A stretch of 64,000 nt of DNA from Actinernus sp. WN-2022 (lineage: Eukaryota > Cnidaria > Anthozoa > Actiniaria > Actinernidae), in assembly GCA_030867875.1 (NCBI GenBank), contig JAOWCC010000577.1, positions 88,827,740 through 88,891,739 of the forward strand. Reading direction: 5' to 3'. Both the position numbers and the translations under genes were made by a program. The notes under the pieces were generated by a model that was given only the letters and a program-made list of their open reading frames with translations, was not told where the DNA came from and did no database searches. Each line of letters begins with the position of its first letter. Position 1 is the first letter of the stretch. Of this stretch, positions 1-64,000 are shown piece by piece.

Positions 1-1053
1 TAAAATGTAGCTACGATACAAGTTCATCTTTCTTGTTAGACAAACTTGGATGGGACAATTTATCACTTACACGTAGAAGGCAAAACGCCGTCTTGATGTA
101 TAAAACCATTAACGGTCTTACCCCAGCTTACCTGAAAGGCCTGTTCTTGGATTATGACACAGGTTAGTAGTAGTAGTAGTAAGTAGTAATTTATTTTACA
201 ATGTGTACGTGCAGTCAACTAATTAAGATAGAGGATAAAAATTTGATATTAGATTCTAAGAATACAATCAATGTTTGCTTGAGATAATACTAGTAATATT
301 AATGATAATACTATAATGATATCAACAACAATAATAATAAATGTAAAGTATTTCTAAATATCGAGTTTGCTAAGGTAAAATATATCTAGTTAACACGCAT
401 GTTAATAGCACCATGTGCCATTGATGGTAACGCAAGTTTATCTATTTTAGATTTGAAAATATCCGGGGAAGACATAATACGAAATTCGTTAGGTAGGCTA
501 TTCCATAGTCTAACTATTATGTAAGTAAAAGAATTATGAAAATACTTAGAGTTATAGTTTGGTAACTGAAGAAACATATCTCCCCTAAGCCGGATTGTAT
601 GTGCTAGCCCGGAATGACAAAAAATATTTAATATATTTTGGTGCGATGTTGTGGACGCACTTGTGTAACAATAGCAGAGACTGGACGTACCGGCGGTGAT
701 CTAAGGGCTTAACTCTACCATGCTCAATAAGCTATCATATGAAGTAGTTTTTGCTAGTTTCAGCAATGTCCTGATGGCGTACTGGTTTAAGAAACTCTGG
801 AAAGAAGCTAAAGCTTCCAAACTGGCTAGGACAGATTATCTAAGGCGTAGTTTCTGTTACGATGGTGCCGTTCTATGGAACAAATTACCACAGCACCTGA
901 GAATGGCTAACTCTCTAGGAGCCTTCAAGAAAAAGCTGAAGGGCACTCCATAGCAGTGGTGTCCCACACGTTAATTATGTAAAACAGTATTTTTACACAA
1001 TTTGTATAAAGTTTTTATTACTGATGATTTTCCATGTCGAAATAAAGTATGTA
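1..1053 (+). mobile_element. 3' end of a LINE, split by a nested LINE
   Basis: Plus-strand translation of 9-164 gives the conserved C-terminal block of CR1/L2-type LINE ORF2 (GWDNLSLTRRRQNAVLMYKT, then NGLTPAYL). The block resumes at about 816-953 with LARTDYLRRSF and GAVLWNKLP and ends at a TAG at 951-953. A minus-strand LINE fragment separates the two halves. An AATAAA-like signal and the start of a TATG repeat follow near 1040, and the TATG repeat resumes at 1350 beyond a MITE. This is a dead, 5'-truncated copy cut by the window edge. Confidence 0.8.
163..815 (-). mobile_element. LINE 3' fragment nested in the plus-strand LINE
   Basis: On the minus strand a stop-free stretch ends at 386 and contains IIVRLWNSLPNEF, the usual C-terminal signature of non-LTR reverse transcriptase proteins. 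Its 3' end lies at the low-coordinate side, with AATAAA followed by a TAC/TAG triplet repeat (162-185) typical of CR1/L2 tails. It interrupts the host LINE reading frame, so it inserted later. The exact right junction near 815 is inferred from where host LINE homology resumes. Confidence 0.7.
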
Positions 1054-1345
1054 CAGGAGCCCATAACTAGGAGCGTCCATCCCGCATACTAGGCCTATGT
1101 CACAGCGTTTTTACAAGTTAGGTTATATTTAGAATGGTTTCCCGCTTTTGTTGAGTTGCAATTATTCCTAAGGAAATCAAATCACAAAAGCGTAGCATCC
1201 ATGTTGTTGGTATAACAAAAGTAGCTAATAAGGCACCTTTTGTTCGGCCACGGTGCGGGAAAATAATCTAAAAATATCCCAACTTGTAAAAACGCTGTGC
1301 CAACTATATATAGGAGATTTGGACGCTCCTAGTTATGGGCTCCTG
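1054..1345. mobile_element. MITE family A, copy 1 (CAGGAGCCC ends)
   Basis: 292-bp element with terminal inverted repeats starting CAGGAGCCCATAACTAGGAG and a subterminal inverted block containing ACAGCGTTTTTACAAGTT. Copies 2 (4493-4806) and 3 (51784-52281) share these ends and have 7-bp TSDs. It is inserted in the TATG tail of the preceding LINE, so its own TSD is not clearly readable. No coding capacity. The CAG start suggests a hAT-like origin, but 7-bp TSDs are unusual and no transposase is present. Confidence 0.9.
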
Positions 1346-2300
1346 GTGCGGTATGTATGTATGTATTTCAATTAGGAACTAGTCGACTCCAGAAGATATC
1401 ACAACAATACCACTTAGAAGTGAATTAACCTCGTGCTAAGCTTGTGTAGCTGAATAGAATATTACATTAACAAAGAATATTTAATGAGCCTCTATAAAAG
1501 TAAGCTCCTAGAACGGTTTAACATAGAGAGGCAGTCGAGTCTGAAAAAAAACTCTGAAGAACGAAGAACTGGGTCTCGTCTAACGTCACAACACGTCAGA
1601 TTTCTCCGGGGATTTCTCCCCTCTGACATAACTACACCAATACACAATTTAACAATTAAACTAGTGTACATTCCAAATCGTTAGAAATACATTTGTTCAA
1701 GGGACATCGTTTGCTTTTTTGAATATATTAAGGGCGCCTCATTAGAAATTCGATGAGTTAGTGTTGACCATATGACTGGCTGAAAGGAAACCGTTCTGGG
1801 AGTTGTAATTCCCTGGTCATGCCGTCCGCACACAAAATTAGCTCAAAGAAATTCCATTATGGGACTTGTAATTCCCTGGTCATGCCGTCCCACACACAAA
1901 CATCGGTGTTTTAGAACAGAAACATAGACCTCATTCATTCTCTCTGTATGAAACGCAAGAATAAACTTTTATTGATTGTAACCGTTTGCCGTGTTAGTCC
2001 ACTCCAACACACTCAAACATCGGTGTTTTAGAACACAAACATTTATTTGAAGCGCTTGTCGTGTAATAATTACTTTCCACCATTTGACTACTTTAAAAAC
2101 TACTTAGTTTTCTGCACTGGAGCCCTCTCGCGAAGCGAGATCTGAAGTAAAAAGTCAACGTATATGTGTGTAAGTCCGCTCAGGACAACACACAAACAAA
2201 GGTAGCCTTCGACAAGATCGCGGATCGCCTTCATCTTTTTCGCCTCACTGTTCCGGCCATCTTGAATCACAATAATACTTAGATAGTTCAGGTCAACTGC
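1346..2300. other. No gene seen; diverged local repeats
   Basis: No credible coding signal. At 1800-1905 a block ending TGTAATTCCCTGGTCATGCC occurs twice, and around 1912 and 2016 the block CATCGGTGTTTTAGAACA occurs twice. The stretch 1690-1830 resembles 6340-6490 (shared order: TTGTTC-A/G-AGGGACA, ATTAAGG, ATGAGTTAG, GGGAGTTG). This makes it one arm of a diverged duplication that flanks the GPCR locus. Confidence 0.5.
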
Positions 2301-2319
2301 TGTTTCATGAAAATATTAC

Positions 2320-2836
2320 GAGCACTTACGATCGCACAACCAGATAACGAACGAACTGTGCTAGCGGTAGGATCTGGAAAGAGTTACCTCAAGAGACCAA
2401 ATCAATAGAAAAAAAGCATTTATTTAAAAGAAATGTTTTGTCTCTCTATATTGATAAATATAATGACACAAACAAAAATTAATTAGACTTGTGCCCTTAT
2501 TATTTATATAAATCACATCTCTATATTTATAAGTTATCATTTTCCTATTAGCTCAAAGTATTACCGCAACTAAATGAACTGTAAATCATCCCCCTCCTTT
2601 ACATGAAAATGTCATAGATCTATGTACTGATCATTGCCTTATTATTCCTCTTTGTAATATATCATTTGCTTGAAAACATAAATAATATGATTTGACCAAA
2701 AAAAGGTAGTTCTGACTCGATAGCCCTGTGGTTCTTTTCAGAACTTTCCTACTCTTTCTATTGTATTTTATCAAAATGAATGTAATTTTACTATTTAGAG
2801 TGAAATAAAACTTCTTGTTCTTGTTCTTGTTCTTAC
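2320..2836 (+). mobile_element. 3' end of a LINE with CTTGTT tail
   Basis: Translation from about 2361 gives SGRIWKELPQETKSIEKKHL followed by LFKRN and a stop near 2480, the LINE C-terminal signature. About 330 bp of AT-rich 3' UTR follows, then AATAAAACTTCTTG and a TTCTTG/CTTGTT hexamer repeat at 2812-2834. It is 5'-truncated. Confidence 0.75.
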
Positions 2837-3421
2837 TCCTAAAAGTTCAATTGACTGTTTCTAGGCAACGTAGAATGCCGCGAATTCTAAATGAAGTTTC
2901 GCGCTCTATTCAAGTGCTTCACGTCTCAGGGTAGTGCAGTTGTTTTGGAGTTTTGTCACCTACTAAAGCTGACACACCGAGTTCATTATAATAACCGTGA
3001 AGAAAGTTTTCCTGCAGATCCAGATTTAACGGCTTTTTTTAACGATACCTTTAAAGATAATTTCCAGGGCTACAAGAAGCAGCTTGTAACTCGTTTCCCA
3101 GTCTCATACTTTACGAGAAATAAGTCTAATGAACTTGGTTGGCCATACTTTTTCAAACAAAATTTTAACAAAAGTCGCTTATATTCAGAAGGCCCATATA
3201 TTAGGGTTTTTGAAACTGACGACCCTAAAGCATAGCTCCATTTTCTATACATTTGAATCTCTCGCTTAGCGCTAATGAGCTTGACGCGTCATTGATTTCG
3301 GTAGTTAATGAGATTTGCATATCAGTATGTCCAGTGATTCTGGGCGATGCTAGTATTTCATAATGGATGCTACACGGAAATCTCGATTGAATCAATGACA
3401 GAAAGTTAAAGAAATAGATTC
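2837..3421 (+). other. GPCR upstream region with an unassigned 114-codon ORF
   Basis: An open stretch at 2891-3235 would encode 114 residues with no recognisable domain, no signal peptide and no membrane segment. It could be chance, or a 5' exon or UTR. Pieces of this region recur at 8850-9060 (GGGCTACAAGAAGC, ATTCAGAAGG, AGGGTTTTT-type order) and 9170-9290 (GATTCTGGGCGATG). It is therefore part of a diverged duplication rather than a conserved gene. Confidence 0.35.
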
Positions 3422-4354
3422 ATGAATATGAACACTTCGTCTTCCAGCGCTTCTTCAATTCGTCGATCTTGCTCAGCCGTGCACAGTTTATCATGGCATC
3501 CTTCCCTGGAAACATCCGCAAGCCGAATGTCATCTCTAGTGACAGTTATCGTCAATGGCGTCACATGTCCGTTCACCGTCCTACTGAACGCCTTGGTCAT
3601 TCTATCACTTGTTAAAAAACCCTGTCTACGCAGTAAATCCAACATCATTCTTGGCTGCCTTGCACTGACTGATTTCATGTCTGGTTTAGTGGCACAGCCC
3701 TTGTTTCTGGCCAAAGAGATAACGCATTTGCAAGGTATTGGTCCGTTGTGCTTTATTGAGAACTCCTTCGCGTTCTTCTTTGGACTACTTGGTCTGGTTT
3801 CTGTGTATCACGTTGCTGTGATGAACATTGAAAGGTACATAGCAATAAAGTACACTCTCAGGCACTTGTCGATCGTCTCTCAACAAAGGGTGACTGTGGT
3901 TGTTATTGCTGCCTGGTTCCTAGCCATCACTGTCAGCGGCCTTTCCCTCCTCAACAGTTTTATTGTCCAGTTAGGTCGTATTTCAACTGTTGTGATCTCC
4001 GTTCTTGCTTCTATATACTGTTGTTTTGTTGTGACTTTGGTCAGTAGAAAGCACCAGAGGGAGATAGCTGCACAACACCGCATTGCTGGATTACCTGAAG
4101 ACACCCTACGGCAAAGTAATGTAAAGTTAATCTTTATCATAACTACCGTTTCGCTGTTCGCATCTCACGTACTGTCACTTTGTGTCATTCTAACAGTCAG
4201 AAACTATGTAATGTTAGTATTTGCACCAATAATTCAAACAATGATTCTTCTTAACTCACTTTTTAATCCAATATTTTATTGTACGAGATACTCAGCGTTT
4301 CGAAGTGCGATGAAAGAAATGATAGGTATCCGCCTAAATGCCGTGCAACACTAG
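3422..4354 (+). CDS. Rhodopsin-family (class A) G protein-coupled receptor, atypical
   Basis: Intronless 310-residue receptor, predicted to sit in the plasma membrane and signal through G proteins; the ligand is unknown. Seven hydrophobic segments are visible. Key residues: N56 (1.50, LLNALVI), D84 (2.50, LALTDF), C110 (3.25), ERY at 137-139 in place of DRY, W165 (4.50), NPIFY at 282-286. Departures: the second extracellular loop is very short and has no cysteine to pair with C110, and TM6 (about 235-258) lacks the CWxP motif. A short ECL2 without the usual disulfide is known from the MECA group (melanocortin, cannabinoid, lipid receptors), so a relative of that group is possible. An in-frame TAA at 3407-3409 lies just upstream, fixing the start region; M3 or M36 are alternative starts. 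The C-terminal tail after NPxxY is short (24 residues) with no obvious palmitoylation cysteine. The frame is intact and looks functional. Confidence 0.9.
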   Translation: MNMNTSSSSASSIRRSCSAVHSLSWHPSLETSASRMSSLVTVIVNGVTCPFTVLLNALVILSLVKKPCLRSKSNIILGCLALTDFMSGLVAQPLFLAKEITHLQGIGPLCFIENSFAFFFGLLGLVSVYHVAVMNIERYIAIKYTLRHLSIVSQQRVTVVVIAAWFLAITVSGLSLLNSFIVQLGRISTVVISVLASIYCCFVVTLVSRKHQREIAAQHRIAGLPEDTLRQSNVKLIFIITTVSLFASHVLSLCVILTVRNYVMLVFAPIIQTMILLNSLFNPIFYCTRYSAFRSAMKEMIGIRLNAVQH

Positions 4355-4380
4355 GATAGTACTAGATCAGTAATTATAAT

Positions 4381-4492
4381 TTGTGCAATTTAACCTCGGT
4401 TTAATGAGCAATTCGCTTACCCTTGCTTCAAACACTGAAAAGGGGCCAGGGTCCCAGTTAAATCACTAACCCGAGGTTAAATTGTACAGATT
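4381..4492. mobile_element. Small inverted-repeat element next to the GPCR 3' end
   Basis: GTGCAATTTAACCTCGG near 4382 is inverted as CCGAGGTTAAATTGTAC near 4472-4488, enclosing about 75 bp. The right arm with its flank (4456-4492) recurs at 4873-4909. It looks like a short MITE. Its own TSD is not clear. Confidence 0.55.
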
Positions 4493-4806
4493 CAGGAGCC
4501 CATAACTAGGAGCGTCCATCCCGCATACTAGGCCTCAGTGTCACAGCGTTTTTACAAGTTAGGTTATTTTTAGAATGGTTTCCCGCTATTGTTGAGTTGC
4601 AATTATTCCTAACGGAATAAAATTACAAAAGCGTAGCATCCATGTTGTTTAGTATAACAAAAGTAGCTAATGAGGCATTAGTTTTGTTCCGCCACGCTGC
4701 AATCTACCAATTGGCGGGGGGAAAAATCTAAAAATAGCCCAACTTGTAAAACTGCGCTGTGACAACTATCATAGGAGATATGGACGCTCCTAGTTATGGG
4801 CTCCTG
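4493..4806. mobile_element. MITE family A, copy 2, with perfect 7-bp TSD
   Basis: 314-bp element with the same CAGGAGCCC ends as 1054-1345. It is flanked on both sides by ACAGATT (4486-4492 and 4807-4813). An uninterrupted version of the same target sequence exists 60 bp downstream at 4873-4918, and it shows one ACAGATT. That confirms both the element ends and the TSD length. Confidence 0.93.
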
Positions 4807-4872
4807 ACAGATTACAATTACAAATTTAGCGTAAAATTTAGGGATAAAGTTAACCTAGCTTCCAACAACCTT

Positions 4873-4918
4873 AGTTAAATCACTAACCCGAGGTTAAATT
4901 GTACAGATTACAATTACA
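4873..4918. repeat. Uninterrupted paralogue of the MITE target site
   Basis: About 46 bp (beginning AGTTAAATCACTAACCCGAG) matches 4456-4492 joined to 4814-4822 across the MITE. It is a local duplicate that preserves the pre-insertion state. Confidence 0.85.
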
Positions 4919-4979
4919 GAGTTTTGTGCAGTTACAAGAATAGTACTAGGTATTTATTGACTGAGTGGGAGGGGACGGA

Positions 4980-5070
4980 CGGAAAATATTTGGTTCGAGG
5001 TCATGACGTATGACAGCTGGAACGCAGCGAGGTCCGTACAAATTGACCCCGAGCCAAATATTTTCACGTT
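4980..5070. repeat. Inverted repeat, GAAAATATTTGGTTCGAGGT arms
   Basis: Arms at 4981-5002 and about 5047-5069 (ACCCCGAGCCAAATATTTTC) enclose a core containing GCGAGGTCCGTAC. The same core word occurs inside the TIR element at 53505-53655, suggesting related small MITEs. Confidence 0.6.
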
Positions 5071-6026
5071 CGGCCTGAACTATAAACTCAATAGGTTTTG
5101 TTTATCATATCCGCAATAGGGCTGCGAACAGTTTCTAAAAATAGATTGTCTGACACGAGACCTCACGCAAGACTCGGACAAATAAACGCCGCTGTTGACA
5201 GTATTTCAGTGAGATTGAGAGTCGTGTTAGGACAAAATTCGTATTTTTTTCGATCAAAAAAAGAAGCAATACTTTAAATAAGACTTCCAGTCATATCCGT
5301 AATGGTGACTACCAAGCACTGTTGCTGGGGGAGATGTAAGAGTGACTCTAGATGTGAAAAAACCTTCAATTCATAAGTCGCTCAAAGATATAGCTCTCAG
5401 TCAGAGATGTATATACAGGTTTCTCATCTTTTGTTGGCCTTTTCGATGGAGCTTTTCCGTTCCAAAACCTTCACAGGGAATGCTGTGAGAAATGTTAGCG
5501 CTGAATAAATGTTTGCACAGGATACCTAAAAATCACAGAACAAGGAGACAAGTACATGCGGGAGTTCATCTGAACTACAAATTCCCACTCACCCGCCAGT
5601 AAACATAGCGAGAAGGAACTACAGTTCACCCATAGTTTATATGAATTTATGGATTCTAAATACGTTTTTGAAGCAAAGACTCGTGATCATATTTATGAAC
5701 AGAAATGAAGTTTTAATATTTATTTCGGAAATAGACAGACAGACAGATGATTATATTTGGAGCCTACTAATGTGTACATTGGCAGTAGCCCAAATAAATT
5801 TACATAAAAGACAAGATACATCAATAAATAAAATTAATCCTAGAATGTTATGAAGTTGTCCTTTTCTTTCTTTCTTTTACGCATTCATAGATAAATTTGG
5901 CAAGCTCTATCCTTGTTTAGGGGGTTCTGATTAGTAATTAAAAATACCTCATTAGGCGTCATTCTGTTTATTTTGATTTTCATTTGATCCTCTAAAGTAA
6001 TCGAAAAGGTTTTTCCTTATATTGCA
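5071..6026. other. No gene seen
   Basis: AT-rich sequence. The only open stretch (5641-5853) has low complexity and no recognisable domain. No repeat structure stands out. Confidence 0.5.
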
Positions 6027-6311
6027 GCATAGTTAATAGAGTGGAATGGCTATGAAACCCAGCGACCTTCTTTGTTATATGTCTTTGTTAGCTTTTTTCA
6101 ACCGCTACCCTGCACAAAACACAATAGAAATTCCAATGTGTTAATCAATCAGCCAATAGAAACGTGTGAGTCCAGTCGTTCAGGGGACGCTATTGAACTA
6201 TGACCCTGCACAATCTTTTGTCTTGCCCCCTTCCAACATAAATCGCAGCGCAGTTGGTAGCCCCTTTGATGTTTGCCGGGTTTCATAACCATTCCACTCT
6301 ATTAACTATGC
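6027..6311. mobile_element. 285-bp MITE with 35-bp TIRs
   Basis: Left arm GCATAGTTAATAGAGTGGAA continuing TGG-C-TATGAAACCC; right arm is its complement, ending CTATTAACTATGC at 6311, with one mismatch visible. The interior is noncoding. TTAA and TA words inside the arms make the TSD class ambiguous (TA or TTAA). Confidence 0.85.
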
Positions 6312-6329
6312 ATCGCGCAGAATGGCCTT

Positions 6330-6560
6330 TGTTCGAGGGACACTTTGAGATTTTGGACTACATTAAGGTCAACTAATTATAATATTAATGAGTTAGAGGA
6401 TTGCCCTACGATTGGCTTAAATAAATGAGCTTTGGGAGTTGCTTGTCCCTAGCCGATCTCAAATGGAACGAGCTTTGGGAACTGCTAGTCTCAAGCCGAT
6501 CTCTCAAGTGTGAAAGTCAATTCAATAGAAGTTCGTAAAACCAGATAAATGAATGAAAGA
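6330..6560. repeat. Diverged copy of the 1685-1905 region
   Basis: Shares ordered words with 1690-1830 and carries its own internal doublet (GAGCTTTGGGAGTTGCTTGT / GAGCTTTGGGAACTGCTAGT, each followed by GCCGATCTC). Read as the start of a second, decayed GPCR-flank unit. Confidence 0.5.
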
Positions 6561-6599
6561 GCCAAACAATAGTTTATCCACAAAACGACAAAGCCCTTC

Positions 6600-7150
6600 G
6601 GCTTAAACCTCATGCTCTCAATTTTTTCACAGCATGTTCACAACGCATCGCAAATAAGTCTAAATACAGATTCTAGGAAGCTGTAGCTTTAAAATGTAAT
6701 GTTATTCAAGCTTATCCGTGCCCTAGAAGTCAAACAAAATCACCAAATGAAACTAAACTGAGTATACTTTTGTTCAACTCGCGTCGAAGCGGTAAAAATA
6801 GCCGGTCCGCAATTCCAACTCATTCTCAATTTTCTCCCAATCGTGTTCAACTTGCATCGCAAATACGTCTGAATACAGATTCTAGGAAAATGTAGCTTTA
6901 AAATGAGACATCATTCAAGCTTATTCTTGCCGGAAGAAATCAAACAAAATCGGATCCACAAAATCACCCACAAAGAAACTGAGCTAGTCATGCAACTCAC
7001 GTAGAAGCGGGTAAAAAGCCGGTCGGCAAACAGTGTTCCAAGCCGTTCTCGATAATCTCCCAGTCGTGTTCAAATCGCATCACAAATAAGTCTGAATACA
7101 GATTCTCGAAATATGTAGCTTTAAAATGAGATGTTATTCAAGCGGTAACC
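6600..7150. repeat. Three degenerate tandem units of about 215 bp
   Basis: Each unit contains GTTCA, then GCATC-G/A-CAAATA, GTCTGAATACAGATTCT and GTAGCTTTAAAATG, followed by ATTCAAGC. Anchors are near 6648, 6860 and 7078. The third unit is truncated at about 7143. Confidence 0.75.
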
Positions 7151-7453
7151 GGTCGTTTTTATACCAGTCTCTTTCGATGCCAGCCATTTCGGTACAAACT
7201 CAAGACGTTTCAATACCAAGTCAGTTCGATACCAATTCCTATGATTTCATCTTCTGCCTTAACCTAACTACTCTAGTTCCGATGAAATCCTATCACGACA
7301 AGTAAACTTATGTTCTTACGTAGTTTGACGCCATTCGATTTCAATAGAGCATCTAAAACCAGAGAAGAATCTACTTCAACTCGTTAACTGGCGTCCTCAG
7401 TTGTTATGACGCCGAAGCCGAACGCTTGATAATTTTTTTAAACCACAAAATAC

Positions 7454-8479
7454 CACGCCGGGCACAAATGATCGTAAAAACGGCGGGTTTTATATATATT
7501 TAAAAGTTTTCGACATAGAAGAATGAATTTTGGTAGGTGTATAAAGGAGTGTAAACAAAACATAGTCTGATAAGTTAAGCTAATATAGCCATCATTATGA
7601 CGTCACAATGACGTGATATATCCTTTTCTAATAGGTTTCTTATAAATTTTTATTACCTCTAAAAACGTTTTATTATATCTTTTTAAAATCTCTTGTTCAT
7701 GAGAATGAAATAATCGAAAACCCGTTATCGATCGGTTGAAGTAAACGAAAGTTATTAAAGTTTGAATTTTGGTAATTTTCCCGCCAAAAATTGGCGGGAA
7801 ATAAATAGCATAAAACCATTTATGAAAATGTCGCTTGTTTTAACTTTTACAGTTCGAAATACTGGTGCATCATATTTTGCACAATAATAGAGCTCTTTAG
7901 TAATAACAACGTGTTCTTTTTAGAATTTTGATTTTTTGAGTATAACCCCATTTTTTGTATACGTCATTATGACGTCATAACTATATTTGTGTACCCTCAT
8001 AAAATAGCCAGTTCAATGTTTTTGGAATTTTATCAATGAAATGCATTTGGCTAACACTCACAAGTCATAGTATTCTCTTTAATAATATTTTTTATAGTCG
8101 GCAATCTGAATTCAGCTTGAAGTATGACGTCACTATTAATGACGTCATAAAAACAGTAAATCGTCCATAACTTTGAATATGTTTATCGTAGAAAGTTCAA
8201 ATTTTCGGGAAATTAATATATTTCATAAAAGCTTTCTGATGACGTAATATTTTTGAAACGTGTATTAAAGGTTAATTTTCACCAAAAAAGGAGGTATCCC
8301 TTATGATGTCACAACAACGTCACAATACAGAAACAATTGTCCCAAAAATGTAGTCTTACTTTGTTACCAACCTGCCAACATTTCGTCAAATTTAGAGTAG
8401 AAGTAAGGAAATGGCGTTACTTTTACTTTTTATGTTACACTCAACCCCGTCGTTTTTACGGTGATTCGTGCCCGGCGTG
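7454..8479. mobile_element. 1026-bp TIR element rich in CRE octamers
   Basis: Ends are CACGCCGGGCACAAAT...CGTAAAAACG at the left and the inverse at the right (CGTTTTTACGGTGATTCGTG, CCCGGCGTG). TAC flanks both ends (7451-7453, 8480-8482), consistent with a 3-bp TSD. The interior has no ORF but carries four perfect TGACGTCA palindromes (7598, 7970, 8124, 8140) plus several near matches. It sits between two similar ~100-bp segments (7325-7435 and 8535-8640, shared GGCGTCCTCAGTTGTT). A non-autonomous DNA transposon; a CACTA- or Harbinger-like class is possible but unproven. Confidence 0.85.
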
Positions 8480-9309
8480 TACCCCGTTACTTATATCATT
8501 TAAAAGCTTTTTATGAACACTTTCACTTTTAAAACATTTTAGCCAATGCGTTTTCAAGAGAGTATCTAAAACCAAAGAAAAATCTACTTCGGCAACTCGT
8601 AATGGCGTCCTCAGTTGTTCTGATGCCGACGCCACGAAGCAACAACACCTCCCACGGGACTCAACACGCTGATCATTGCTCGACTTTGAAAATCCCGCTC
8701 GCTTCGCTCCGCTTGTTAAACACCCCCAAGGGACTCAACACTCTAATACTCAATTGAAGAGTTCAATTCATCTGGTAGACAGAAATGCCGAATTATTTAA
8801 CTTTTTCATTTTTTTTATCCAAGGTACAGGGTTTTTTGTGACCGTTTGGAGAGCTTGAGGTCTCATTTTAAAGTTAATTTTTAGGGCTACAAGAAGCCGC
8901 GTGTAAGCCATTTCTGCGTCTTATATTTCTAGTTGTAAATCGACCATGAATATTGTCCCGAGCAACTTTCCATACAAAATTCGCTCAAAACTCGCCAAGA
9001 TTCAGAAGGCTAAGGTACAGGGTTTTTTGAAAGATACAACTAAAGTAAATAGCCCAACTGTTTTGTGTGACCATTAGCTATAATAAGACGCGTGTAAGCC
9101 ATTTTTCTGTCCAAAAACCATAATATTAGAGCGCTTCAAAGGTATGCTGGTGAAGCGGTTTTCGCCGTTTTCTCTGTATTCGAATCTCCCGCTGCCTCAT
9201 TAACCAGCAATGGTTCAATGATTTTCGGGCCTCTAATGAGATTCAGGGATGAATATGTCCACTGATTCTGGGCGATGTGATTGCAGTATGCTGGGCATTT
9301 TATTAAATT
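8480..9309. other. Decayed copy of the GPCR upstream region
   Basis: No gene. 8850-9060 matches pieces of 3050-3220, and 9170-9290 matches 3245-3355 up to GATTCTGGGCGATG, which at the GPCR locus lies only about 70 bp before the start codon. The receptor sequence expected next is absent and a long-TIR MITE begins instead. Confidence 0.5.
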
Positions 9310-9831
9310 GCACCTAACGTTTATTTTGTTATCATAAATATCGATGCAACATCAATACTGATTTGAGTACTTCTGTGAAGAAAGTTTTGGTTTACAGAGA
9401 ATACTCTACGTTCTATGTTTGTTTGAAATCGCGGAAATGTGACCTTGAAATATGACCGCGTAAGCAAAATCCTGGGTCGATCCCTGGGATGACGCATTAT
9501 TCTCCATGGCGCCTTTCTATCACAACAACATCGATTTATAGAGAATATACACTGTTTGCGAGTTATTAGTAAAGAAAAAAGTCATTTTAGTCAACATGTT
9601 AAGTATTTATTCAAATTATTACAAAGTCGAATTAATTATATGACGTCTACCCAGGGATCGATCCAGGCTTTTACTTACGCGGTCGTGGGTCAGGAAAGGT
9701 CACATTTTCACTATTTCAAACAAGCGTAGAACATAGAGTATTCCGCTCTGTAAATCAAAACTTTCTTCACAGAAGTACTCAAAACTTGATGTAAAATCGA
9801 TATTGGTGATAACAAAATAGACGTTAGGCGC
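9310..9831. mobile_element. MITE family B, 522 bp with ~180-bp TIRs
   Basis: Left arm starts GCACCTAACG; right arm ends CGTTAGGCGC. The arms remain inverted copies through GAGTACTTCTGTGAAGAAAG, AAATGTGACC and CCTGGGTCGATCCCTGGG (left, about 9490) versus its complement at about 9650. A partial copy lies at 34852-35170. Very long TIRs resemble Mutator-like elements, but the TSD is unclear. Confidence 0.88.
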
Positions 9832-9834
9832 ACT

Positions 9835-12290
9835 TTAAAAAATGTTTTTCATCTTCAATGCCATTTGTACAAATGGGGCAAATTGTTTCTTATTTGGTAA
9901 GGTTTCGAGTAACGCCCAGTTTCAATTGCTAATTTGTGATTACCTCAGCTTTGTCAATGCTAGTCTGTGATTGGTATTGGTGACCTGTATAAGGTAGTCT
10001 TCGCAATTATAGTTGGACTTGAATCTGTGGAAAGTCCTTAATTTATTACTTTGGCGGGGATCTTTACTTTTATCGTTATTTATGTCACTAAGCCAAGTTT
10101 GGTACTCTATGTGTCCTTTAGTGTCTGGCTTATAATACTCAAAATGGTTTTGCGATCAGGAATTGATGTTTGTTCGTTAGTCCATATTTCCCCTAGTCCT
10201 ATATGATACAACAGGGCTTTTACTTTTTGGTGTCAAAATTCTTTGCTTTCCGGCCTTATTTTTTAATATCGTTATATATTGAACAGGATAACTTGATTTC
10301 CTCAGTCATTCAGTTTCAGCCAGAAATTGATGTTTCTACATTTTGCTTGGTAACGTATAGGAAATCTCCCTAGCTCTGCTCTACATGCATTGTTGCTACA
10401 CAACTTGTTAATTCTTTACAATCCACCCCCCATACTTCGCTACCGTAAAGTAAAATAGGGGTTAATATTATAGCATCAAAAATAGGGGTTATTAGCGCAT
10501 CAAATAATTTTATGGTCAGAATAATATTTACTCTAAAATGGTCACCCATTTCTTTCCTCAATTTATATAATGCTTTTAGCGCTACCTTTTTTAGCTCTAG
10601 TTTAGCGAGAGCAAAATTTCCATAGGCACTTAATTGAATGCCTATAGTATTTATATGACTTAGCATTTGTTAGTTTATGACCTCCATGTTGAAAAGCGTA
10701 ATTGTTCATAGTTTTCCCACAGTTGTTGAAGATCATTACTTTTGTTTTGTCAAGATTTACATGGAGATCTGATGTTTCGCAAAATTCCTCTAGTTTCTCA
10801 AGGTAGCTTTGCAGTCCTTTTGCCGACTTAGAAAAGATAACTAGGTCATCTGAGTATAGTAAACAACTGAAAGGCCTCTCATTTAGTTGTATATCATTAA
10901 CGTTTGCTTGGTTAAGCGTGTCAGGCATGTCATTTAGGTAGAAATTAAATAGGGTGGGAGAAAGCATGCAGCCTTGTTTTACTCCGGCATGGCAAGCGAA
11001 GGACAGAGTTGTTAATTGGTCTATTTTAACGGATAATTTATCATTTGAATACATAGATGTCAATACCGCAAGAAATTTGCCGTTTATTCTTGCTTTACCG
11101 AGCTTCTCAAACAATTTGTGTCTTGGTATGCAATCAAATTAATGCTTTTCTGAAATTACAAAACAAGAAAAAAGCAAGTTGTTTACCTTCTTTGGTTTGG
11201 TTTTTACGTATTTATCGATAAGGGTTTTCAGAATAAAAATGCTATCGGTGGCACCGTGTTTTTTCTAAACCCACATTGTTCCGGTTTCAATATTCCTTTT
11301 TCTACTAGGTAATTATAGTCTAGTGTTCATTATGGACGTGGGTACTTTGCCTATAATGACGATAAAAGTGTAATCCCCCTGTAGTTTTCTACCCAGTTAG
11401 AGGGGTCATCTTTTTGGGGCCATCCTATACCGCTCGAAACGAGCAACAGCATTGGCTTTCCCAACAATACAAAACACCCTAACCTTTAGAACGTGCAGTA
11501 CGAAAACAATAGAACTACAATATAATGGATGCAATCAGAATACACGTCTCGAGCGGTACAGGATTACTGTCTTTTTTATGGACTGGCACGATTTGGCCGG
11601 GACTCCACAGAGATGGATAATGCCCCGTATACTTAAGATTCTATTGAACAGAATGACTGTGTAAGGGCCTCATTAAAGCATATTTGCCAGTCTTTAAAAT
11701 TTCATTAAATACATTATCTACCCTAGGGGCCTTGCTCCCTTTTAATTGACTTATGACTCTTGCACAGAAATCGGAAAATCTAGTGGTCCCGCTTCCTCAG
11801 TGTGTATAGTGTTTCTAGTGTGTTTTCACTATCACTAATATAATTCTGTTGTTTGAAGTGCTCGTGAAATTCCGGTGCTTTATCTATATCAATTTGTTGT
11901 TTATTACTTCTCTTAGTGAAGTTGAAAAGCTTGCTGAGTTTTTTTCCATACCTGCTTTAAATTCTTAAAATCAACATCAGCTATGTTTTCACTGAAGAAT
12001 AAGTTCTTTTTGTGGCTGCATAATTTCCTAAAAACTTTCTTATTGCATTACACGGGTCGCGCGAAATTTGTTTCCCGAAATTTGTTTCTTTCTCAAACTC
12101 ACATTCTTCTTCAAACCATAGTTTATTATGTTTCGGTGTTTTGTTTTTAAATGAGGTGTTTTGGTAGCGCAAGCCAGCTTCTTTGCATACGTCAGATAAG
12201 GTTCCGGTAAATAATTCTGTCATTGTGTCTATATTACTATTGTTTAAAGCTGTACTAAATTTATTTTCTGCATGCATGTGTAACCATTAC
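9835..12290 (-). mobile_element. Decayed LINE, RT with YSDD
   Basis: Minus-strand fragments in order: linker (NKLWFEEECEFEKETNFGKQ, 11981-12277), a GVENYRGI-like region around 11300-11430, and RT palm (10602-11114, with GVKQGC and LYSDDLVIF). A C-terminal domain follows (10370-10666, with ILLYGSEVWG), then a remnant near 9870-10100. Y-S-D-D replaces Y-A-D-D. Several frameshifts and stops are present, the endonuclease is missing, and a MITE splits it at 11416. The RT style differs from the neighbouring CR1-like LINE. Confidence 0.85.
11416..11569. mobile_element. 154-bp MITE inside the LINE, 7-bp TSD
   Basis: Flanked by TCTTTTT on both sides (11409-11415, 11570-11576). The arms share ATCCT-A/G-TACCGCTCGA. 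The LINE frame is recognisable on either side (KK...S before, PKKDDPSN after), so the element ends are well supported. Confidence 0.82.
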
Positions 12291-12594
12291 TGTTCCATTA
12301 ATGTTCAAGAGTGCCGAATTTTAAGGTGCTATCCGTTTTTTCTTACAAAGTTATACATTTGCAAACAAAAATATTACAGAAATGTTGCTGGTGGGAACAT
12401 TAGTCTGTAAAATTTGTCGAACCATAAATCGTTAGCTCGTAACTTTGTCTGTACAGTCTGAATCTAACATATCTGCTCAAAACTTTGCACAGTTAGTAAT
12501 TTTCCAGCCATGACAATGGCTTTGGTCACCAATGAATTTTAAAGAATATCCCAAATTAAGTTACCTGCTGGCTGCATATTCCCATTCACCGATG
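12291..12594. other. No gene seen
   Basis: AT-rich spacer between two minus-strand LINEs; nothing recognisable. Confidence 0.5.
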
Positions 12595-12734
12595 AATGAA
12601 TGAATCTTTATTTAAAACACGGAATCTCTTCAAGTTATACTTGGTTTCCAAGAGAACCGTTACAATAAGTTAATAGTATTTGGACTAATAATATAATTAC
12701 AAAACTTATGTTAAATATATACATTAAAAATATA

Positions 12735-14783
12735 TTATAAACAGTCCATGAGTCCACAAATATCAATATTTTGGAGCTCCGTTCGAAATATGGTTAAACT
12801 GTTTGCCTCTTTTGTAAAACTGGGCAAAGAGTTCCAAATTTTCGCTCCACTGTAAGAAAAACTTCTTTTTAGTGCTTCTGTTCGAGGTCTTGGGATATGA
12901 AGGTTTGCATTTGAATGACGTAAGTTATAGCTACAGTGTTGGGATTCTTTTATAAAAAGATCAGAAAGATAGCTGGGCGCTAGGTTATTTACTGTCTTAT
13001 ACATCATAATAGCCCTTGTTTTTAGCCTTCTTTCTTTTAATGATTCCCAACACAATTCCTTACGAATGTCTGTTGACCTAATTGTGTAATCAGATTTAGT
13101 TATTATTCTTGCAGCACGATTTTGGAGAGTCTGTAACTTATTGGCAAGACCCAATCCAAGGTTATCCCAAACAATAGAGCAATATTCTAAGGGTGGAAGA
13201 ATCAGTGCCATGTAGGCTTTTATTAAAGCATCTCTTGGTACAAAGGGCCTTACTCTCCTCAATATCCCAAGACCAGAGGATACCTTTTTAATAATATTAT
13301 CAATGTGTGCGTGCCACCGAAGGTTTTCATCTAAATATACACCGAGGTGTTTAGTTTCCTTCACTCTTCTTACAGAAATATTATTCAATGAGATTTCAAT
13401 ATCATAATCAAAATCCAATCTCTGTCTTGTACCTATAATCATAAATTCGGTTTTAAGAAGATTGAGTGAAAGTTTGTTAGCAATAAGCCATTTCTTTACA
13501 GATGTCAGTTCCATATTTATTTCGGTCTCCAGTTTACTCACGTCTGGAGCCGTAAAAGAGAGACTTGTATCATCGGCGTAAAGACGTGGCCTACAGTTGC
13601 TAACACAATTTGGTAGATCATTTATATAGAGTAAGAAGAGTAACGGACCCAGAATAGATCCTTGTGGCACGCCACATTTTATCAAACACTCAGAGGATAA
13701 TGCACCATTTACTAAACACTTCTGACCTCTATTTGACAAGTAGGATGAAAACCATTTTAGAGTGGAGGGCTCTACCCCATAAAGGGATAACTTCTCAAGG
13801 AGAATGGAATGATCTACTGTGTCAAAAGCTTTTTTTAAATCTAAAAACACAACTCCATTTAATTGTCCTTTATCAATGTTTATATACCACTCATTTGTTA
13901 GGTCAAGAAGTGCAGTTGCAGTTGAGTGCATGGGTCTAAATCCAGATTGGTGCTTATTTAGAAGATTATTTTCTTGTAAATATTTGTAAAACTGTCCACA
14001 GACTAGTTTTTCAAATATTCTGGCAATGGTTGAGAGAATAGAGATCGGTCTGTAATTACCTGCCTCGTTTTTTTTGCCTTGTTTGAAAATTGGTGATAAT
14101 CGAGCAATCTTCCATTCTCTTGGGAACTGTTTTGTTTCAAGTGACAGATTAAACAAATTTGTGAGAGATTCGGAGATCTCTTCAGAACAGTCACGGAGTA
14201 CTTTATTGGATATTCTATCCAGGCCAGCTGCTTTAGAAACGCAAAGTTTCTTTATTAGTTTCAAAACTTTAGCTACTGAAAGCCGTTGTATACTAAAGAC
14301 AGACTTTGCCTCATTTACGTAAGATTTAAACTGGCTCCCGTAGGAATCAGAGATCATACAATTTTCAGCAGCAAGTGCAGGACCGATCTCTGAGAAATAC
14401 TCATTCATATGCTCAGCAATTTCTATTGGTTCAGTTAGTACCATTCCGTCATCTGTTTTAATTTCATTTATAAGTGTACCGTCTGACTTTTTACTTGTGA
14501 GTTGATTTAATAATTTCCATATCTCTTTTGGGTTATCAGAGTTATCTTTGATTTGTGTTTGATAATAATTAGACTTTGCTACTTTAATGCTCTGATTCAC
14601 ACTATTACGGACTTTCTTAAATTCATTCCAATCAGAGGACATTGCGGTTTTGGTAGCTCTCTTTTTCAAAGTATCTCTTTTATACATTAATTTTTTGAGA
14701 TCTGAGGTAATCCAAGGCGCTGGTTTGTTTCGAACGCGTTTTGTTTTTATTGGTGCGTGTTTTTCTAAAACAGAATTGAACAT
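12735..14783 (-). CDS. LINE ORF2 reverse transcriptase (open, 682 codons)
   Basis: RNA-directed DNA polymerase for target-primed reverse transcription. In order: linker (1-160), RT fingers (PREWKIARLSPIFKQG, about 221-236; NYRPISIL, 243-250), palm motif A with the aspartate in VVFLDLKKAF (311-320), GVPQGSILGP (371-380), the catalytic YADD (402-405), thumb, and a C-terminal LRHS...KIWNSLP block. The frame is uninterrupted over 2 kb, unlike every other LINE here, so this copy is fairly young. The true ORF2 start is lost with the deleted endonuclease; the M used is only the first in frame. Confidence 0.9.
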   Translation of the reverse strand: MFNSVLEKHAPIKTKRVRNKPAPWITSDLKKLMYKRDTLKKRATKTAMSSDWNEFKKVRNSVNQSIKVAKSNYYQTQIKDNSDNPKEIWKLLNQLTSKKSDGTLINEIKTDDGMVLTEPIEIAEHMNEYFSEIGPALAAENCMISDSYGSQFKSYVNEAKSVFSIQRLSVAKVLKLIKKLCVSKAAGLDRISNKVLRDCSEEISESLTNLFNLSLETKQFPREWKIARLSPIFKQGKKNEAGNYRPISILSTIARIFEKLVCGQFYKYLQENNLLNKHQSGFRPMHSTATALLDLTNEWYINIDKGQLNGVVFLDLKKAFDTVDHSILLEKLSLYGVEPSTLKWFSSYLSNRGQKCLVNGALSSECLIKCGVPQGSILGPLLFLLYINDLPNCVSNCRPRLYADDTSLSFTAPDVSKLETEINMELTSVKKWLIANKLSLNLLKTEFMIIGTRQRLDFDYDIEISLNNISVRRVKETKHLGVYLDENLRWHAHIDNIIKKVSSGLGILRRVRPFVPRDALIKAYMALILPPLEYCSIVWDNLGLGLANKLQTLQNRAARIITKSDYTIRSTDIRKELCWESLKERRLKTRAIMMYKTVNNLAPSYLSDLFIKESQHCSYNLRHSNANLHIPRPRTEALKRSFSYSGAKIWNSLPSFTKEANSLTIFRTELQNIDICGLMDCL

Positions 14784-15054
14784 TTCAATCCATTTAGACC
14801 ATGCCTCATCGGGTTTTTCAAATTGATTAAGCGTCTCCCAAGGGACCCTATTTAGGTCAGCTTTAAATTTGGATGACTGGTACTTTTGTAATTTCTTGTC
14901 CTAATCAATTTCGGTGGTTCGCCTCTACTTGTTAGTTTACGCACTGCATATATCAAATAATGGTCACTAATTGTGAGCGGGTACACCCCTGTTGCTTTAA
15001 TCTTGTTTTGTTCATTAGTAACGTATAAATCGATTAATGTTTGCGAAGATTTAG

Positions 15055-15474
15055 TTACCCTTGTAGGTTTCTGAATGAGCTGATTAAGTTGATATGCGTT
15101 GACCGCTTCTTTGACTCACTATGGCCTTCGGTTGCAGGTAGATTCTGAAATTCTTTGACCTCAGATGATTCCGTTATTTGAATAGGCTGTTTCTTCTTCT
15201 TGTTGTTTCTACTTTGACCAGTCGCTCCCACGGTTCTCCACGGTTCTCGATTTTCTGACACCTCCACGTTCACATTTGAAGTAGACTGTACCGCAGGAAC
15301 GATATTATTTCTGTAGTCTTTGGCCATTAATTGGAGTGCCAACTTTAAGGAGTCCCTTTCTTCCTCTACTACTTTAAGTCTGGATTTCAGGGCTTCATTT
15401 TCTTGCGACAGAGCTTTGTTCTTGATATCAAGTTCAGATTTCGCAACATGGTTTCCATCTTGAGAATTGCACAC
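15055..15474 (-). pseudogene. LINE ORF1-like coiled-coil remnant
   Basis: 139 codons. Residues 12-55 form a heptad-rich coiled coil, followed by a basic stretch (NNKKKKQP). The last ~25 residues come from reading endonuclease-tail DNA in the wrong frame, which places the deletion junction near 15110-15125. ORF1-type proteins bind element RNA; that role is known for the family and inferred here. Confidence 0.6.
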
Positions 15475-15504
15475 GGCTATATTTCTCTGACTTAAAAAAA
15501 CACT

Positions 15505-15752
15505 GAATTTCTAACGGGACCTGAAACAACCATAACGAGGCTGATCAAGGACAGGATCCAGCTAAATCACAGATTGAATTGGAACTTAACGTGTTGGTTC
15601 CTTTGGATGGAGGTAAACCGGAGAGCCCGGAAAAACCCTCGGAGCAAGGGCGAAACACCAACAAAACTGAACTCTCATATGGCGTCACGTCCGGGGATCG
15701 AACCTGGGCCACAGAGGTGAGAGGCGAAGTGCTTGACCACTGCGCCACCTCC
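15505..15752 (-). mobile_element. tRNA-derived SINE, full head
   Basis: Read on the minus strand, the head (15752 to ~15679) has a Pol III A box (TGGCGCAGTGG) and B box (GGTTCGATCC). The unrelated body contains GCTCCGAGGGTTTTTCCGGG and ends near GTTAGAAATTCAG. A second copy of the body, without the tRNA head, lies at 50297-50478. The head passes directly into a 10-bp minisatellite. Confidence 0.85.
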
Positions 15753-15986
15753 GGCTCCCCCCGACTCCCCCCGACTCCCCCCGACTCCCCCCGACTTCCC
15801 CCGGCTCCCCCCGGCTCCCCCCGGCTCCCCCCGGCTCCCCCCGGCTCCCCCCGGCTCCCCCCGACTCCCCCCGACTCCCCCCGGCTCCCCCCGGCTCCCC
15901 CCGGCTCCCCCCGACTCCCCCCGACTCCCACCGACTCCCCCCGACTCCCCCCGACTCCCCCCGGCTCCCCCCGGCTCCCCCCGGCT
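15751..15986. repeat. 10-bp GC-rich minisatellite, about 23.6 units
   Basis: Units CCGGCTCCCC and CCGACTCCCC alternate in blocks for 236 bp, with single variants at 15791 (CCGACTTCCC) and 15921 (CCGACTCCCA). The first unit overlaps the 5' tip of the SINE, so the array probably grew from it. It is open in several frames, giving proline- or glycine-rich peptides; I do not treat these as proteins. Confidence 0.97.
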
Positions 15987-16090
15987 GATCAATGTTTATA
16001 TGAAGTCTTACCGCGATATTTTCTGGGAAAATATGAGTTTTGGATTCAGTTAGAGCTTGACCGCTATATTAAACGTGATTTGCGGCAACG

Positions 16091-16551
16091 AATAGACCAG
16101 TTGAAAACATGGCGCGAAATACAGTGTTTGTATGGGAATCGGATACCGAATAATTTCCGTAAAATCGCATTTCTGAAATATTCACTATCTGCAAACTTAA
16201 GGTGCCAGGTAAAAGATTAACTGATCAAAGTTTGAGGGATGTAGCTGTTCTGGAAAGCGTGCAATCGTATTTTCAGTTTTCCATACATTTGCGTAAATTT
16301 TCCCGCGGACTCGTTGTTACAGACAAATGTATATGGTAAAGTTAAAACACGATTGCACTGACGCTTCCCAGCACAGCTACATCCCTCAAATTTTGATCAG
16401 TTAATCTTTTACTTGGTATCTTAAGTTTACAGACAGTGAATATTTTAGAAATGCTATTTTACGGAAATTATTTGGCATCGGATTCCCATACAAACACTGT
16501 ATTTTGCACCATGTTTGCACCCCTTTCAAAATTTCGTCGGAACTCGCTTGA
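16091..16551. mobile_element. MITE family C, copy 1, ~185-bp TIRs
   Basis: Arms contain ATGGCGCGAAATACAGTGTT and AGGGATGTAGCTGT and are inverted around about 16320. A better-preserved copy is at 59264-59624. Here the left end has lost the ~20 bp between AATAGACCAGTT and AAACATGG. Confidence 0.88.
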
Positions 16552-17189
16552 TACTTTGAAGATTGCCGTTTATCGCTCTGTTTCAATGCTCTGTATATTA
16601 GCCAACGCTTAAGCTGTTCGATAGTATACTAATCAGATTCTCTTTCAAAATATTATACAGGAAAGCCGTCATTTCTGGTAGAGTAATCAGAAGACAAACT
16701 AAAATGCTGGTCAATTCTTTTAAGTTGTAACGCGAGGTATACATTTTGTGACGTCTCTGTGCGCAACGCTATTTCAAATGGCAAAACAACAAGCAAAAAT
16801 TCGAGCAGCGCCGAAGGCTTTTTCCGGCCAGCGCACATCGAACATGTACGGCCCCCAGCACGTGACATTTGTAAATGTTTTGAAAGGAAAGCGCGTGGGG
16901 CCGTACGGGTCACATGCCACATTTTGTACGGGTTCATGCGATGTAGGACAATTTTCCTAACAAATGTTTACTTGAGCAAATGTTGGATGAATTAAGTTTG
17001 CTTTTGTTCGATCAAATCAGTTGACAGCGTTTTGCCTCCACCTCAACATTTGGATCGTGCGATCCAACAATAATTTGACCAATCGAGGGCTGGAAATTAG
17101 GCTCCAAAATGTCAAGTGATACCAGTTTAACCAGCCGGTATATGTGCACTGATGTCCCCGGTGGGGAGGGGGAGGGGGGGGGGACTCTA

Positions 17190-17640
17190 CCCAAAGTTTT
17201 TATTTGAATTCCGAATTTGAATTCCAAATGAAACACTTGAATCTGCCATCGTGTGGGCAAGGTTAGGCCCAATGTTGATGAAATAATGATTGAAGGCTTC
17301 AGCTATTTTTGGAAGAATTGATATTAACATCATTTAGTTTCAATTCGTTTACAGCAGTGTTGTTGCACGTTTTCCCAAGAAAATTATTAATTGTTGTCCA
17401 CGCATCTTTAGCATTATCCTTCTGGAGCGCAATTTTATCGCGATAATAATTTGTTTTAGCCTGCCGCAAGGCGATATTAACCTTATTTCGGTAAGGCTTA
17501 TAGTCCTGCCAATCCGTGTTCTGTTTAGTTATTGCAGCCTTGCATTTTAGCTTCTCCCTGATATGTATTAACTGTTTTATCTCCTTGGGCAACCATGGGA
17601 TGTTAAACGATCTCACCATACAGGGAAAGTAAATCTTGAC
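17190..17640 (-). pseudogene. LINE linker fragment fused to the Gypsy piece (copy 1)
   Basis: Minus strand: NIPWLPKEIKQLIHIREKLK and ALRQAKTNYYRDKI, typical of the region between endonuclease and RT, ending around AEAFNHYFINIGP after a frameshift. The RT itself is absent. The open frame 17299-17796 is a chimera of Gypsy integrase and LINE. Confidence 0.75.
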
Positions 17641-18190
17641 CAACTTTGGACCAGGGTGTGCTGGAAATTTTGTGTTACAAGAGGCTCTTTTCTGTTGTTT
17701 AGACATGAAGTCAGCACAAATTCCATAAGAATCCCCTTTGTCTCTGATTTCAGCTGACATGCCGGGCCAGAATAGAACATCACGTGCTCTGCGCACGCAG
17801 GAATCTGGGCCCAGCTAGGTGACTGATGTGGGATCTTGCAGACATCTCTGGCCGCATAGAAGTTGGTATGATCACTTTCATTCCTTTATACAGAACACCG
17901 TCTTGGACTGTCAGTTCATCTCTGAAATTCCAATAGTCTCTTATGCAAACTGGAACCTGGCCAACCTGCCATTGTGGCATTCATGAGTGTTTGAAGTACT
18001 GCGTCGGAGGTTGTGTATGATTTGACTTGTTGATGCGTAGCCTCAGACAGACGCATGTAGTCAACTGATTGATTGCAGCTATTTCATCAAACAGCTGCTG
18101 CTCTTGAGATAGATGAATATCTGATATTCTGGTATGTTCTCTTCACTGGTCTCGTCATTCTTCAGTTATTCCCTGCTTAGTATATCAACG
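17640..18190 (-). pseudogene. Gypsy LTR retrotransposon pol fragment (copy 1)
   Basis: Minus strand: a trace of the RNase H end, then a linker (YWNFRDELTVQDGVLYKGMK). The zinc-binding N-terminal integrase region follows (RRARDVLFWPGM...CGIC-like, here YGICADFM). A frameshift separates the two ORFs near 17790. It stops near 17640 and LINE sequence follows in the same frame. No LTRs are visible. Confidence 0.8.
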
Positions 18191-19408
18191 ATAAACATCT
18201 TGGATCCAGGCAGATATGTGATGTGTAAGTTGCATTTCTGCAAGCGACTCCCTATAATGGGATATACGGGGAGGCTCCGCCCAAAAGGGATACCTTTTCA
18301 GGATGGAGGTATATAAAAGGGTAGGGATTTCACTGAATAAATAATATTGTTGTTTTGTTAACATCTCTACTGGTGACGCTTGATGTTTACCGGGGATATC
18401 GTTCATTTCATTCAGTTAATTCCAAGCTAAGCGTATAGAAAAGGGATGCAGTGTTTCTACTGTGGGTATGTTAAAGGGGTACCATTTTTATGAAAGGTAT
18501 ATAAAAGGGTTATCTTTTCTGTCAAAAATGGTATATAAAAGCGCAAGGGTTTGGACCTCGGGGCGGACCCTCCCCGTATAAAACTTTGTTGAGTACCTGG
18601 AGGGGGGGGGGGGGGGGGGTAGAAATACCGCACAGTAGAAACACTGCATCCCATATTCTATACGTTCCATGTTAGTTGTAGCTGGTCAAAGTGCGAACAT
18701 CATATTAAAGTTGTAGTGCGAAGAGTGTTTGACGATTGCCGTTAGTTAGTTTAACAATAACTCTTCGATAAAGTCCGGCACTTTTGAATCTAGTTGAGTT
18801 GGTTTCTTCATGTTTAGTCCTGAGTACTAGTTGGTCCGCCATCTTGAAATATACAACCACAAGAGGGACTGGGTCTAAGTTTATGTCATTTCTGGTAGAG
18901 TAATCAGAAGACAAACTAAAATGCTGGTCAATTCTTTTAAGTTGTAACGCGAGGTATACATTTTGTGACGTCTCTGTGCGCAACGCTATTTCAAATGGCA
19001 AAACAACAAGCAAAAATTCGAGCAGCGCCGAAGGCTTTTTCCGGCCAGCGCACATCGAACATGTACGGCCCCCAGCACGTGACATTTGTAAATGTTTTGA
19101 AAGGAAAGCGCGTGGGGCCGTACGGGTCACATGCCACATTTTGTACGGGTTCATGCGATGTAGGACAATTTTCCTAACAAATGTTTACTTGAGCAAATGT
19201 TGGATGAATTAAGTTTGCTTTTGTTCGATCAAATCAGTTGACAGCGTTTTGCCTCCACCTCAACATTTGGATCGTGCGATCCAACAATAATTTGACCAAT
19301 CGAGGGCTGGAAATTAGGCTCCAAAATGTCAAGTGATACCAGTTTAACCAGCCGGTATATGTGCACTGATGTCCCCGGTGGGGAGGGGGAGGGGGGGGGG
19401 GAACTCTA

Positions 19409-19859
19409 CCCAAAGTTTTTATTTGAATTCCGAATTTGAATTCCAAATGAAACACTTGAATCTGCCATCGTGTGGGCAAGGTTAGGCCCAATGTTGATGA
19501 AATAATGATTGAAGGCTTCAGCTATTTTTGGAAGAATTGATATTAACATCATTTAGTTTCAATTCGTTTACAGCAGTGTTGTTGCACGTTTTCCCAAGAA
19601 AATTATTAATTGTTGTCCACGCATCTTTAGCATTATCCTTCTGGAGCGCAATTTTATCGCGATAATAATTTGTTTTAGCCTGCCGCAAGGCGATATTAAC
19701 CTTATTTCGGTAAGGCTTATAGTCCTGCCAATCCGTGTTCTGTTTAGTTATTGCAGCCTTGCATTTTAGCTTCTCCCTGATATGTATTAACTGTTTTATC
19801 TCCTTGGGCAACCATGGGATGTTAAACGATCTCACCATACAGGGAAAGTAAATCTTGAC
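19409..19859 (-). pseudogene. LINE linker fragment (copy 2)
   Basis: Same as 17190-17640, in the second unit. The fusion junction is identical, so the Gypsy/LINE fusion predates the duplication. Confidence 0.75.
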
Positions 19860-20409
19860 CAACTTTGGACCAGGGTGTGCTGGAAATTTTGTGTTACAAG
19901 AGGCTCTTTTCTGTTGTTTAGACATGAAGTCAGCACAAATTCCATAAGAATCCCCTTTGTCTCTGATTTCAGCTGACATGCCGGGCCAGAATAGAACATC
20001 ACGTGCTCTGCGCACGCAGGAATCTGGGCCCAGCTAGGTGACTGATGTGGGATCTTGCAGACATCTCTGGCCGCATAGAAGTTGGTATGATCACTTTCAT
20101 TCCTTTATACAGAACACCGTCTTGGACTGTCAGTTCATCTCTGAAATTCCAATAGTCTCTTATGCAAACTGGAACCTGGCCAACCTGCCATTGTGGCATT
20201 CATGAGTGTTTGAAGTACTGCGTCGGAGGTTGTGTATGATTTGACTTGTTGATGCGTAGCCTCAGACAGACGCATGTAGTCAACTGATTGATTGCAGCTA
20301 TTTCATCAAACAGCTGCTGCTCTTGAGATAGATGAATATCTGATATTCTGGTATGTTCTCTTCACTGGTCTCGTCATTCTTCAGTTATTCCCTGCTTAGT
20401 ATATCAACG
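19859..20409 (-). pseudogene. Gypsy pol fragment (copy 2)
   Basis: Same content as 17640-18190, in the second duplication unit (offset 2219 bp), including the same frameshift. Confidence 0.8.
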
Positions 20410-21143
20410 ATAAACATCTTGGATCCAGGCAGATATGTGATGTGTAAGTTGCATTTCTGCAAGCGACTCCCTATAATGGGATATACGGGGAGGCTCCGCC
20501 CAAAAGGGATACCTTTTCAGGATGGAGGTATATAAAAGGGTAGGGATTTCACTGAATAAATAATATTGTTGTTTTGTTAACATCTCTACTGGTGACGCTT
20601 GATGTTTACCGGGGATATCGTTCATTTCATTCAGTTAATTCCAAGCTAAGCGTATAGAAAAGGGATGCAGTGTTTCTACTGTGGGTATGTTAAAGGGGTA
20701 CCATTTTTATGAAAGGTATATAAAAGGGTTATCTTTTCTGTCAAAAATGGTATATAAAAGCGCAAGGGTTTGGACCTCGGGGCGGACCCTCCCCGTATAA
20801 AACTTTGTTGAGTACCTGGAGGGGGGGGGGGGGGGGGGGTAGAAATACCGCACAGTAGAAACACTGCATCCCATATTCTATACGTTCCATGTTAGTTGTA
20901 GCTGGTCAAAGTGCGAACATCATATTAAAGTTGTAGTGCGAAGAGTGTTTGACGATTGCCGTTAGTTAGTTTAACAATAACTCTTCGATAAAGTCCGGCA
21001 CTTTTGAATCTAGTTGAGTTGGTTTCTTCATGTTTAGTCCTGAGTACTAGTTGGTCCGCCATCTTGAAATATACAACCACAAGAGGGACTGGGTCTAAGT
21101 TTATGTCAGAATGACGTTTTTGGACTCGATCAAGTAATTATTT

Positions 21144-21261
21144 AGCCTGTTCCAGGCACTCAGATAGGCTCCCCTAGTCCCCCTCTTCTTTTTTTGGCCT
21201 GCGTTTTTCTTTCGCTCCCATTCCAACCCATTTCCCACTATCTGAGAGCCTGGAACAGGCT
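21144..21261. mobile_element. 118-bp MITE with perfect 11-bp TSD
   Basis: TIRs AGCCTGTTCCAGGC...CTCAGATAG, inverted at the right end. AGTAATTATTT is present on both sides (21133-21143, 21262-21272). An 11-bp TSD fits Mutator-like elements (9-11 bp). Confidence 0.9.
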
Positions 21262-21571
21262 AGTAATTATTTTCATCGTAGTACCACAGGTAGCCCACTA
21301 AAACCCACAGATAGTTCACTTTCAAGTATATTTCGCAAAAACAATTTTAGAACTATATAACATTTTAAAATCCCCAGCAATAGCAAAATCCATCTATCCA
21401 TATACTGTTTTACATTTGGCATATCTTGTATATATTTTGAATACAGTTATATACTGCTCAAAACTTCAGAATATGCGCCCGCTAACCGTACCGCTGAACT
21501 GTGCTCGATCCTTGGCCATGTGTCAGCCGCCATCCCGGGGGGAGGTAACCACGGGGAACCCCTGGGCATCT

Positions 21572-22035
21572 GGAAGAGCTAACTTACTAGTGTAGCATTT
21601 GTGATACAACAAGTAGATTGCAAATTCAGTAAGTTACTAACAGTATTGAAATTCAGACCAGTCTTGTTGATACTTAATCCAATGTAGCGATAGCAATATT
21701 TAATGGGGGCTGACAGTGGTTTTGAGAAGAGCTAACTTTCTAGTGTAGTATTTGTAATACAACAAGTGTAGCATTTGTGATGAGTACAACAAGTATACAT
21801 GTGCAAATGCAGTAAGTTACTAACAGTATTGGAATTCAGACCAGTCTTTTAGATACTTAATCCCAAACGTAGCGATAGCGATATTTAATGGAGGCTGACA
21901 GTGGTTTGGAGAAGAGATAACTTACTAGTGTAGCATTTGTAATACAACAAGTAGATGTGCAAATGCAGTAAGTTAACAGTAACAGTTACTAACAGTGTTG
22001 GAATTCAGACCAGTCTTGTAGAAACTTGATCCCCA
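21572..22035. repeat. Three tandem units of ~150-185 bp
   Basis: Units start AGAGCTAACTTACTAGTGTA and contain GCAGTAAGTTACTAACAG, TTCAGACCAGTCTT and GCGATA...TTTAATGG. Unit 2 has an extra internal doublet of TGTAGCATTTGT; unit 3 is cut at the end. A weak fourth piece lies near 22315-22365. Confidence 0.85.
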
Positions 22036-22080
22036 ATTTTCACGAATAAACATGTAGATCAGACAGGATCACAGGTACAT

Positions 22081-22163
22081 GGTCAGACCAAAGATGTCTT
22101 GAGCTTCTTGAATCCAACCAAGTGGATTCAAGAAAACTCAAGTCATCTTTGGTCTGACTCCAA
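22081..22163. repeat. Long hairpin, ~36-bp arms
   Basis: GTCAGACCAAAGATG-T-CTTGAGC...AATCCA is inverted immediately as TGGATTCAAGAAAACTCAAG and CATCTTTGGTCTGAC. A third partial arm (CCAAAGATGGCTTGAGCTTT) follows at 22162, so part of the hairpin is repeated. Confidence 0.85.
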
Positions 22164-22702
22164 AGATGGCTTGAGCTTTCTTGAATCCACTCACAATGAT
22201 AGCAATGATGCTGTAGATTAGAAGTTTATTGTCGAACAGAACAAAACAAAAGTCATCAAACACAATGGTCATCAAAATTACGACTAATACCTGTTCTTGC
22301 ATGTATATGCTGAGCCTAAGTTACTGACTTGTACTGAAACTAGCGATATTTAATGCAGGCTAGCCAAGAGATTTCTACAAATTCTAAATTCCTTCGACTA
22401 CACTCAACATGTTAATGTTGCTACATACAAGGGAAACCACACTCTGGACTTGGTCATAACCAGATCTGAGGACAATATTGTATACATCTGTATCTGACCC
22501 TTTACTGTCTGACCACTTTGCTGTACATTGCAAGATTTTATTGGCCAAACCCCCTTTTCCGAGAAAGAGATTTCTTATAGAAATCTAAAGAGGGTCGACT
22601 TTACTTGTTTCCGAGGTGATATTGCAAGCTCTGGTTTGTTGACTGAATCTAACTCAAGCCAGTCCCTCGATAACCTTATTGGACAATATGAAAGAATCCT
22701 AA

Positions 22703-23506
22703 AGGCCCGTTCAAACGGATGCAACATGTTGGCACAACATCATGCAACATTGTTGGATGCAATATGTTGGATCCGTTTGAACACCCTGTTGGACGATGTT
22801 GGATGATGTTGGACAATGTTGCATGAAGTTTGAAACTAGTCAAACTTTTCATTCAACATCGTCCAACATTTATTTTGTTATCGTGATCGATGAAGCATGT
22901 CCCAACATGTTGGATCCGTTTGAACGGCTTTCCCAACAATGTTGGACTCGCGCAGGCGTACTTCATTCGTCATTCGCGCTGTATCCATGGAGATTTGATT
23001 TTGTTTACTAATAGACGATTAGGCGATCATTTCAATTTGCACCACGATGGCGGAGAGTGAAGTACTTTCAGAAAAGTTTGAGCAGGAAAACAGGAGCAAA
23101 ACTCCTAAAAAGGAAAACTGTAAACACAGGGAAAGAAAGTGCAAGACGAGAAAGTGGTCAGACGCCGAAGTTGACGAACTGCTAGATCTGTTAGATGAGA
23201 GAGTTTGCCTTTGGGACGTTTCAAGCAAAGATTATCACATCAGGAACAAGAGAGAAGGGCTTACGAAGAGATGGAAGAAAGACTAGATATAACTATCTCA
23301 GACATAAAAGTCAAAGTAACATGCTTACGAGCTCAACTCGGCCGAGAAATCGCGAAGACGAAGGCGAACGTAAACAGCACCGGAATCCTTTGCGATATCA
23401 CAGTACTATCCAACATGTTGGATTGATGTTGGATCCGTTTGAACACCCCGTCCAACAATGTTGGATCCAACATGTTGGACGATGTTGCATCCGTTTGAAC
23501 AGGCCT
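22703..23506. mobile_element. PIF/Harbinger-type element, 804 bp, TAA TSD
   Basis: TIRs AGGCC-C/T-GTTCAAACGGATG with TAA on both sides (22700-22702, 23507-23509). Removing it restores the LINE reading frame at ERIL|TSLLDD, which proves the ends. CAACATGTTGG-type palindromes fill both subterminal regions. No transposase is present, only a Myb-like ORF, so it is non-autonomous. Confidence 0.93.
23047..23286 (+). CDS. Myb/SANT-like protein of a Harbinger element
   Basis: 79 codons. Residues 35-60 (KWSDAEVDELLDLLDERVCL, then WDV) match the Myb/SANT-like DNA-binding domain encoded by the accessory ORF of Harbinger transposons, which helps recruit transposase to the ends (family knowledge). After codon ~69 the conserved continuation (AYEEMEERLDITISDIKVKV) lies in another frame within 23205-23426, so a one-base frameshift has probably inactivated it. 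Confidence 0.75.
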   Translation: MAESEVLSEKFEQENRSKTPKKENCKHRERKCKTRKWSDAEVDELLDLLDERVCLWDVSSKDYHIRNKREGLTKRWKKD

Positions 23507-25735
23507 TAACTTCTTTGCTAGATGATCACGCCCCTGTAAGGAAGAAGGTTTTCACCCTACGGCCCGTCGCCCCCTGGTTCACGGACGAAATTTACGAACA
23601 GAAGGCCAAAAGGAGACGTCTGGAACGTCGATGGAGAACAACGAAATTGTCAGTGGACAAGGAAATATACGCCCAGCAATGATGCGTTGTCAATAAACTA
23701 ATATCTTCTGCAAAAACGGGTTATTACTCGTGGCTGTGGATCAGACCAAGGTGAACTCTTCAGGACTGTAGAGAAACTGTTGCAGGGAAACGTTGAGCGT
23801 CGATATCCACCCTGTGATTCGGCTGACTTACTTGCCAACACGTTTGCCGATTATTTTGACAATAAGATCTCTGTAATTGGGAATGAACTCTCCCTGAGGA
23901 GCTCCGGCCTACTCAATGCTCTACCGGATGCAAACTTACCACAATGCGATAGTAAGCTGAGATGTTTTACTCCAGTTACTGAAGACCAGCTGGCGGTACT
24001 TACTAGAAAGATCTCTGCCAAGTCATGTATATTGGATCCCATTCCTGCCCGAGTATTGTAGGAGTGTTTCAATGATCTGCTCCCTCTGATAACCAGAATG
24101 GTCAACATATCGCTGTCGGAAGCAGTTGTACCGAAGAGCTTGAAAGCCGCTTCCCTTCAACCGCGGTTAAAGAAGGCCACCATGGACACGGATGAGTACT
24201 GCAGTTTTCGCCCTATATCAAATCTAAAGTTTGTCTCCCAAGTCAATAGAGAAAGTCGTTGAATTAAGTTAAAGGTCCAAGATGACATCTTGAGGGCAAT
24301 CGACAACCACAAGTCTGTCATCCTCCTACTTCTAGATTTGTCGGCTGCATTTGATACAGTCGACCACAACATCCTACTGTCTCGACTCTTCACTAGATTT
24401 GGTATAGTAGACAAGGCTTATGAGTGGTTCAGCTCATACCTTACCGACCGGACCCTGACCGTTAATGTTTGTGGTGCTCAGTCATCTGAGCGCATTCTTC
24501 GCTCGGGTGTCCCCCAGAAAGTGTATTGGGACCGATACTGTTCTCGATGTACATGTCACCACTCGGCGATCTACTCAGGCATCATCGCATGCAGTACCAC
24601 TTCTATGCTGATGGTACCCAGCTGTACATCACGTTAAATGCAACAGATACCGGTAAACTTGACGTGGCGACATCGAAGATCGAGGCTTGCATTCGTGATG
24701 TAAATGCCTGGATGACATGGAACAAGCTGAAACGCAACAGTGACAAGACGGAACTGTTGTTTCTAAACGCTCGCCACCGTCCTCAGCTACCGCTAGATTA
24801 TATATCTGTGTGTAATGACGTCATCCATCCATCCACACTGGTTAGAAACATTGGTGTCCTGCTCGACTCCTCATTGACGATGGAACAGTATGTCATCAGT
24901 GTCTGCAAATCAGGATTTTACCATCTAAAGACTATAAGTCGTATTAGGAAATACCTTAGTTTTCAGTCTGCCGAGACATTAGTTCACGCATTCGTCACTT
25001 CCAGATTAGATTTTTGTAATTCTTTACTCTACGGACTACCTAAATATCTTATTGATCGTTTGTAGAGTGTTCAGAACGCAGCAGCTAGAATTGTCACGCT
25101 GTCCCGCAAATGCGATCATTTAACACCGATTATGTTCAATCTGCACTGGTTACCTATAGAACAGCACATAGTCTTTAAGATTCTGTTAATTACTTATAAG
25201 GCCTTACATGGACTTGTGCCGACTTATATATCTGACCTTCTAAATGAGTGTTTACCTAGACGAAATCTAAGGTCGTCCTCTGATAAAGACTCGTTGCTCC
25301 GTCATTTAATCTGCGTACATATGGCTACAGAGACTATTGTTGCGCTGAGCCATCACTATGGAATGCTTTACCTAAGGACATAAGACATTGTAACTCACTA
25401 GACAGTTTTAAGAGACGGCTGAAAATCTATTCAGAAAGCATATGAACAGTAGATCAGTGTTATTGTTGCAAGTATATATTATTAGTTAGTATTCATATAC
25501 TTTGGCTTTATATTAAGTATATGATCAGTTGATATATTTTAATATTGTACCTTTATCATTGATTGGTATCCGCATATTTAGTTTTACATTAAGTATCTGT
25601 CATTAGTCTATTATATTATCATTATTCGTAGTAGTATTTGTAAAGCGCTATTGGGCACTCACTTTGGAAACAGCGCTGTATAATTATTATCATTATTATT
25701 ATTATTATTATACCGCTAACGATAATCATAAAATG

Positions 25736-26410
25736 GTTTTCACCCCTCTCCCTTATTTTTGTAAAATTAGCAGATCTTACACAAAATTCTCAAACGATAT
25801 GTTGTATTAATTATGATTAGTATCAAGACTGATTTTGATGCTGCAACTTTATTCTTCCCTTTCTAATGGGGGAGGGTACTACTATTAACAGGAAATGCAT
25901 ATGATTTTCCACCCCTCCCCCTTAGTTTTAAAAGGTTCGCAGATCTTACCCCAAATTTGCAACCACTATGTTGTGTTCGTCGTGTTAGTACCAAAACTAT
26001 GATTTTGATGCTGCAACTTTATTCAACCCACTTCTAAATGGGGAGGGTACCATTATTAACAGGAAACTGAGGCATAGGATTTTTCACCCTTTCCCCCTCA
26101 GTTTTGCAAGGTTCGCATGTCTTACCTCAAATTTGCAACTAATATGTTGTATTCGTCGTGTTTAGTACCAAAACTATGATTTTTAAGCTGCAACTTCATT
26201 CAACCCACTTCTAAAGGAGGAGGGTATCATTATTAACAGGAAATGCATATCATTTTCAACCCCTCCCCCCTCAGTTTTGCAAGGTTCGCATTTCTTACTC
26301 CAAATTTGCAGCCAATATGTTGTGTTGATCGTGCTTAGTACCAAAACTATGATTTTAATGCTACAACTTTATTAAATCCTGTTCTGGACTGCGAAATAGG
26401 AAATGAAACT
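25736..26410. repeat. Four tandem units of ~170 bp (left arm)
   Basis: Each unit contains a C/T-rich line (CACCCCTCCCCC-like), AGTTTTGCAAGGTTCGCA, AATATGTTGT and TGATGCTGCAACTTTATT, then GGGGAGGGTA. Starts are near 25736, 25901, 26075 and 26248. Confidence 0.85.
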
Positions 26411-27444
26411 GTCCCAGGATGCTTTGCGGCCAAAACGAAGAGGACGATGGATTTTTACGGGTAGAAAACAATGTCGCAGAGACATGGAGTTTTCACCAAA
26501 ATGTTATACATAGAAAACTGCAGGGGGTCTTCTTAATTTTGTTGAGGTCAACTTTCAGGGGGGGAAGTGACAGGCAAAAGAAAATTTCAAAACCCCTTAA
26601 CCCCCACTGAACTTCATTTGCGCGAGCGTTACATAAAACAAATTATCTCGCTGTACGAAATTACATCAGATAGGCTTGCTTTTATTTCCCCTAGCTATGC
26701 GCAAGATACCAAACATTAAACCATGAATTACAAATATTCCCACCCCCCAACTGGCCAATAGAGTGAATATTTTAGTACATGTAAATATGTATACGTATAG
26801 CTGAGAAAAATAGACAATCACAGGTTTTATCAAGTAAGAGTTGATCACATGCCAGGGTTCTTGGCAGAAGCCGGCACATGGTGGGTTTCTGCCAGTTTTT
26901 TTTTTGCTTGAAAACAAAACACACATCATATAACTTGTCTTAGTTTTTGTGAAGACAGCTTTTATGGAAATGTGGCCACTTGTTTAAACTTATTGGCTGA
27001 CTGTACAAATAAATACCAAGAACCCTGAGATGATACATGTATTTGCCACCAGTTCTAATAATTCCTAACGATAATCATAGAAATAATACAATCATTAAAT
27101 AAATAATTAATTAATTAATTAATGTTCGGTATCTAGCGCCTAGTTGAGTGCATAAAAACCATCCTATCTTATGTAATTTCACCCAACTAGATTACATTTT
27201 TGGGTTAACACTCGCGCAAATGAAGTTCAGGGGGGGTTAAGCCGTTTTGAAATTTTGTTTTCCCTGTCATTTCCCTCCCTGAACTTTAATTTCAACCAAA
27301 TGAAGAAGACCCCCTGCAGTTTTCTATGGGTAACATTTTAGTGAAAACTCCATGTCTCTACGATGTTCCTTTCTACCCGTAAAAAATCCATCGCCCTTTC
27401 CGTTTTGGCCGCAAAGTATGCTGGGACAGTTTCATTTGCTATTT

Positions 27445-27795
27445 CCGAGTCCAGAACTGGATTAAATGACGTTGCAGCGTTAAAATCATAGTTTTGGTAG
27501 TAAACACGACGAACACAACATATTGCTTGCAAATGTGGGTAAGAAATGCGAACCTTGCAAAACTGAGGGGGGAGGGGTGGAAAATCCTATGCATTTCCTG
27601 TTAATAACGGTGCCCTCCCCATTAGAAATGGCTTGAATGAAGTTGCAGCGCTAAAATCATAGTGTTGGTAGTAAACACGACGAACACAACATATTGCTTG
27701 CCAATGTGGGGTAAGATATGCGAACCTTGCAAAACTGATGGGGGAGGGGTGGAAAATCCCATGCCTTTCCTGTTAATACAGTTAGAAGTGGCTAG
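27445..27795. repeat. Inverted copies of the same ~170-bp unit (right arm)
   Basis: About two complete units in the opposite orientation, marked by TGCGAACCTTGCAAAACTGA at 27548 and 27719. Confidence 0.85.
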
Positions 27796-28099
27796 AATGA
27801 GGTTTCAGCTTCAAATCACAATGGATCAAGTGATGTGGCAGAGTTAAAACCATGGTTTCTGTACTCGACGCGACAACTGCCATGCGGCATGAACTGCGGA
27901 TGGCTGTCGGTTCGCGAGCTTGTGATGACATTCAATGCACTTGGATGGAAAATAACAATCGCTTCAAGGAGAAACTTTTTTCGCTGATGTTTAGGCCTCT
28001 TATTTCCACGAGAAGTGCTCCAAAATTCCAGTTGAGCCTTAGTAGGTGGAAAATAACCATACACCTATGATCACTACCATGCAAGTTGCATGACACTCT

Positions 28100-28782
28100 C
28101 AGGTATATTAAGGCCTGGGTCAAGAATGACCACACCCCTTAGAAGTAAAGGGGTGGTCTACTTTCGTTTGGTTGTACCCGATAAGATTGAGTTTAGTATG
28201 TCTCATGTAGAGTCCACATTTTAACGTTCTGGCAAAGATGGTTGCCATAGCGACGGACCCTGTGACCTTTGATCTCATTTTGAAGAGAATATGATAGAAG
28301 GCTTCGGGAGGAAAGTAGAGCGCACAAAGGTCAGAATTAAAACCGGTGGAACTAATGCAGTTTACCATGTAGTTTTTCAGTCCAACTAGACATCGTGGAA
28401 AAGTATGTTAAATTCGTTGAAACTTGAGTATCATATTTCACATTTACCTTAATCGGCCTTCCTCTTAAAATTTCCAACCGTTCTAGTTGGACCAAGAAAG
28501 TATGCACTAACCCTGAATGAAATACAGTAAAATACCCGCCACATTAAAACTCTCTACCTTCCTCCCAGAGGCTTTTATCAAATTTCCTTAAATTAAAGTT
28601 CATCAAAGGTCACATTACATGTTTCCATGGAAACTGTAACTAGAAATTGTTAGCCTCGTGCCTTTATCGAGTCTGTAAAAGTGCCATGAAAACAACTTAC
28701 AAGCACGAAGAGATAGACCACCCCCTCTTGATTTGTGGCGGCCATTTTGGAAAAGATTGAGACCCAGGCCTTAATGTACCTG
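28100..28782. mobile_element. 683-bp nested TIR element
   Basis: TIR CAGGTATATTAAGGCCTGGG, inverted at 28761-28782 with one mismatch. A second inner inverted pair (GTCCAACTAGA / TCTAGTTGGAC) lies at 28380 and 28484. Contains two X-box-like words, GTTGCCATAGCGAC (28241) and the palindrome GTTTCCATGGAAAC (28621). No coding signal. Confidence 0.65.
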
Positions 28783-28831
28783 AGCTACCCAAAACGCGCT
28801 ACGACGTAGCTAGCGTCTAACACACATGTTG

Positions 28832-29063
28832 GATTATCGTTAGCGGTATCCACTAGTGTAATATAATAAATATATTATTATGAATAATAACAGGAGATAA
28901 AGAAACACAATTGACCTTTATATTTGAAGTAGTTTTTGATGCAGTGCTCGAATATAAAATTTCAACATCATTTGATTGCAAAAAATTAATCCAGGGGTGG
29001 AGCGTCATGTTTTCTAGCCCTATTTTCATTAAATTACGTTACATTTTCAGTATTACTTCGATA
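28832..29063. repeat. Dispersed repeat R, copy 1
   Basis: Begins GGATTATCGTTAGCGGTATC, then GTGTAATATAATA, GGAGATAAAGAAACACA, GAAGTAGTTTTTG and ATCCAGGGG. Other copies are at 29507-29583 (partial), 31594-31792 and 31803-32003. Confidence 0.8.
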
Positions 29064-29506
29064 TCCACTTGAGATCATATCGGATTGATAGGAAACAAAT
29101 TACATGTCCATCTATTACTTATATTACCTTAAAACCTCCATTTCTTACATATTCATTCACGAATATATCGGGTTGATATTAAACAACTTTCGTGTCCATC
29201 TATTAATGTCTCCCACATGGAAGATTGAAGCCTCCGATTTCAGCTATAAAAAGCGCCACTGAACGTAATATAATATGAGAACCTCATACGGGTGGACTGG
29301 TATGGGTGGGACTCTGCAGATACACTTCTCCCAAATCCTACAGCGCCCGTGAGGGGGTAGGGGGAGCAGAGATGGATCTCATTTTGCTTCTGTACACTTC
29401 GCTATTAATTTTCGTTTTATCCTATGTTATAACTAGACTGATCAGAACGCATTTGAACTTGTGTTGGTTTCTTAAATATCAAGTAGCCACTGTATTTTGC
29501 ATGTTT

Positions 29507-29583
29507 GATTATCGCTACCGGTATCCACTTGTGTAATATAATAGATATAAAAAATGAATAACAATAGGAGATAAAGAAACACA
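29507..29583. repeat. Dispersed repeat R, copy 2 (partial)
   Basis: Carries the GATTATCGCTACCGGTATCC start through AGATAAAGAAACACA, then is replaced by direct repeat D1. Confidence 0.8.
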
Positions 29584-29962
29584 AAGCTAAATGTGTGTTA
29601 TAATGCGATAATCAGTTCACTTTTGTGATTCTAGTATTCCAACTCGTCGAGAAATGTTAACTAAATGACCTCGTCCTTTCCACATGCTGGCAAAATACTA
29701 ATAAATTTCAATAGAGTTTTTAAATTGATGAAAGAGAATGCGATCCAAGCGAACATTTTAGTGATATAGAGGGAACGCAGGCAGAATGTACGACGTCATG
29801 GAAAATATAAGATAACAATTTGCGTCTAGAACACTGACTTGTCTTAAGAAAACAACCAGTTCTTCGAATCCTATATAACGATATACGTGTATTTACTTCT
29901 GAAGTATTTGATGCAATAATTATTTTGAGTCAATTCACCTTTAGCTTGTCCTTTTCTTCGCG
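29584..29962. repeat. Direct repeat D1 (379 bp)
   Basis: AAGCTAAATGTGTGTT to TTCTTCGCG; matches 32696-33078 with only scattered differences and a few small indels. An LTR pair was considered, but neither copy has convincing TG..CA ends, a primer-binding site or a polypurine tract. Confidence 0.9.
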
Positions 29963-31593
29963 AAACGGAAAGGCCTGAACTGTAAATTCGCAAAGCATTG
30001 TTTGCTTGGATATAGATCATGTTACCGTCTGAGAATATAATTTAGCCTGGTTACTCGCTTAGTAACGAGTATATATTTTAAATTTTATCTTATCATACTT
30101 CAAATAAATTTATGAAAAATAGTAAAAGCAGCCCTGATCTCTCCCATCGGTTAGCGTTTTTAACGTTTGTCCACTTTTATATTAACATGAACGCGAGAAA
30201 AGTATCATTAAATCAATATGGACCAGCGTTCAGGCATATTGCTTATCTCGAAAAGATCTATCCATATCACCGTCAGTTGAAATTAAGAACATTCGTGGTT
30301 TCTAAAATGATATAGATAATATTGCTGTCTGAGAATCGTACACAAAATTATTGTGAAAAACAAGCTTCCAGGTAACAAAGTCCTAGATTTTTTTCTGTAG
30401 TGTTGTTATTGCGTTCGACGAAGGAGAACACATACTAATCTTGCATCGGGCTCCCTGTACGTTTCCTGGCGGAAGAAATCGGGATATTTAGCGTATGTGG
30501 ATATATCGAAGAAGCTCGTTCTGGCGCACATATGCGCACGCCGGGAAACTGGTAACTACAATCGATCGAGTGTCCAATACTGCAGTAATGTTCAAAAAGT
30601 TAGCAAGTACGATTTATCAAAGTCTGAGGAAAGTGTATGCTACAGAATAGTCGCAACTCGGCCAAAATTTGTGCTGCACTATCCAGTAAAAACCGAGCTA
30701 GTGAATCTGGGATCGAAAATGCTGTTGTCTTGCTTGCTCGCTGTACTGGATTCTGCTTTTCGCTGTCCGTACAGTTAATCTATACTTCGATATGCCAAGG
30801 AACTTGAATATCGACATAAGGTGAGGGGGAAATTCAAAGTACTGTTCCCTAATCAATTAATCTAGCAACATTGATGATAAATTATTCTGCAACTAACAAT
30901 GGCACTCAATATTCTGCATCCAGCCTTGCTCTCACTTGAAAAATAATTTGTATGATCCGAAGGAAGTGGGGTGTAGTTTATCAGGTTCATTATACGCATG
31001 CATATATAGTTTGTTCTCAGTATACTGGAGTGTAATTAGCATTGTGAATCTAGGAATTACCATTGTGAATGCAGTTTATACACATCTAAATAGCCGTAGC
31101 TAGCTATAGGGTTGATTGCGTGGTTTCGATTGCGTTCTGCACTAACTCCAATTACTGTTTTACACTGCATACCACACATCAAAATTATAGTTTAAGAAAA
31201 GTGCTACAAATGCTCAAATGAATGATAAACATATAATATAGCCACATAAGCATCCAATGATTTAATGTTACACAAAGATAATTACAGTTTTATAACCAGA
31301 TACATGCCCTTGCATATTAACTTATAAGTCAAGACATTCAACATTTTCACATTAGTTAAAAACAAGCATTTTTGATCAGGATTATTTACTCCCACTGTCC
31401 ACATCATTACAGCAATCTTTCAGTCTCCGAGGGTTGTACTTGTGTTTCCACAGGAAACCAAATCCTTTCTCTTACAAAAAAATATGCCGAACGCACTTTT
31501 ATAATTTATGACTGATTACTTCTAGTTCTTATCATAATTATTACTTCCAACAAAGCGTAACATGCAGTTTACTTTGAAACCCTTCAAAGAGTA
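29963..31593. other. No gene seen
   Basis: AT-rich. Open stretches at 30112-30315 and 30497-30778 have no recognisable domain and are probably chance. Confidence 0.5.
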
Positions 31594-32003
31594 GTATCCC
31601 TTGTGTAATATAATAGATATAATTAATCAAAAATAAACACGGGTATAGAAACACAATAAAATAATATTATTGATGTTATCTGAAGTAGTTTTTGCAGTAC
31701 AGCTCGAATTTTGACATCATTTTGTTGAAACTTTAAATCCAGGGGGGTGGGGCGAGATATTTTCTAGCCCACTTTTCATTCAATCATCTGGCATGTATTT
31801 GACTATGGTTAGCAGCATCCACTGTGTAATATAATAGATATAATAAAATGAATAATAACAGGAGATAAAGAAACACAATATAATTGATATTATCTAAAGT
31901 AATTTTTGGAGTAGAGCTCGAATTTTGACATCATTTTGTTGAAAAGTCAAATCCAGGGGCGTGCGGCGACATAATTTCTTGCCACATTTTCATCAAATGA
32001 TTT
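31594..32003. repeat. Dispersed repeat R, copies 3 and 4 in tandem
   Basis: Two ~200-bp copies in direct orientation (GTGTAATATAATAGATATAA near 31602 and 31828), each reaching ATTTTGACATCATTTTGTTG and ATCCAGGGG. Confidence 0.85.
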
Positions 32004-32190
32004 AAAATTTTCAGCATATCAGACAAATTAATGCACACGAAATTTCTTTGATATCCACTCCCATTTCAGCTATATACATGCAGTTGACCTGAATGATGTT
32101 AAATTTTCAGTATCATGTTGGATATCCACTGGAGATCATATCGGACTGGCTACCCACTCAATTTCTTTGATATCCACTGGAGAGCATTAT

Positions 32191-32512
32191 ATTTAGTGCG
32201 AGATATCATGTAATGATTTTCTATGTTTCATTTCTTTAGACCATAATCTCATTGTCCTAAGGTGTATTTAGTGCGGGAGAACAGGAAATGTTTTCCAATA
32301 TTTCATTTCTTTAAATCATAACCTCACGGAATAAGGTGTATTACGTACTGTAAAGCATGCAATAGTTTCCTATATTTCATTTTTAGACCATGATCTCACG
32401 GTTCTAAGGTGTAGTTAGTGCAGTAGGACATGTACTGTTTTCCCATATTTCATTTCCTTAGTTTTCACGGTATAATGGGCATTTAGTGCGGTAGAGCCTG
32501 TACTTTGCCTTC
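32191..32512. repeat. About 4.3 tandem units of ~75 bp
   Basis: Each unit has TTAGTGCG, a TTTCATTTCTTTAGACCAT block and CTAAGGTGTA. Strongly diverged, so old. Confidence 0.85.
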
Positions 32513-32695
32513 CAAACAAAGGTAGGCATTTTAATTGTCGATAAAACAGGACAAAAATAGGAAGGGTACATTTTTGGCTTGTATATATTCTAGGAACGTT
32601 CTCGACTTCATAAGATAACGTTCCGTAAATTTGGTATTCTCAAGCAAGGTCGTTTTGAAGCACCCAACCACAGGTTCCCTTTGAAATCGCTTTCG

Positions 32696-33078
32696 AAGCT
32701 AAATGTGTGTTCTAATGCGATAATCAGTTCACTTTTGTGATTCTAGTATTCCAACTCGTCGAGAAATGTTAACTAAATGACCTCGTCCTTTCCACATGCT
32801 GGCAAAATACTTATAAATTTCAATACAGTTTTTAAATTGATGAAAGAGAATGCGATCCAAGCGAACATTTTAGTGATATAGAGGTAACGCAGACAGATTA
32901 TACGACGTCATGGAAAATATAAGATAACAATTTGCGTCTAGAACACTGACTTAATTGTCTTAAGAAAACAACCAGTTCTTCGAATCCTATATAACGATAT
33001 ACATGTATTTACTTCTGAAGTATTTGATACAATAATTATTTTGAGTCAATTCACCTTTAGCTTGTCCTTTTTTTCGCG
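32696..33078. repeat. Direct repeat D2 (383 bp)
   Basis: Second copy of D1, 3.1 kb downstream, with ATTCTTGAG following instead of AAACGG. Marks a duplication of unknown mechanism. Confidence 0.9.
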
Positions 33079-34435
33079 TTATTCTTGAGAAGGTTAAGAG
33101 CGACTGCCTGTAAATATCGAGAATCGCGGGTCAACGGTGAAATTTTGGAATCCTTCATATTTTGCCAGAACATAGCCTTGGGTGAACTGTTTTAGGAAAT
33201 AATATCAAAAAGTTCCAGCGCTTTTTTAATTTGGCGAATTTTACGAAAGATTGAAAATACGGGCCTTAGCAGTTATTGGCTTGTCGAACGAGCGAATCAT
33301 CACGCAACAACAAAGAGCTAGGGAAGTCTTATAAAAACTCCAATGGAGTAATACTTCACTCACATAATAAAACAACTCTTTGACCTCAATATCCAGCAAG
33401 AATATATTCCGATAGTGTAATTTATTCTTTTTTCTCCGCCTTTTTAAACATGCATGTTTTGAATGCCAAAACATGAGACAAGTTTGACAGCCCTAAGCGA
33501 CTCCTGTACATTCCAGTAGTGTCACATTTCATTATGTTCACCATGATCACTCACAAAGTTATTGCATATCGTTTAGCCTGGCGTTTAGGATCCTGGGGCA
33601 GTTAACTTCTGTTCAAATACTGAGTACTACAATGGATAGTCCGGGTGGATAAATAAAAGTGGTGGAAATGGGCCTTCTTGTCGGTGAGTAGTATATTTTC
33701 AGCTCAGTTGTCATCATATATTTACCGGGCTATTTTAGACAGGTTTAGAGAAAATCGTTATCATGCAGAGTTGAGTCAGTAGTTTATCTCCATGTATCTG
33801 AATTAAGCTTTCTATTGGCTTATAAAGAAGGTGCAGGAGTTTATTTTAGTTCTCATAACATTACTTAGTTTATTACTTATATTGCACACATTTGGATATT
33901 TTGGTACGGTTCGTAGAATAGTAGCAAAATGCTGTTCACACGGTTATTATTCTTTGAGCCATCCTATTGGCTGTCACACAATACATTGTTGTATCTTAAG
34001 CGTTGATTGGGTAACGCAAGCTTTATAAAGGTTACGCAAGGGTTTTCGATAATCTAGGCAACGCTGCTGCAAAGTCAACCTAGCGATCAATTTTAATTCA
34101 TCATTATGTATTAATTAATGACAAGGTCCCAGTTACATAGTTTCTAGTAGTTAGTGGTTCAGTTAAGTTAATCAGTAGAAGTTCTTCTCCTCCAGAACTG
34201 CCTGCGTTGCATAGGGGAGGTCCAGGTTTCCTCTGAAATCAGGGGTTTTTCCTGGCTGGCACCAGGCTAATTGCTTTATAGCACATTTGTCCATCTGTGA
34301 CAGTTAAATAAAGTTGTGTGGCCAAGCAGCATCTAGCATGTGCAGCAGCCAGCCAAGCCTAATAAATTGTGTTGTAGTCAATTTATCGTTGTGGAATAAT
34401 TATAGTGTGAACAACATATTATATATGATCAAATG
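33079..34435. other. No gene seen
   Basis: No coding or repeat signal I can support. 33831-34028 encodes a short hydrophobic peptide of no recognised family. Confidence 0.5.
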
Positions 34436-34439
34436 CACA

Positions 34440-34806
34440 TTACACTATCAGGTATGAAGCTAAATCTAAAGTCTTAGTAAGCAATCTAAAAGTTAAATTA
34501 TATTCTAAAGTGAAATCGTAAAAATAGTATAAAAGAGACTCCATGGCTAATGTAAATTAAAAGCTATTTTAAAAAGATGAATAAAAATTTTAAACTATCA
34601 AAATTGTCCTCATTGCGAATGCGTCCATTCCACACTTTAGATGCTGCTGCAGTAAACGCACGGTCACCCAAAGTCTTATTAGTTACAGGTTTAGGTGCTA
34701 AAAACGAACGACCACTATTGGATCGTAGGCTGTAATTGGGATCGCTCTATGACAGTAATGGAATTACAAAGATATACAGGTGCAAGACCATGAGTACACT
34801 TAAAGT
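34440..34806 (-). mobile_element. LINE 3' fragment
   Basis: Minus strand: THGLAPVYLCN, then (after a frameshift) LRSNSGRSFLAP and LGDRAFTAAASKVWN, a LINE C-terminus, ending in TAG near 34560 with AT-rich 3' UTR. Confidence 0.75.
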
Positions 34807-34851
34807 GCCTATAACCCTTTTCAATTTTGATAGCTTATGAACCTCCGAAAC

Positions 34852-35170
34852 GTTTTGAGTACTTCTGAGAAGAAAGTTTTGGTTTAAAGTGCGGAATACT
34901 TTATGTTCTACGCTTGTTTGAAATCGTGTAAATGTGACCTTTCCTGACCCATGACCGCGTAAGTAAAAGCCTGCAGGGTTGAAACCTGTGTAGACGTCAT
35001 CTCATTAATGCATTATTCTCCATGGCGCCTTTCTATCACAACATCGATGCATAGAAAATATACACAGTTTGTGAGTTGTTAGTTAAGAAAAAAGTCATTT
35101 TAGTCGACATGTTAAGTATTTCTTGAAATGATTGCAAAGCCGAATTAATTATAAGACGTCAAGATGACGT
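34852..35170. mobile_element. MITE family B, partial copy
   Basis: Matches the left arm and spacer of 9310-9831 (GAGTACTTCTGAGAAGAAAG to GCCGAATTAATTATAAGACG). The right arm is missing. It lies between two minus-strand LINE pieces that may belong to one element. Confidence 0.85.
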
Positions 35171-35171
35171 T

Positions 35172-35440
35172 TTAGCACAACCAAAAGACAAAAACCTCCT
35201 AATGCGCCTGATATTATACAAGTGATAGTAGACTGCCTGACAAGTCTTATTAATGTGCGTGGTCATACTACGATAAGAGTCAAACCACGCCCCAAGATGG
35301 GGCACATATATCTCCAACCGTCAATTGACCAATATTGACTTTGTTCAATTGCCAATCAGCAAGAATTCTGTCTTGTCGTCATTTAGTTTTAGTTTGTCAA
35401 CTGCCATCCACGTTCTGATATCTAAGCAAGTTGTAGCTAA
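35172..35440 (-). mobile_element. LINE RT C-terminal fragment
   Basis: Minus strand: RTWMAVDKLKLNDDKTEFLL followed by IGN, then HLGAWFDS and YHLYNIRRIRRFL, with two stops. This is the RT/thumb region of an L2-like LINE. Confidence 0.8.
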
Positions 35441-35449
35441 CCCTTTGCA

Positions 35450-35800
35450 CTGAAGGGTTAGCTATTATGGAATTCGCTGCCAGTACATTTAAGATGCACA
35501 GACTCTTTAAGCCATTTTAAATCATCAATTAAGACCTTTCTTTTCAGTAGTAGTTATTTTTTTAAAGTTTTTATATATATATTGTAATTAGATTAATTAG
35601 CCTTTTGTAGAAATAGTTATTTTACTATTGTAAGAGCATCGAGACTTATATATGATGCTTCTAATACGTTTTAAATCATCACTTAAAACCTTTCTTTTCA
35701 GTAGTAGTTAGTTTTTAGATATATTGTAATTAGATTAATTATTGTAAGAGCAGCGAGACTTATATATGATGCTCCTAATACGTATTATTATTATTATTAT
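35450..35800 (+). mobile_element. LINE 3' end with duplicated tail
   Basis: Plus strand: LLWNSLPVHLRCTDSLSHFK then SSIKTFLF and a stop. The 3' UTR (35515-35669) is repeated in shortened form at 35670-35785, followed by an ATT repeat. It meets the minus LINE head-to-head at a small palindrome (AGCTAACCCTT / AAGGGTTAGCT, 35433-35463). Confidence 0.8.
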
Positions 35801-35830
35801 AAGATGCTCAAGCATAGGTCATTGAGAAAG

Positions 35831-35962
35831 GGATCAATCCCGGTTTCTGGGAAACCCCCACCCCTCCCCCCCCCCCCCCACACTTCACCCTAATCTTTAA
35901 TAGAACGATGCATATCCAAGGGAGGGGTGGGTGGGAAGTTTCCCAGAAACAGGGATTGAGCC
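35831..35962. mobile_element. 132-bp MITE with ~42-bp TIRs
   Basis: GGATCAATCCCGGTTTCTGG continues into ACCCCTCCCCCC and is inverted at the right (GGGAGGGGTGGGTGGG...GGGATTGAGCC). The right arm starts at about 35920. TSD not clear. Confidence 0.85.
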
Positions 35963-36102
35963 AAAAGAAGTCAATAATGAACCGTGGGGCTTTGGACCGA
36001 GTGCAAATCTCTTATAAAATTCGTTATTTTGACTCTCTTTGACCAACACCCCCCCTCCACCTTCCAACATTTCTTTTCATCGGGACAAGGAGGGGGGGAG
36101 AT

Positions 36103-37214
36103 AGCCTGATCATTTTCAGACGGTACGAGGTCGTCCGCTCACTTCCTCCCCCTCCCCGTCTGATGGACTTCATAGACTTTCATGTTCCTGACGTCATCAA
36201 CCTTTGTTTTTACAATAAGCCAATACGAACACGCGTAAGAATTGAAGCGTGAAGTGTGGAACAGTCGTGCAGTAGCGGCTTTTACTAGTTGGAACTATCA
36301 GCCTTCATGCACTGGAAAAAACATTCTACAGCTTCAAACTTCTGTCGATTTCTCAGAATGGTATCCTGTTTGAGCTGCTGTGGTTCTTTGTAGAGCAGGA
36401 ACTTCTTAAACGGAAGTTTGCGTGCAGTATTTGCAGGACAGTGTTATGAGAATGTATACAAGAAATATCAGCCTCGATTCTATGCCGTAAAGTTTGTTAC
36501 TGTATCTTAGAACTTTTACGTTTTAATTTTATTTTTAAAACGTTTTGAAGCTTGATATGTATGCCAATTAGTCACACAAGACCCTAAAGTTGTCCTAGTG
36601 TAGGTTTTTTGGTATCAGAGATTGTTTTAACTGGACTTTTTGTGCAAAGTTTAGATGCCATTGCCGTACATGAACCCGGGATGAACTTACGGAAGTGTGT
36701 TCATAATTCTGAAAACATAAATATTCTCTCAAGTGCCATGAAACTTTTTTCATAACATACTCAGTATGTGTGTTCACTCCTGCAGAAAAATCATAATATT
36801 CCATGAAAGATTTGGTCTTCTAAAAGCCAAAAACCTAGGAGAATGTTTGAGATCTATTGAATGCATGAGATTTATAAGCGAAGGAAGATTAGTGATTTAC
36901 CAAAGCCCGTACGTAGATTCACAAACAGATCGTTTCGATTAATGAACGATTCCAATGCTTTCTTCTGCTCTGGATTTAGCTTCGAAATCCTGAAAACTTT
37001 ACAACTTCGGTCGACACAATGCTCAAGTTCTTCCCCAACGCCATTCACAAAAATATGCGAGCACATTCCTTAAATTCCAGACTTTGCCAAAAGTGTAAAG
37101 TTCGCTGTGATTGGTTGACATTATGACGTCAGGAACACGAAAGTCTATGAAGTCCATCAGACGGGGAGGGGGAGGAAGTGAGCGGACAACCTCGTACCGT
37201 CTGAAAATCAGGCT
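36103..37214. mobile_element. 1.1-kb TIR element carrying a helicase fragment
   Basis: ~95-bp TIRs: AGCCTGAT-C/T-TTCAGACGGTACGAGGT...CTTCCTCCCC, GTCTGATGGACTTCATAGAC and TGACGTCA (36189 and 37124), inverted. A solo right end of the same family lies at 43948-43997. The minus strand inside encodes a helicase N-terminal piece. Confidence 0.88.
36872..37066 (-). pseudogene. RecQ/DEAD-like helicase fragment
   Basis: 64 codons: LNPEQKKALESFINRNDLFV then NLRTGFGKSLIF, that is, the Q-like entry helix plus Walker A (TGFGKS at about 55-60), as in RecQ-type superfamily 2 helicases. The frame stops right after Walker A; DExH and the C-terminal RecA domain are absent. Probably a truncated transposon-borne or captured gene. 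Confidence 0.65.
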
Positions 37215-37227
37215 AGGGGGGAGAGGG

Positions 37228-37293
37228 TGATGGCCAGGTTTGGAATTGATGGAGCCACAAATGTTGCCTCTATCAATTCCAAATCTGCCCATC
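37228..37293. repeat. Short inverted repeat
   Basis: GATGGCCAGGTTTGGAATTGAT and its near complement ATCAATTCCAAATCTGCCCATC enclose about 21 bp. Confidence 0.7.
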
Positions 37294-37375
37294 CCCCTCT
37301 GGATTTGTGGTTCATTTCACATTTTGAATCAGAGCGGGGGTTAGCTAGGTTATGCAAATGCTCCACCATAGGGCT

Positions 37376-38890
37376 TTTGGATTGGATTGGATTGGATAAC
37401 TTTATTTTGTCACGGTTGTTCCATCAGGTAATTTACAAATTTTAAAATCCAATGAATAATCTAATATGATGCCTAAATAAAAAACCTATAACTTACAATT
37501 ATACTACATGATATAATATTTACATAAATAATAAAATAAATCCTGCTTTACGTGGATGCCGTGAATTAGTAATTTCAGAAGTCATAGCAGCGTAATGTGT
37601 CTTTTAGCGAGTTAAGGGATTCCGATTGGCGAATATCAAGGGCAGGCTGTTCCACTATTGCGCGCCGCTATAGCTAAAACTTCTTTTAAGATAGTCAGTG
37701 CGCGGATGTGGAATAGCCAGCTTATTTGTAAGATCGCGTAGTGAATAATTAACTAGCTCATTCCTAAAGATAAATTTCGAGCAAAGATAATCTGGAGCTA
37801 AATTATTTAGTGACTTGTATACCACTGAACTGCAGAATCTAGTAAATGTTGGTGTTTTATGTTTTTCCAGGTAAAAGTTTCACGCAGTGTCTGAGTATTT
37901 GAATCAAATGACGCGTTCAATAAAACACGAGCAGCACGATTCTGCAATTTCTGTAGCTTGTCACATAAACATTTGCCACAGTCACCCCACACTTCGCTAC
38001 AGTAAGCAAAGTGTGGTTGGACTAGTGCATTGAAAATAGTCAAAAGAGTCGAGAAAGGGACAAAAGGCTTCACTCTTTTTATGGCGCCAATACCAGCAGA
38101 GATCTTTTTAGATATATGGTTCCAGAGGTCTAGAGAGAACAGCCGCAGAGAAAGAGCCGAGAAAGAGCCGTTCTCGCTGCTTCGCAGCTCGCTGATCGCA
38201 GCTTTACGGCTCTTCCTCCGCGGCTGTTCTCTCTCTAGCAAACCTCTTGAACCAGGGTAGATCAATGTGGGTATCCCAAGAGAGATTTTCATCAATGAAT
38301 ACTCCTAATGATTGGCTGTCTGGACCTGTTTAATTGCAACGTTATTTATTGATGGTGTTAGGATGTGGGGAATGTTAATCATTTTTGATTTGAAGCAATT
38401 AACATATATTCTGTTTTCTTACGATTAAGGGTCAATTTGTTTGCGTTGAGCCATGTATTAACACAATTGAGATTAGAAGCTAGTTGGCAATCGAGCTCGG
38501 AAATGTTATCGTTCGTAAACGTGAGACTTGTATCATCCGCGTACATTCTAGGGACTGAGTGTGTCAAACAATTTTGAAGATCATTGATGTACATTAAAAA
38601 CATTATTGGTCCAAGGATAGTCTCCTGGGGAATAATAATATTTATATAGCCACATAAATGACATATAATATACCTGTGGCTGAGACAACGAGCCGTTTAC
38701 GAAACACTTCTGGTCGCGATTAGTCAAATAAGATTTAAACCAAGAGTGCGTTAGGCCTCTAACTCCATAGTGCCAAAGCTTGCCTAAAAGAATCTCGTGG
38801 TTGACAGTGTCAAATGCCTTTTTTAGGTCAAGAACGATAACGGCATTGACACGATCTTGATCAATATTTAAAGACCAATTAAAACCAATC
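37376..38890 (-). mobile_element. CR1-like LINE, 5'-truncated
   Basis: Minus strand: DLKKAFDTVNHEILL (about 38800), a GD(Y)PWTN-like degraded PQG region, MFLMYINDL...RMYADDTSLTF (38379-38603), then IGAIKRVKPFVPF...RAARVLL (37807-38100). The 3' tail is an ATCCA repeat (37376-37398), with AATAAA just inside. A 138-bp MITE and a small insertion near 38625-38670 disrupt it. YADD is intact. Confidence 0.88.
38117..38254. mobile_element. 138-bp MITE inside the LINE
   Basis: TGGTTC-C/A-AGAGGT and GAGAGAACAGCCGC arms are inverted at the right. LINE coding resumes on both sides (THIDL / WNHISKKI), which supports the ends. TSD not resolved. Confidence 0.8.
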
Positions 38891-38892
38891 GT

Positions 38893-39065
38893 GGTTTTGG
38901 TTTTGGTCCGTCACGCCATCAATCCACGATTGCGTTTACTTTTCCTCCTGATTGGTTGCTTTCTCGTGCCAGTGAAACCAATCAGTATTCACTTTAGTTC
39001 GTGATTAGTTCGTTGTAATTGCTTTGGTTTTGGTTTTACTACAGTCAATTGAAACCTGCCCTAAA
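38893..39065. mobile_element. Degraded copy of the 40396-40646 MITE family
   Basis: Shares GGTTTTACTACA-G/C-TCAA-T/C-TGAAA at the right, plus CAAT/ATTGG-type words inside; the left end is eroded. It marks the truncation point of the LINE. Confidence 0.55.
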
Positions 39066-39371
39066 ACAATAGAAGTGTGAAGTCTACCTGATAATTTTTT
39101 AGCCTTTGAAATAATTATGGTTCTTTTCGATTCTTTTCACAAGACTTTAATTCTTTTTTTAAGACAATGTTGTTCTTCAGCTATGATTCAGAGACAATAA
39201 CACAAGAACATTGATAATTTAGTGAACGTGAATCACAGTGATCGATAATGCTGTTATTTCCATTCTTCCCTAATGGTAGTTCGTCTGCGGTTCAAGGGCA
39301 GATCACAAAGGGCCCGATACCAAGTAAACAATTATTTACAAAAAAAGTTTAACATCTTTCCATGATAGCCG

Positions 39372-39511
39372 GTGGTTTTACTTAACCCGTGAAATAAAAA
39401 AAAAAATAGTCAGTATCTAATAGTCAAGCAGAAACAAGAAAACAATCATGGAATTAGGGTTTGATTGTACCTATTAGTTTAATATCTATTTCATGGGTTA
39501 AGTAAAATCAC
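39372..39511. mobile_element. 140-bp MITE
   Basis: TIRs GTGGTTTTACTTAACCCGTG...AAATA, inverted with two mismatches; an A-rich core follows the left arm. Confidence 0.8.
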
Positions 39512-39978
39512 TAGTACATCATTCTGCTTAGCACTGTGGTAGCAGTTTTGCTATTTAATGGCAGTACAATATAGTTTATTTACCCACCCACCCACCCACG
39601 CAGTTTATTTAAGGTAGTCATTTGTTTTATGTAGAAAGATCTTGCTTGCATATATATCGGCGCCAAGTGAGGGGAGGAGAAAAAAGACTACTACGATGTC
39701 TCTGTGGGCCAAATTCGAATTCAGTTTAGTTCAGATAAAGTTGAAATGATTAATATATATATAATTCGACATGTAACTTTGGAATTAAAAGTAAAAATAG
39801 ACTGCATGAGTACAAAACATGTCTCTTGTTCTTGTATTTAGGAAAATAATATTTTACGAACTGTCAACGGCAAGCCAACGGCAGGCCACATAATTATGAA
39901 AGCAATATGCCACATGCATGTATTACTATATCCACTCGGTTTTTGTTTTGAAAAGAAGATGCGCCATAACTCATATAT

Positions 39979-40010
<32 letters not shown>
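39512..40010. other. No gene seen; (TA)n at its right end
   Basis: A CCCA/CCCACCCACCC run at 39582-39599 and a (TA)n array at 39973-40010 are the only notable items. Confidence 0.5.
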
Positions 40011-40395
40011 CAGTCGATCCAGGAAAGGTTGTCTTACAGAAAAGTCAATTACACACATATAACTGTCACGTATCTGTATATACAGAATAAATTAAATTCC
40101 CTGTGGTTCGCTGGTGTCGCGAGTTGGTAAGACCCGCGGCCCGGAGATATAGAAAACGCGAAGATTCGGAAGCAAGAACACTCGAGTTTCAGAATAGTTT
40201 GGCAGCAAGCATACAGGAGAGAGACACAAATTGTATAAATGCAGTATCAGTTTACAGGAAGGTTGCGTTTCATCTGGATTTGACTAGTAAACATTTGCGT
40301 TTAATTCTAGAAGTTTGGTCGTGCTTTTTGCACGAGCGCGTAGGGCGAGTCCAATTTGAGCTTTTTGGAAACCATCTGATTGCCTTTTAATTATA

Positions 40396-40646
40396 GAGCG
40401 GATTTCAATTGAGTGTCGGAAGTGTTTTGGTTTTGTGTTTACTAAGCTCTCCTATTGGCTGAGAAAGTAAACCAACCAATCAGAATCCAAAGTAAAACCA
40501 AACGCAAATTGATTTTCGTTTTGCTTTGGTTTGTCATTGGCTCACAGGGAAGCCATTTATGAGTTACTCGTGATTACTCGCTCCTATGATTGGCTGGCTA
40601 TGGGTAATTTGCGTTTGGTTTTACTACACTCAACTGAAAACCGCTC
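40396..40646. mobile_element. 251-bp MITE, TA TSD, within element A
   Basis: TIRs GAGCGGATTTCAATTGAGTG(T) / ACACTCAACTGAAAACCGCTC, flanked by TA. The interior is rich in ATTGG/CCAAT words (40452, 40475, 40537, 40589). Confidence 0.88.
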
Positions 40647-40884
40647 TATACATGGACAAATGAGCGAAACAAATAAGCTTTGCTTCTGTTTATTCAGTCT
40701 TGAGTTCATACTAAATATGTGGCTAAAGGTACGGGTTTAACACCGTGCACGCGCAAACTAAACTTGCCTATTAAATAAAACCAAGCGTAATTTACTGCAT
40801 ATTGTTTTCCTTTTTGCCCCTAGGCTTTCATTATAAAATATTGGGTAAAAATATCAGATAGTGAACGCTAGAGAACAGTAAGTT

Positions 40885-41445
40885 CCGGGGGGGGGGGGGG
40901 GTACTTACATGAAAAATGGGTATGTATGTGAGGCCAAGAGGCTCAAACCCTGACCCTGTTTGACCCAATCCGAGCTCCAAAATCCTGAATGCCCCTTCTT
41001 TAAATTGTTTTCAAAACAAGGTCGGATATATATCCCGGCCGGTATACCGCGTACCGGGATTGCATGCAAAATACGGAACATTTCAAGTCGGGACGTGGCA
41101 TTGGGTAAACAAATCAGCAGATGAAGTACATAGATAAGTACTGAAGTACAGGAACCTCAGTGCTTGCATGTGGGCAGGCGATCAAAATGCGGCAACAGAA
41201 TGTCTTTTTTTGACATAGTAGCTAAAAAAAAACTAACTGCCTAAAAAATACTGAACCCCGACCCTGACTGCACCCAAATTATACTCAAATCCTGACCCTG
41301 ATCTGCCCAAATCAGGACAAAACCCTGACCCTACCTGCCCAAACGGAGCTCAAAACCCTGACCCACCCGGGCGGCACATACATAATACGTCACAAACAGG
41401 AGTACCCCCCCCCCCCCTCCCCCCCCCCCCCCCCCCCACCCCGGG
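40885..41445. mobile_element. MITE family D, copy 1, perfect 8-bp TSD
   Basis: Ends CCGGGGG...GTACTTACATGAAA and GGAGTACCCCC...CCGGG; TSD AGTAAGTT (40877-40884, 41446-41453). The interior repeats AACCCTGACCCTG-like words. Long C/G runs near both ends are expanded relative to copy 2. An 8-bp TSD points to a hAT-like class. Confidence 0.92.
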
Positions 41446-41453
41446 AGTAAGTT

Positions 41454-42335
41454 TGGGAAACTTTTTGAACAAAGTTCGATATGTACAAATTGGAATCACA
41501 ACACAACTGGTATGAAGTCATGCACATCAGGCAAGACCATTCAACAATTAATATTACAAAGTAAAAACGTTCAATAATAAATAATAAGCAGGGAAGTTTT
41601 CTTCAGTAACTAACAACTAACTTACACTGAATAAAGAAGCCGGAATGTTTTGCGATGTTTAAATCTTTTAAATCAACCACGTTCAACCACGTAATTTAGT
41701 CTAGAATCAGTTAAAAGTGTTGGTTAGCTTCGCAGATAAAAATAACGAAGCAAGACTAATTTTTGAATATTTAACATTTTCTTAATAAATGCCCTTAAAA
41801 CAGCTGCAATTTTTGCCATTGTAGCATTTTCTTCAATGCATTATTTAAAATAAACAGATGTGGCTGTATTTTTTCAATGATTATACGCAGTCAAACTAAA
41901 AAGTTCTTCATATTAAGACAGTTTAGTGTTTTTTTATTCGAGAAGCCAAATGAACTATGCATGCATCAGCGCGCATTCAGCTCCGGTAGAACTGAATGAG
42001 TCATCATGATTCAGTGGTTGTTCTTTATATTTAAACTACAAATTAAAGAACGGAAAAAAATAAAGCTAGAGCTTGCATCTATGCTGCCAGTAAATTAAGC
42101 CAACTTAATAACTCGCTATCAACTCAGTACTGTGTTGTAGAGTCGAACACCTACGGCGACACGGCCGAATATTATTTATTCAAACGTAGTATTTAATTTA
42201 AATTGAACAAGTTGATATATCAGGATGATCTCAAGGAACACTGAGTTATTACTTTCTCACCAATCGCCCCTTGAATTTAAATATCGTGACCAGATAACAC
42301 AATGTTTGCCCTTGCCGTCTGCATGATAATTCCCT
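41454..42335. other. Interior of element A, no gene seen
   Basis: AT-rich remnant without a transposase ORF or repeat structure. Confidence 0.5.
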
Positions 42336-42662
42336 TCACGACCAAACTTCTAGAATTAAACGCAAGTGTTTACTCGTCAAATCCAGATAAAACGCAACTT
42401 TCCTGTAAACTGATACTGCATTTATCCAATTTGCGTCTCTCTCCTGTATACTTGCTGCCAAACCATTCTGGAACTCGAGTATTCTTTCTTCCGAATCTTT
42501 TAGTTTTCTATGGCTCCGGGCCGCGGGTCTTACCAACTCGTGACACCAGCGAACCACAGGGAAGTTAATATATTCTGTATATACGGTCACGTGACAGTTA
42601 TATGTGTGCAATTGACTTTTCTGTAAGACAACCTTTCCTGGATCGACTGTATATATATATAT

Positions 42663-43134
42663 ATGACGCATGTCAACACAAAAGGCGCCTTAGCAAGGAA
42701 CACTCATTTTGTGTTAACATGCCTCATCTTGTGTGGAATTCTCGATTTCCTCAGTTTAAAGCGCTGATAACTGATATTCTAGGTTTCAATGATAGTAAAA
42801 TGACACTCGCTTCCATGTATAGCCTTTCTATCCCATAATTTCCTTGTTTGAGAGTTGGAGTTTTTCGAGATTTTCTACCTTATCACCTTTTTGCAGTTGA
42901 TCAACTAAAAGTGACATTTTGGGGTATTTCTAATGCCCAGGAACGGCTAAAACGCAGTCGACAGTTGTTCTATAGACAAAGACGGTTCTTTTGCTGCACA
43001 CCGCATTAAAATCCATCAAGATCTCGAGCAACAGCGGCCAGTTGAAACTGAAACGGTGCACATATTGACGCATGTCAACACAAAAGGCGCCTTAGCAAGG
43101 AACACTCATTTTGTGTTAACATGCCTCATGTATA
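42663..43134. repeat. 63-bp palindromic direct repeats around 340 bp
   Basis: An identical block starts GACGCATGTCAACACAAAAG and ends TGTGTTAACATGCCTCAT. It occurs at 42664-42726 and 43070-43132 in the same orientation and can itself fold (ATGTCAACACAAAA with TTTTGTGTTAACAT). Each copy abuts a (TA)n array beside elements A and B. Confidence 0.9.
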
Positions 43135-43470
43135 TATAGATATATATATACAGTCAATTGCAGAAACGTTGTCCAGCAGATATCTTTTATACCAAAACCT
43201 AATGAGATGCGTAAACATCTAATGAGATTCATGAGACAACAGACTTCAATTGCGCTTTTCTTATCAATCAATGAGTGTGACTGCAATTAACCCGTGCAAA
43301 ATAAACTCTTGTGAACAGTAAGCAAAAGAAAAAAAATGGAATTAGTGTATAATTGTACGTAATAATAGAGTGATTCATTTTTTCACGCCGGAATAGTCTA
43401 GTAATTGTTTTACTGGTTTATTGCAATCCAACTCGACATCGCAAGGTGAGTGTGACTGATCTGATTGAAC

Positions 43471-43870
43471 ATGCCAAAAGCCTACTCCGATGATATTCGT
43501 TGGAATACGGTATGGAACAAGATTTTTTACGGTAAATCAGATGAGGAAGTTGCTTGTACTCTTTTCATCTGTCCGAAAAGCGTTCGTCGCTACGTAGAGT
43601 TATTTTTCGCCACTGGAAATGTGACCCCAGAGAAATGTGGCAGAAAACATGGGTCAATATTATTGCCCCATGAAGAATACAACCTTATAGAATTAATCCT
43701 ACAAACTCCGCAAATTCAGCTGTCCGATATTGCAAAGGAAATACGGTCTTAACCACTGGCAATACCTACCACGTAGCGACATTGTGTCGCGCTCTGCGGT
43801 GTTTGGGATTCACCTATAAGAAGGTAAATACTCGGCAGAAAATGCCAGCTGAGTTTAGGCTATTGTTATA
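43471..43870 (+). pseudogene. Tc1/mariner transposase, N-terminal fragment
   Basis: MPKAYSDDIRW...GKSDEEVACTLFICPKSVRR is a homeodomain-like helix-turn-helix that binds the TIRs in Tc1/mariner transposases. After a frameshift near 43752, YHVATLCRALRCLGFTYKKV follows, then a stop. The catalytic DDE part is absent on this strand. Confidence 0.8.
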
Positions 43871-43947
43871 ATAATGTGAGTTTTTCAATTTAATATTTTC
43901 TCAGTTGAAAATACATAGATCATTCATGTCGAAGAACAACAACTGAA

Positions 43948-43997
43948 GGAGGAGGAGGAAGTGAGCGGACGACCTCGTACCGTCTGAAAATCAGGCT
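43948..43997. mobile_element. Solo end of the 36103-37214 family
   Basis: GGAGGAGGAAGTGAGCGGAC followed by GACCTCGTACCGTCTGAAAATCAGGCT matches the right TIR of that element; no partner end is nearby. It sits at the junction of the two transposase halves. Confidence 0.85.
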
Positions 43998-44010
43998 AAT
44001 AACACTGAGG

Positions 44011-44164
44011 ACTATAATTTCCATGCCTGAAATAATTTGCACATTGCTCTTTCGAGGCCTGTACCATCGCATTCGTTTTGACGAATGAAACATTTCACCT
44101 GGTGAAAATACTCTTCAATAGGGTTGAAGTCTGGACTATACGGCGGAAGAAACCTTGCAATAAA
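44011..44164 (-). pseudogene. Tc1/mariner transposase, C-terminal DDE fragment
   Basis: FLPPYSPDFNPIEEYFHQVK followed by CFIRQNECD: the PYSPDxNPIE motif containing the third catalytic acid of the IS630/Tc1/mariner superfamily, ending at a stop at 44011. It is on the opposite strand to the N-terminal fragment in the same element. Confidence 0.85.
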
Positions 44165-45145
44165 CCCGTAAAACAATTACTAGACTATTCCGGCGTGAAA
44201 CAATGAATCACTCTATTATTACGTACAATTATACACTAATTCCATTTTTTTCTTTTGTTTACTGTTGACAAGAGTTTAACGGGTTAATTGCAGTCACACT
44301 CATTGATTGATAAGAAAAGCGCAATTGAAGTCTGTTGTCTCATGAATCTCATTAGATGTTTACGCATCTCATTAGGTTTTGGTATAAAAGATATCTGCTG
44401 GACAACGTTTCTGCAATTGACTGCATATATATATATATATATATACACTGAAACAAAAAAACTCTGCCAAAGACTTACATATATCATATATATATATCCT
44501 TTATATTTCCATCAAACTTTCTTGACAGTTGTTGCTTTGGTAGACACAAAGAAACATAATAGGCTTTGTTTTCCTTTGTGTTTGACGGTAACGAAGTAGC
44601 AAGTTCAACCGTGAAACTCTGCCATTTTGGCCTGCAATGTTTTGATCACACATTTTCAATAGTAAAAGCGGTAGCCGGTCAGTCGCCTTTCTTTAGTTGC
44701 TCAATAATCTAAAGGCCGGTACGGGTTTACATGACGCGTTTACTGATCCCAGGGCAAGATTTGTCACGAGATGAAAATGAGTTGTTTTGTGTATGACTTT
44801 ATCCCTCATAACATTACATTTTTTTTACAGGGAATGATGATAATCCAACTATAAAGAAATTTGATAAGACATATCGCCACTGCATTAAACGTGTCATGTA
44901 AACAGGCCCTTAGATTAGTACTGCTGACTAGCTTTTCTGCGAGTTTAGGACAACTCATTTGCACAACGTCCCTTAAATGAAGTCATTTCAAGGATTTGTA
45001 ATGCTTTTTATAGCAATACAACGACCATAAATCGCCCAAAAAATGGTTGAACAAGATTTAAGACACTTTACTGCGCCCAAATAAATGATTTCTGGCTACG
45101 GCTTATAGGCACTTTAACTTGAGCTCCGAAGCCACTTCCTGGATT

Positions 45146-46363
45146 TAAACAAAATGTCATAACTTTTAAAAATTTTGCCAAATTCTGCTCAAATCTTCAC
45201 AAATAGTACAGAATTTATTAATACAACTGATAAATTCACATATTTAGGTTGGCCGCCATCTTAGATCGTCAAATCACGTGACAAAATACTCCCAAAATCT
45301 GGGAGTATTTGATCACGTGATCCAGCCTTTACCAGTGTCTTCTCTCTGAGTAGCCGCCATCTTGGATCTGACCGAGAAGACCCTGGGGACGAGGTTGTGT
45401 TTTTAACATTTCTGAGCTATAAATTCAATCTTTCATAAGAGTAATACACCAAATCCTATCGCTGAGAAATATCTACAATTGGAGATATAATTTTTCAAAG
45501 AGGACCACATCAGAGCCGAGATTTTGGATAGTGCTTTGTTTACATCTAGAGTGGCCACGGCTGACTAATAGGCACGTGCATTAAAAATGTTGAGAAATGA
45601 TCATAAATTATCATAATCAAGCGATAACTAATTTCTGTAAAAATATGTATAGAGTGTTAGAAACTGGTTGTGCGTTGTACCTCCTGGTCATTACGATAAT
45701 TTGTAAACTTTTGAATGCACGTGCGTATTCCGTCAATCAGCAGTGGCCGCTCCAGATGTAAACAAACACTCTCCAAAACCTTTGCTCTGATTTCTCCACT
45801 TTGAAAAATCATATTTCCAATTGTAGTCATTTTCAGTGATAGGATTTGGTGTATTATTCTTATGAATGATTGAATTTAATGCTCACAACGTTTTTTTTAG
45901 AAAACCTGAAATTTGTAGATTTCGAGATTTTGCCATTTTTCGACTTTTTTACTCTCTCGAAACTACAAATATTCACAGCCTTTTTTCTGTTTTCGCTAAT
46001 ACAGTTTATTTGGCATCAAGATTTTGCTAAGCTTTGGGGAATACTTTTAAGCACAATGGATTCTAATCACTTCTATTGACAAAAAGCTACGGTCATTTCA
46101 ACTTTGACAAAACGTTAGTAAGGTGAGAAATTTAGAGATCAATTTTGAGTTGTTTTCAAGAAAGAAATTATTCGACTAGATTTCGAGTAATGGCTCAAAA
46201 TGTCAAAAAGAGGGGTTGCCTTACGTCACAATTACGTCAATTGTATGAGTGATCCAAGTCAAGATTTTGACATTATCAGTTGTATCAATAAATTTTATAC
46301 TATTTGTGAACATTTGAGCAGAATCAGGCAAACATCTTAAAAGTTATGACATTTTGTTTAGCT
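45146..46363. mobile_element. 1.2-kb foldback nested in element C
   Basis: TAAACAAAATGTCATAACTT (45146) is inverted at 46344-46363. A second arm pair is 45413-45580 versus 45705-45890 (AATACACCAAATCCTATC / GATAGGATTTGGTGTATT). A tight palindrome with CACGTG sits at 45270-45322. No ORF. Confidence 0.8.
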
Positions 46364-47884
46364 AGGGAAAGTTTGCAGCCTCGTAAAACCCGGAAAATTA
46401 AAGAGTGGGCAATGATTATTGTCAAGGTGACTCCTAGGGTGAAGTCTTGTAGTCTGATGACGTCATTAAGTGACATCATGATGACGTCATCAAAATCAGA
46501 AAAGTTCTAAACTCTCCAAGGATTTTTAATCTACTAGCAATTTATGATTATTTTCCGAACCTACGAATTAAGGCGCATAAAACCGAGCATGCGTTTGCCA
46601 TTACGACGAAAAATAAAGATTTTACAACACTTTTCAGTCCAATTTTAAGCTTTTTTGGCGAATGAAAAGCCATAACTTTGGCATTTATTGTCGGTTTCCA
46701 AAATCCATGCTCGATTTTGTGGAGAACGTGGTCGACAACATTTTAAGGGTAAAAAGTTTGGTGCTTAGTGAAAGCGCGCTAAATGTTTAGGATTTTTAGA
46801 AACCGGAAGTGAAGAAATTAACGCATGCGCAAAAGTGCCTGTTTTGTGGCAGTGAAATCGTCGCAAAACTGTTGTTGCAGTTTAAGTCTACAATAATTGG
46901 TCGAACAGGATGTGCAATTTCTCCTATTTCCTCCGCCAATGGCCAGTTTTGGGACTTGGCTGAATACTCCAGTCTGCAATGAGCTACAGTAACTTGATTG
47001 TCTGCAATGAGCCGGCTTCGGACTGTGTAGCCATGGAGCACATGCCAGGAACCCATTTCGCGGCAAACCGAAGAGCCAATAGAAATCGAACTAAAATGAG
47101 ACCGAGATTCGACAACTTTCACTTGAAGTTGAATCTCGTGGCGTTCACAACAGTTTGTTTTCCGACATCAAAAATACTTTTTTTAAGGGTGAAAACTAAC
47201 CTGTATTTTAATTAGTTGCACTGAGGTTCAATCACAACTTTACCAGGAACCCGAGAGCATTATCTGGAGACAAAAGTGTGCATGATTGTGGAAGATTTGA
47301 GTTGAAAACATGCCGGTCAAAAATCACTTGACTTCTTGCAGTGTTCTTGAGTGGCCGTACTTTCCTTCGTGTTTTTAGAAGCCATTTTCTCGCTGGAAGC
47401 AGCAATTTCAGCTTCTGTATCTTTGCCATATTTATATACTATTTACTAGATGTTCTTTCAATCTATTAACAGTAGAAAGAGCTCGGCTACATCGGAGAGT
47501 CTAATACAAGTTTGTTTTCCCATACATCGGCGATTTCCTGACTGACTTCATCACTGTGTTGCCGCGGCGCCGTACGCTTGCCGTTACTATTTTGCTCGGC
47601 CGGTAAAAAATATTAATTATTTCACTTTCTCTAGGTTCAAGTACAGTTAGGTGCCTTTCGAGTCCTGAACGATTCCTTCAAAATTATCGGATTGAGATTC
47701 TTGTCAAGTATTATTTTCTTTCACACGATAAACCAAGCTTTTCATTTCCCCGCTACAGCTTGTTCCGACTTTTGAACACTTTACTTCATTCATTCATGAA
47801 AACCTTTCAAGTAAACCACGAATAAAACTTACAAACATGTGTAAGTATTAAAACTATCGGGTCGGCCGGTGAACACGCATAAAA
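46364..47884. other. Interior of element C, no gene recognised
   Basis: Two TGACGTCA octamers lie at 46458 and 46482. Minus-strand open stretches 46796-47122 (108 codons) and 47232-47429 (65 codons, basic: MAKIQKLKLLLPARKWLLKT) have no recognised domain. They may be remnants of the element's own gene or chance. Confidence 0.4.
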
Positions 47885-47941
47885 CTAGCCTGAGAAAACA
47901 GCCGACTCATATAGCCCGAGTCGGCTGTTTTCTCAGGCTAG
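47885..47941. mobile_element. 57-bp TIR-only hairpin
   Basis: CTAGCCTGAGAAAACAGCCG(ACTC) faces its perfect complement across only 9 bp. It looks like a MITE reduced to its two ends. Confidence 0.88.
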
Positions 47942-48642
47942 CAAAAACCGGAAGTCAAAATCGCATCTGCTGCTGCGAACATAGCAACGGTGTTGCATAG
48001 CAACGAAATATGTCAATGGGCCCTTAAACGCTGCAACGTTTTTTAACGAAATAAAAACTAAAATATTCGCAAAATATCCTTTGTTCATTTCTGTATTATA
48101 TATTAACCCATGGCTAGATGGGTGCAAAAAATTAGTGTGGTCGTACTAATAAAAAAAATCAAAACAAATTAATTAGGTTCAACACGGGTATTTTGGATCA
48201 GTTCAAAAGCCGCAATTTTCTTGCAATAACGATTCGGATATAATTTAATGTCATTTCTGTATAAAAAAGATACACAAACTAATTCATTTTCATCTCGTGA
48301 CACATTTTGCCCTGGGATCGGTAAACGCGTCATGTACATGTAAACCGGCCTTTAAATTATTGAGCAACTAAAGAAAGGCGACTGACCGGCTACCGCTTTT
48401 ACTATTGAAAATGTGTGATCAAAACATTGTAGGCCAAAATGGCAGAGTTTCACGGTTGAACTTGCTACTTCGTTACCGTCAAACACAAAGGAAAACAAAG
48501 CCTATTATGTTTCTTTGTGTCTGCCAAAGCAACAACTGTCAAGAAAGTCTGATGGAAATATAAAGGATATATATATATGATATATGTAAGTCTTTGGCAG
48601 AGTTTTTTTGTTTCAGTGTATATATATATATATATAAAGGGC

Positions 48643-48779
48643 TTATTACACGGAAAGTTGTGTAATACGGCTGGGTATTTTTACGAGTCAGTTTTATTTT
48701 TTCGAGCCTGAAAGGCGAGAAAAAATAAAATTGACGAGTAAAAATTCCCAGCCGTATTACACAACTCTTCGTGTAATAA
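48643..48779. mobile_element. 137-bp hairpin element
   Basis: TTATTACACGGAAAGTTGTG...ACGGCTGGG is inverted at 48718-48779 with ~60-bp arms and a ~12-bp loop. CGAG...TTTTATTTTTTC lies in the arms. Confidence 0.85.
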
Positions 48780-48783
48780 ATTG

Positions 48784-49120
48784 TTTATTATACGACAGCT
48801 AACACGAACAAAACATGTTTGTTTTCGCTTACCTTACTGCTCTGTTTGAAGAAAATCTTGAGAGAAGAAATCTCGAGAGAAGAAATCTCTCAGCCTCACG
48901 TCGGGGGCGGGCGCGCACTGAAAAGTTTTTTTCGCGCGCTAAAAGCTGATTGGCTGTTACTCAAACAGCCCCACTTCGATTGGCTCGCGCGCTTACAAAA
49001 CCTTTTAAGTGTTGAATAAACCTGTGCAAACCGGTTTGCGACCCGTGTAATACCGTCTCATATTTGCACTCGTTTTAGCCCGTATTTGCACTCGAAAACG
49101 CCAAGTCGTATAATAAATAT
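48784..49120. mobile_element. ~335-bp short-TIR element
   Basis: TTTATTATACGAC at the left and GTCGTATAATAAA at the right. Contains a doublet of TATTTGCACTCG and two GATTGGCT words. Weak evidence. Confidence 0.5.
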
Positions 49121-49271
49121 ATATATACATATATTTAAAAATACTCCTAACGCTTACCGAGAGGATGTACTGAACCTGATTCAATATCATAACTCAATAT
49201 CATAACTACATATACATATATAATCGCCGTGACCCCATATAACGCACCAATACCCACGATTGCTCTCATCT

Positions 49272-49345
49272 GACTTGATAGCTCAGTTGGTAGAGCGCCA
49301 GACATGTAACCTGGAGGTCGTTGGGTTCGAGTCCCACTTGGGTCA
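49272..49345 (+). tRNA. tRNA-like gene, Thr(TGT)-like, unit 1
   Basis: A cloverleaf can be drawn: acceptor GACTTGA/TTGGGTC (with G-U pairs), D stem GCTC/GAGC, anticodon stem CCAGA/CCTGG (one A-C mismatch), loop CATGTAA, T loop TTCGAGT. The anticodon would be TGT (Thr), but position 33 is A instead of the invariant T. It is more likely a tRNA-like or SINE-related Pol III gene than a working tRNA. TTTTTT follows 5 bp downstream. Confidence 0.6.
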
Positions 49346-49529
49346 GAGATTTTTTCTCTTTCCCTCGTAGGGCGTGCACACTTAGCACTACAGCTTACCA
49401 CTTTATATATTACATTCTTTACACTTACTAGTGCTACGCGGCAAACATGATTCAATATCATAACTACATATACATATATAATCGCCGTGACCCCATATAA
49501 CGCACCAATACCCACGATTGCTCTCATCT

Positions 49530-49603
49530 GACTTGATAGCTCAGTTGGTAGAGCGCCAGACATGTAACCTGGAGGTCGTTGGGTTCGAGTCCCACTTGGG
49601 TCA
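49530..49603 (+). tRNA. tRNA-like gene, unit 2
   Basis: Same sequence as unit 1, with the same non-standard A33 and the same downstream T6. Confidence 0.6.
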
Positions 49604-49787
49604 GAGATTTTTTCTCTTTCCCTCGTAGGGCGTGCACACTTAGCACTACAGCTTACCACTTTATATATTACATTCTTTACACTTACTAGTGCTACGCGGC
49701 AAACATGATTCAATATCATAACTGCATATACATATATAATCGCCGTGACCCCATATAACGCACCAATACCCACGATTGCTCTCATCT

Positions 49788-49861
49788 GACTTGATAGCTC
49801 GGTTGGTAGAGCGCCAGACATGTAACCTGGAGGTCGTTGGGTTCGAGTCCCACTTGGGTCA
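49788..49861 (+). tRNA. tRNA-like gene, unit 3
   Basis: As unit 1 except GCTCGGTTGGTAG in the D arm (A to G), a change in the A box. Confidence 0.6.
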
Positions 49862-50045
49862 GAGATTTTTTCTCTTTCCCTCGTAGGGCGTGCACACTTA
49901 GCACTACAGCTTACCACTTTATATATTACATTCTTTACACTTACTAGTGCTACGCGGCAAACATGATTCAATATCATAACTACATATACATATATAATCG
50001 CCGTGACCCCATATAACGCACCAATACCCACGATTGCTCTCATCT

Positions 50046-50119
50046 GACTTGATAGCTGAGTTGGTAGAGCGCCAGACATGTAACCTGGAGGTCGTTGGGT
50101 TCGAGTCCCACTTGGGTCA
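50046..50119 (+). tRNA. tRNA-like gene, unit 4
   Basis: As unit 1 except GCTGAGTTGGTAG (C to G), which breaks one D-stem pair. Confidence 0.55.
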
Positions 50120-50296
50120 GAGATTTTTTCTCTTTCCCTCGTAGGGCGTGCACACTTAGCACTACAGCTTACCACTTTATATATTACATTCTTTGTACTG
50201 AACCTGGCCTACTGTCAGATCAAAAACTGAGGAATCGGGCCAATTACCACTATTATTTGAAGCCATTACTTTCAAAAGGAACGAATAAACTCTCTC

Positions 50297-50478
50297 TGAA
50301 TTTCTAACGAGACCTGACTGAAACAACCATGGGGGCTGATCAAAGCCAGGTCCCGGCTAATCCACAGATCGAATTGGAATTTAGCGTGTTGGTTTTTGCG
50401 GAGGGAGGAAAACCGGAGAACCCGGAGAAAAACCCTCGGAGCAAGGGCGAGATACCAACAAACTCAACTCACATATAA
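50297..50478 (-). mobile_element. SINE body, second copy, headless
   Basis: Matches 15505-15680 (CCCTCGGAGCAAGGGCGA, GAATTGGAA, GCGTGTTGGTT; plus-strand words) but the tRNA-like head is absent, so it is 5'-truncated. Confidence 0.85.
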
Positions 50479-51164
50479 ATATAATTAAAGTTATCATGTG
50501 TTTACTTACAATTGTCGATTATTAATGAGCAACGAGTGTTTTTGGACGCTATATAGATCTCCTTTCGTCAAATGTGAGAAATATCCATCCCCGGTGCCCA
50601 TCCCAAGTCCGTAAAACTTTTGTCAGCCCAAGAAAAACTCAACATCTTCGTATTTCAGTCGAAGAAACTTTTGGTTTTAGCAAAATAATAGCTACGAATG
50701 GCAAACTTCGCTCGCGTTTTAGAACTCTTCGTATTAAACTTTTGCGAAAAGTCTATCAGTGTCCAGTCCCCTATTCCAAAACGTTTGCCATGTTCACGTG
50801 CACAGTGCTTTCTGATTGGTTCGCGGAGAAAAACACGGCGTGATCCCCAGTTGAAGTAGGAGCTGATTGGTCGACGACGAAATTTCGCGACACGGCTAAA
50901 AGCCGGGCCCGAGTAGTTAATTAGTCACAACTTCCCAGAAAACGATGCCCTGCTAGTTGTCTTTGACAGTTCCTTCATGGCAATGCGTAAGATCACAAAA
51001 TCTGGGGTTGAATTGGAAACTTTGAAATGTTTTCCAGTTTCGGGGTAGTTTTTTCAATCTCAAGTGCATCATCTGCGTTTATATTTTTGCCTAACACTCA
51101 AGAAATCCCATGCCAGTCGGTCTTGAAACAGCTGAAATGAAGTGAAACTTCTATAATTAAGCGG
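50479..51164. other. No gene seen
   Basis: Contains two ATTGG (inverted CCAAT) words at 50815 and 50866 in GC-richer sequence, which could belong to an old promoter. No gene follows that I can recognise. Confidence 0.4.
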
Positions 51165-51783
51165 TATATTTTGATACTGATGTAACTGAGCTCCAATGTA
51201 CGAAAGAGGGGAAATTGTTGGAAGCTTATGCTTAAACTGAGCTGTCAGACGGTAATTCAGGATGGTCACCCATCCAAGTTTTAAACTTCGGGCCTAACTT
51301 CGGTGATGAATTTCCGTCTTTGCCCTTAGCTTGAAATACAAAAAAAAATCGAAACTAAAGAGACTTGACATCAAAGGCGGTATCTTGTTTTTCCTATTGT
51401 GTGTGGGAAGAACCCTGGCTGATATCAATGTCCAAATGTAGGAGATATTTAAAAAGTGACAGGTGGATATATATTATACATCTTTGGCCAATGAGCCCAC
51501 ATGGCGTATTGTTTTGATTTGTCTTGCAGTGAAGTGGACTGCAACCTGAATTAAATATTTTTAATTCGTTTTAATAGCAGTCGGCGACAATTCCATTAAT
51601 TTACATCTTAGTTGGTGCACGACTGGAAGTTTCCATGTATTGGCTGGATATGACGCACGGAGTTTAAGGATGCCCTTTGAATCCAAATTGTTCAAGTATT
51701 AAGTTCAAAATAGGTTTCATGTCAGTGAACACCTCATTCATAGCTCACGCTGCCTGTAATAAGAAAATAGGAACAATGGTAAC
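51165..51783. repeat. Diverged paralogous segment with 5S-rRNA-like part, copy 1
   Basis: About 600 bp resembles 59630-60130 in order (CGGTAT-A/G-TTTTGATA, ACGAAAGAGG, TCACCCATCCA, GGACTGCAAC, ATTCCATTAATTTA-like, TTTCCATGTA). Identity is patchy, so the duplication is old. Confidence 0.65.
51258..51312 (-). pseudogene. 5S rRNA-like sequence
   Basis: Minus strand: ATCACCGAAGTTAGGCCCGA, then AACTTGGATGGGTGACCATC and CTGAATTACCG. This matches the internal control region of 5S rRNA (the C box GGATGGGTGACC and the preceding GAAGTTA...GGGCC) with a short internal deletion. The 5' and 3' arms of 5S are too degraded to pair, so it is a pseudogene or the head of a SINE3-like element. Confidence 0.7.
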
Positions 51784-52281
51784 CAGGAGCCCATAACTTG
51801 GAGCGTCCATCGCGCATACTAGGCCTATGCCACAGCGTCCATCCCGCATACTAGGCCTATGTCACAGCGTCCATCCCGCATACTAGGCCTATGCCACAGC
51901 GTCCATCCCGCATACTAGGCCTATGTCGCAGCGTCCATCCCGCATACTAGGCCTATGCCACAGCGTCCATCCCGCATACTAGGCCTATGTCACAGCGTCT
52001 ATCCCGCATACTAGGACTATGCCACAGCGTTTTCACAAGTTAGGTTATTTTAGAACGGTTTCCCGGTAATCTTGGGTTGCAATCATTCCTAAGGGAATAA
52101 AATCACAAAAGCGTAGCAGCCATGTGGTTGGTATAACAAAAGTAGCTAATGAGGCATCTTTTGTTCCACCACTGGTGCAATCTACTAATTGGAAGGAAAA
52201 ATGAGCTAAAAATAGCCCAACTTGTGAAAACGCTGTGACAGCTATATAGGAGATAAGGACGCTCCTGGTTATGGTATCCTG
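51784..52281. mobile_element. MITE family A, copy 3, expanded
   Basis: 498 bp; same ends as 1054-1345. TSD TGGTAAC / TGATAAC (51777-51783, 52282-52288; one difference). It is 200 bp longer than its relatives because of an internal 32-bp tandem array. Confidence 0.93.
51803..52028. repeat. Seven 32-bp subterminal units in the MITE
   Basis: Unit GCGTCCATCCCGCATACTAG followed by GCCTATG(C/T)CACA. Copies 1, 3, 5 and 7 read GCC and copies 2, 4 and 6 read GTC, so the amplified module is a 64-bp dimer. Confidence 0.96.
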
Positions 52282-52288
52282 TGATAAC

Positions 52289-53504
52289 TTGGTATACAAC
52301 GGTCCCAAAATGCATGTATTTGCCTTGAAGAAGTTTCATACTATGTCACCCCATGCAACATTTACGATTTATTTCAAGTTAATTAGAGTTACTACAGATC
52401 AATGTTTCGTCCTGCATGGATTCCGTTCTCAAGATAAATAGTTTACAAGCACTTCTTCTAAGAAAACAAGTCAATAGATCCTTTCAGCTTGCCTGTTTGT
52501 TGCCCTATTCGCGCCAGTCCCTTTCAATGCGAGTATATTAAATAAGAACACAACTAGCGAACAGGCGCAGTTCATGTCAGATGCGATTCAGCCTCCCGCA
52601 GTCAGTAACCATGCCTCATAGCGGCCTTCCCCTTCACGCTCTCTTTCTCTGCGGCTGTGTTCATGTTTCCCTCCCCTCCCCTCCCTATTTCCTTGCCACT
52701 TCCACTCCGTTTGAACACGTCGCCTTTTCCCATTCTTATTTGATGAGCGTGAAAGGGAGTGTCGCGAATAGTATGCTATTTCAGACCACGTGATAGTTCT
52801 CCAGAGGATTCAGTGCTTTGTTTTCCAATTATAGAAATTGGTACATTTCCTCTTGGGATACAGAAAAACAAAAATGCATTACTCCCTTTTCTCCTCGCCC
52901 CATTTTGTCCGCGCGCCACAGGTAACCCAATTCGAAAACAAATGAGTAAAAAAAAAACAATAAGAGCCGCTAGCAGGTTAGCCTATAATTTATAACTGTT
53001 TCAGCTGAAAACACCCTACATACTTCCATGGGAGGGAAAAGAGGATATTTAATTTACTCCTTTCATTCACTCTATAAACATATATACTCGGCCGCATTCA
53101 CTTACAATTAGTAACTTCTAGTCTTATACCTTAGTGTACCCCACACCGCGGCAAAACGGTATTCTCCGCTGGCCAACAACTACAACACATTTATTTCGTA
53201 CTGGAATTAATAATAATTACAGGTTAACTGGAAGAATAAAAAGCTCAATAATTGGTACTGGTAGGCTCAGAATAACTAGGAAGCTAAACTAACCTGAGCC
53301 ACCTGAGCTAAACTAAGCTGGCCAAAAGAACGAATCGAAGGCTCTTATAACTTAATAGTAAACTCACAGTGAATTACAAATTAAGAAAACTTCAACCTCT
53401 TAAAGTCTTAGGCTTATCTTTTAATTAGTTTTCTTATTTTTTGACAAAACAGTTCACAAATGGATACTTTTAAGCAGAAATTAATAAAGTTGACAGTACT
53501 AACT
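52289..53504. other. No gene seen
   Basis: No domain-bearing ORF or clear repeat; a few short open stretches near 52581-52995 look like chance. Confidence 0.5.
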
Positions 53505-53655
53505 TCTTATTAACTGAGAGCGAGGTTTTTACGGGAAAATATCAGACCGAGGTCTTGACAATACGGACCGAGCGATAGCGAGGTCCGTACATAAAAGACC
53601 GAGGTTTGATATTACCTGTAAAGAACGAGCGGACGAGGTTAATAAGATGTTTATT
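53505..53655. mobile_element. ~150-bp MITE
   Basis: TTATTAACTGAGAGCGAGGT...CAGACCGAGGTCTT is inverted as AAAAGACCGAGGTTTGATAT...GAGGTTAATAA. The centre has GCGAGGTCCGTAC, shared with 4980-5070. Confidence 0.75.
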
Positions 53656-54402
53656 ATTGGGCACTTTTTTAGTTCGGAAACCAGTGGAAAACAAAAATAT
53701 AAAGCCGGAAATTAATATTTTACATCCGGTTGGCGCGCGCGTATAGTTTTCGCGCCCTTTTAATTTCTGTTTCACGAGCCTGCAGGCAGCCGGTATTTCC
53801 AATGCTCATCTTTTCTGAGGGATTATTTTCGTCGCGGTGGAGCGAATTGTGTATTTAGTTCTGCCGTATTTATTTACCAAGTGAACGTATTCAATATTTC
53901 GGTGACTGATCATCCGCCACCTGGAATTTGCTATGCCAACTAAACTGCGCTGCTCACGCCATGGCTGCTAATATTTTTGATGTTTAATTGGTTATTCATC
54001 TTAGGTTTCATTTTAGTCACATTACTTAGCATTCCTTTTTGTCTTATCATTTATCTTGTCATGGTTATTTTATCCCTTTGTACATTAATAAACCTCTCTG
54101 TGCCAAACAGAATGGAGTGCTTGTATTTGTTGATATTTGGTGGGATTATGTGCTCCTACCATATAGGCTCTAGAAATTGCCGTCTCTTTACAAGTCAAGC
54201 TTGACACAGAGTTTGGAAACAAATATTATACACTCACCTTCAATCATGCTGGCCCTAGCATATGCTAGCTACGAAGCCCCTCTGATACCTTTAATTCTCT
54301 GTCATGTTAATATATCATAACATAACGCCGACATAACAAGCAGTCTGTTTGGTTGAAAAAATATAATTGATTAAAATATATAATTTTTATTGTTTTTACC
54401 GT
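53656..54402. other. No gene seen
   Basis: 53977-54204 encodes a 75-residue hydrophobic peptide of no recognised family; likely chance in AT-rich DNA. Confidence 0.4.
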
Positions 54403-54679
54403 AGGGGTGGACCATTAGAAATCCTGGGAGGGGGGGTGGAAAACTTTTTGTGCACGATATTTTTTTCAGCAGTGTGAGTTCTGCAAGAATTTTTTTTTTT
54501 AAGGCGATAGCTCTGCACGATTTTTTTTTTCAGTGCACATTCTATAGAGATTTTTCAGTGTACATTCTATATATATTTGTAGCCTGTGAATACAACCATA
54601 ATATAATAATGTTATTTATAGCAGAGAATCTGTCTCCGAAGAGTTTTTCAATAGAGCCCTGCATAACATAAATAAGAAA

Positions 54680-57196
54680 CAAAAATAAAAATACATTAAT
54701 AATCTAGAGTTAAAAACTAGGCTAAAAATACATTTATAGAGTGGGTCTAGAGTGACTAGAGCTAAAATTTATGAGGCAATTCAAAAACATGTCTTTTGAC
54801 ATTTTGTTTAAAAAGGAGTTAGGGATTCGATTTCCCGCAACGAATTATCTAAAGTATTCCATTCACTAAAACCTTGGTACAATAAACGTTGTTTGCCATA
54901 ATTAAGCTTGATTATTGGAAGTCTAAAATCGTTCTTTCTTCTTGTATTATACATGTGAATGTCACTGTTCTTTAAGATATTAAAATCATAATCAATGAGC
55001 CATTAACATACTTATATATTAAAATATGACGATGTACAAGACGACGTTTGGAACGAGTAGGCCAATTGAGATTTGACAAGGCTTGTGCTGAAGAACTTTA
55101 ACCAGGTAAATTCAAGAACTATCTAGCTTGGCCGCCTTATTTTGCAAAATCTGAAGATCGTCTATGAGGGTTGAGTTGTATTTGTCACCCCATATTGCAT
55201 TAGCGGTAGTCAAAAAGTGGACATACTAAACTATTATACAAAGTAAGGCGTGTCTCGAGGGGCAATAAGTGCCTGATACGCTTGACCAGACCAACCTTTG
55301 GTTTACTTTAATAGATAAGGCCTCTTAACCAGGTCATGCGAAGTCATATGCTTATTAACTATAATACCGAGGTACTTGATATTGTCAGAGCGTTCGAGGG
55401 GCACGTTGTCTATAATGACATCGATGCTAGAGCAATATTTCAGTTTATGTGGACTACCTATTAACATAAACTTAGATTTAGAAGTATTCAAAGTCAGGCG
55501 ATGTATACGAAACCAAGAGGCCAATTTTGCCAAGTCATCAGTGATTTAAGCAATGTTCGATGTCATCGATAGAAGGACGGCTACAGTATATCACGGTGTC
55601 ATCGGCGTACATGGTCACTTGGCAATGATCTACAGTAATAGGAAGGTCATTGACGTAAACCAAGAACAAGAGAAGACCGAGAATACTCTGTGTGGCACGC
55701 CAACTCGCACTGAGTACGAAAAGGACTAACAGTCGCCTATTGCAGATATCTGGTGTCGGTTATCAAGGTAGGAGGTAAACCAATTTACAACTTCACTGCA
55801 AGCACCAATGGCCTTGAGCTTTGTCAGCAAAAGGTTGTGGTCCACAGTCACAAAAGCCTGGACAGGTCTAAGAATACTGCACCAGTCACCTTGCCATTGT
55901 CCATGTGTTGTAGAATGTTGTCAGTCCCGGGGGGGTACTTACATGAAAAATGGGTATGTATGTGAGGCCGAGAGGCTCAAACCCTGACCCTGTTTGACCC
56001 AATCCGAGCTCCAAAACCCTGATTGCCCCCTTTTTGGGGAAAAAAACCCTGATTGCCCCTTCTTTAAATTATTTTCAAAACACGGTCGGATATATATCCT
56101 GGCCGGTATACCGCGTACCGGGATTTCATGCAAAATACGGAACATTTCAAGTCGGGACGTGGCAATGGGTAAACAAATCAGCATATGAAGTACATAGATA
56201 AGTACTGAAGTACGAATTAGCGGCGTTACGATGTATGGGAACCTCAGTGCTTGTATGTGGGCAGGCGATCAAAATGCGGCAACAGAATGTCTTTTTTTGA
56301 CATAGTAGCTAAAAAAATGAACTGCCTAAAAAATACTGAACCACGACCCTGACTGCACCCAAATTATACTCAAATCCTGACCCTGATCTGCCCAAATCAG
56401 GTCAAAACCCTGACCCTACCTGCCCAAACTGAGCTCAAAACCCTGACCCACCCGGGCGGCACATACATAATACGTCACAAACAGGAGTACCCCCCCGGGT
56501 TGTCAGTGAAGTGTGCTAAGCCAATTTCAGTAGATAACCTCGGGCGGAAACCAAATCTTACTTACAGCAGGTAGAATATAATTGTGATAGGCCTGTAATT
56601 GTTAAAATCAGAGCGATCGCCGGATTTAAACAAGACGGTAACTTTTCCTTGTTTCGAGATGGCTGGGAAAATACTTGAGTCCAGAGAACGATTAAACAGT
56701 TTGGTTAAAACTGCGGGTCAGGAGTCATACACACAGCCGAGTCATTTAGTAGCCTCGAGCTGATTCGGTCTAAACCAATAGCTTTGTTTGTTTTCAAACC
56801 TCTTAATTGTTTAAAAACAAAGCTCTCGGAAATGTTTGAAAAGCGAAAGACAATTTCACTGTTATTTGTCCTAGCTGGAGTAATGTCAATGGCGCCGACC
56901 AGAGATTGAAACTTTGCTGCTAACAAAGGTCTGATCGATCGACGCTGGCTCTGTTAACTGTACTCCATCAGATTCAGATTGGATAAAGGTCGGCTGAGAG
57001 CCATTATTAGATCTTGTTACGGCAAGTCAATCATTTATAGTTTTCCATAGAGCACCTGAATTTCTTTGTTTTGTCTAATCAGATCTTTATAGTAATTTGC
57101 TTTACATTCCTTGACTTGTTTATTTACTTTCAGCCGCAGTTTTTTTGTAACGAGCCCAGTGATGTGAGGAATTTAATTTGATCGCCTCAGAATGCA
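54680..57196 (-). mobile_element. LINE, decayed, inside the outer TIR element
   Basis: Minus strand in order: HHWARYKK...ECKANYYKDLI (57170-57060), KTNKAIGLDRISSRLL (~56750), FRPRLSTEIGLAHF|TDNILQHM across the MITE, LTKLKAIGA, TMYADDTVIYC (~55600), LTLNTSKSKFMLIG (55303-55533) and NYGKQRLLYQGFSEWN (~54870). YADD is intact, but stops and frameshifts are many. The 5' part is interrupted at 57196. Confidence 0.85.
55926..56499. mobile_element. MITE family D, copy 2, perfect 8-bp TSD
   Basis: Ends CCCGGGGGGGTAC / GTACCCCCCGGG; TSD TTGTCAGT (55918-55925, 56500-56507). Inserted between LINE codons with frame homology on both sides. Interior closely matches 40885-41445. Confidence 0.95.
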
Positions 57197-58497
57197 TATA
57201 GTCCCGGTGTACCAGCGATTTCGCCCCCCCCGTGAATTCGCCCCCCGGGGGGCGAAATCGCTAGTGAATTCGCCCCCCCTTCCTCGCCTTCCTCTAGCGA
57301 TTTCGCCCCCTCTCCCTCTAACCTTTTAAAAGGTTATGAATACAAGTTTTCCTTCTTTTTATTACTGGAATGTATTGGAAGTGGAGAATAGTAATACAAA
57401 AAAACTATCCGTAATGTGTATAAAGGCATGCAATTCAATTTTATTTTAGAATTCACTTTTCTTAGACAAAATTCGTGCTGGTAGATACGGTAAACGCTGC
57501 AATTTTCATTCGCGCGGGCAGTGCAACATACAATCTTCGTCAATCTTCGAATGATTAGTTGTTAGTATTTCTTGCCTGAAACCAACATGTAGATGATGTA
57601 ATTATTGTGGATACTTAAAGGTTTTGATAACCCGTTTATCCACCTACTTTGAAAAGACTTTGCCAAATGTTCAAGTGTTACCGACTCGCGTGAAAACGTC
57701 CTGAATAAACAAGCTAATGAACTAATTAAGATCTAAAACGGCGGGAAGTTTTAAAACTTACCTCAGCTTGCAGCGAGTGGACTCGTATTTGGAAACAACT
57801 GCCAAATAGCCTGATGATTTTTACATGCATGAAAACCATAATGAAGTTGACGTAATTATCGTGGTATGTAAGTTTTTATAACCCGTAATGCTCGCGTCGA
57901 CCCATCTATTTTGAAATAACTTTGCCGAATAAAGGAGTGTTACCGACTCGCGTGCTTTGTTCTATTTCAATTGAGCTAACGGCGCTTGTTAATTCGGTAA
58001 TTAGATCAGTTTTAACTAGGAAAACCTTTCTGGATAAACAGCTTATTAACTAATGAGAAGATAAAACGGCGGTAAGTTTTGCAATTTTCTAGCAGTGTGA
58101 TTAACTCAAATTCGGAAAGAATTTGAAATGATTTTCCGAAGAAAAGGAGTGTTACCGTCTCGCGTATTTTTGTAGTCAGTAGTAGTAATAGTAACTATTT
58201 TTAAACTTTAGATTTATAAAAAAAAAACTTTTTATTCAGTGCGTTGACATGTACTGCCTCTATTTTCTGAGGCGGGGCGATTTCAATAAGAATTACGACT
58301 ACAATTCACTAGCGATTTCGCCCCCCCTAGGGGGGGGGGGCGAATTCACTGAGGGGGGGGGGGCGAATTCACTAGTGATCTCGCCCCGGGGAGGGCGAAT
58401 TCACTAGTGATCTCGCCCCGGGGGGGGGGGCGAATTCACTAGCGATTTCGCCCGGGGGGGGGCGAATTCACTGGGGGGGCGAAATCGCTGTGACACC
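57197..58497. mobile_element. 1.3-kb element with arrays of GCGATTTCGCCCC palindromes
   Basis: Ends CCGGTGT..CAGCGATTTCGCC, inverted at the right (GGCGAAATCGCTGTGACACC). Both subterminal regions alternate AGCGATTTCGCCCC and AGTGAATTCGCCCC in both orientations (57210-57310; 58305-58490). The AT-rich interior repeats a ~270-bp unit (GTGTTACCGACTCGCGTG at 57676 and 57938, a variant at 58149). No ORF. Confidence 0.85.
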
Positions 58498-58985
58498 GGT
58501 CTTTCATTGCTTGACTCCGATTCAGGCCAAATAAAAAATGCATACCCCAAGATTTCATTGTCCATGATGTTTTGCACAAGACAATACATGAAAATATTTC
58601 TATGTGCTCGAAATTACTGGCACAGACTCTGTAATCTTTGAGAATGTGGACATTGAAGTTTACTCAATGAAACCTGACTGCTGGCATCAGAGAATAATTT
58701 GAGGCTTCAGTAATTAAGGCCAGTTGATATTACCATGACTAAACTATTTTTATGAAGGTTGGGGAGGTTGTTTTCATCTGGAAATACCTGAAAACCAGTT
58801 ACACAGATTGTGTGGGTAATCTTTAGAACTGTATTTTGAATTGGTAAAACTGAATTGCTAGTATTTTTTCAAAACAAAAATTGAACAATGCATCGATTCC
58901 TTTGCAATAATTTTTTTTTGTGCCTTAGTGCTTTGCAGGAATTTTTTGGGGGGACATTTAGCCTTGCACGAATTTTTTTTTTGGA
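58498..58985. other. Remainder of the nested region, no gene seen
   Basis: May include LINE or outer-element sequence; nothing recognisable. Confidence 0.4.
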
Positions 58986-59263
58986 CTACCCACCCCCCCT
59001 CCCAGGATTTCTAATGGTCCACCCCTTATGAATAGCTCCTACAGTGCACGAAGTTGTGATGGTGGAAACATGGAAATGTTTGCCGCTTTCGGAATATAAT
59101 GGCTTAAACATTTTTCACATAAAATAGTCATTTTTGTAATTATGTGATCGAAGTTTCAATTTCTTTTAAGATTTGAGAAAGCTTGGTCGATATTGAAACT
59201 GCTATGCAAAACACTGAAATGAAATATTTATAAGTTTAAAAGAAAATAATTACGTCCGTCTTT

Positions 59264-59624
59264 AATAGACAAGTTCGCGGTAAATTCCAACATTTTGAAA
59301 GGGGTGCAAACATGGCGCGAAATACAGTGTTTGTATGGGAATCGATGGGAATCCGATGCCAAATAAAATCCGTAAAATCGAATTTCTGAAATATTCTTCA
59401 GATACAAACTTAAGATACCAGGTAAAAGATTAACATATCGAAATTTAAGGGATGTAGCTGTGCTGGGAAGCGTGCAATCGTGTTTTCAGTTTTCCATACA
59501 TTGTCTGTAAATTTTCACGCGGAATTTGACTCGTTTTTACAGACAATATAAATACAAACACTGTATTTCACGCCATGTTTGCACCCCTTTCAAAATGTCG
59601 GAATTTACCGCGAACTGGTCTATT
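59264..59624. mobile_element. MITE family C, copy 2 (best preserved)
   Basis: 361 bp. AATAGAC-A/C-AGTTCGCGGT starts both arms, which continue through GGGGTGCAAACATGGCG and AATACAGTGTTTGTAT. TA directly outside ATAGAC at both ends suggests a TA target. Confidence 0.9.
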
Positions 59625-59629
59625 ATAAA

Positions 59630-60130
59630 AACGGTATGTTTTGATATCTGAGATAACGTGCCTAAGATTTTCCCAGGCTACGAAAGAGGGAAAGTTTTTG
59701 GATATTTATGCTATAGATAACAGTTTACGATAGTTCAAGGCGATCACCCATCCAGTCTTTCCATCTTTACGCTTGGTGTGAAATATAAAAAGCTCTGATA
59801 CTAAACAGATTTGAGTGACATTGGCAGACTTGGCATTGCATTGGTTTTATTTTTGCTGTGGTGTGGTAGTGATCCGTGCTTAGAAGATAATTAACAGCTG
59901 CCTGGATAATACCTCTGAGGACCCTCGAGCACGGACTGCAACTGGTTAAAAACATTCTTTACTTAATAGCAGCTCAATAATGCCATTAATTTATACCTTG
60001 ATTGAAGCATGAAAGGAAGTGTCCATGTACTGTCTGGATGTAAAGATGGGAAGAGGCTATCACACTGAATTGAACTGAATATATAATGTTCGTTGTTTAA
60101 ATCCAAATTCTTTAAGCAAGTTCAACAGGC
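59630..60130. repeat. Diverged paralogous segment with 5S-like trace, copy 2
   Basis: Partner of 51165-51783. The 5S C-box region survives only as GCGATCACCCATCCAG (59736). Confidence 0.6.
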
Positions 60131-60173
60131 TACATCAGTAGACGTGGATACATCCCACGTACGCTGGAATCAA

Positions 60174-60178
<5 letters not shown>

Positions 60179-60210
<32 letters not shown>
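60179..60210. repeat. (AT)16 microsatellite
   Basis: Pure AT dinucleotide run. Confidence 0.95.
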
Positions 60211-60212
<2 letters not shown>

Positions 60213-60231
60213 ATACATATTGATTTGGTAT

Positions 60232-60745
60232 CAAGGGCACCCAACGAAGTTTTCGGTTAAAAAGCTGTTCGGGAGAGTAAGTTAGCCTAAAACTTTCGGA
60301 TTTCAAAACATTGTCCCTAGAAAATTGTTTTCAATCCCTAGAAAATTATACTGAGAAGAAAGGGGAGACTAAAAGGTTTCCCCTAAAATATTCGTACGTC
60401 CCAATTCGTCTGATCAATAGAGTCAGAACAACACATTTTCATTCCCTAAGAATTGCCTAAAGGAAAAAGAATCCCTAAAAAATTCGTACCTCCACAAAAC
60501 TTTGCAACATGAAGTTACTTGGGCTAGAAAATTCTTGTTTCTGTTCTAGACTACTAACAAATTCGTAGGCCGGGAATATTTTGCCATAGTATTTTCGGTT
60601 GACGCGATTTCCACCTAGAAAATCCGAACAGCTAATAGTTTTCTAGAATACGTCAAAAGACAGAGTAGGCGCCTTAAAATGGCTAGATAAGCTGCAGACA
60701 ACTGGTTTCAAACGAATTTCAAAAAGTACTCGATGGGTGCCCTTG
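60232..60745. mobile_element. 514-bp TIR element, 6-bp TSD
   Basis: TIR CAAGGGCACCCA-A/T-CGA at both ends and TGGTAT on both sides (60226-60231, 60746-60751). The interior repeats CCCTAGAAAATT-like and AAATTCGTA words. No ORF. Confidence 0.82.
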
Positions 60746-60751
60746 TGGTAT

Positions 60752-62349
60752 TGTTCCACATTTCGATGAACCTCTGCACAAGTATTTTTTTGGCAGTTGC
60801 CTGATGATCGTGTTGCTTGTAACACGTGAAACTCCGAGTAGCAGATAAAATGTTTTTATAATCTTACACTCGTTCTCAATAACACGTGCAGGTTCGAAAT
60901 TGAATTTCCAACGGAAAACGTCAATTTGGTGGATGTCACTCAACTATATTTCTATGGCAACACTGGTCTGCATGCTAAATAAAACGTCGCCATACAACTC
61001 CCAGATGTGGAGGAAACATCCGGTCCAGCGTTCGCTTCACGTTTTACCCAAGAACTTTGCTTTTCTCTTTTGGATTTCCACATACAAACGATTGATAAAA
61101 GACTCTAAATGCACGTTTGTTATTTCGAAGAATGGAAGCTACAACAACAGTATGCAAATTACTCGGATAACAGCTCCCGCTAAAAGTCCACGGGGTGCCC
61201 GTGGCATGTAAAGGGATTATAACGCCTCGGTGATTTATTTAGTTTCCTTCTAAATACGTTTTTTCTAAATATCTCGCAAGCTTTTATATCTTTTGAAATA
61301 TTTGTTTTTCTAAATTGTAGAACAATCCATAAACTTTCCAAATAATCAATAATATTTTTTTACAAAAAAACATACCTTGAAGGTATCCGGTAACCTTAAG
61401 TGTAGGAGGTCAACGAAATCGTAAGTAATTTGAGGCGACATAGGTAGAGATATGGCGGATACTAAGCCGAAAAACGATTGTTATTTGCTTGAATTCCTCA
61501 CCGAAATGTCAGTCGAGAGTGGAGAGCATTGCCGATAATCCATGTCCTGAGAGTTTCAAAAAAAAAATTTGCCCTGTCGAATGTTGTATCCATGCCTGGA
61601 GCTCGTCGAGGTAGAGCTCGAGGGTATTGCTCGATAAAACCTCTTATAAGGAGCATATCTGCAATTGGATGAATAAAAATAACTATAATTATTTTTCCAA
61701 GACCTTTGAAGCTATATAAACAATCAGATTTCTTATACACAAACCGCTCGCTCACACATAAAGTTTATGCGATTTCCCTATTTACTCGGGCTGCCTGTGG
61801 CAGCGCCGAGTCTGAAAATGCAAGTGGTTATTATTATTTTTTTTAATCAGTGTCAGACGGCTTCTGCGCATGCGTTAAAGGTCAAATTCGAACCAATCAG
61901 ATTGCACTATGCTGGTCACGCAAACAAAGGTTAGATTTCCTCAGGCGCGCTCAGATAAGAAAATTCAAAGCTCAGACTAGGCGAGACAAGGAGATATCAA
62001 TTTCAAATAGTCATTGTCAGAAACTATTCCATCGTGGGCAATGATGCAATACAACCTAAATTTGGGTCAGGTCCATGTTTTACGACAGAATAACCAGAGT
62101 CTTTCTACTGGATTCGGAGAGCTCGAGGCATTATATAAGTCTGCTAATATGGGGAAAACTGAAACAAAAAATGAACTTTGACGGCAGAAACCCTCATATT
62201 TGAGCCAAGCGGAATATTTACATGATCCGCTAAGATTTTTACAAATCTAATTAGTTAAGCAGATGTACGCAGTGTATGCCAACTGAAATGCTGTGCTCGT
62301 TTTGTGGTTACGGCTCAGTGGGGCAACTACCCGAACAAGAAGCATGAAC
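60752..62349. other. No gene seen
   Basis: Open stretch 60900-61211 has no recognisable domain. Small GC-rich hairpins at 61190-61206 (CCACGGGGTGCCCGTGG) and 61786-61813 (CTCGGGCTGCC...GCGCCGAG). Confidence 0.45.
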
Positions 62350-62860
62350 TGCCAGCAAAGAGAGAGGAAAACTGAAAGAGGAAATCCTTGTGAGAAATCG
62401 ACGTACATATGAAGCTATATACGTTATCATCGACTATATGGGAGTCAAACATCGAGCTGCTATGAAACCGCTTGTGACAGTTTGTTTACGCACTTTCATG
62501 ACAAACGAACGTTTCTACTTTCGACACAACGGTCGCTAAACTGTACGAAATCTCCAAGGATATATCCCTAATGTCCAAACTAAAGGGAAAAACTGAAAGA
62601 GGAACTCATTGTGACCAATCGACATAAATATGAAGCTCCAGAAGTAATTATTGAATACATGAGAACCCATAGAGAAAACCGATAATAATGAACACGGTAT
62701 TAGTTTCACCGACATTTGTGGCGTAACTGAACTCGCACTACAGCATAGCTTGAAATACTGTACGAAAACTCCCGTTTAAAAATTTCCTGATGCCGAAAGG
62801 ACCGTAGCATTTAAACAAGATATCCTTCTGACCAATCGACATACATATTAAGCTGTGAAA
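62350..62860. repeat. Three degenerate tandem units of ~220 bp
   Basis: Anchors AACTGAAAGAGGAA and ACCAATCGACATACATAT-like words recur near 62370, 62590 and 62810. Confidence 0.7.
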
Positions 62861-63137
62861 GTATGTTTCCATTCCATAACAGCCGATAGTGCAAACTAGT
62901 AAACTGCCACTAGTAAATTGACCTTGCGAGTACTGAACTTTCTAGCGTCAAATGCATGTGTTACGTTTCCAAACTTTAGGACAAGAAATCTTCCATAGAA
63001 TGTTCTATTTTATTTACAGCTGAGAACTGTATTATTAAACATAAGAAATAAAACAATGGTGCCATTTGAAGAATTATATCATGTCAAAAGTGCAAACGAA
63101 GAAATATATATCTAAGGACGCGAGCAGCTCGATCGTT

Positions 63138-63230
63138 TAATAATAATAATAATAGGCCATATTTATATAGCGCCATATCACCACAGTCTCATGGCGCTTT
63201 ACATTTTACTGACATATCCCGTCAGTGAAT
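63138..63230 (-). mobile_element. L2-like LINE 3' tip
   Basis: A TAA repeat next to AGGCCATATTTATATAGCGC; on the minus strand this is the classic L2-style 3' end (GCGCTATATAAATATGGCCT then TTA repeats). Only the tip is recognisable. Confidence 0.7.
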
Positions 63231-63738
63231 TTTTCGGACTGCTATTTCGGCGCCAATGGCAGCCACGCAGTTTACAATGTTGAGTGTGTGGTTAGTGCTT
63301 GGTCAAACTCGGACTGTTTACGACTGGAACCTGCAGTTTTATCGGACCTGCAGACTAAATTGTAAACGTGTGGCCGTGTTCAGGCTAGTAAATCTAGCTA
63401 GCTAACCACAGGAGGTAGCGAGCTTCTTTAGTCTGAACAGTTTTTCTGCTCTGGTGATTAGCTAGCTAGTGGTCGGTGGAATACTTTGAAGTTCCAGGCT
63501 ACCTAGCGAGGTAGCTTGAATAGAATCTAGCGCGCTAAAAGCCCATCGATGACAACTACCGGGTGTATTGTACGTCAATTGAGCCATCATGGATAACGAG
63601 GATCGCCAAACACCAGTCAGTAGCAGTTGTTCGCACAGTTTTAATATTTTGGTTGAAATTTCAATTGAGCACTTTGGCGGTCAATTATTTGCGATTACGA
63701 AACACTTGCGCCAAGGGCAGTTATAGACCAAATTTCTA
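63231..63738. other. No gene seen; TAGCTAGC-rich segment
   Basis: CTAGCTAGCTAACCACAGGA and TAGCTAGCTAGTGGTC form an imperfect inverted pair at 63395 and 63458; GGTAGC is frequent. Possibly a MITE. Confidence 0.4.
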
Positions 63739-64000
63739 TCTTTTAGAGAGGGTCTGAATGGGGGGGGTCTACATGTCAATTGTCAGTTAAAATGTTGGCC
63801 ATTTGTCAGTTGTCAGTTAGCCCTAGTTAATCATTACTAGAGAAAATTTACAATGTTTGACCCACAAAAACCAAATTTGTCAGTTGTCAGTTATTTTTCG
63901 GTTGTCAGTTGTCAGTAAAAAAATCGTCATTTGTCAGTTGTCAGTTATTTTTAAGGCTGTTTGTCAGTAGTCAGTTAACCCCATTCATGCCCTCTTTAGA
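63739..64000. mobile_element. TIR element packed with GTCAGT motifs
   Basis: Ends TCTTTTAGAGAGGGTCTGAA(TGGGG) and, inverted, TCTAAAGAGGGCATGAATGG(GG). Eleven GTCAGT words lie between, mostly as TTGTCAGTTGTCAGTTA doublets. The right end coincides with the window end, so the TSD cannot be seen. Confidence 0.75.

Follow-up and report, generated by a model that had tools for sequence, protein, structure and literature searches.

The question raised by this locus is whether four tandem tRNA-like units of fixed period, lying in the 64,000-nt stretch of Actinernus sp. WN-2022 DNA analysed here (hereafter the window), are a cluster of Pol III genes, a satellite, or the product of an insertion. The tandem structure itself, four near-identical units repeating every 258 bp as described in a sequence-only reading of the window, is confirmed: TRF reports a period of 258 with 3.9 copies and 99% matches at 49194-50194, and a repeat search returned unit spacings of 258, 258 and 258. 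As argued below, the array is likely to be the insertion of a non-autonomous retroelement, for which a monomeric circular RNA in the tRNA sense was reverse-transcribed several times round, the circle being a template that we infer from the traces it would leave. The coordinates of the array and of other features in the window are given in Table 1.

Table 1. Features of the array and its surroundings (positions are those of the window).
Feature	Position	Strand	Remarks
Inserted multimer	49179..50193	+	1,015 bp; 258-bp unit, 3.9 copies; tRNA sense along +
Left target-site duplication TGTACTGAACCTG	49166..49178	+	abuts insert exactly
Right target-site duplication TGTACTGAACCTG	50194..50206	+	abuts insert exactly
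13-bp TCAATATCATAAC, two copies	49181..49207	+	confined to left (5') end of insert
tRNA-like copy 1	49272..49345	+	A box 49279-49290, B box 49324-49334
T6 after tRNA-like copy 1	49350..49355	+	
tRNA-like copy 2	49530..49603	+	T6 at 49608-49613
tRNA-like copy 3	49788..49861	+	A box changed; T6 at 49866-49871
tRNA-like copy 4	50046..50119	+	one pair of the D stem lost; T6 at 50124-50129
Site A (unit positions 131-153)	49401..49423	+	AT-rich; window insert's right border ends here
29-nt stretch	49421..49449	+	
Site B (unit positions 197-212)	49467..49482	+	second AT-rich zone
353-aa open frame	49147-50208	minus	spans whole array
tRNA-derived SINE-like repeat	15480-15760	minus	A and B boxes; adjoins 24 copies of the 10-bp repeat CCGGCTCCCC
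Relative of the SINE-like repeat's 3' part	50296-50476		about 82% identical; just right of array
MITE-like long hairpin and 13-bp inverted-repeat pair	48634-48788 and 48784-49117		76-nt arms, 84% complementary
Two identical 171-aa open frames	17299-17814 and 19518-20033		about 2.2 kb apart: recent duplication
Tandem G-runs with GAATTCACTAGTGAT	58329-58472		

The tRNA-like part of the unit carries several marks of degeneration. ARAGORN calls four tRNA-Thr(TGT) in the array, and the Rfam tRNA model gives 47.4, 47.4, 42.6 and 42.4 bits, below the 53.4-74.6 bits of the four E. coli tRNAs that served as a yardstick. The loss of the invariant T33 and the G-U-rich acceptor noted earlier are both borne out, with an anticodon loop of CAUGUAA, which places A at position 33, and G-U at three of the seven acceptor pairs. 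All four copies also share an A-C mismatch in the anticodon stem and a bulged U in the T stem, so that none has the U33 and intact stems of a decoding tRNA-Thr; the tRNA-like sequence is unlikely to decode, and the earlier view that it is not an ordinary tRNA-Thr holds. Taken alone it folds no better than shuffled sequences (minimum-energy z of 0.43 to 1.07 for three copies), and in copy 1 the cloverleaf, at -17.8 kcal/mol, is near and not at the minimum of -19.1 kcal/mol. The plus-strand circle, when folded, is more stable than shuffles (z of -2.7, and -1.9 for the minus strand), in a predicted structure where the cloverleaf, with the exception of the anticodon stem, is not formed.

The promoter-like features fared unevenly. 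The T6 run ascribed to each unit is present in four of four and starts four bases past the discriminator base, while of the two internal boxes said to be in every unit the B box agrees with the consensus in all four, and the A box in three, copy 3 being changed. A T6 would terminate a Pol III transcript of such a unit at about 80-90 nt, and the template that was copied is the whole unit, which leaves the idea of Pol III transcription, taken for the whole unit, unsupported.

The borders of the array describe how it arrived. The insert comprises three full periods and one partial period, and the 13-mer TGTACTGAACCTG, the presence of which at both borders had been read as a hint of a defined unit of duplication, is indeed meaningful, but it bounds the whole multimer and not the repeated unit. 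It stands at the outer borders, is not at the internal junctions, and has no further exact occurrence within the window, which makes it a target-site duplication of the entire multimer. Among 20,000 random 1,015-bp stretches, a 13-bp repeat no more than 3 bases from the edges was found in 3 and a longer one in none, where about 3 draws are expected to fall on the array itself. The 29-nt stretch of Table 1 is at all three internal junctions and is missing from both insert ends, from which it follows that a multimer or a circle existed before insertion. An extra copy of TCAATATCATAAC is found at the left end of the insert only. A minus orientation of the insert, taken from this left-end duplication, was considered and then reversed by the 3'-end pattern of the family described below. 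The duplication aside, only three positions vary among the copies; every one of these changes is confined to a single copy, and two of them sit side by side in the D arm.

The repeat is not a one-off, as many further arrays are present in the assembly. An exact 32-base piece of the tRNA-like sequence occurs 1,933 times in the genome, compared with 0 for its reversed control. Searching the genome (1.39 Gb in 1,772 contigs) with one unit, 40 of the 452 candidates were scored, giving 178 matches that were grouped as 39 arrays including that of the window; the 38 others were fetched, L016 and L036 were dropped as likely segmental duplicates, and 37 arrays were compared, which are thus the best matches to the window's unit among the 40 candidates scored. 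The first 100 places of a search with the tRNA-like pattern, falling into 47 clusters, served as a further sample (hereafter the pattern sample). Unit length in the family is 253-263 bp. The tRNA core found no match in collections of viral contigs and of genome contigs, nor did the spacer in the viral contigs. We consider the family likely to be a non-autonomous retroelement, young and of high copy number, that is copied from a circular template.

Of the 37 arrays, 28 have direct repeats of 9 bp or more near their two borders, no farther than about 30 bp away (compared with 12 of 1,332 mismatched flank pairs made by swapping), and in 20 the repeats reach at least 12 bp (compared with none of the 1,332). 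The commonest length is 13 bp, found exactly in 12 arrays, and no border repeat of at least 9 bp was found in nine; the borders of L023, L034 and L038 were placed by hand. The ends of the inserts within the unit follow a pattern as well. Out of 53 same-strand runs, which include second same-strand pieces of L030 and L038, 47 end 3', in the tRNA sense, in one of two zones, with 25 in zone A (unit positions 131-160) and 22 in zone B (191-220). The 5' ends are scattered round the unit, five of the 53 lying inside the two 3'-end zones; some 5' ends at position 1 are an artefact of the alignment reference, and the flanks of L045 and L029 extend the unit by about 14-18 bases. Preferred 3' ends with variable 5' ends suggest that the template was a tRNA-sense RNA, with DNA synthesis from sites A and B. 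Genome copies headed by the tRNA-like sequence, as SINEs would be and as the sequence-only reading proposed to look for, do not agree with 5' ends scattered in this way. What remains of the SINE-type reading is that the array is part of a mobile repeat; a SINE master array is unsupported, with at least two cores in 26 of the 47 pattern-sample clusters (the other 21 hold one exact core only) and 5' ends that are not at the tRNA-like sequence.

Many of the inserts have two arms. Both orientations are present in 14 of the 37 loci, and in all 14 the minus arm is on the left and the plus arm on the right, such that the arms point outward; the same layout is seen in seven of seven two-strand clusters of the pattern sample, two of which look like mutual copies. 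For the 13 two-armed loci that were scored, the arms pair zone A with zone B in ten, use one zone twice in none, and have one end elsewhere in three. At the arm junctions of these 13 loci there are overlaps of 2-4 bases in five, 2-17 bases assignable to neither arm in seven, and neither in one. Judging by these sequences, a single RNA seems to be primed by the two ends of the target, at sites A and B. Twin priming is known for L1 and resembles the two-armed inserts, the difference here being a preferred outer end on both arms.

Variants among the units of an array speak to the template from which they were copied. We counted variants wherever three or more units of an array cover the position, 121 in all. 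Of these, 97 are confined to a single unit and 11 are array-wide, present in every covered unit; 7 more are lacking from just one unit and 6 are intermediate, so that 13 are neither single-unit nor array-wide. The 18 in all or all but one of the units compare with a permutation mean of 0.78 and a maximum of 3 in 200, and equal spacings within 8 of 11 pattern-sample arrays compare with a mean of 1.38 and a maximum of 5 in 5,000 shuffles; such permutations demonstrate clustering within arrays and by themselves cannot separate a circle from a uniform linear template. The three arrays with unequal spacings have 253/256, 256/258 and 255/257, and unit length differs between arrays (253 to 263 bp) though equal within those eight. 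The 11 array-wide variants are spread over 11 arrays; seven are private to one array, and four (in L026, L029, L034 and L045) recur in one or two other arrays. Array-wide variants are carried by four of four units in both L040 and L027, while the 253C>T of L045 is in six of six covered units and is found elsewhere in one unit of L034. In L047 a single insertion is in nine of nine covered units, across both arms. Array-wide variants and array-specific unit lengths are explained directly by a monomeric circle that was copied several times. The window array, having single-copy variants only, owes its circle to the evidence of the family. In L012 and L023 the variants alternate, as dimeric circles or a mixture of templates could bring about; L035 is mixed.

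The distribution of changes gives only a hint of selection on the tRNA-like sequence. Single-unit substitutions fall in it in 22 of 91 cases, about as expected where 29% of the bases lie, and array-wide substitutions in 0 of 10 (p 0.04), a count of substitutions that stands apart from the array-wide insertion of L047, which does fall in the tRNA-like sequence. Four arrays of other unit lengths differ, single-unit changes aside, in the spacer only; since these arrays were found via the exact 32-base match, only the remaining tRNA-like positions are informative.

The rival explanations may now be weighed against this evidence. A linear template, in which multi-unit read-through RNA of an existing array is copied by LINE-type or Penelope-type reverse transcription without a circle, would account for the target-site duplications, the 5' truncation, the 3' preference and the two-armed inserts, and the mixed or alternating variants of L012, L023 and L035 fit the copying of mixed arrays. 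We nonetheless regard it as rather unlikely, because every array-wide variant and every unit length would call for a source array that was already uniform, including the change in every covered unit of L045 and the insertion that runs through both arms of L047; moreover, the presence of the L045 change in one unit of L034 is what a single-unit parent would give, though chance could also produce it. Excised circular DNA multimers would be likewise expected to yield array-wide variants and unit lengths, but their insertion leaves the strand-specific 3' zones, the two-zone two-armed inserts and the 13-bp mode of the duplications unexplained, and seems highly improbable.

Growth in place, by which a single unit was inserted and then expanded or homogenised through unequal exchange or gene conversion in the manner of a satellite, has some precedent in tRNA-containing satellites (PMC10702118, in the part of the text available). 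It is improbable here given that the 29-nt junction stretch of the window is missing at both ends and that the duplication lies outside the multimer, and it would not predict preferred 3' zones or head-to-head arms. We consider it very improbable that the array is a Pol III-transcribed tRNA-Thr(UGU) cluster, a set of tRNA-derived regulatory genes, or SINE master copies. The box matches, the T6 runs and tRNA scores of 42-47 bits are in keeping with such genes, as is the occurrence of tandem tRNA genes with a period of about 200 bp in Nippostrongylus (PMC5765664, in the part available); against them stand the A33, stem mismatch and bulge of all four copies, scores below those of the E. coli tRNAs, the dispersal of the family with target-site duplications, and single-unit changes that strike the tRNA-like sequence about as often as expected.

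Returning to the circular RNA, the process would run as follows. The template would be a monomeric circle of one unit, about 258 nt, in the tRNA sense; a cut end of the target would anneal to one of its AU-rich sites (A or B) and be extended several times round by a borrowed reverse transcriptase. If both target ends primed, usually one per site, two outward arms joined in the middle would result. The circle itself is probably made by cutting longer transcripts of arrays already in the genome and ligating the product, a route proposed for animal retrozymes; candidates for the cutting activity are enzymes of tRNA processing, which would act on the tRNA-like part, or a ribozyme not yet described. 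Searches with cmscan over the window array region and L074 (to E 10) and over 14 loci (at the gathering threshold) returned no ribozyme family, and inside the units nothing but tRNA. It is possible, although we rather doubt it, that the circle is made without a known ribozyme, via the tRNA-like part (or by an undescribed self-cleaving ribozyme), and then enters rolling-circle, two-ended target-primed reverse transcription. One conceivable route is pairing, within a transcript of several units, between the 5' half of a tRNA-like sequence and the 3' half of the one that follows, leaving exactly one unit between the paired halves as an "intron" that tRNA-splicing endonuclease and RTCB ligase would free as a circle; according to the available part of PMC13247085, tRNA introns may be circularised in RTCB-dependent pre-tRNA splicing. 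The lack of a predicted cloverleaf in the folded circle argues against this tRNA-splicing idea unless proteins assist, while the absence of array-wide substitutions from the tRNA-like sequence and the spacer-only differences of the four other-length arrays argue weakly for it.

Other features of the window deserve brief mention. The minus-strand 353-aa frame was rejected as a gene: 258 is divisible by 3, one frame is open by chance, a fully open frame also appears in 185 out of 3,000 shuffles of the unit, neither of two protein searches gave a homologue, and the two Pfam hits lie below cut-off. Rfam miRNA hits at 48656-48766 were likewise set aside, being weak, below gathering scores, and on the DNA hairpin. 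The window also holds a LINE-like protein, the top-scoring relative of which, among the best 120 of 7,941 matches, few of them named, is from Exaiptasia diaphana at 46% identity, which makes a cnidarian host probable. The GAATTCACTAGTGAT G-run repeat resembles what we take to be a common T-vector cloning site, possibly by contamination or coincidence.

The same genome also contains type I hammerhead repeats in short arrays. A hammerhead search of the genome gave 68 matches from 74 scored candidates, with two or three spaced 370-380 bp apart in each of six clusters, and none in 14 control genomes. Of 20 fetched loci (L054-L073, 370-bp unit), 18 share a preferred 3' end at unit positions 109-121 with variable 5' ends, 13 extend beyond a single unit (to about 2.4 units on one strand at most), and one, L055, is two-armed. 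Exact border repeats of at least 10 bp at 3 of the 20 loci, and at 6 of 17 with one mismatch allowed (a count without a control), suggest target-site duplication weakly. The hammerhead and tRNA-like units have no clear shared sequence. The motif TACAT is found in the tRNA-like unit at positions 145, 199 and 205, at sites A and B, and its sole occurrence in the hammerhead unit is at position 115, at the 3' end; from this post hoc observation, one partner enzyme may serve both repeats.

An insertion behaviour much like that of retrozymes, with no hammerhead, would point to another route to animal circular RNA. With its many near-identical copies, the family would let one read from genomic scars where synthesis is primed, in which direction it runs, that both ends can prime and that each array has one template molecule, and it offers a way to test how tRNA-like sequences, RNA ligation and mobile DNA are connected. 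The literature searched (titles and openings of abstracts, with partial coverage) held no ribozyme-less tandem tRNA-like element with these features, and several known systems share some of them. The satellites Rana/polIII (about 250 nt), newt PolIII/TAN (about 360 nt) and OAX are tandem with a tRNA-related part, two of them with a similar unit size (PMC10702118, in the part available); the terms "target site" and "circular" are absent from the main text of that article. The tandem tRNA genes of Nippostrongylus brasiliensis, with units of about 200 bp and close to 150 copies, are described in the available part of PMC5765664 as a conserved tRNA gene in one long array, whereas the sequence here is a degenerate tRNA-like one in short dispersed inserts. 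A tRNA-derived SINE has a tRNA head at its 5' end, where the family has scattered 5' ends, and the internal boxes of such a SINE are present in the window in the proportions given above. Helenus/TRIMp3 elements are, in what is available of PMC10886601, non-autonomous with a tRNA-like Pol III promoter, and tandem arrays are reported for one family; they also have LTRs, a primer-binding site, a polypurine tract and 4-5-bp duplications. By eye only, the 29-nt stretch contains no TGG and no purine run, and identity with Helenus or TRIMs was rejected as the duplications of the family are most often 13 bp, not 4-5 bp.

The closest likeness is to repeats with ribozymes. Schistosome hammerhead repeats with a tRNA have, as here, a tRNA inside a tandem mobile repeat, and they carry a hammerhead where none was found in our unit (PMC4918200, in the part available). 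Animal retrozymes, as far as the available parts of PMC7229834 and PMC4918200 describe them, consist of non-coding 150-450-bp units in tandem that carry hammerhead ribozymes; they are known from cnidarians and other animals, occur as linear and circular RNA and have long target-site duplications, 15 bp in Nematostella, and their circles have been proposed as templates for tandem cDNA (PMC7229834, same part). The word "inverted" is absent from the main text of PMC7229834. With the metazoan retrozymes, which carry a type I hammerhead, the family has in common small tandem non-coding units, here of 253-263 bp, and long target-site duplications, which in most arrays also exceed the 4 bp of plant retrozymes. 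Since the scans of the unit gave neither a self-cleaving type I hammerhead nor any other ribozyme of Rfam, membership among the retrozymes fails on the defining ribozyme, while the mode of working matches. What sets the family apart from retrozymes is that its unit has a tRNA-like sequence followed by T6, that its 3' ends favour two zones, and that inserts with two arms are frequent.
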